Assembly: GCA_016839655.1 (NCBI GenBank)
Contig: JAEOTW010000327.1
Coordinates: 1-26,050, forward strand
Origin: Promethearchaeota archaeon
GTDB lineage: Archaea; Asgardarchaeota; Lokiarchaeia; Sigynarchaeales; SOKP01
Direction: 5' to 3'
Length of the DNA: 26,050 nucleotides
Part shown: positions 1 through 26,050 of the stretch, piece by piece
Layout: every line of letters begins with the position of its first letter
Numbering within the stretch: position 1 is the stretch's first letter
Notes under the pieces: generated by a model
Seen by the model: only the letters and a program-made list of their open reading frames with translations
Databases searched by the model: none
What the model was told of the DNA's origin: nothing
Program-made: the position numbers and the translations under genes

Positions 1-214
1 ATTCAGCAATTGCACCAATCAAATCATCATATCCAAAATCGTGGAGTTGCTCAGTTAAAGTACCGTTTATATTAAGAGTTAGTTTCGCGTTTGGATTATC
101 TCTCAATGCATCAATTATGGGTTTGTAAGATTCATTTACAATTTGCTTGATTACGATCGGGATTTGAACTGGAGGTTGATAAATATGAAATAAAAAGGCA
201 AAATAAACGACCAT
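1..214 (-). CDS. GH57-family glycoside hydrolase, N-terminal part (cut by window edge)
   Basis: Translating the minus strand from the ATG at 214 gives about 71 residues beginning MVVYFAFLFHIYQPPVQ, followed by a stretch containing KLTLNINGTLTEQL. The early FHIYQPP segment and the TLNINGTLTE segment match the start of the catalytic barrel of GH57 alpha-glucanases and amylopullulanases, which act on alpha-1,4 glucans and usually begin with a H-Q-P motif. The reading frame stays open to base 1, so the catalytic nucleophile lies outside the window and the substrate cannot be set. An AT-rich gap of about 70 bases separates it from aroD upstream on the same strand. Family assignment is by motif recognition only. 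Confidence 0.75.
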   Translation of the reverse strand, partial: MVVYFAFLFHIYQPPVQIPIVIKQIVNESYKPIIDALRDNPNAKLTLNINGTLTEQLHDFGYDDLIGAIAE

Positions 215-283
215 ATATTAATTTAAAAAATCTACTTTTTTTAATCTTTATAATTAAAATTTTAGTGAGTGAAGAATTTAGAA

Positions 284-1030
284 CTAATCTAGGATTAGAT
301 CATATATTTTTTTCAATTTTTCAATCTGAATTTGTCCTTGTGTGGTCTGTTCTTTCAAGAAGGCATAAGTTAAATAGGATCCAGCAAGTACACAATTAAT
401 TCGAGAGAAAATACCTAAGGGTCCCATACAGAAAGATATAATTCTTTTTTTAGAATTGGAGATTTCTTTACAAAGTTTTAGGGGTATTAAATTATCTTCA
501 AAAGTGTTTGCCGTGAAGATTATCTTATAAATAAAGCCTTCAAAAGTTTGCTGATCTAAATGTAATTCCTGAGTTAACAATGATTCGAAATTTAGAATAT
601 GATTTCTTGCTTCTTCAAATGATATCGTTCTACTAAAATTATGATGAGAAAAAATAAGTTCCACTCCATTTTGACTTGCTAAATTGATAATTTTATCTAA
701 AATTTTGGTATCTGTGTTCATTTCAATGTCAATATAATGTGGTTTAGCGGTAATAAACATTTTATAAATTTTGAAACGATTTTCTTGTTGATTTTGAAAT
801 TTTCCTCCTTCAGATGAATCTCTAAAAGTAAAAATAATGGCAACACGAGTAGAAATAATTTTCGACAAATTTTTTAGGAATTCCATAGAAATTGATTTAA
901 TATCTGGAATATAATCGAATCTCAGCTCAATAAAATTAGGTTTTGTTTTTAATGCTTTATGAATTATAGGTTTAACTCTTTGAATACTTGGATCCCTAAT
1001 TGGAATTGAAATACATATGTTATATTTCAT
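284..1030 (-). CDS. aroD: 3-dehydroquinate dehydratase, type I
   Basis: This is a 248-residue class I (Schiff-base) dehydroquinase, which converts 3-dehydroquinate to 3-dehydroshikimate in the cytosolic shikimate pathway. Visible family landmarks are E35-L-R37-x-D39, the FTFRDSSEGG segment (R70, E74), the SHHNF segment with the expected catalytic His (H130), the Schiff-base lysine in YKIIFTAN (K169), the substrate arginine in GIFSRI (R210) and the C-terminal QGQI (Q233). The length is normal for the archaeal enzyme. The ATG start fits the family N-terminus (short beta strand, then SIPIRD). It lies 27 bases downstream of the adk stop on the same strand, so the two may be co-transcribed. No other aro gene is in the window. 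Confidence 0.93.
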   Translation of the reverse strand: MKYNICISIPIRDPSIQRVKPIIHKALKTKPNFIELRFDYIPDIKSISMEFLKNLSKIISTRVAIIFTFRDSSEGGKFQNQQENRFKIYKMFITAKPHYIDIEMNTDTKILDKIINLASQNGVELIFSHHNFSRTISFEEARNHILNFESLLTQELHLDQQTFEGFIYKIIFTANTFEDNLIPLKLCKEISNSKKRIISFCMGPLGIFSRINCVLAGSYLTYAFLKEQTTQGQIQIEKLKKIYDLILD

Positions 1031-1057
1031 GATATAGAATAAAGATAAAAAGGAAAT

Positions 1058-1732
1058 TTATAATCCTATAAATTTTTTAATCTCATCCTCAGTATAACTT
1101 AAAGTATCGGTAGCATCTATTTTTTTCAACTTTCCTCTTTTTTTATAATATTTGATAAGAGGTTTGGCATTTATTTCATAGGCATCTAATCTACTTTTCA
1201 AAGTTTCTTCATTATCATCACTTCTTTGCTCAAATTTGATCTCAGCACCACATTTGTCGCATACTCCTTCAACTTTTGGTGGGAGAGTATATTTATTATA
1301 GATTTCTCCGCAGGATTTACAACCATATCTACCTAATATTCTCTTAAATATTATATCTCTGGAAATCTGTAATAATAGGAGCAAATCTACTTCAGTTATA
1401 TCCGATAATGCTTCAGCTTGGGGTAAAGTTCGAGGAAATCCATCGAGAATGAACCCATTTTTCTTAACATCTTCTTTATTTAATCTATCACTTACCATTT
1501 CAATAGTAACATCATCAGGTACTAGTTCTCCCTTATCCATGTAGCTTTTTGCTTTTAATCCTAAAGGTGTCTCATTTTTCAAATTTTCTCGAAATATATC
1601 TCCAGTACTTATATGAACGATTTTAGGTGCTACTTTTTTTATCTGCCCGGAAAATGTGCCTTTTCTAGATGATTTGAGTAATTCAAATCATTTTCCAGCT
1701 CCGGGTGGTCCAAACAATATTAATTTTTTCAT
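1058..1732 (-). CDS. adk: Adenylate kinase (long, zinc-LID form) interrupted by a 30-nt putative mRNA intron
   Basis: Catalyses ATP + AMP to 2 ADP. The frame from ATG 1732 reads MKKLILFGPPGAGK and then meets an in-frame TGA at 1690-1688. After 30 nt the frame continues with GTFSGQIKKVAPK and runs to the stop at 1058. Deleting 1663-1692 restores the P-loop GPPGAGKGT (residues 8-16) and gives 214 residues, the standard length of long-form adenylate kinases. Other landmarks downstream are STGDIFRE, the AMP-site DGFPRT and a zinc-binding LID with CKSC...CDKC. The downstream part alone (from 1582) would lack the whole ATP site and is not a credible start. All other conserved positions look intact, so this does not look like a decaying gene. 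In many archaea adk lies beside secY; here it has moved away. Confidence 0.88.
1663..1692 (-). other. Putative bulge-helix-bulge (BHB) intron in adk mRNA
   Basis: A 30-nt insertion within codon Lys14 of the P-loop. Reading the minus strand: central-helix strand CTGG, bulge AAA (1694-1692), inner helix ATGATTTGA (1691-1683), loop ATTAC, inner helix TCAAATCAT (1677-1669), central-helix strand CTAG (1668-1665), bulge AAA (1664-1662). CTGG/CTAG pair over 4 bp with one G-U. Cutting after the second base of each bulge, as archaeal splicing endonuclease does, joins A1693 to A1662 and rebuilds GGA AAA GGC (Gly-Lys-Gly). The outer exon-exon helix is weak near the motif, so this is a relaxed BHB. The GAAAA repeat at both edges means the cut site is ambiguous from the sequence alone. 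Seen: the insertion, hairpin and fit. Inferred: splicing. Confidence 0.78.
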
Positions 1733-1832
1733 ATCTATCAATTAGTATTATTTATAAGTATAATTTATACTTTGTAGATAATTTAATTGGACATTAATTA
1801 AATTTATTTTGCCTAGAAATTTTTGAAGTACC

Positions 1833-2420
1833 TTATCCAGTAAAATAGGAATATTCTATTTTTTTAATTAAATATTCAACTAATCGTCTTTCTCTTAAGC
1901 TGAATTTAGTAGCAAAATCTCTTTTTATAGAAGAACCATAATAAGAATTTCCTAGAAAAGTATTGGACTTATTAATTGAGCCTATTATTAATTTGTTATT
2001 TCCTATATGAAGATAGATAGAAATATCGTTAATAATTAAGATTTCTGTAGGATTTTTGTTAAAAATTTGTAATATACTATAAGTTTTTTCGTAATTTTTC
2101 CTGGCATTTTCATAAAGTTCTTTCCTATTGCTAGCATTAAGGCGAGGTGGGATGATATCTCCTTCAAAAAGGATATTATTACAAAAATTACTTTTTTGGT
2201 AAAAATCTACAATTTTACCACCAATCTTTACATGATTAATCGATTCTTTTGATGGGGCAAAATCTAAAATACTTATATCCTTTGGATTGATTTTTTTTAC
2301 TTCAATGAGAAATTGGATAAATTTAGAAGTTAGATAAGTCTTTTTTGTATCAGTTTCTCCATATAAAAGAGAGTACCTTCCAATAAAATTTTCAAAGCTA
2401 AAACCATTTTGAGATAACAT
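1833..2420 (-). CDS. P-loop-like (RecA/KaiC-type) protein of unknown function
   Basis: 195 residues. Near the N-terminus, GRYSLLYGETDTKKTYLTSKF has the strand-loop-helix shape of a Walker A region, but the motif is GETDTKKT rather than GxxxxGK[ST], so nucleotide binding is uncertain. A hydrophobic strand PTEILIIND around residue 130 looks like a Walker B strand with a terminal Asp. The C-terminus is basic and helical (RDFATKFSLRERRLVEYLIKK). The overall order resembles a small RecA-like ATPase. The gene starts 12 bases after the stop of the ThiW-like gene on the same strand, so the two probably share a transcript. I do not recognise the family more closely. Confidence 0.6.
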   Translation of the reverse strand: MLSQNGFSFENFIGRYSLLYGETDTKKTYLTSKFIQFLIEVKKINPKDISILDFAPSKESINHVKIGGKIVDFYQKSNFCNNILFEGDIIPPRLNASNRKELYENARKNYEKTYSILQIFNKNPTEILIINDISIYLHIGNNKLIIGSINKSNTFLGNSYYGSSIKRDFATKFSLRERRLVEYLIKKIEYSYFTG

Positions 2421-2432
2421 AATCTAAAAATG

Positions 2433-3002
2433 TTATTTTTGAAAGAAATCCTCCCAAGATATTCCTTGACGTTTCAATATTTTTAACATCAGAAAACTTA
2501 AAATACAGCCAGGTATACTTGAAGCCGCAAATAGTCCCCACCAATAGAATAGAGTGACAGGTGAAATAAAATTAGCAATAGTAGCTGCTATAAATATAGT
2601 GCCTATTGGGTCCGTTAAGGCAGCATATTCTACATACTTGGGCTTTTTTTTTCGCAGAATATGAGCAGTAATTCCAACTACAAAAGCACCTGATATTCCT
2701 CCGTGAAAAGCATGGATAGACCCAATTCCTAGAGGAAATCTAATAAAAGCAATACCTAAAGATGTTGTACAGGCAAATGATATACCTATTAGAACACCTG
2801 TCATTCCATTAATAAAATGGGCCATTGGAAAAATTCTTGGACCGCCTAATATTTCAACAAAAGCAAAAGGATTGAAAAATGCTAAAACTATGCCAATTGC
2901 GATAAAAATTGCAGTTGCTGCCACTCTTTTAGTAAGATTAATTTGAAATGAAGATTTACTTCTTTTTTCCTCTAGTTTTGTATCAGATTTTACTTCATTC
3001 AT
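2433..3002 (-). CDS. thiW: ThiW-like ECF transporter S component (putative thiazole uptake)
   Basis: 189 residues with a short charged N-terminus, then about five hydrophobic segments (for example AATAIFIAIGIVLAFF, GTIFIAATIANFI and the last near residue 160). The run ILGGPRIFPMAHFINGMTGVLIG, then FPLGIGSIHAFHGGISGA, and later YAALTDPIGT follow the pattern I associate with ThiW: a glycine/proline-rich first loop, a conserved H-x-I-N and a F-P-G-S-like loop. ThiW proteins are membrane substrate-binding subunits of energy-coupling factor transporters, linked to the hydroxyethylthiazole part of thiamine. No EcfA or EcfT gene is in the window, so it would depend on a shared module encoded elsewhere. 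It is the first gene of a likely pair with the P-loop-like protein. Confidence 0.75.
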   Translation of the reverse strand: MNEVKSDTKLEEKRSKSSFQINLTKRVAATAIFIAIGIVLAFFNPFAFVEILGGPRIFPMAHFINGMTGVLIGISFACTTSLGIAFIRFPLGIGSIHAFHGGISGAFVVGITAHILRKKKPKYVEYAALTDPIGTIFIAATIANFISPVTLFYWWGLFAASSIPGCILSFLMLKILKRQGISWEDFFQK

Positions 3003-3125
3003 TTTCTTTATTCTTTAAAATATTTATTTTTCCTTTTAATTTACAATAATCTGAAAGATAAATTTCTTTAAAGTTTGATCATATTTTAAAATAATTTAAT
3101 AATTTTACCAAGAAACAGAAAAATT

Positions 3126-3803
3126 ATGAAGCTTGGAGATCTTAGTATAGATCCAACAAAAATTATATGCTTAGGACGTAATTATATTGAACACGCAAAG
3201 GAAATGAAATCAAAGATTCCTAAAGAACCATTATTTTTTGTAAAAACAATAAATACGTTGATAACAGATGGGAATCCTATAATTTACCCCAAAATCCTTT
3301 ACAAAAATCAAGAGTATAATCAAGTGGATCATGAAGTAGAATTAGCATTTATTATTTCTAATACTTGTAAGAATATTCAGGCTGAACATGCCTACGATTA
3401 TATTGGAGGCTATACAGTTTTTCTTGATATTACAGCTAGAAAAATGCAGATCAGTGATAGAACCATTAATTTACCTTGGTATAGAAGCAAAAATTTTGAT
3501 ACGTTTGGACCAATTGGCCCACGTGTTGCTCCTTGTGATGAAATTGTAGATCCTCATAATTTAGACATATCTTTAAATATAAATGGAGAAGTTTGTCAAC
3601 AATCAAACACAAAACATATGATTTTTAAAATTCCAGAGATACTAGCCTTTCTTTCCAAGTATTTAACGTTTGTTCCTGGTGATATTGTATCAACAGGAAC
3701 CCCTAGTGGAGTAGGACCAATCCAACCAGGAGATCTTATTGAAGCAACGATTGAAAAAATAGGAAAAATCACACATAAAGTCATTCTAGAAGAGGAGTAT
3801 TAA
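3126..3803 (+). CDS. Fumarylacetoacetate hydrolase (FAH) family protein
   Basis: 225 residues with the FAH fold signature. The start has KIICLGRNYIEHAKEM, then PLFFVKT. The metal-binding acidic residues are in DHEVELAFII (E-x-E) and DITARKMQ (the Asp), followed by KNFDTFGPIGP and the terminal FVPGDIVSTGTPSGVGP. Members hydrolyse or decarboxylate acylpyruvate-like or beta-diketone substrates with Mg2+, and length near 220 is typical of the small acylpyruvase/oxaloacetate-decarboxylase-like members. The exact substrate cannot be read from the sequence. It is divergent from the thiW-like gene across about 120 bases, which must hold both promoters. Confidence 0.88.
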   Translation: MKLGDLSIDPTKIICLGRNYIEHAKEMKSKIPKEPLFFVKTINTLITDGNPIIYPKILYKNQEYNQVDHEVELAFIISNTCKNIQAEHAYDYIGGYTVFLDITARKMQISDRTINLPWYRSKNFDTFGPIGPRVAPCDEIVDPHNLDISLNINGEVCQQSNTKHMIFKIPEILAFLSKYLTFVPGDIVSTGTPSGVGPIQPGDLIEATIEKIGKITHKVILEEEY

Positions 3804-3853
3804 GTAGTAATCTTTTGTATTGCTTTTATCCTAATTAGTTTTTATTATAAGAA

Positions 3854-3863
3854 TATATATAAA
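3854..3863 (+). promoter_or_regulatory. Probable TATA box of cheB
   Basis: The string TATATATAAA followed by CC lies about 38 bases before the cheB ATG, in the gap after the FAH gene. It matches an archaeal TATA element, and a start about 25 bases downstream would leave a short leader. This is a prediction from composition and distance only; the whole gap is AT-rich. Confidence 0.45.
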
Positions 3864-3900
3864 CCAGAAATTTCATTATTTTCAGTAGAAGACAAAGAGA

Positions 3901-5049
3901 ATGATAATGCCTAAAAGTGTATTAATAGCTTCTGAATCAGCATACCGTAGAACTCTACTATCTGATTTGCTTTCTTCCCATAAAGGAATAAAAGTTGTTG
4001 ACATTGCTCGAAACGAACAAGAAGCTCTTGAAATCATAAAAAGTAAGAATCCTGATGTTTTAATACTCGATATTGAGCATGAAAATAAAGATTGGCACTT
4101 ACGTTTTAATTATATTATTAAGAATTTTAACATCACTACTATTGTCTTGACTGATTTAGATCCAAAAAAGATGGTTTCTCTTGAAATTCCTTTTATTCTA
4201 AAATCTTATGATTATATTGTTAAACCTACAGGAATTTGGAAAGATGTAATTCCCACTATTAAAGATAAATTAATTTCAAAAGTATTATTAGCAGAGATAG
4301 CAATAACCAACAAAATTGATAACAAAATTAGGTTATTAAACAAACAACTTTTTGTTCAGCAAGGCCAGAAATCAAAAATAGAAGCTGATATCGAATTTAA
4401 TACAAAGAAAGAGTGCTCGAGTGAACTGAGGGCTGAAGACTATTTTTTTGACCTTACTCCCATTACTATTACGAATTTACCAACAAAAGTAATTGTAATT
4501 GGTGCCAGCGTAGGTGGTCCAAGAACTTTAAGATTAATTTTAAGTGATATTCCTCGCGAATTTCCCGCTCCTGTTTTAGTTGTCCAGCATTTGAACCATC
4601 TTTTCATGCGACAATTTGCCACATCTTTAAAAAATATATGCAAACTTAATGTAAAAATAGCAGTGAATTATGAGGAAATAAAACCTGGAACAATTTATCT
4701 TTCACCAGGAGATAAACATATGCAAATTACTTTAAAAAACAAAAAACCTTGTATACGAACATATGAAGGTGAACCTGTTAATTTTTGTAGGCCCTCAGTA
4801 GATGTTTTATTTTATTCAACAGCAAGAATTTACAGATCTTGGGCAATGGGTGTTTTATTGACAGGTATGGGCGCCGATGGTGTTGAAGGTTTAAGAGCAA
4901 TTAAATCTAAGGGTGGAAAAACAATTGCAGAATCCAAAGATACAAGTGTGTTATATGGAATGCCAAAAGTCGCTGCTGAAACAGGAGCTGCTGATTTAAT
5001 CTTACCTAATTATAAAATAATTGATGAAATGGTAAAATTTACAACTTAA
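3901..5049 (+). CDS. cheB: CheB: receiver domain + protein-glutamate methylesterase
   Basis: 382 residues. Residues 4-125 form a response-regulator receiver with the phospho-acceptor D57 in DVLILDIEHE and the conserved lysine K108 in IVKPTG. Residues 130-185 are a charged linker. Residues 195-380 are the CheB methylesterase/glutamine deamidase domain, with the Ser-His-Asp triad visible in GASVGGP (S203), VVQHL (H230) and TGMGADG (D326). CheB removes methyl groups from chemoreceptors when phosphorylated by CheA. No cheA, cheR, cheW or receptor gene is nearby, so it is isolated here. Two starts are possible, ATG 3901 or the in-frame ATG 3907 that gives MPKSVLIAS. Confidence 0.92.
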   Translation: MIMPKSVLIASESAYRRTLLSDLLSSHKGIKVVDIARNEQEALEIIKSKNPDVLILDIEHENKDWHLRFNYIIKNFNITTIVLTDLDPKKMVSLEIPFILKSYDYIVKPTGIWKDVIPTIKDKLISKVLLAEIAITNKIDNKIRLLNKQLFVQQGQKSKIEADIEFNTKKECSSELRAEDYFFDLTPITITNLPTKVIVIGASVGGPRTLRLILSDIPREFPAPVLVVQHLNHLFMRQFATSLKNICKLNVKIAVNYEEIKPGTIYLSPGDKHMQITLKNKKPCIRTYEGEPVNFCRPSVDVLFYSTARIYRSWAMGVLLTGMGADGVEGLRAIKSKGGKTIAESKDTSVLYGMPKVAAETGAADLILPNYKIIDEMVKFTT

Positions 5050-5081
5050 AATTCATTAATAAAAATCAATAAATAATACTA

Positions 5082-5267
5082 ATGAGTATGGAAATTAGCG
5101 AAGAAATTAAAAAAAAAATTTGTGAATTAATCTCTATCCCTGGTATCGAGATTGAGGAAATATCTAAAGAGGTAGATTTGGATTATGACAAAGTAATGGA
5201 AATTTTGTCAGAAGAATACTTTAAATATAATCTTGACCATGGAAGAAGACTTTGCTGTAGGTTTTAA
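5082..5267 (+). CDS. Small helical (HTH-like) protein, unknown
   Basis: 61 residues, acidic and helical, with a pattern that could be a short helix-turn-helix (IPGIEIEEISKEVDLDYDKVMEILSEEYF). It ends in a compact basic tail, GRRLCCRF, with adjacent cysteines. It starts 32 bases after cheB on the same strand and may be translated from the same message; the second Met (MEISEE) is an alternative start. I do not recognise a family. Being a clean ORF directly behind cheB in an AT-rich genome supports it as a real gene, but a chance ORF cannot be excluded. Confidence 0.55.
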   Translation: MSMEISEEIKKKICELISIPGIEIEEISKEVDLDYDKVMEILSEEYFKYNLDHGRRLCCRF

Positions 5268-5366
5268 TCATTTTTAAAATCAATAAAATTTTTTAACTTT
5301 CTTTAATTTCTAATCATACTAAGTTCAAGCATTTTTTAAAGGACTTAGGACGTAATAATAAAACGG

Positions 5367-5391
5367 TTTCAATATACTAAAGATATTGAAA
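5367..5391 (+). promoter_or_regulatory. Hairpin in the leader region of the stalk ribosomal operon
   Basis: Perfect 9-bp inverted repeat TTTCAATAT / ATATTGAAA with a 7-nt loop, in the 216-base gap (5268-5483) before rpl11. Archaeal L1 can repress its own operon by binding the mRNA, in some lineages in the leader, so a structured element here could be regulatory. It lacks an obvious copy of the L1 rRNA-binding loop, so the role is a guess. A possible TATA-like stretch (TTTTAAAATTATA) lies near 5435. Nothing else is seen in this gap. Confidence 0.35.
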
Positions 5392-5483
5392 TGATAGATT
5401 AGTCTAAAAAAGTTTGTTTCTTATGTTCCTTTGCCTTTTAAAATTATAGTTGAACTAAATTACACTAGGAAAATTGAGACATA

Positions 5484-5978
5484 ATGAGTGAAAAAGGTAA
5501 AGTAGTAGTTAAAGCATTGGTTACAGGAGGGAGTGCAAGTGGGGGACCTCCAATTGGTCCCGCCGTAGGTCCAACGGGTATAAACATTAAAGACGTAGTA
5601 GACGAGATCAACAAGCAAACAATGGTATTTAAGGGATTAACTGTTCCGGTAAGAATCGAGTGTGACCCAGAAACAAAGCAGTTTAAAATTTTCATTGAAA
5701 CACCGTCTACAGCATCATTATTACTTAAAGAGGTTGGTACTGAAAAAGGTACTTCTGCTACTGCAGAAAAAAAAATTGGTAATCTAACACTTGAGCAAAT
5801 TCAGAATGTAGTTGATGGTAAAAGAGAGAAATTTCTGGATAAGACGTATAAGGCGGCTGTAAAAACAGTGCTGGGAACAGCATTATCAGTAGGATTAACA
5901 GTAGAAGGAGAAGATCCTAGAATCATTCAAAAACGACTTGATAATGGAGAATATGATGATAAAATAAGAGGTGAATAA
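5484..5978 (+). CDS. rpl11: 50S ribosomal protein L11 (uL11)
   Basis: 164 residues, standard archaeal length. The N-terminal domain has the flexible proline-rich loop GGSASGGPPIGPAVGPTGINIKDVVDEIN that contacts factor G-type GTPases, followed by FKGLTVPVRIE. The C-terminal domain, with LTLEQIQNVV and TVLGTALSVGLTVEG, binds the GTPase-associated centre of 23S rRNA. First gene of rpl11-rpl1-rpl10-rpl12, the usual archaeal order. Its end carries GAGGTGA, the Shine-Dalgarno for rpl1. Confidence 0.97.
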   Translation: MSEKGKVVVKALVTGGSASGGPPIGPAVGPTGINIKDVVDEINKQTMVFKGLTVPVRIECDPETKQFKIFIETPSTASLLLKEVGTEKGTSATAEKKIGNLTLEQIQNVVDGKREKFLDKTYKAAVKTVLGTALSVGLTVEGEDPRIIQKRLDNGEYDDKIRGE

Positions 5979-5984
5979 TTAAAA

Positions 5985-6713
5985 TTGAAAGTAGATGATA
6001 AACTATTAAGAAGATCTTTGAATGCTGCTATAGATTTTTCAGTAATTAAAAAAGATGGTTTTAAAGATAAAATTAGAAAATTTGACGAATCTATTGACCT
6101 TATTATAAATATTAAAGATATTAACTTAAACGATCCTAAAAATCGAATTGACAAGGAAATTATCTTGTCTAATGACATTATTTCAAGTGACAAGCCAAAT
6201 ATTTGTGTGATTGCTTCCGATGAGATACTGCTTGAAGCAAAAAAAATAGGGATTGATACTGTTGATTCAGATGGTTTAGTTAATTTGAATAACGAAGAAA
6301 AAAAATTTAAGAAAAAATTTGCTAAAAAATATGAATTTTTTGTTGTAGAAGATAAAATGATGAGGGATGTCGCTCGATATTTAGCAAGATTTCTCGGACC
6401 TGTCGGTAAAATGCCTAAACCTTTCCCTACGGGATATGGTATTATATCTAGCCCAGAAGATTTAAAAGCAGCATATGAACGATATAAAAAAATCATTAGA
6501 ATCCAAATGAAAAAACAACCTATCATTTTTGCTAAGATTGGTAAAAAATCTATGAGTATAGATCATTTATTCGAAAATATGAAGACTGTAGTGAATTTTA
6601 TAGCAGATCAAATGCCTCATAGATTCAATAATTTTAAATCAATGTATCTTAAATCTACAATGGGAACGCCTGTTAAAATAACAGAAGAATTCTTGAAAGC
6701 ATTAGAGGTGTGA
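5985..6713 (+). CDS. rpl1: 50S ribosomal protein L1 (uL1)
   Basis: 242 residues counting the TTG at 5985 as the start codon (KVDDKLLRRSLNAA...). No ATG lies near, and a GAGGTGA Shine-Dalgarno in the end of rpl11 sits about 10 bases before the TTG. The segment RYLARFLGPVGKMPKPFPTG is the L1 signature, and the C-terminal strand KSTMGTPVKI is also typical. L1 forms the mobile L1 stalk that helps eject deacylated tRNA, and in archaea often represses its own operon. The gap to rpl11 is 6 bases and to rpl10 only 4. Confidence 0.96.
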   Translation: MKVDDKLLRRSLNAAIDFSVIKKDGFKDKIRKFDESIDLIINIKDINLNDPKNRIDKEIILSNDIISSDKPNICVIASDEILLEAKKIGIDTVDSDGLVNLNNEEKKFKKKFAKKYEFFVVEDKMMRDVARYLARFLGPVGKMPKPFPTGYGIISSPEDLKAAYERYKKIIRIQMKKQPIIFAKIGKKSMSIDHLFENMKTVVNFIADQMPHRFNNFKSMYLKSTMGTPVKITEEFLKALEV

Positions 6714-6717
6714 TCTT

Positions 6718-7611
6718 ATGATTAAAAATAAACATATTCCGCAATGGAAAATAGATGAAATTAATCATTTAGTTGATTTGTTTAAAAATTATAAAAATGT
6801 TGTTGTTATCGAAGTTGCTCATATTAATGATATGCAAATTCAAACTATGCGCAAAATCTTAAGAGGAAAAGCAGTATTTAGAATGTCTAAAAAATCACTT
6901 CAACTCCGTGCAATAGAACAATTCAAAACTGAATCTAAAAAGAAGAATTTGGATGAATTAGCAGAAAATATCCCGGGTCAATCGAGTCTGGTTTTTACAA
7001 ATCTTGACATTTTGGAACTAAAAAGTATTTTTCTTAAAAACGAGTGGATGGTTCCAGCGAAACCTAATGAAATCACACCTGTAGATATTTGGGTTCCTGC
7101 TGGAGACACTGGGTTACCCACAGGACAAGTTATTAGTGAACTGAATATGACTTTGCGATTACCTACCAGAATTATGAATGATACAATACACATTAGAGAA
7201 GATACGAGGACTCATAAAGCTGGTGATATAGTAGATGTTAAACAAGCAGCAGTATTGAAAAAATTAGGGATTGCCCCTATAGAATCCTTGATTAAAATAT
7301 ACTTTGCTTGGAGCGATGGTGAAGTTATACCTGAAGAGATCTTGTATATGGATATAGAACAATTTAAACAAGATTTTGCCATGGCTTATAGAGAATCACT
7401 TGCAATTCTATTCGAGATGCCCTACTTCATAGAAGATATGTCAGAGGATTATATTCGAAAAGCTGCTTCTGAAGCAAATATACTAAATTCTATAATCTTC
7501 GGAGAAGGGATTCAAGTTCTAGAAAAAGAGGATAAGCCTAAAGATGATGAAAAAGAACCAGAAGAAGAGGAACCCGAGGAGGACGTTGGGATTGGCGGCC
7601 TTTTTGGATAA
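6718..7611 (+). CDS. rpl10: 50S ribosomal protein L10 / acidic P0 (uL10)
   Basis: 297 residues. The N-terminal rRNA-binding domain (MSKKSLQLRAIEQF) is followed by the archaeal/eukaryal insertion domain (FLKNEWMVPAKPNEITPVDIWVPAGDTGLPTG). The C-terminal spine helices that carry P1 dimers follow, then an acidic tail rich in E/D/P ending DVGIGGLFG, the factor-recruiting tail shared with P1. The start ATG follows a GAGGTG Shine-Dalgarno in the end of rpl1. P0 anchors the stalk to 23S rRNA beside L11. Confidence 0.96.
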   Translation: MIKNKHIPQWKIDEINHLVDLFKNYKNVVVIEVAHINDMQIQTMRKILRGKAVFRMSKKSLQLRAIEQFKTESKKKNLDELAENIPGQSSLVFTNLDILELKSIFLKNEWMVPAKPNEITPVDIWVPAGDTGLPTGQVISELNMTLRLPTRIMNDTIHIREDTRTHKAGDIVDVKQAAVLKKLGIAPIESLIKIYFAWSDGEVIPEEILYMDIEQFKQDFAMAYRESLAILFEMPYFIEDMSEDYIRKAASEANILNSIIFGEGIQVLEKEDKPKDDEKEPEEEEPEEDVGIGGLFG

Positions 7612-7684
7612 ATTATAATTTTTTTGAAATGCAAATAAAAAATACAAAAATAATGATAAAAAAATAAAAAAGAGGTTAAATAAT

Positions 7685-7975
7685 ATGGAAAGTATTTATG
7701 CAGCTTTATTACTTCATAAAGCTGGAGGTAAAATTACCGAAACAAACGTAGAAAAAGTATTAACTGCCGCGGGTGCTAAAATCGATAAAACAGAAATCAC
7801 TAAACTAATCGCTGGTTTAAAAGGAACAAAGATTGAAGATATTATAAAATCTGCAAGCGCAATACCTGTAGCTGCAGCTCCAGCAGGAGCTCCTAAAGAA
7901 AAGAAAAAGGAAGAAAAGAAGAAGAAAGAGGAACCTGAGGAAGAAGAACCCACAGGAATAGGAAGTCTCTTTTAA
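7685..7975 (+). CDS. rpl12: 50S ribosomal protein P1 / L12 (P1/P2 family)
   Basis: 96 residues. An N-terminal helical dimerisation domain (MESIYAALLLHKAGGKITETNVEKVL) is joined by an Ala/Pro-rich hinge (AAAPAGAPKEKKK) to a Lys/Glu-rich segment and the acidic tail GIGSLF. This is the archaeal P1 stalk protein, not bacterial L7/L12. GAGGT lies 8 bases before the ATG. The 73-base gap after rpl10 is AT-rich and may contain an extra promoter. Confidence 0.95.
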   Translation: MESIYAALLLHKAGGKITETNVEKVLTAAGAKIDKTEITKLIAGLKGTKIEDIIKSASAIPVAAAPAGAPKEKKKEEKKKKEEPEEEEPTGIGSLF

Positions 7976-8028
7976 GAAACCCCTATTTCATGATATTATT
8001 GATATTTCCAATCTAATTTAAGTTAATA

Positions 8029-8050
8029 TTTTTTTAATTATTTTTTTTTT
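8029..8050 (+). terminator. T-rich terminator of the ribosomal stalk operon
   Basis: Two runs of T (7 and about 12) separated by AATTA, about 55 bases after the rpl12 stop. Archaeal RNA polymerase ends transcription at such oligo-T tracts without needing a hairpin. The rest of the 243-base gap before secY (7976-8218) is AT-rich and holds no gene I can see; it must carry the secY promoter. Confidence 0.5.
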
Positions 8051-8218
8051 ATGTATTCCAATTGACTATTTGGTTATTACAAAAATTACGTTTTTAAAGC
8101 GTAAACTTTTTTTAAAAATCTATTTTTTTTTAAATTACATTTCATTTTTTAGAATTTGAAAATAGTTCAAGAAGACTCAAAATAATACAATTGAAAAGAT
8201 AAATATCTCTGATTAAAA

Positions 8219-9724
8219 ATGGCTGGAAAGTTCCTTAAATTCTTCACTCCTTTTGTAAAGGTAATGCCGGAAATAAAACAGCCGCAACGTGAAGTCTCAT
8301 TTAAAGAAAAATTTATCTGGACTGCAATTGTCTTGATAATTTACTTAATTATGAGTAATGTTCCTCTATATGGGGTAAATATTGAATCATCAACAGATTA
8401 TTTTTACTGGTTAAGAGTTATCCTTGCTAGTCAGAGGGGTATGCTAACAGAATTAGGTATTGGGCCAATAGTAACAGCGGGGCTTATTATGCAATTACTT
8501 CTTGGTTCACGAATAATTAACGTGAATATGGCTGATCCATATGATAGAGCAATGTTTAGTGGAGCGCAAAAAGTATTAGCAATATTTTTAACAATCTTCA
8601 ATGCTACAGCTTATATATTTGGTGGAGCTTTTGGTTCATTAGGTCTTGCAGAAGGATTTTTTTTATTTTTTCAATTATTATTCGCGGGAATCATCATTAT
8701 ATTACTAGATGAAGTCCTCCAGAAAGGTTGGGGGATTGGAAGTGGTGTTTCTTTATTCATAGCCGCTGGTATTGCTGGACAAATCTTCTGGAATTGTTTT
8801 AGTTTTATTCCTACCCCAAGTATAGCAGATGGAGGAGATGGTTTACCTAGAGGTATCGTTATAGCTTTTTTTACTGCCTTGTTTGATAGTAACCCTGATA
8901 ACTGGGGCCAACTGAGTTCACTTTTTTTACGGAACTTCGGTGAAGGTAGTAGTTTCCCGTCTCTACTAGGGGTCATCACTACTGTTGTGATATTTCTAAT
9001 TGTAATTTGGTTCGAATCAACGCGTGTAGAGATCCCCCTCGCATATCGGGGTAGTAGAGGCTTTAAAAGTAAGTATCCAATGAAATTACTTTATGTCTCC
9101 AACATTCCTGTTATATTAGTTAATGCATTGTATGCAAATATATTATTTTTTGGCCAATTATTTGCTGGACCGAACTCTGGGCTACGGTTTACTAATGGTG
9201 GTCTTATTCCCGATTTTTGGGTCAATTTAATAGGCGTTTTTAGAGAAGTAGAGGGAGGGGCAGTTCAAGGCGTTCAACTTGTTCCAACTGGTGGGCTAAT
9301 ATATTTACTCACACCCCCAATAGGAATAACTGAATTAGCAGCAAATCCCCTAAGAGGAGTTATTTATCTAGTGATATTTATATTTCTCTGTGTGATGCTC
9401 GGCCGTGTATGGGTCGAAGTGAGTGGATTAGCGCCACGCGATATAGCTCAACAAATAATAGATTCAAAAATGCAGGTTCCTGGTTTCAGGAGCTCTGCAA
9501 AAATAATTGAGAGAATTCTTAAAAGATATATACCTACTCTTGTCATTTTAAATGGTATGATTATTGCGTGTTTAAGTTTTGGTGCAGATACTTTAGGTGC
9601 GTTGACTTCTGGAACAGGTCTTCTGATAGCAATAGGAATAATTCACAATTATGCTGAGCAAATATCGAAAGAGCTTGCGGCACAACAGTATCCTGGGTTA
9701 CGGGCGATGTTAGGGATGGATTAA
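8219..9724 (+). CDS. secY: Preprotein translocase subunit SecY (Sec61 alpha type)
   Basis: 501 residues, slightly longer than most archaeal SecY, with ten hydrophobic segments. Landmarks are an N-terminal amphipathic region (KFLKFFTPFVKVMPEIKQP), the plug region around PLYGVNI, LGIGPIVTAGLIMQLLLGS in TM2, GSGVSLFIAAGIAG in TM4, the ribosome-binding loop IPLAYRGSRGFKSKYPMKLLYVSNIPVI, and the C-terminal EVSGLAPRDIAQQ with a short tail. It forms the protein-conducting channel with SecE and Sec61beta. The next gene on the strand is the DUF106 membrane insertase. Confidence 0.97.
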   Translation: MAGKFLKFFTPFVKVMPEIKQPQREVSFKEKFIWTAIVLIIYLIMSNVPLYGVNIESSTDYFYWLRVILASQRGMLTELGIGPIVTAGLIMQLLLGSRIINVNMADPYDRAMFSGAQKVLAIFLTIFNATAYIFGGAFGSLGLAEGFFLFFQLLFAGIIIILLDEVLQKGWGIGSGVSLFIAAGIAGQIFWNCFSFIPTPSIADGGDGLPRGIVIAFFTALFDSNPDNWGQLSSLFLRNFGEGSSFPSLLGVITTVVIFLIVIWFESTRVEIPLAYRGSRGFKSKYPMKLLYVSNIPVILVNALYANILFFGQLFAGPNSGLRFTNGGLIPDFWVNLIGVFREVEGGAVQGVQLVPTGGLIYLLTPPIGITELAANPLRGVIYLVIFIFLCVMLGRVWVEVSGLAPRDIAQQIIDSKMQVPGFRSSAKIIERILKRYIPTLVILNGMIIACLSFGADTLGALTSGTGLLIAIGIIHNYAEQISKELAAQQYPGLRAMLGMD

Positions 9725-9747
9725 TTCTTAAACCGTTGTGAAAATAC

Positions 9748-9772
9748 TTTTCCAAAATTACATTTTGGAAAA
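9748..9772 (+). repeat. Perfect 11-bp hairpin behind secY
   Basis: TTTTCCAAAAT / ATTTTGGAAAA with a 3-nt loop TAC, starting 23 bases after the secY stop and followed by more A. On the plus strand there is no T tract right behind it, so it is not a standard archaeal terminator; it could be an RNA processing or stability element between secY and the DUF106 gene. A TATA-like TTTATATATT near 9811 suggests the downstream gene has its own promoter. Confidence 0.45.
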
Positions 9773-9876
9773 AAAAAGTAATTTTTAGTGTAAAATATTA
9801 TGAACCATAGTTTATATATTTGAAAAGAAGATTAAATGAAAACTTTAAAACAATTTCAAGATAAATAAATATAAAG

Positions 9877-10479
9877 ATGTTGTTATTAATCTTTCAAAAT
9901 GCGTTTTTGGATTTTATTACAACCCCTCCAGGCTCAATGATTTTTGTTCTACTTTTAGCTATAACAACTGCCCTAATTAGTGCTGGTTTAACAAAACTGT
10001 TAGTAGACACTGAGGAAATGAGCCGTAAACAGTTACAAATTAAATCGCATGAAGAAGAAAAGGAAAAAATAATTAATTTGGCTGAGGTTGACCCAGAACG
10101 ATATAGAAAAGCCCGAAAAAGATGGGAACGTAAAAATGCTATGTTTAAACAGACACAGCAAAGGATGTCATTGCAAAGAATGAAACCAACATGTATAACA
10201 TTTCTTCCTATGATCATTATCTTTGGTATTGTGAATACATTATTTGCTGGCAAACCTGTTGCAATGTCTCCTATGAATGCAAATGATGTTCCTTTAATCG
10301 GGGCTTTTATCTCAGTAGGTAGTCGTTTTATAAATTTTACAGCTTGGTATTTCCTTTGTTCTTTGGGACTCAACACCCTTGTTCAAAGGCTCCTCAAACT
10401 TCAAAGTCAAGCTTCTGGAGGTATGGGAGGAATGTTTGCTGGTCAAAAAGCAAAAGCGTTAGAGTTTCCAGACGTTTAA
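9877..10479 (+). CDS. DUF106 / EMC3-TMCO1-like membrane insertase (Oxa1 superfamily)
   Basis: 200 residues. A first membrane segment (MIFVLLLAITTALISAGLTKLLVD) is followed by a long charged coiled-coil hairpin (residues about 45-105) containing MSRKQLQIKSHEEEKEK, then two or more hydrophobic segments starting FLPMIIIFGIVNTLF and ending in WYFLCSLGLNTLVQRLL, and a Gly/Met-rich tail. This is the archaeal DUF106 plan, placed in the Oxa1 superfamily with eukaryotic EMC3 and TMCO1, which insert membrane proteins alongside Sec61. Sitting next to secY is its usual archaeal location and fits that role. Confidence 0.9.
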   Translation: MLLLIFQNAFLDFITTPPGSMIFVLLLAITTALISAGLTKLLVDTEEMSRKQLQIKSHEEEKEKIINLAEVDPERYRKARKRWERKNAMFKQTQQRMSLQRMKPTCITFLPMIIIFGIVNTLFAGKPVAMSPMNANDVPLIGAFISVGSRFINFTAWYFLCSLGLNTLVQRLLKLQSQASGGMGGMFAGQKAKALEFPDV

Positions 10480-10495
10480 CTCAATAGGCTTATAC

Positions 10496-10506
10496 AAAAG
10501 AAAAAA
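10496..10506 (-). terminator. Oligo-T terminator of tRNA-Ser
   Basis: On the minus strand the discriminator base of tRNA-Ser is followed directly by TTTTTTCTTTT, a typical archaeal tRNA terminator. It lies in the short gap where DUF106 (plus) and tRNA-Ser (minus) converge. Confidence 0.55.
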
Positions 10507-10521
10507 CGCAACGGGAGGGAT

Positions 10522-10551
10522 TTATTCTTATAAGAAGCAATTTCTTATATT
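10522..10551 (-). other. T-loop intron of tRNA-Ser (30 nt, between A58 and A59)
   Basis: Central helix GTTC/GAAT (4 bp, one G-U), bulges AAA (10553-10551) and AAA (10523-10521), inner hairpin TATAAGAA / TTCTTATA with loop ATTGC and one A-A mismatch next to the bulge. Cutting after the second base of each bulge leaves loop TTCAAAT exactly. Length, bulges, hairpin size and loop sequence nearly match the adk insertion. Confidence 0.85.
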
Positions 10552-10582
10552 TTGAACCCCCGAGTGCATTCACACACCGGCT

Positions 10583-10599
10583 TTCTGGGATAACTTCCA
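10583..10599 (-). other. Anticodon-loop intron of tRNA-Ser (17 nt, canonical 37/38)
   Basis: Exon TTGG (positions 32-35) pairs with intron CCAG to form a 4-bp central helix. The bulges are AGT and AAA, cut after the second base. The product loop is TTGGAGA. This is the standard archaeal intron position; the remaining inner hairpin is very short. Confidence 0.8.
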
Positions 10600-10615
10600 C
10601 TCCAAGCCGGCGCCG

Positions 10616-10648
10616 TTCCGAGCTAGGTGCGTCTATGCACACTAAACT
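10616..10648 (-). other. D-loop intron of tRNA-Ser (33 nt)
   Basis: Central helix CCGG/TCGG with one G-U, bulges TAA and AAC. Cutting after the second base leaves D loop TAGCCCGGTAC with A21. The inner part has short helices (TAG/CTA, then TGTG/CGCA across a bulged C). Position and length are set by the need for a normal class II D arm. Confidence 0.75.
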
Positions 10649-10716
10649 TACCGGGCTAGGCAACCGTTGCAAATAAAAATAAATAAAAAAGATTGTTTGG
10701 GAATTTTACTTAGAAG

Positions 10717-10989
10717 CTATTTTATTGGAATGGACATAACTTCCTTCATTTTTTTCTCTAATTTAGCAGTTTTTATTGCTGCTTCGACATCTTCATGCTT
10801 AGCTCCTTTTTTAATATCAATTGTTTCTACAATTGGCTCGATGTGTCTATAATTTACCCTTCTTCTTCGCACCTTTAAGCCATCAATCAGTAAGTAATTT
10901 TTATCGATTACATCAACAATAACACAATAATGTCCTGCTTCTCTTCCCATTGTTTTTACACATAATCTTCCAATATCATAAACACTCAT
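10717..10989 (-). CDS. rpl14e: 50S ribosomal protein L14e (eL14)
   Basis: 90 residues, MSVYDIGRLCVKTMGREAGHY then VIVDVIDKNYLLIDGLKVRRRRVNYRHIEP, which is the L14e/KOW-type pattern (start region DIGRxCVKxxGREAG, then an IDG-basic patch). A start five codons further upstream is open, but GGTGAC 8 bases before this ATG is a good Shine-Dalgarno and the family begins with M-S-[VI]-[FY]-D-[IV]-G-R, so I use ATG 10989. It is archaeal/eukaryal specific and follows cmk and L34e, its usual partners near secY. Confidence 0.93.
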   Translation of the reverse strand: MSVYDIGRLCVKTMGREAGHYCVIVDVIDKNYLLIDGLKVRRRRVNYRHIEPIVETIDIKKGAKHEDVEAAIKTAKLEKKMKEVMSIPIK

Positions 10990-11128
10990 ATAATTTGTCA
11001 CCAAATTATTTTCAATTATTTCTTAGTTACTGGTAGTTTAAAATATCCAGTAAACATATGAAATTTTTAGTAATTTTAAAAATCAATATAAACATAAAAT
11101 TTTTTCGATTTTTTTGATAAGAAAAGCA

Positions 11129-11662
11129 TTACTTTTTTTCTATGAAAGAAAGAATTTTCTCCAAAATTTCTTTAACTGTAAGGTTTTCTGTATCTATAAT
11201 AAGATCATATAATAGCTTTAATTCCTCTTGATCATTTAGATCTATACCATAAAGACGTTTAAATCTCTCTGATTCTGATTTTTCTCTTATGACAGTCTCT
11301 TTTACCTTTTCTTCATAATTACTATTATCTCTATCTATCATACGTTTAATTCTAGTTTCCAAGGAGCAAGTCAACAAAATCTTGAAGTCTGCTATAGTCT
11401 TGAGGATATACCCACTTAGTTGGCTATCAATAATTATATTTCCTTTTTGAGCAATTTCAACTATTTTATTATCTAGTTTTTTATCAATATCGGGGTTTTC
11501 CTCTACATATTTAGTAAATTCCTCTAGAGTCATATTCATTTCTAAGGCAAGATCTCGAAAAATTTGCCCAGTACTATAATATTTAATTTTTAATTTTTCA
11601 GCAATTAATTTTGCAATAGTAGATTTGCCAGTTCCGTGGAGTCCTGAGATTGTTATGATCAT
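11129..11662 (-). CDS. cmk: Cytidylate kinase, archaeal type
   Basis: 177 residues, phosphorylates CMP/dCMP. The P-loop is at the very N-terminus, MIITISGLHGTGKSTIAKLIAEKL, followed by YYSTGQIFRDLA (the archaeal Cmk S-x-G-x-x-F/R-x-x-A signature) and later the lid arginines in IKRMIDRDN. The NMP-binding region lacks the long insertion of bacterial Cmk, as in archaea. Its place between L14e and L34e is typical. Confidence 0.93.
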   Translation of the reverse strand: MIITISGLHGTGKSTIAKLIAEKLKIKYYSTGQIFRDLALEMNMTLEEFTKYVEENPDIDKKLDNKIVEIAQKGNIIIDSQLSGYILKTIADFKILLTCSLETRIKRMIDRDNSNYEEKVKETVIREKSESERFKRLYGIDLNDQEELKLLYDLIIDTENLTVKEILEKILSFIEKK

Positions 11663-11755
11663 CTTATAAAATTTTTTTAAAGTTAAATCTAATTGAATTA
11701 AGAAGGGAAATACTTAAGATTTTTACTACAAAAAAGAATTAATTGTTGAAAAAAG

Positions 11756-12034
11756 CTAAGACGTTTTTTGGCTCCAAATTGTCTCTTTTATTATTGTTTG
11801 AAGACATTTTGCACAGTATCTTCCACTTTCTATTCGATTTGCCCTTCTTGCTGTATTTTGAGTTTTTGTCATTTTAGAAGGCCTTAATCTTGGAACAGAT
11901 TGGAGTGGTCTTTTGCAAATTGCACACTTTGCTCTTTTAGGCTTTTTTCTCCAATAATGGGTTACATTTCTGTTCCCCGGTGTGCTGATATTTTTCCGTG
12001 CTTGAGATTTAGAACGTAAACCTGGACGTGGAAT
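11756..12034 (-). CDS. rpl34e: 50S ribosomal protein L34e (eL34), apparent AUU start
   Basis: 92 residues. After the first codon the protein reads PRPGLRSKSQARKNISTPGN, the near-universal L34e N-terminus, and continues with a zinc ribbon of two CxxC pairs (KCAICKRP and RYCAKCLQ). It ends with IWSQKTS. No ATG, GTG or TTG is in frame between the upstream stop and PRPGL; the codon directly before it is ATT at 12034-12032. AAGGT lies 7 bases before that ATT. The frame therefore most simply starts with ATT (or the ATA two codons upstream), an uncommon initiator. It lies about 90 bases upstream of cmk on the same strand. Confidence 0.9.
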   Translation of the reverse strand: MPRPGLRSKSQARKNISTPGNRNVTHYWRKKPKRAKCAICKRPLQSVPRLRPSKMTKTQNTARRANRIESGRYCAKCLQTIIKETIWSQKTS

Positions 12035-12124
12035 TATAATTACCTTATATTATTCTTTTTGATACTCAATAATTAAAATATATGAAATTAAATTTCTGAA
12101 AAAATATTAATTTTATTATTTTAC

Positions 12125-12745
12125 CTAGGATTTTAACTTTAATTTGTTTTGAAAATCTTTAAAAATTTGATATAAATCCTCTATTAGTTTTTCTTTCAAT
12201 TGAGCATCAGAAAATAAATGATTGCTACGATTTAGGGCTTTTGTTTGAACTGATTCGATCCTAGTCAGAACATCATCTAATCCTGGAAACTTACTTAAAT
12301 TATCAATTAATTCTTCAAACAAATTTATAATTATATCATTTTTTTTTAACCCTTCTAAAGTTAACGCATCCATAAGAGTTATGAAAGATGTCGTGATTTC
12401 AGAAGTAATACCTGGTAATTCTAAAAAAGTATGATTTTTTGAAGAAATACTTTTTTCTGATATATTGAGGGATGAAACTCGATTAATGATATCTATAGCG
12501 GAGTTATATTCTTCAGTAAAATCCATTCTATTAAGGAGATCTACCAATTGAATTCTGTTTTCCTTTAAGGTAAAGTTTAACTTTAGTAAGTTATTCATTG
12601 TTGTCTTTAATGCCTTTTTAAAGAAATTCTGGTTAACATTTCCTTTTTGATATTTATTATTTAAATTTGTAATTGATATAACTAGTGCGAAAAGTTCAGA
12701 TTCGATTTTTGACTCAATATCAGGAGTATTAGTATCTTCTGTCAT
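12125..12745 (-). CDS. Helical protein of unknown function
   Basis: 206 residues, almost all predicted helix, without Cys and without membrane segments. It shows a regular hydrophobic pattern (ESELFALVISITNLNNKYQKG, LIEDLYQIFKDFQNKL) that could form helical hairpins or coiled coils. It begins 63 bases behind the Yip1-like gene on the same strand and may share its transcript. I recognise no family, and no catalytic motif is visible. Likely cytosolic. Confidence 0.6.
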   Translation of the reverse strand: MTEDTNTPDIESKIESELFALVISITNLNNKYQKGNVNQNFFKKALKTTMNNLLKLNFTLKENRIQLVDLLNRMDFTEEYNSAIDIINRVSSLNISEKSISSKNHTFLELPGITSEITTSFITLMDALTLEGLKKNDIIINLFEELIDNLSKFPGLDDVLTRIESVQTKALNRSNHLFSDAQLKEKLIEDLYQIFKDFQNKLKLKS

Positions 12746-12808
12746 ACCACATCTAAATATTTAAAAATAAGGATTTTAATATTTCGTTTTGATTGAGAGT
12801 TAATAAAT

Positions 12809-13711
12809 TTAACCAAATAATGTTGGACGGAGGAAATAGAATAAAATAGCTACTATTACGCCAATAATTATGTTAGGGATTAATACACGTGTGGTGGATG
12901 AATTACTTAATTCTCTTATCGCGAGGGTCATTAGAATAGGCACCCAAGTAGCTAATGTTAATGCATCGATTACATCTAAAATGGCCCATGTTGGTGCATT
13001 AAATATCTGATCAATATTAACTTCATCTACAGTTGGAAACCCAACTACCACAATTAAAATCTTGATGGCATTTATTACTAAAAATGGAGTAAATGCACAT
13101 AACAACATTCTGAATTTATATGCTCCTTCTAATTGTAGCATAGTTCCTCCTTTATATATACTGAATGGGCTTACATCTGTTTCTTTATATTTTTCTTTTT
13201 CTTCTTTTGATCCTCCAAAACGATTTTCTAATTTATCTGTAAAACCAACTGCATAATTCGCGCCCTTACTAAATGCCCATATTAAAAACCAAAAGAAAAC
13301 CAATTGAAAACAAAAACCAAATAGAAAAAAAGATGCGAAGAAACTTAAACCAAATAGAAAATGACCAAAAGAATATGGTGGAATCCCTGCAAGATTAATG
13401 TGTGAGAATAATGCTAATCCCATTAATCCATATAATAAAGAGCAAAATAGCAAAATTAGCCATCCAGGGGCTTTACTTCTTTTATGATTAATATCATGAA
13501 ATGCTTTTGGCGCATTCACAAAAAGATAAAAAATTTTCATATACCAACGATAAGGCCCTGTCCATTCTGCTTCATATCTTCTAAAAAACCTAATTGTTTC
13601 AATTCTTTCTATTTTTAATCTAAATCCACAGAAATTACAAGCATAACTATCAGCTGTATTCTCATTTCCACATCTAGGGCACCGCTGAAATGCGGCAACT
13701 GTCTGAGACAT
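12809..13711 (-). CDS. Zinc ribbon + Yip1-like membrane protein
   Basis: 300 residues. Residues 11-32 form a zinc ribbon with RCPRCGNENTADSYACNFCGF (CxxC...CxxC). The body has about five hydrophobic segments: LILLFCSLLYGLMGLALFS, a long stretch from FGLSFFASFFLFGFCF, MLLCAFTPFLVINAIKILIVV, then LTLATWVPILMTLAIREL and the last near the C-terminus ending FYFLRPTLFG. The layout, the short WYMKIFYLFVNAPKAFHDI amphipathic part before the first segment, and a polar central loop fit the Yip1 superfamily. In eukaryotes Yip1 proteins act with Rab GTPases in ER-Golgi traffic; in archaea the role is unknown. Zinc-ribbon fusions are inferred to bind partners at the cytosolic face. Confidence 0.65.
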   Translation of the reverse strand: MSQTVAAFQRCPRCGNENTADSYACNFCGFRLKIERIETIRFFRRYEAEWTGPYRWYMKIFYLFVNAPKAFHDINHKRSKAPGWLILLFCSLLYGLMGLALFSHINLAGIPPYSFGHFLFGLSFFASFFLFGFCFQLVFFWFLIWAFSKGANYAVGFTDKLENRFGGSKEEKEKYKETDVSPFSIYKGGTMLQLEGAYKFRMLLCAFTPFLVINAIKILIVVVGFPTVDEVNIDQIFNAPTWAILDVIDALTLATWVPILMTLAIRELSNSSTTRVLIPNIIIGVIVAILFYFLRPTLFG

Positions 13712-13835
13712 TCTTACATGAATAATTTAATAATTTTTATAATAAACATATAATAAAATAATCTTATAAAAATTTCTTCTAAACTTTGGATAAATTCTTG
13801 ATTAAAACTTTCTATTTATAAATAGTATTTATCAA

Positions 13836-14894
13836 TTAGAGAAATTCAATTATGAAATGAGTTTTTTTATTTTTAACTTGATAATTTCTATTTAAAAATA
13901 ATTTGACCAATTCTAGGTTTGTTTTGGTATGGCTTGTTACCTCAAGGACTTTTATTCTTGAAGGTTCTTCAATAAATCCCATGAGAGGAATTAATTGATC
14001 ACTAAGATAATTATCAACTGGGATATTGTTTTTAATATAATTTATCAGTTTATCAGCTGCCATAATCCCTAGATTTTCAGAAGTAATTTTTCGGTCTCCT
14101 AATATTGTTCCAGATGAAATTAAAGCATTTGTATCCGAATAAGCCCATAAACTAAGGCCAACCCCCGGACTTAAGGAGGGTACATATTGATGATCAATCT
14201 TAACATCCAGGCCCAATTGTCTTTTAATCTTAAGAGTGATTGATTTTTTAATTCTTTCACATACTTTTTTATTAATTAAATGATCTGTAGAGATAATTTC
14301 ACCTTGGATTAGATTTAATTTTCCCAATTCAGTTAATTCAAGAGGTTTAATCTTATTTTTAGGAGGATATATAGTACTTTTTACGATAGCACCTCCTTTA
14401 GGATAGAATCCATGTTTTTTAATGTCAATATCGATCTTATAGCCACAATTTCTAAAGATATTATAAGTTACTTGTTGAATATAATTAAGACTTGGAGCCC
14501 ATTTTCCGAAAGTTCCACCACCGTGAATAATTATTTCTATTTTCTCAGGTTTTTTAAACCCCAAGCATGCAATTTGAATAGGTTGAAGAAGTAAACCAAT
14601 ATTGCCAGCAGTTGTAATTTCTACCTCAATATTGCTTCTTATTAATCGTTTAGGAATTAATGTAATTTGTTTTGTCCCAACCTGACATTCAGATAAGTCA
14701 CTGTTTGTTAATTCAGATAAGGTTTTTAGGCCCATTAAATGTTGTAGTCTTAATCCTGGTTTAGACCTATTTGCTCTAATGTTTTTAATTCGAATTGAAC
14801 GTTCTAGCAAAACTGAATACCCCGCTCCTATTCGAAGTATAGCACCACCACCTTCACCGAAGGATCCGTCAATTTCTAAGATTTTATTCCCCAT
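13836..14894 (-). CDS. rtcA: RNA 3'-terminal phosphate cyclase
   Basis: 352 residues. RtcA uses ATP to convert an RNA 3'-phosphate to a 2',3'-cyclic phosphate, an end that RtcB can ligate. Landmarks are IDGSFGEGGGAILR at the N-terminus, ANRSKPGLRLQHLMGL, HGGGTFGKWAPS, the KHGFYPKGGA signature and the catalytic histidine in TSHTKTN (H322). The ATG shares one base with the stop of the NUDIX-NMNAT gene (TAATG), so the two are translationally coupled. The cytosolic enzyme fits an RNA-repair or tRNA-splicing context, which matters in a genome whose tRNAs carry three introns each. Confidence 0.95.
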   Translation of the reverse strand: MGNKILEIDGSFGEGGGAILRIGAGYSVLLERSIRIKNIRANRSKPGLRLQHLMGLKTLSELTNSDLSECQVGTKQITLIPKRLIRSNIEVEITTAGNIGLLLQPIQIACLGFKKPEKIEIIIHGGGTFGKWAPSLNYIQQVTYNIFRNCGYKIDIDIKKHGFYPKGGAIVKSTIYPPKNKIKPLELTELGKLNLIQGEIISTDHLINKKVCERIKKSITLKIKRQLGLDVKIDHQYVPSLSPGVGLSLWAYSDTNALISSGTILGDRKITSENLGIMAADKLINYIKNNIPVDNYLSDQLIPLMGFIEEPSRIKVLEVTSHTKTNLELVKLFLNRNYQVKNKKTHFIIEFL

Positions 14895-16027
14895 TATAAA
14901 TTACCTGTTTTCTTATATAGGGACTGAATTCTGTTAATTCCATTAAATTTTTCAATAAGTTCAGCTACTTCTTTTGGTACTAGAGTTTTCCACTTTTTAT
15001 CATTCTTAGAAATTAATCTCCGAATATTATTCGCACTGAATTTTCTCTTAAATATTGCTATTTTCTTCTCTACTTTAATTCCTTTATTAAAAAATAATTC
15101 CCTTACCCAGTCACTATTGGAATAAATTGAATTAAATTCCCCGACTATTGAAATTACATGATCTACCCATTTTTTTGCATCAAAAATATCAGGTATGGTA
15201 TATATTTCATAGGAATTTGAGGGGATACCTCTTTTTTCTAAAGCTGAATTAATAAATCTTTTTCTTTCTTCTGATGTAAATGGATCATTTATAGTATGAG
15301 ATAATTGAGAACTACCAATTCCAATTTTAACTAAATCCTTAGATTTTAAAATTTGTTTAATAACATAAATATGTCCATGATGTAAAGGTTGAAATCTTCC
15401 TATAAATAGGCTGATTCCATTTTTGCTTCTAACGGAGTAGTCAGCTTTAATCTCAAAAAGTGAAAGAATGTTTAAATTTAAGAGTTTTACCCAAATTTTT
15501 TTTGAATAATCTATATATTTTTCATTTTCTAAAAGTTCTTTAAGTTCAGTTGTATCATAGAATCTACTAAAGCTGACATCTAATTCCTGCTCATCTGGAT
15601 TTAAAGGGATATTATAATCAACAATGCCTAGAAAAATGTATGCTATTTCATCGCCTTCTGTATTTAAATCATAAAATAATACTTTTTTAACTTGCTTTGG
15701 AGGAATTCCAAATTCTTCTTCAAGTTCTCTCAACGCATTTTTCTTAATTCTATTTAGATTTAAATTTTTTTCCCAGTTTACATGCCCTGAAGAAGAATCA
15801 GTAAAATACTCTGGATATTCTTTTTTATTTCTACTTCGTTTTTGTACTAAATAATATTGAGAACCATCTTGAGTTACCGATAGAATAAAAAATCTTGTTA
15901 TTAAATGGCTTATTTTTTTTTTATGGGCCTCTACTCTTTCCATTGGAAAAATATATTTAGATATCTGCCCAGATTGCAAAAATTTTTTATCCTTTTTATC
16001 AACACAAGCCAAAATTTCTCTTTCCAT
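14894..16027 (-). CDS. NUDIX hydrolase - NMN adenylyltransferase fusion
   Basis: 377 residues. Residues 40-160 form a NUDIX domain with the box G81-H-V ... ALRELEEEFG (residues 81-107), preceded by YLVQKRSRNKKEYPEYFTDSSSG. Residues 205-360 are an archaeal NadM-type nucleotidyltransferase: GISLFIGRFQPLHHGH (HxGH at 216-219) and the terminal SANNIRRLIS with W...LVPKEV. NadM makes NAD from NMN and ATP; the NUDIX part may clear ADP-ribose or a related nucleotide. Cyanobacterial NMNAT-NUDIX bifunctional enzymes carry the domains in the opposite order. Middle gene of the SAM hydrolase-this-rtcA operon (15 bases after the former, one-base overlap with the latter). Confidence 0.88.
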   Translation of the reverse strand: MEREILACVDKKDKKFLQSGQISKYIFPMERVEAHKKKISHLITRFFILSVTQDGSQYYLVQKRSRNKKEYPEYFTDSSSGHVNWEKNLNLNRIKKNALRELEEEFGIPPKQVKKVLFYDLNTEGDEIAYIFLGIVDYNIPLNPDEQELDVSFSRFYDTTELKELLENEKYIDYSKKIWVKLLNLNILSLFEIKADYSVRSKNGISLFIGRFQPLHHGHIYVIKQILKSKDLVKIGIGSSQLSHTINDPFTSEERKRFINSALEKRGIPSNSYEIYTIPDIFDAKKWVDHVISIVGEFNSIYSNSDWVRELFFNKGIKVEKKIAIFKRKFSANNIRRLISKNDKKWKTLVPKEVAELIEKFNGINRIQSLYKKTGNL

Positions 16028-16042
16028 ACCTAAATATATCCT

Positions 16043-16873
16043 CTATAGTCTAATTGTCATTATATCTCCTATTTTACAGCCCAATATCTTAGAAGCATTT
16101 CCTTGATTAGTTGAAATTTCAAGAAATCCAGTTGATCCGACAAGAAATAAGATAGTTCCGACTGGAACGTTTGAGAAATTATTGTTAAAAAAACCTTTAT
16201 GGATTTTTTTATTAATTTCTGCTCTAATTTCTGTACCTTCATTTATGGTGATTCCACTATTTTGAATTTTATTATTGTCAATTGATATATTAGTTATTAT
16301 ATTTCCAAAAGAATCTATATATTGAATTGAACATTGGATAGCTCTTTTCTCAAGATTAATGTTGTATGTAATTGGGATTTCTTTTAAATAACTCAGGTTA
16401 AAACTAGGCCCAAATTCATCTAGTGAAATGCCTGATATTAAATGCGCAGCTACTGGAGCCATAATATCTCTTCCATGAAAAGTATTCGAAATAGGTTTAT
16501 TAAAAAAAACGTCATTTTGTATTTCAATACACATTTCTATATTAACCGCGAAATTACCCCCAAAAATTCCATTATTCGGGCCAATAAAATAATGGTTTGA
16601 TTTTGTTTTAAGTATTAAAATTTCTCGAGAGCTTCCAACTCCAGGATCAACTACCATTATAAATATAGTCTCTTCAGGAAAGTGCATATAAGTAGTTTTT
16701 AAAATATACGATGCTTCAATTATTGAAAAAGGAGTAATTTCATGGGTGATATCCATTATTCTGATATCAGGATTAATTTTTAAGATAACACCTTTCATAC
16801 TGGCTACATAATGTTTACCTTTTAAGCCAAAATCAGTAAGCAAGCATATTATTTTTTGGTTAAAATCTGCCAT
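16043..16873 (-). CDS. SAM hydrolase (adenosine-forming), DUF62 family
   Basis: 276 residues from ATG 16873. The first half has ICLLTDFGLKGKHYVASMKG, then VVDPGVGSSRE and the GPNNGIFGG loop. HGRDIMAPVAAHL supplies the conserved His of the D-R-H set that activates water. The C-terminal beta-barrel domain includes YIDSFGNIITNI and GSTGFLEISTNQG. The family splits S-adenosylmethionine to adenosine and methionine and is related to fluorinases. A start five codons further upstream at TTG 16888 is open; a TATA-like TATAAATATTATCC near 16906-16918 would place the RNA start near 16885, favouring the ATG. First gene of the operon with NUDIX-NMNAT and rtcA. Confidence 0.88.
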   Translation of the reverse strand: MADFNQKIICLLTDFGLKGKHYVASMKGVILKINPDIRIMDITHEITPFSIIEASYILKTTYMHFPEETIFIMVVDPGVGSSREILILKTKSNHYFIGPNNGIFGGNFAVNIEMCIEIQNDVFFNKPISNTFHGRDIMAPVAAHLISGISLDEFGPSFNLSYLKEIPITYNINLEKRAIQCSIQYIDSFGNIITNISIDNNKIQNSGITINEGTEIRAEINKKIHKGFFNNNFSNVPVGTILFLVGSTGFLEISTNQGNASKILGCKIGDIMTIRL

Positions 16874-16932
16874 TTCAGAAAAAAACAAGCATTTTAATGG
16901 ATAATATTTATAAAAAATAAAGCAAGAGAAGT

Positions 16933-17838
16933 TTATTTATTTTTTCTATATTTTTCATCGATTTTATAAAAATCTTCTAAAGCTTTTGATTTTAATCGAT
17001 ATTCTTCTTCTTTATCGAATTGAACTAGTTTTTTAGAAATGTCACTCGCTCTTCTGTATGAGGTGTATGCTGCATGAAAATCCTCATTTCTAAGAGCATT
17101 TCTCGCTTCTTGTACGATTCTTTCTCGTTCTTTAGATAAATCCGGAATTTGTTGAGAAAAACTACCTTTTTCTTTAAGAGAAGCTGCAATATCCATTATA
17201 TAGAGGCCTTCAGCGATTTCTGCTGCTTTGGTATAAAATTTTGCTGCTTTTTCATATTCTAATGATTTCATTGCACTCTCTGCAGTATTATAATGCTCAG
17301 AAATTTTGTTATGTTCTTTATTTTCAACCATTTCTAAAAGATCTTGAGCAATTTTTCTTTCCTTTTTCCCACCACTAAGCATAAATTTGGTAATATTAAT
17401 AATGCTATTTTTCAATGCTTCAGGTTGAAGAATATCTGTTAATGGTTCTAAATGCTCCAAATATACATCTCTTAATATTGCTTCAAATTCTTCTTTTGAT
17501 TTCTTAAGTATATTTAGGCTTGGAATATCAAATGCTTCTGTTGCTTCTTTAAGAGATGAGCGAAACTTATCTGGTTTATCGTCTTCATTTAGTAATAACC
17601 CAACTATAAGTCCTGATGCGTTCCGGCTTAATTTTCCTATAAATTTATGAATATATGAAAATATTTGAATATCCTTTATTTTTAACAGATTATACTCGTT
17701 TTTTGAATGATCTAGGTTTAATCTTAGAAATAAATCATTTGTAATTTCAAAACCAGATATACCCTCCTTAAAATAATATCCCAAAATTTTATAGTCTGAA
17801 TCAGTGGGAAGTAAAATAACGAAACAGCCTGCTGGCAT
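16933..17838 (-). CDS. Longin-like + TPR-like protein, unknown (Asgard type)
   Basis: 301 residues. The N-terminal 100 or so alternate strands and helices (GCFVILLPTDSDYKILGYYFKE ... GLIVGLLLNEDDKPDKFRSSLKEATEAF), which resembles a longin or roadblock-like alpha/beta domain, a fold common in Asgard genomes. From residue 170 the protein is helical with repeats of the TPR or MIT kind: KISEHYNTAESAMKSLEYEKAAKFYTKAAEIAEG and again RNALRNEDFHAAYTSYRRASDISKKL, both with the A-x-x-x-[YF]-x-x-A spacing. No signal or membrane segment. Downstream of the two coiled-coil genes on the same strand with a 72-base gap, so perhaps part of the same operon. The fold labels are inferred from pattern only. Confidence 0.55.
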   Translation of the reverse strand: MPAGCFVILLPTDSDYKILGYYFKEGISGFEITNDLFLRLNLDHSKNEYNLLKIKDIQIFSYIHKFIGKLSRNASGLIVGLLLNEDDKPDKFRSSLKEATEAFDIPSLNILKKSKEEFEAILRDVYLEHLEPLTDILQPEALKNSIINITKFMLSGGKKERKIAQDLLEMVENKEHNKISEHYNTAESAMKSLEYEKAAKFYTKAAEIAEGLYIMDIAASLKEKGSFSQQIPDLSKERERIVQEARNALRNEDFHAAYTSYRRASDISKKLVQFDKEEEYRLKSKALEDFYKIDEKYRKNK

Positions 17839-17910
17839 TTAAACTTATACACCTTTTAAATTAAATTATTAAATTAAATTAAAACTAAGATTAAAAAAAT
17901 TAAAAATTTT

Positions 17911-18330
17911 TTATTGGCTCGCACTTATTATCCTATTGGTTTCTTCTCTGATACTTTGAATTATATTCAATAATTGAGCAAAATAAAGATTATCAGTTAC
18001 TGCTTTAGAAGCTTGTTTTATAATCTCGATTGCTTTCTTTTCCTCTTCTGTTATTGCTTCAATAGATTTTTTTTCCCAGAGTTCTTTTATTTTTTGATTA
18101 AAATCATCAGAAAGGTCAGCCAGACTTTTTGTGGATTGAACTCGGAATTGTTTTAAAACTTCTACTATTAATCTTATATTTTCTGTCATAGCTACTGTTT
18201 GTTCAGAAAAACCTTGACTCATTTGATTGATTGCACCTCTCATTTGGTTAATCTGAGCTATTGTTCCATCTAAGGAAGCCATAATTTGATTTATTTTTTG
18301 GATCATCTGATCAAGTAAAACTTCTGCCAT
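17911..18330 (-). CDS. Coiled-coil protein B, paralogous to its upstream neighbour
   Basis: 139 residues, all helical and without Cys, Pro or membrane segments. It begins MAEVLLDQMIQKINQIMASL with heptad-like hydrophobic spacing, then Gln-rich segments (NQMRGAINQMSQGFSEQ) and a second helical half (SLADLSDDFNQKIKELW). Its ATG abuts the stop of the upstream gene (18331), so the pair is surely co-transcribed. Length and the opening MAE-x-L-x-D motif match that neighbour, suggesting an old duplication and perhaps a heteromer. No known family recognised; SNARE-like length and helicity are noted but no SNARE zero-layer can be assigned. Confidence 0.6.
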   Translation of the reverse strand: MAEVLLDQMIQKINQIMASLDGTIAQINQMRGAINQMSQGFSEQTVAMTENIRLIVEVLKQFRVQSTKSLADLSDDFNQKIKELWEKKSIEAITEEEKKAIEIIKQASKAVTDNLYFAQLLNIIQSIREETNRIISASQ

Positions 18331-18744
18331 TTATTCTAATACCTCCTCTTCTTTTATGGATTCTTTAAGGCTTTTAACCGAATCAATCGCTTCTGATAAT
18401 AATAAATTTACAGTATCCTGATTGAGAATACCCTCAGAAAGCTTGGAAAAATCCTCTAATTTCTTGATTAAGTTTTTAAGGGCGTCTAAACCTAAGCCTT
18501 CTTGAATTACTTTCAATTCATCTGTTGTTCCTGCTCCAATTTCCTTTACAACATCAATATGCTTTGTTTGAGTAATGTTTATTTCACTAGAAAATTCCTC
18601 TAATTTCAAGGTTAATTTTGAAATTTTATCTTCTATGTTTTGGTTTAGTCCATCCAGCGATGTCTTCAACTCTTGTATAGCTTGACCTAATTGTGCAATC
18701 CGTTTATAGATATTTTGAAGGAGATCCGTTAACATTTCAGCCAT
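18331..18744 (-). CDS. Coiled-coil protein A, paralogous to its downstream neighbour
   Basis: 137 residues, helical, beginning MAEMLTDLLQNIYKRIAQLG with repeated i/i+3/i+4 leucines and isoleucines, then LDGLNQNIEDKISKLTLKLEEF. The second half is ALKNLIKKLEDFSKLSEGIL and it ends in an acidic tail KEEEVLE. It has no visible catalytic motif. It is the first gene of the run 18744-16933 (A, B, longin/TPR-like). The spacing (zero bases between A and B) points to equal expression and a shared complex. Function unknown. Confidence 0.6.
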   Translation of the reverse strand: MAEMLTDLLQNIYKRIAQLGQAIQELKTSLDGLNQNIEDKISKLTLKLEEFSSEINITQTKHIDVVKEIGAGTTDELKVIQEGLGLDALKNLIKKLEDFSKLSEGILNQDTVNLLLSEAIDSVKSLKESIKEEEVLE

Positions 18745-18918
18745 AGTAATTCAACTTCTTCTTTTTTTTTTTAATGGATAAAAATTTCTCTTTTTATCAC
18801 TTCAATTATAAATATAACAGAGTACTCGAATAAAAAAATTTTTATCTTTTTTCTGATTTAATTAGTTTATAATTATTTCACATTTCAATTTATTTGGGCC
18901 ATTTGCTTAGCTTGGTTA

Positions 18919-18942
18919 ACAAGGTTTACGTGCTTGGTCAAC
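18919..18942 (+). other. D-loop intron of tRNA-Ile (24 nt)
   Basis: Central helix TGGT/GTCA (two G-U pairs), bulges TAA and ACA, inner helix CAAG/CTTG. Cutting after the second base of each bulge leaves the canonical loop AGCTTGGTTA (G18 G19, A21) between GCTT and AAGC. The near repeats GGTTAACAAG and GGTCAACAAG flank it. Confidence 0.8.
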
Positions 18943-18958
18943 AAGCGCAGGTCTTATA

Positions 18959-19004
18959 AATGACCATCGGACATACATAAAACAAATTTGTCCGAGTAAG
19001 TAAA
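18959..19004 (+). other. Anticodon-loop intron of tRNA-Ile (46 nt, 37/38)
   Basis: Contains a strong 7-bp hairpin TCGGACA/TGTCCGA. Exon CTTA (32-35) can pair with intron TAAG (18997-19000) as central helix, with bulge TAA cut after its second base at the 5' side. The 3' bulge is in an A run (TAAAA), so the exact 3' boundary rests on the need for a 7-nt loop. Confidence 0.75.
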
Positions 19005-19012
19005 AACCTGAG

Positions 19013-19041
19013 ATGCGTTGTATTTATCAATGTACCAGGAA
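19013..19041 (+). other. Variable-loop intron of tRNA-Ile (29 nt, 45/46)
   Basis: Central helix CCTG/CAGG, bulges AGA and AAA, inner helix TGCGTTG/CAATGTA (two G-U) with loop TATTTAT and one bulged C. Cutting after the second base of each bulge leaves variable loop AGATC, the usual 5-nt form. Confidence 0.82.
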
Positions 19042-19071
19042 ATCCGGGGTTCAAATCCCCGATGGCCCATA

Positions 19072-19083
19072 TTTTATTTTTTT
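19072..19083 (+). terminator. Oligo-T terminator of tRNA-Ile
   Basis: TTTTATTTTTTT begins three bases behind the discriminator base of tRNA-Ile, a normal end signal for an archaeal tRNA transcript. Confidence 0.55.
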
Positions 19084-19195
19084 GATCGTGAAACATCTAT
19101 TTTACGATATTTCAGATATATTGTAAGAATACCTCTAGATATATTAGAATAATATCTTTGAAATAATGAAGAAATAAAATTAGTTAAAAAATATT

Positions 19196-19876
19196 CTATT
19201 TATCTAAATTCGAACTAATTAAATCAAGAAGCCATTTTTTTATTTGTGTTAGGTTTTTAAGAATTCCCGGAACAAGGTTTTCAGGAAATGTATTCTCTTG
19301 TTCTAACCTTTGAGCGGTTTCCATCCATTTATTTAAAGCCAATTGGACTAAGCTAGCACCTTCAGCTTCCATAAATATTGGAACAACTGCAGCTGATTCT
19401 CTAGCATCACCAATTGCAAAATAAATTTTTCGATTTATTCCTTTTAAGATAACTAAATTTGCACATTCATCAAGTTTTCTTTCAACTAAGATGCTTTTCA
19501 ATATTTGAGTTTTGAGTTGTGCATCTTTTTTGGCGAACAATTCCTTTCTCTTTTTTAGTAGAGGTTGTATTTCTGAGGTTACTTTATCACCAGTAGTTCC
19601 TTCACTAAAGTATTTAGTTATTTTTAATGATTTATCTAATCCTTCTATTGCAGTAAATTTTTTACTATTCGAATAAAGAACAGCTTTAGAACCCCCTTGA
19701 TCTTCGCTTGTGGATTGTTTAATATATATATTTCTCATAGTTACTGAATTACATGTATGGTAAGCTAATTCAAATAACTCTCGAGGGAGTAAAAAACCAT
19801 ATTCTTCTTCTATTTGTTTAGAAAGCCATTGAGAAGTAATTACATTATTAAACTGAGTTAAAAGTCGGTTTTCCAT
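19196..19876 (-). CDS. Protein of unknown function next to SepSecS
   Basis: 226 residues. Mixed alpha/beta start (MENRLLTQFNNVITSQWLSKQ, then FLLPRELFELAYHTC) followed by a central strand-rich part (NLVILKGINRKIYFAIGDARESAAVVP) and a helical end (WLLDLISSNLDK). No known motif, signal or membrane segment; two cysteines are far apart. It lies 120 bases downstream of SepSecS on the same strand and could be read from the same transcript, so a link to selenocysteine metabolism is possible but unsupported. I do not recognise the family. Confidence 0.6.
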   Translation of the reverse strand: MENRLLTQFNNVITSQWLSKQIEEEYGFLLPRELFELAYHTCNSVTMRNIYIKQSTSEDQGGSKAVLYSNSKKFTAIEGLDKSLKITKYFSEGTTGDKVTSEIQPLLKKRKELFAKKDAQLKTQILKSILVERKLDECANLVILKGINRKIYFAIGDARESAAVVPIFMEAEGASLVQLALNKWMETAQRLEQENTFPENLVPGILKNLTQIKKWLLDLISSNLDK

Positions 19877-19996
19877 TACGAACCCCTAACTAACGATTTT
19901 GAATTGTTCAAATAATTTTTATTAAAATATAGAACTTCTAGTTTTTATTTATTTTTATTTCTGTTTAAATAGAATATTCGAAAATTTGAAATATTT

Positions 19997-21364
19997 TTAT
20001 GATTGAACTACTTGATTATAAGCTTTTTCAAATCTCTCTACAGCAGAATTGATATCCTTTTCAGTTGCTCCAATTGCAGCATTCATTACGATATAAGGAG
20101 TTGGATAATTACTACAACATGTCCCAAATACTTTATCTTTTGGATTATATACTCTTGGTCCTGTTACTCTTAAATTATATAACGCTCCACCAAGAGCATA
20201 TAGATCTTCTTCTTTTATATTATCTAATGATAATGCCACTGCAACAGGATTATAAACATCAAGAATTCTTTCATTTATCATATCCGCAATTTCTCTGAGT
20301 TTCGTTTCAAGCATTATGCGGTTTTTCTGTTGCTCTTCAATTAGTTTTTGATAACCAGAAATACCCATTGATAGGATTGAAATTAAAAAATTCACGACTG
20401 GAGTAGCGGAGGCACGTCCAGCATATGCTTGGCTAATTTTTATTATATTTTCTTCTACGGGTGAGGCAATTACTGCTCCACCCACAGGGGTTAGGAAATT
20501 TTTATCTGTAGATTGAATAATAGCGTCTATCCTTCCTGCATCAATTGCAGATCTAATTATTTTCATCCATTCTGGACTTTGAACTCCATATGCGTTTATA
20601 ACAATATGTACAAGGTCATTTTCTTTTGCAAATTTACTTATTTCCTTAATATCATCATGTTCTCGAGGTGGAAAGAAGCTAGTAACTGAGATGATAGCAA
20701 AACAGTCATCTTCAAAACTCTCTTTAATATCTTCAATTGGGATCCTAACAGCATCCCCAAAAATTTTTCCTGGAACAATTTTTGCCTTAAAACCCATTAA
20801 TTCAATTGACTTTAAAAGAGATTTGTGATCTATTTGAGGAACTAAAACAGTTCGTTTATAATTCGAATTGGATCCACTCTGCCAAGTATTTAGAGCTCCT
20901 AAAGTTAGAGATAATGACATTCCTGTACATATAGGTACTACTATCGCATCTTTTATGTTTGGTAAACCATTTTGTCTCAATATATTTCGAGCCAAATAAT
21001 TTGATAATTCGTACATTATTGAACCTCCTGGTGCTTTTGGTTGAGCAGCTGTTAAAAAACCACTTCTTCCAACACCATGACAAAATCCAGCTGATGTCTT
21101 TAAGTGTAGTTTTGATGCTATTCTTGCTTCTCTTTCACCTACTCTAGCAGCATTATCATCTTTATCTGTATCCATATTTGATAGAGCTAGGAGTAGGAAC
21201 TCAATTTGCTCATCAGTCCAAGGTTCCTTAGGGACAGATTTTTGTTCAAAAAGTATTTTAATTGGTTTTAAAAACTCATTTAAAACAAGTTGACCTCTAT
21301 TTAACATATTTTCTGGTATATTCTTATTATCAAAAAAATCGATAATTTTGCTAAAATCAACCAT
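19997..21364 (-). CDS. spcS: O-phosphoseryl-tRNA(Sec):selenocysteinyl-tRNA synthase (SepSecS)
   Basis: 455 residues, PLP enzyme that converts O-phosphoseryl-tRNA(Sec) to selenocysteinyl-tRNA(Sec) with selenophosphate, as in archaea and eukaryotes. Landmarks are AARVGEREARIASKLH, then FCHGVGRSGFLTAAQPKAPGG, which recognises phosphoserine and PLP phosphate. The PLP lysine is in IIQSTDKNFLTPVGGAV (K288). The C-terminal tail includes GTCCSNYPTPY. I use ATG 21364 rather than the GTG three codons upstream. The 3' end of tRNA-Sec lies 21 bases upstream on the same strand with no terminator between, so tRNA and enzyme are likely one transcript. Confidence 0.96.
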   Translation of the reverse strand: MVDFSKIIDFFDNKNIPENMLNRGQLVLNEFLKPIKILFEQKSVPKEPWTDEQIEFLLLALSNMDTDKDDNAARVGEREARIASKLHLKTSAGFCHGVGRSGFLTAAQPKAPGGSIMYELSNYLARNILRQNGLPNIKDAIVVPICTGMSLSLTLGALNTWQSGSNSNYKRTVLVPQIDHKSLLKSIELMGFKAKIVPGKIFGDAVRIPIEDIKESFEDDCFAIISVTSFFPPREHDDIKEISKFAKENDLVHIVINAYGVQSPEWMKIIRSAIDAGRIDAIIQSTDKNFLTPVGGAVIASPVEENIIKISQAYAGRASATPVVNFLISILSMGISGYQKLIEEQQKNRIMLETKLREIADMINERILDVYNPVAVALSLDNIKEEDLYALGGALYNLRVTGPRVYNPKDKVFGTCCSNYPTPYIVMNAAIGATEKDINSAVERFEKAYNQVVQS

Positions 21365-21385
21365 AAAAAACACTATAATTATTTT

Positions 21386-21478
21386 TGGCGGCCCTCGAGG
21401 GGAATCGAACCCCTATCCCTCCGCAGGATAACTGGGTTTGAAGCCCAGCGTCAGAGACCACTCCAACCGCCAAGGGCC
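21386..21478 (-). tRNA. tRNA-Sec (anticodon UCA), CCA encoded
   Basis: 93 nt including CCA. Acceptor stem of 9 bp (GGCCCTTGG/TCGAGGGCC, two G-U) and T stem of 4 bp (GGGG/CCCC) around TTCGATT, the 9/4 fold of archaeal and eukaryal tRNA-Sec. D stem of 7 bp GTTGGAG/CTCTGAC (two G-U) with a 4-nt loop TGGT, the archaeal form. Anticodon stem CTGGG/CCCAG with loop CTTCAAA (TCA). Long variable arm TATCC/GGATA. Discriminator G73, followed by CCA. It carries no intron, unlike the other two tRNAs here. A TATA-like stretch lies near 21507-21520. Confidence 0.97.
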
Positions 21479-21569
21479 ATAAAAATTGATTGCTTTTAAT
21501 TCAAAGTATTTATCTTTTTAAAATAAGTTTTTGGTTATAAATAATGGTACATTAAATATTTTAAGAAAA

Positions 21570-22787
21570 CTAATTGAAAAGTTCTAAGATTTCTTTCCCT
21601 TCTTCAAAAATTCCATTTATCTTCTCCAAAATATCCGGGATATCAATTTGCTGAGGGCATTTTTCGAGACACTCCCCACATTGAGTACATAGACTTGCCG
21701 CTCCTTCAACTTCTTCTTCTTTAGAGAGTCTTTTTTCATAATCTTCTGGTGTTTTTGCACATCTATTATAGAAAGATATTAGTATATCTCTCCTTCGTTC
21801 ACCCCAGTATCCTAATTCATTCAACAATCTAAAAATCCAAGGAATTGCCACTCCATTCGGACAGGGGAGGCAATATCTACAACTAGTACAAGGTACAAGA
21901 TCATATGTGTCATATATTCTCCTTAATTCAGAAATTGTATGTAATTCTTCTACTGATAAACTATTTACTGCTGATTTATTTGTAGATTCTATATTTTCTT
22001 TGACTTGTTGCATAGCGCTCATTCCACTTAATACTACAGAAACTTCAGGGTGATCCCACACAAATTGTAATGCCCAATCTGCCATAGTTCTTTTGATAGT
22101 TGATTTTTCTAAAATATTTTTGATATCTGGTCTCGAATCTAATTCTTCCTCCGAAATAGCTAGTTTTCCTCCGCGAATAGGTTCCATAATTATTAAAGCG
22201 ATATTCTTACTACCAGCATATTCTACTCCTTTAATACCTGCTTGGTATTCTATATCAAGATAATTAAATTGTATCTGACAACAATCCCAATTATAATAAT
22301 CAATTATTTCTTTAAAGACTTCAAAATTATCATGAAAAGAAAAACCCACATATTTAAATAATCCTTTCTCCCTTGCCTTTTCCATTTTTTCAATTAAATT
22401 TAATTTTCTAATTTTCTTTAGACGGCTTTTAGTTAAACCATGGAATAGATATATATCAGGTTTAGTTTGTAATCGATTGATTTGTTCTTGAAGATATTTA
22501 TCAAAATCTTCACTTTTTCTGACTGCCCATATTGGTAATTTTGTTGTTAGGTGGACCTTTTCTCGATATCCATCTTGAAGCGCTTTTCCTACAATTGTTT
22601 CGCTTGCCCCATTATGGTAGGGGTAAGCCGTATCCACATAATTTACTCCATTATCAATAGCATAATGGATCATTCTAATTGCCTCTTTCTCGTCAACGGT
22701 ATTTTGGTCAATCATAGGAAATCGCATTGCTCCAAATCCAAGAACAGATACATCCCAGTCAAGAGATCCCATTTTTCTATACTTCAT
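21570..22787 (-). CDS. Aldo/keto reductase with C-terminal 4Fe-4S domain
   Basis: 405 residues. The N-terminal 280 form an AKR barrel with the catalytic set visible as D52 and Y57 (VDTAYPYHNGASE), K83 (TTKLPIW) and H116 (DIYLFHGL). The C-terminal part carries two cysteine clusters: CTSCRYCLPCPNGVAIP near residue 305, and CTQCGECLEKCPQQIDIP near residue 370, the pattern of ferredoxin-like 4Fe-4S sites. Such AKR-ferredoxin proteins are common in anaerobic archaea and bacteria; the substrate is unknown. Upstream of tRNA-Sec on the same strand, with a 91-base AT-rich gap that probably holds the tRNA promoter. Confidence 0.9.
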   Translation of the reverse strand: MKYRKMGSLDWDVSVLGFGAMRFPMIDQNTVDEKEAIRMIHYAIDNGVNYVDTAYPYHNGASETIVGKALQDGYREKVHLTTKLPIWAVRKSEDFDKYLQEQINRLQTKPDIYLFHGLTKSRLKKIRKLNLIEKMEKAREKGLFKYVGFSFHDNFEVFKEIIDYYNWDCCQIQFNYLDIEYQAGIKGVEYAGSKNIALIIMEPIRGGKLAISEEELDSRPDIKNILEKSTIKRTMADWALQFVWDHPEVSVVLSGMSAMQQVKENIESTNKSAVNSLSVEELHTISELRRIYDTYDLVPCTSCRYCLPCPNGVAIPWIFRLLNELGYWGERRRDILISFYNRCAKTPEDYEKRLSKEEEVEGAASLCTQCGECLEKCPQQIDIPDILEKINGIFEEGKEILELFN

Positions 22788-23049
22788 TTTTTAATCGAAT
22801 TCTCTTTTATGATTATTAATTTAAATTTAGAAAGATAATTGAAATAAATTACTAATTATTATTAACTAAACTAAGTTTTCATAATTAATGAGAAAATTAT
22901 ATTATGTAGATATTATAAGTTCTAATAAAATAACAACTTCTAAATAAAAGTAATTTAAATATTGAATTAGTAAATGTTCACTGTTTTTTCTTTTATAAAT
23001 ATCGGACTTTTATCTAGTAAAATAAGAATTAATAAAAAAGTGAAGACTT
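22788..23049 (+). other. 262-base AT-rich gap, no gene seen
   Basis: Divergent region between the AKR gene (minus) and the small Cys-rich ORF (plus). It is mostly A/T, has many stops in all frames and no hairpin or tRNA-like arm that I can find. It must contain the promoters of both genes, but the A/T content makes any single TATA call unreliable. Confidence 0.5.
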
Positions 23050-23205
23050 ATGATTAGTGATACCGAGCTATCTATTGATTTAAATTTAAGTGAATGTCCT
23101 TTTTTTCTATCATGTGGACTTCCTAAGATACAATTTTTATGTAAAGTCCCAGAATGTAAAAACTGCCCTGATTATACGTCAAAATTACAGAAAATTAGAA
23201 AATAA
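23050..23205 (+). CDS. Small Cys-rich protein (51 aa), putative zinc binder
   Basis: ATG at 23050 to TAA at 23205. The product begins MISDTELSIDLNLSECPFF and then carries SCGLPKIQFLCKVPECKNCPDY; five cysteines fall in the last 36 residues, spaced C-x5-C-x8-C-x4-C-x2-C. Such spacing suggests a structural zinc or iron site. The ORF stops 4 bases before the convergent NUDIX gene, without overlap. A longer ORF in another frame (23090-23290) overlaps the NUDIX gene and has no recognisable feature, so I prefer this one. Function unknown. Confidence 0.6.
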   Translation: MISDTELSIDLNLSECPFFLSCGLPKIQFLCKVPECKNCPDYTSKLQKIRK

Positions 23206-23209
23206 AACT

Positions 23210-23920
23210 CTAGAATTTATTTGTAATTTGGTTTCTATATTTAATATATTCCTTCAGATGCTTAATTTTTTCAAGCTTAAAACGTTCTAATCCTAAATTT
23301 GACATACTCACGTCATACATTTTTTCAATAAATAACACAATTAAGAAGGCAGTTGCCCCCCATACTGTGTATTTCTGATAATTTTCATCATCAATATAAT
23401 TAAAATAAAAAATTGGGAACTTCTTATTTTCTATATCGACAGCTTGTTCTCGAAAATTTATCTTACTTGTGAAAAAGTTAATTGGAATTTTAAGGATTCT
23501 TTGAACTTCTCTCTTGTCTCTTACTAAAACTTGATTTTTATCAATTATTCCTAAAAATGGAGTGATAATAAAACGTGTCATTGTAGGAAAATCATCTAAA
23601 CAGCCTAAAATATGAATATTTTCTCGAGGCACCCCTATTTCTTCTTCAGCTTCTCTTAATGCTGTATCTCTTAAGGTTTTATCAAGTTGGGGATCAAATT
23701 TTCCTCCAGGAAATGACATTTCACCCCGATGCCTTGTTCCTTTATCAGAACGATGAATTAAAACTAATTCATATGGTTTATCTGTGTATGGAATTATTGT
23801 AAAAAGAACTGCAGAACTTGTAAAAAAATCATCTTTAATAGAGACTCTTAGCGGAGATTCACAAGGATATAAGGTCTTCTGAATCAAGTTTCTATTAAAA
23901 ATTAAGTTTGCTGAATCCAT
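23210..23920 (-). CDS. NUDIX hydrolase, CoA pyrophosphatase type
   Basis: 236 residues from ATG 23920 (a TTG four codons upstream is also open). The segment VLIHRSDKGTRHRGEMSFPGG is the UPF0035-type signature (L-x-x-R-S-x-x-x-R-x-H-x-G-x-x-S-F-P-G-G) that precedes the NUDIX box in CoA diphosphatases, and the box itself follows with LRDTALREAEEEIGV. These enzymes cut CoA and its derivatives to 3',5'-ADP and phosphopantetheine. The C-terminus is helical and basic. Convergent with the small Cys-rich gene. Confidence 0.88.
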   Translation of the reverse strand: MDSANLIFNRNLIQKTLYPCESPLRVSIKDDFFTSSAVLFTIIPYTDKPYELVLIHRSDKGTRHRGEMSFPGGKFDPQLDKTLRDTALREAEEEIGVPRENIHILGCLDDFPTMTRFIITPFLGIIDKNQVLVRDKREVQRILKIPINFFTSKINFREQAVDIENKKFPIFYFNYIDDENYQKYTVWGATAFLIVLFIEKMYDVSMSNLGLERFKLEKIKHLKEYIKYRNQITNKF

Positions 23921-24002
23921 TTGTTTTAGCAAAAATTTTAAGATATTAAATATTAAAAAACATAATATTTTATTCTAATAAAGTTTTTACAAGTGTTTAA
24001 AG

Positions 24003-24302
24003 ATGAAACTTCCGAAAGAGATTAAAGATAAAACAGATTTGACCAGATTGGCTAAAAATAGAAAATGCTCTATACAAGGTTGTGGTGAAATTGCCATTCG
24101 GTCGCTTTCAGAAAACTCTTGGAAAAAATTTATTGAAAAAACAGGTCTAAAATTTAATTCTAATTCTTTTCACAAGATTTATTTGTGTAAACCTCATTAT
24201 AATCAAGCGAATAAATATAGAAAATCGCAAGAAAAGATATTTCAGAAGAAGGGTTTTCTAGATAATTCGGCAGCAGCTAAAAAAGGAAAATGGGAATATT
24301 AA
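24003..24302 (+). CDS. Small zinc-finger-like basic protein
   Basis: 99 residues, strongly basic. The central part has RKCSIQGCGEIAIRSL and, about 40 residues later, KIYLCKPHYNQANKYRK, giving a C-x4-C ... C-x2-H set that could hold one zinc ion. The C-terminus is Lys-rich. The charge and finger suggest nucleic acid binding or an adaptor role; this is inference. The stop overlaps the stop of the tiny membrane protein on the other strand by two bases. Confidence 0.68.
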   Translation: MKLPKEIKDKTDLTRLAKNRKCSIQGCGEIAIRSLSENSWKKFIEKTGLKFNSNSFHKIYLCKPHYNQANKYRKSQEKIFQKKGFLDNSAAAKKGKWEY

Positions 24303-24424
24303 GCGATCAATGCCATTTCTTCATAGATAGAATTTATTAATAGATGTTGTCCTTGAATGATTCCAATCACTATAAGTGATAATCCTAATAATAAGACAAT
24401 AATAGCAATTAATTTATTTCTCAT
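24299..24424 (-). CDS. Tiny single-span membrane protein (41 aa)
   Basis: ATG 24424 to TAA 24299. The product is MRNKLIAIIVLLLGLSLIVI, then GIIQGQHLLINSIYEEMALIA: two basic residues, one uninterrupted hydrophobic span of about 18 residues, then a polar tail, so the N-terminus is probably cytosolic. The shape (K/R start, LLLGLxLIVIGIIQGQ) is like small one-span proteins seen in many anaerobes, but the CxxC tail of one such family is missing. It fills the gap between the zinc-finger gene and the zinc-ribbon gene. Short, so a chance ORF cannot be excluded. Confidence 0.5.
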   Translation of the reverse strand: MRNKLIAIIVLLLGLSLIVIGIIQGQHLLINSIYEEMALIA

Positions 24425-24474
24425 ATTTATCAAGTTTTAAAATAATCGATAATAAAATATTTTTACGAAAAAAC

Positions 24475-25344
24475 CTACTTTGTTAAATCTTCTAGTGTCT
24501 TTATTTTAGTTTCAGTTTTTTTTAATTTTAAATCAAAATCTTTATCCTTTTTCTTGAATTCATCTTCAATTATCTCCTTTGCATGAAATCTGCCTTTATT
24601 AAGTTTTCGTTCACTGTTTAATTCTGCTTTTTCTAATTTCAAGTCCTTAATCCATAATTTCATTCCTGCGATTAAATTCTCTTTCTCCTTTTCTAAATCA
24701 AATTTTTCTTGTTTATATTTATTTTTTAATTTATCAAAAGTATCGTCATCCACTTTATGTAGTTTATGTTCTTTTGATAGGTTCTCAAGCTGGAATACTT
24801 TAGTACCAATATCAGTTGTGATCTTTTGAACTATAAAAGGTTCTTCTAAATTCTGCTTAATTACATTCTCTTTTTGTTTCAATTCGTCTATTAGAGTCTT
24901 TAATGCTTCCAATTTTACAGTAATTTCTTTTTTAAATTTAGGGTCATACTCATATTTAGGATCTTTTGTAGATTTAGAAAGCTCAGTTAATTTTTCGATG
25001 AGAACTTTTTTATTTAGTTGGATATCGTTATATTCAATATAATAAACCATTTGTTCTTTTACTTCTTCTGGAAGAGGTTTAACTTCTCCTGTTTCTTTAG
25101 CTTTTTTAAATACTTTTTTTTTAATAGGTTGTGGTTCCTCATCCAATATTTCTTCCTGCTTATCTTCTTTTATTTCTTGTCTTTTCTTTTCAACTGGTTT
25201 AGCTTCTTCTTCTTTCTTAGCTTCTTGAATTTTAGGTTTCTTTTCTCGTTTAGGAAGATCAGCAAGTTGAGGTTTACCACATATAATACAGAACTTATCG
25301 GAAGGTTTCGTAGGATTTCCACAATAGGGACAAAATTTACTCAT
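24475..25344 (-). CDS. Zinc ribbon + coiled-coil protein
   Basis: 289 residues. The N-terminal zinc ribbon MSKFCPYCGNPTKPSDKFC is completed by IICGKPQ (CxxC-x14-CxxC). Residues 30-90 are a charged, disordered Lys/Glu/Pro linker. Residues 95-289 are nearly continuous helix with high K/E content (LTELSKSTKDPKYEYDPKF, then LKQKENVIKQNL and KLKKTETKIKTLEDLTK), a likely long coiled coil. No membrane segment. This zinc-ribbon plus linker plus coiled-coil layout recurs in Asgard genomes; the partner and role are unknown. Confidence 0.65.
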   Translation of the reverse strand: MSKFCPYCGNPTKPSDKFCIICGKPQLADLPKREKKPKIQEAKKEEEAKPVEKKRQEIKEDKQEEILDEEPQPIKKKVFKKAKETGEVKPLPEEVKEQMVYYIEYNDIQLNKKVLIEKLTELSKSTKDPKYEYDPKFKKEITVKLEALKTLIDELKQKENVIKQNLEEPFIVQKITTDIGTKVFQLENLSKEHKLHKVDDDTFDKLKNKYKQEKFDLEKEKENLIAGMKLWIKDLKLEKAELNSERKLNKGRFHAKEIIEDEFKKKDKDFDLKLKKTETKIKTLEDLTK

Positions 25345-25546
25345 AAATTCATCAATTTGAAGTTATTTTAATATCCAATATTTAAGTTAAATAAAACTAT
25401 AATTATAAGTCTATTAGAGTCCAATATTTAAAAGAATTATTATGTATTTTTCCATGTTTCTCTCTCAAAGTTCATTGAATTTTTTTTGGATATAAAAAAA
25501 AATTTATTAATATTTTGTTTTCAGTTTTTTTTAATTAAATTAACAT

Positions 25547-25732
25547 TTATTTAAAGCTTATTACTTCTCCAGATCTAATGTCTAATTCATTTAGAATTGC
25601 TAAAACTTTAACTCTTATCTCATTTTGTAGTTTTTCACTCATTTTGTTAAATTCGCTTATCTCTTCTCCATCAATTTGATCTATTAAACTTGTTAATTCG
25701 AGTGTTAATTCCTTTGCTCTTTTGATGTCCAA
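25547..25732 (-). CDS. Small helical protein with a strong Shine-Dalgarno
   Basis: 61 residues, helical and acidic (DIKRAKELTLELTSLIDQI, then EISEFNKMSEKLQNEIRVKVL), ending in GEVISFK. The start is TTG at 25732; AGGAGGTGA at 25747-25739, the full complement of the 16S anti-Shine-Dalgarno, sits 6 bases upstream, which settles the start and supports real translation. No family recognised. The 200-base gap to the zinc-ribbon gene holds nothing that I recognise. Confidence 0.68.
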   Translation of the reverse strand: MDIKRAKELTLELTSLIDQIDGEEISEFNKMSEKLQNEIRVKVLAILNELDIRSGEVISFK

Positions 25733-25747
25733 CCTTTTTCACCTCCT

Positions 25748-26050
25748 TTTTATTATAATTTTGATAATATATATTTATCTTTATTTAACTCTAATGGAGC
25801 TTTATATCTGTATATAATGTTGTAAGGAATCACATTCAATTTTGTGATGATTTTAATCTTTAAAATAGGAAATGGATGAGATAAGCACTTGTAAGATAGT
25901 CTATTATCTTCCAAGGTTGAGTATACTAGACATAAAGCCTATAAAATACGGGGATTATGAATTTAGGGGTAAAATCTAATTCAATTGATATTGAATCATA
26001 ATCCGGCCAAATTTTGTTTATAACAAGATATTATTTCTAATATATGGTGG
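25748..26050. other. Non-coding end of window with one inverted repeat
   Basis: About 300 bases without a convincing ORF. It holds the promoter region of the 61-aa gene and a 9-bp perfect inverted repeat GGATTATGA (25952-25960) / TCATAATCC (25996-26004) around a 35-base loop. I looked for tRNA arms here and found no TTCRA-type T loop in the right place. The nature of the repeat is unknown. Confidence 0.4.

What the first reader, a model, noticed from the sequence alone, without database searches (positions are those of the whole stretch)
1663..1692. Candidate BHB intron inside the P-loop of the adenylate kinase mRNA
Seen: after GPPGAGK an in-frame TGA and 30 nt interrupt adk, then GTFSGQ continues in the same frame. 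The 30 nt form a perfect 9-bp hairpin (ATGATTTGA/TCAAATCAT, loop ATTAC), flanked by a 4-bp helix CTGG/CTAG and two 3-nt AAA bulges. Cutting after the second base of each bulge restores GGA AAA GGC and a 214-residue Adk. Known: archaeal splicing endonuclease cuts BHB motifs; very few protein genes (for example cbf5 in Crenarchaeota) are known to carry such introns. Inference: an essential housekeeping mRNA of this archaeon must be spliced like a tRNA. I know of no described case in adk.
Basis: partly seen in the sequence, partly recalled or inferred. Interest (0 to 1): 0.95.

Follow-up and report, generated by a model that had tools for sequence, protein, structure and literature searches.

The report
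tRNA-style introns in Loki housekeeping mRNAs
In a Lokiarchaeon, one of the archaea closest to eukaryotes, a 30-base hairpin interrupts the catalytic loop of the essential adenylate kinase gene and is likely cut out of the messenger RNA by the tRNA-splicing machinery; inserts of the same build interrupt a ribosomal protein gene in 27 of 53 relatives examined, so mRNA splicing of this kind is probably more common in these archaea than the single confirmed case (cbf5) suggested.

Summary
On the minus strand, adk is broken after GPPGAGK by 30 nt (1692-1663) with an in-frame TGA, a 9-bp hairpin and bulge-helix-bulge (BHB) geometry; removal restores GPPGAGKGT and a 214-aa Adk. None of 50 related adk genes spanning the site is interrupted, so the insert is lineage-specific. 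The decisive evidence came from synteny: uL11, intact in the window, carries 36 inserts of 28-37 nt at four sites in 27 of 53 related genomes (up to three per gene). All 36 break the frame or carry a stop; removal restores the conserved uL11 N-terminus; 32 of 36 have the full central helix, with compensatory changes. A third gene (alpha/beta hydrolase) has one in 8 genomes. The window's tRNA-Ser(GGA) gene carries three BHB introns. Relatives encode two EndA-type proteins (one lacking the catalytic histidine) and RtcB. Ribosomal bypassing, Sec read-through and artefact explain the set poorly. No RNA was available, so splicing is inferred. BHB mRNA introns are a known kind (cbf5); several per gene, in Asgard housekeeping genes, repeatedly gained or lost, was not found in the literature I could search.

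The parts
1693..1732 (-). adk exon 1 (MKKLILFGPPGAG plus the first two bases, AA, of the K codon)
   Evidence: translation; sequence
1663..1692 (-). predicted 30-nt BHB intron in the P-loop (GK|GT), with in-frame TGA
   Evidence: no interruption in 50 of 50 related adk genes spanning the site (35 loci read at the P-loop); BHB geometry
1058..1662 (-). adk exon 2 (last base of the K codon, then GTFSGQ... to stop)
1695..1698 (-). central helix, 5' strand CTGG (in exon 1)
1692..1694 (-). 5' bulge AAA, predicted cut between 1693 and 1692
1683..1691 (-). inner helix, 5' strand ATGATTTGA
1669..1677 (-). inner helix, 3' strand TCAAATCAT
1665..1668 (-). central helix, 3' strand CTAG (in intron)
1662..1664 (-). 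3' bulge AAA, predicted cut between 1663 and 1662
10508..10670 (-). tRNA-Ser(GGA) gene with three BHB introns (10648-10616, 33 nt, D-loop; 10599-10583, 17 nt, anticodon loop; 10551-10522, 30 nt, T-loop); evidence that this organism's own RNAs need BHB splicing
   Evidence: not called by ARAGORN as it stands; called tRNA-Ser(gga) after removal of the three. The 33-nt intron is absent from 6 of 6 relatives' copies read, the T-loop intron from 1 of 6
5484..5978 (+). uL11 gene, intact here; the corresponding gene of 27 of 53 relatives carries 1-3 BHB mini-introns

Best explanation
The 30 nt at 1692-1663 are most likely a bulge-helix-bulge intron of the adk pre-mRNA, predicted to be cut out at both bulges by the archaeal tRNA-splicing endonuclease (a probable EndA alpha/beta pair), after which RtcB would join the exons into an uninterrupted adk message. 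Shown: the insert, its geometry, its absence from relatives, the same geometry with compensatory changes in uL11 and in a hydrolase of relatives and in a tRNA of the window, and two EndA-type genes and RtcB in relatives. Inferred: that the RNA is actually cleaved and ligated, that these enzymes do it, and that the window's organism has them. It would be one of a set of 28-37-nt introns that sit in conserved, mostly glycine-rich stretches, appear patchily among relatives, and whose removal restores essential proteins.
For: (1) Exact restoration: removal gives GPPGAGKGT, as in related adk genes. (2) Geometry: with the register free only where the protein stays identical, 33 of 37 protein-gene inserts have 4/4 central pairs at the canonical offset; on a 7x7 grid of offsets the next values are 24 and 16 (same helix shifted), then 14, 12, 10 and 8 or less. 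Shuffling each insert and choosing registers again gives mean 2.3, maximum 7 in 300 runs. (3) Covariation: TGGG/CCCA vs AGGG/CCCT at uL11 site 17; at site 34, 93.5% of cells pair against 27-48% for slid controls and 5 of 12 pairs change on both sides. (4) All 36 uL11 introns break the frame or carry a stop; 28 of 36 are not multiples of 3. (5) They occur in MAGs of several projects (titles; loci tied to genomes). (6) EndA (PF01974): 53 of 65 related genomes have at least two genes, 64 of 65 at least one. In the six genomes read, one protein keeps Y, H and K where I recall the catalytic triad of M. jannaschii EndA, the other lacks the H; both of G001 match the catalytic and N-terminal Pfam domains. 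RtcB in 9 of 9. (7) The window's tRNA-Ser(GGA) carries three BHB introns; removing the D-loop and T-loop ones gives the very sequence of intron-less copies in relatives.
Against: No RNA evidence. No relative shares the adk insert, so its own structure cannot be tested by covariation, and an error in this one assembly cannot be excluded for adk alone. The outer helix is missing at most sites. Four of 37 (all at uL11 site 24, 4 of its 7 carriers) pair only 3/4. Of five single-sequence folds, one is no better than shuffles (site 17, z 0.04), one is weak (site 34, z -1.76), and in two (site 28, hydrolase) the minimum-energy fold does not form the proposed central helix. At site 34 the central helix varies on one side only or not at all, and one of five covariation measures (further pair types) does not exceed the shuffles. 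Registers for the hydrolase and tRNA introns were chosen by me with the motif in mind. The window's own genome is not held. In the survey only adk (window), uL11 and one hydrolase stood out, so such introns are rare.
Confidence: 0.93

Rival explanations
1. Programmed ribosomal bypassing: the ribosome leaves at AAA before the TGA, skips the hairpin and lands on the second AAA, as in T4 gene 60 or mitochondrial byp elements (recalled).
For: At adk the layout fits: AAA followed by a stop, a hairpin in the gap, and a matching AAA 30 nt on, within a GAAAA/GAAAA direct repeat.
Against: Eight uL11 introns at site 17 have no repeat at their ends (ambiguity 0) and split the Ser codon 2+1, which a hop between matched codons cannot rebuild. 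At site 34 of G001 the codons before the gap and before the landing point differ (AAC, TAC). Bypassing does not predict the central helix, the 3-nt bulges or two-sided changes, nor the same build in a tRNA.
Confidence: 0.03
2. Assembly or sequencing artefact, or a dead adk copy in this contig.
For: No relative shares the insert; a single contig; the host genome is not available for a second copy.
Against: Among window genes with a relative in the survey, no other was flagged as interrupted. A shuffled 30-nt insert reached this geometry in 1 of 300,000 tries. Apart from the insert the frame is open and the protein is 95% identical to an intact Adk. The same build recurs in other assemblies.
Confidence: 0.03
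3. UGA recoding: Sec or read-through with a 10-residue insertion in the P-loop.
For: The window encodes tRNA-Sec (21386-21478) and, next to it, SepSecS (PF05889).
Against: The product would carry 10 residues between GK and GT of the P-loop, unlike the relatives read. The uL11 inserts carry TAA and TAG stops and mostly frame-breaking lengths.
Confidence: 0.01

Closest known systems
cbf5 pre-mRNA intron of Crenarchaeota (PMC2738675; abstract and passages read)
   Same: BHB-like intron in a protein gene, in the codon of a catalytic residue, cut between bulge bases 2 and 3 by EndA, mostly unconventional BHB linked to hetero-oligomeric EndA, lineage-specific gain and loss.
   Different: One gene, one site, another phylum. 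Here: three genes, four sites in one gene, up to three introns per gene, 28-37 nt, in Asgard archaea. In the 64 of 65 related genomes with a TruB_N/cbf5 match no stop lies inside the match.
Archaeal tRNA introns, including those of Asgard Atabeyarchaeia and Freyarchaeia (PMC11291895; passages read)
   Same: BHB introns; several per gene; non-canonical positions, as in the window's tRNA-Ser.
   Different: Those are in tRNA genes; the passages read say nothing of protein genes.
HVO_1309 5'-UTR BHB sites of Haloferax (PMC7714728; passages read)
   Same: EndA acts on an mRNA.
   Different: They lie in a 5' UTR, not in the reading frame. The paper states that only one additional BHB intron, that of cbf5 mRNA, had been reported.
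T4 gene 60 / mitochondrial byp bypassing elements (recalled, no call)
   Same: Short hairpin-bearing gap after a stop codon, matched flanking codons at adk.
   Different: No split codons, no BHB geometry; see rivals.

Membership tests
Archaeal BHB intron | 4-bp central helix with a 3-nt bulge on each strand, exon-1 strand 5' and intron strand 3' | tested here: met
   adk CTGG/CTAG, bulges AAA/AAA; 33 of 37 protein-gene inserts 4/4, the other four 3/4; shuffled inserts mean 2.3, max 7 of 37
Archaeal BHB intron | cut after the second base of each bulge restores the mature sequence | tested here: met
   adk, 36 of 36 uL11 inserts (32 of them with 4/4 pairs) and 8 of 8 hydrolase inserts give the conserved protein; tRNA-Ser is called by ARAGORN after removal
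Archaeal BHB intron | outer helix adjoining the second bulge (strict hBHBh') | tested here: not met
   outer helix 0 at adk and most sites, up to 7 bp at uL11 site 28. Relaxed forms are accepted members (cbf5, PMC2738675; BHL, PMC12397907; passages read), so this lowers 'strict BHB', not 'BHB intron'
Archaeal BHB intron | EndA present, of a type that accepts relaxed motifs | tested here: inconclusive
   two EndA-type genes in 53 of 65 relatives; in six genomes read the second lacks the H of the recalled triad. Assembly as (alpha-beta)2 and substrate range untested; PMC12397907 notes that one (alpha-beta)2 enzyme has limited activity on BHL forms; host genome not held
Archaeal BHB intron | spliced RNA observed | not testable with these tools
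   no RNA data held
Programmed ribosomal bypassing | matched take-off and landing codons | tested here: not met
   met at adk; not met at eight uL11 site-17 introns, which split a codon with no end repeat
Group I / group II / other known RNA families | match to an Rfam model | tested here: not met
   only tRNA-Sec in the window at gathering threshold; relatives' inserts were not run against Rfam

The most novel reading that the evidence does not exclude
Lokiarchaea carry a living population of 28-37-nt BHB introns that move into, and are lost from, fixed conserved codons of housekeeping mRNAs, probably by an RNA-mediated route such as reverse splicing; their mRNAs are multi-exon and depend on the tRNA-splicing machinery, giving the archaeal relatives of eukaryotes a working, spliceosome-free mRNA splicing system.
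Probability: 0.4. Interest if true: 0.97.

Novelty: new variant of a known kind. Interest (0 to 1): 0.93.

Why it matters
A 2020 paper (PMC7714728, passages read) knew of one BHB intron in an archaeal mRNA coding region, that of cbf5. Finding the same build in adk, uL11 (four sites, up to three per gene) and a hydrolase of Asgard archaea means that gene prediction can fail at essential genes in the archaea closest to eukaryotes: two public uL11 entries start inside predicted introns (P0203, P0207). It raises the question of how cells that may couple transcription and translation handle introns within the first ~45 codons. And it makes testable, with ordinary RNA-seq, whether mRNA splicing by EndA and RtcB is a working system in Asgard archaea and how such introns spread.

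Tried and rejected
Sequence relatives of the adk insert: a 3-mismatch pattern search over 65 genomes matched one genome (G026), a palindrome hit on both strands inside a glycosyltransferase-like gene (name by eye) where it is read in frame; the gene's stop lies elsewhere. Taken as chance.

Other intron-bearing genes: besides adk, uL11 and the hydrolase the surveys flagged rows in L016 and L018 (fumarylacetoacetate-hydrolase-like gene, name by eye), L019, L034, L115, L123 and L219, each from one or two queries; I dropped them as tandem, antisense or weak cases without further analysis. An L120 row was dropped because its query ORF runs through tRNA-Sec. A window row at 10616 led to the tRNA-Ser gene. 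uL2 (PF00181): 25 of 65 genomes match, no stops inside, but 40 have no match, so it says little. cbf5 (PF01509): 64 of 65 match, no stops inside.

uL11 outside the family: 210 of 227 Asgard genomes match; the list of matches was cut. Among listed rows outside the family none is split and only G112 has a stop (one TGA). Nine genomes were looked at again, eight of them not on the list plus G112; three partial matches run to a contig end and the two pieces of G096 lie on different contigs.

Alignment A2 (site 17) misaligned four 5' ends and was not used. Exon identities are shaky for rows whose alignment stopped early (G002, G004, G008, G022, G023, G046). The reshuffling (17 of 20 classes fully paired, shuffled mean 2.3, maximum 9) did not re-choose registers and is too lenient; one search replaces it. 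The output was cut, so the statement that no other window gene was flagged as interrupted rests.

Full report
WHAT IS THERE. The window is a Lokiarchaeal contig: its adk neighbourhood is collinear with MAGs titled Candidatus Lokiarchaeota or Lokiarchaeia. adk runs on the minus strand from 1732 to 1058. After GPPGAGK comes an in-frame TGA, and the frame resumes as KGTFSGQ. The insert with its flanks reads CTGG AA|A ATGATTTGA ATTAC TCAAATCAT CTAG AA|A AGGC. Removing 1692-1663 gives GGA AAA GGC and a 214-aa protein that matches Pfam ADK and is 95% identical over its whole length to P0001. Among 300,000 shuffles of the 30 nt placed at the same site, one reached 4/4 central pairs with an inner helix of at least 8 bp.

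IS IT SHARED? In the 65 genomes of the family of G005 (L005, isolate ABR05), 51 have an adk match, one per genome, none with a stop inside; 50 of the 51 matches cover the site (G036 covers only residues 152-212) and none is long enough to hold the insert. The P-loop was read in 35 Lokiarchaeal loci: GKGTF, uninterrupted, in all 35. So the insert is a recent gain, or an error confined to this contig. Looking at the neighbouring genes gave the answer.

THE DECISIVE OBSERVATION. Comparing the window with the corresponding regions of seven relatives showed that the uL11 gene of most of them is broken in its N-terminus, although it is intact in the window. In the family, 58 of 65 genomes have a uL11 match. 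I aligned 53 of the 58 (left out: G045 at a contig edge, G009, G011, and partial G037 and G050) with a protein-to-DNA aligner that allows introns. Of 53, 26 are uninterrupted and 27 carry inserts: 19 one, 7 two, 1 three; 36 in all, 28-37 nt long, 28 of 36 not multiples of three, 36 of 36 breaking the frame or carrying a stop. They fall at four sites: GGS^A (12), GGPPI^GP (7), GPAV^GPT (2) and GPTGI^N^IKD (15). Removal restores the conserved GGSASGGPPIGPAVGPTGINIKDVVD (G021 lacks its N-terminus at a contig end). Gene callers are misled: the uL11 listed for a 460,779-base contig begins MSSNGKGPSVGP, which looks like site-24 intron sequence run into exon, and P0207 begins MPSASGGPP, likewise at site 17. 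460,779 is also the longest contig of P0001, the closest intact Adk, so the two are probably from one genome.

STRUCTURE. At the canonical offsets (two exon bases between central helix and 5' cut, two intron bases between central helix and 3' cut) 33 of 37 inserts (adk + 36; 32 of the 36) have four of four central pairs, with the register free only where the protein stays identical. On the 7x7 grid of offsets the next values are 24 and 16 on the same diagonal, then 14, 12 and 10, and the rest 8 or less. Shuffling each insert and choosing registers afresh gives mean 2.3 and maximum 7 of 37 in 300 runs. The four exceptions are all at site 24 and have three of four. The central helix changes on both sides at site 17 (TGGG/CCCA, AGGG/CCCT) and differs between sites (GCAT/ATGC, GCCT/AGGT, GGCT/AGCC, CTGG/CTAG). 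At site 34 (15 sequences, 14 distinct) 93.5% of cells pair, slid controls 27-48%; 5 of 12 pairs change on both sides, all in the inner helix; four of five measures exceed all 500 shuffles, the fifth (further pair types) does not. Single-sequence folding is mixed: z -4.03 (adk), -1.76 (site 34), 0.04 (site 17), -4.60 (site 28) and -2.15 (hydrolase); in the last two the minimum-energy fold does not show the proposed central helix.

OTHER GENES. In 1.73 Mb of Lokiarchaeal DNA searched with 2,121 ORFs, holding 247 ORF clusters present in two or more genomes (antisense ORFs are included, so fewer genes), one further gene stood out: an alpha/beta-hydrolase gene (Abhydrolase_1) in the stretch fetched around uL2, with a 33-nt insert in CHPHPQ^YGGNMYNN in 8 genomes (G039, G042, G048, G053, G054, G056, G057, G058) and without it in G040; TCCT CA|A ... 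GGGA AA|A, 4/4 in 8 of 8, register chosen by me. Such introns are therefore few, and uL11 is a hot spot. All known here lie within about the first 45 codons; I have no test of why.

MACHINERY. PF01974 (EndA) is found in 64 of 65 family genomes, at least two genes in 53. In the six genomes read, the ~198-aa protein keeps Y, H and K at what I recall as the catalytic triad of M. jannaschii EndA, and the ~205-aa one lacks the H, as expected of a catalytic and a structural subunit. RtcB is present in 9 of 9 genomes searched. In the window itself, 10670-10508 (minus) is a tRNA-Ser(GGA) gene with three BHB introns (33, 17, 30 nt) that ARAGORN calls only after their removal. Six relatives' copies could be read: none has the 33-nt D-loop intron, one (G001) also lacks the T-loop intron, and their uninterrupted stretches equal the window's joined exons. 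So this lineage also gains BHB introns in tRNA.

MECHANISM. Inferred: the adk transcript folds into the BHB; EndA cuts between bulge bases 2 and 3 on both sides; RtcB joins the exons; ribosomes that load before splicing would stop at the TGA at codon 15. Bypassing fits adk but not uL11, where eight site-17 introns split a Ser codon with no repeat at the ends. Sec read-through would leave ten residues in the P-loop and cannot explain TAA, TAG and frame-breaking lengths.

EVOLUTION. On a tree of 54 rows (uL11 C-terminal part, plus Adk for 27; only 11 of 51 inner branches starred) the fewest changes are 9 for 12 site-17 carriers, 6 for 7 at site 24, 2 for 2 at site 28 and 13 for 15 at site 34. 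A few introns are more alike than the exons around them: G042/G059 1.00 vs 0.86, G003/G005 0.96 vs 0.86; but overall this holds for only 15 of 66 pairs at site 17, 14 of 21 at site 24 and 35 of 105 at site 34. Repeated gain at fixed codons, loss, or transfer of short tracts is suggested, not shown. In the rest of the phylum no split uL11 was seen in the listed rows; the list was cut.

LITERATURE. Ten searches of a PubMed Central subset without preprints or most subscription papers listed no paper on BHB introns in Asgard protein genes; most listings showed only the top of the papers found. I read passages of seven papers, and the abstract and outline of one of them. PMC7714728 states that only one additional BHB intron, in cbf5 mRNA, had been reported; PMC2738675 describes cbf5, its mostly unconventional motif and the link to hetero-oligomeric EndA, and mentions predicted, unconfirmed introns in other genes; PMC11291895 reports introns in 92-95% of tRNA genes of three Asgard genomes.

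VERDICT. A real and surprising feature: a predicted BHB intron in the adk P-loop, one of a set of mRNA mini-introns in Lokiarchaea. Splicing itself awaits RNA.

Noticed in passing
window 10670-10508 (-): tRNA-Ser(GGA) with three BHB introns (D-loop, anticodon loop, T-loop), not called by ARAGORN in the unspliced form; the 33-nt D-loop intron is absent from six relatives' copies, the T-loop intron from one of them (G001).
   Followed up: yes
uL11 loci L115, L117, L119, L125, L127-L176: 36 mini-introns at four sites in 27 of 53 Lokiarchaeal uL11 genes; G003 carries three.
   Followed up: yes
L208, L210, L211, L212, L214, L217, L220, L222: 33-nt BHB insert in an alpha/beta-hydrolase gene (CHPHPQ^YGGNMYNN) in 8 genomes; G040 (L218) lacks it.
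   Followed up: partly
P0203, P0207: Public uL11 proteins whose listed starts lie inside the predicted introns.
   Followed up: partly
window 21386-21478 (-) and 19997-21373 (-): tRNA-Sec next to SepSecS (PF05889): the organism likely makes selenoproteins.
   Followed up: no
adk, uL11, hydrolase introns: All lie within about the first 45 codons and mostly in glycine-rich conserved motifs; the reason for the 5' bias is unknown.
   Followed up: no
L277 (G112:C293): uL11 of an Asgard genome outside the family with one in-frame TGA and no extra length: error, recoding or something else.
   Followed up: no
L113 (G026), near 1405: A glycosyltransferase-like gene (name by eye) split by a single TAA without insert; its coding sequence happens to hold a palindrome like the adk hairpin.
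   Followed up: partly
G042/G059 and G003/G005 uL11 introns: Introns more alike than their flanking exons (1.00 vs 0.86; 0.96 vs 0.86), as if introns or short tracts had moved between lineages; most pairs do not show this.
   Followed up: partly
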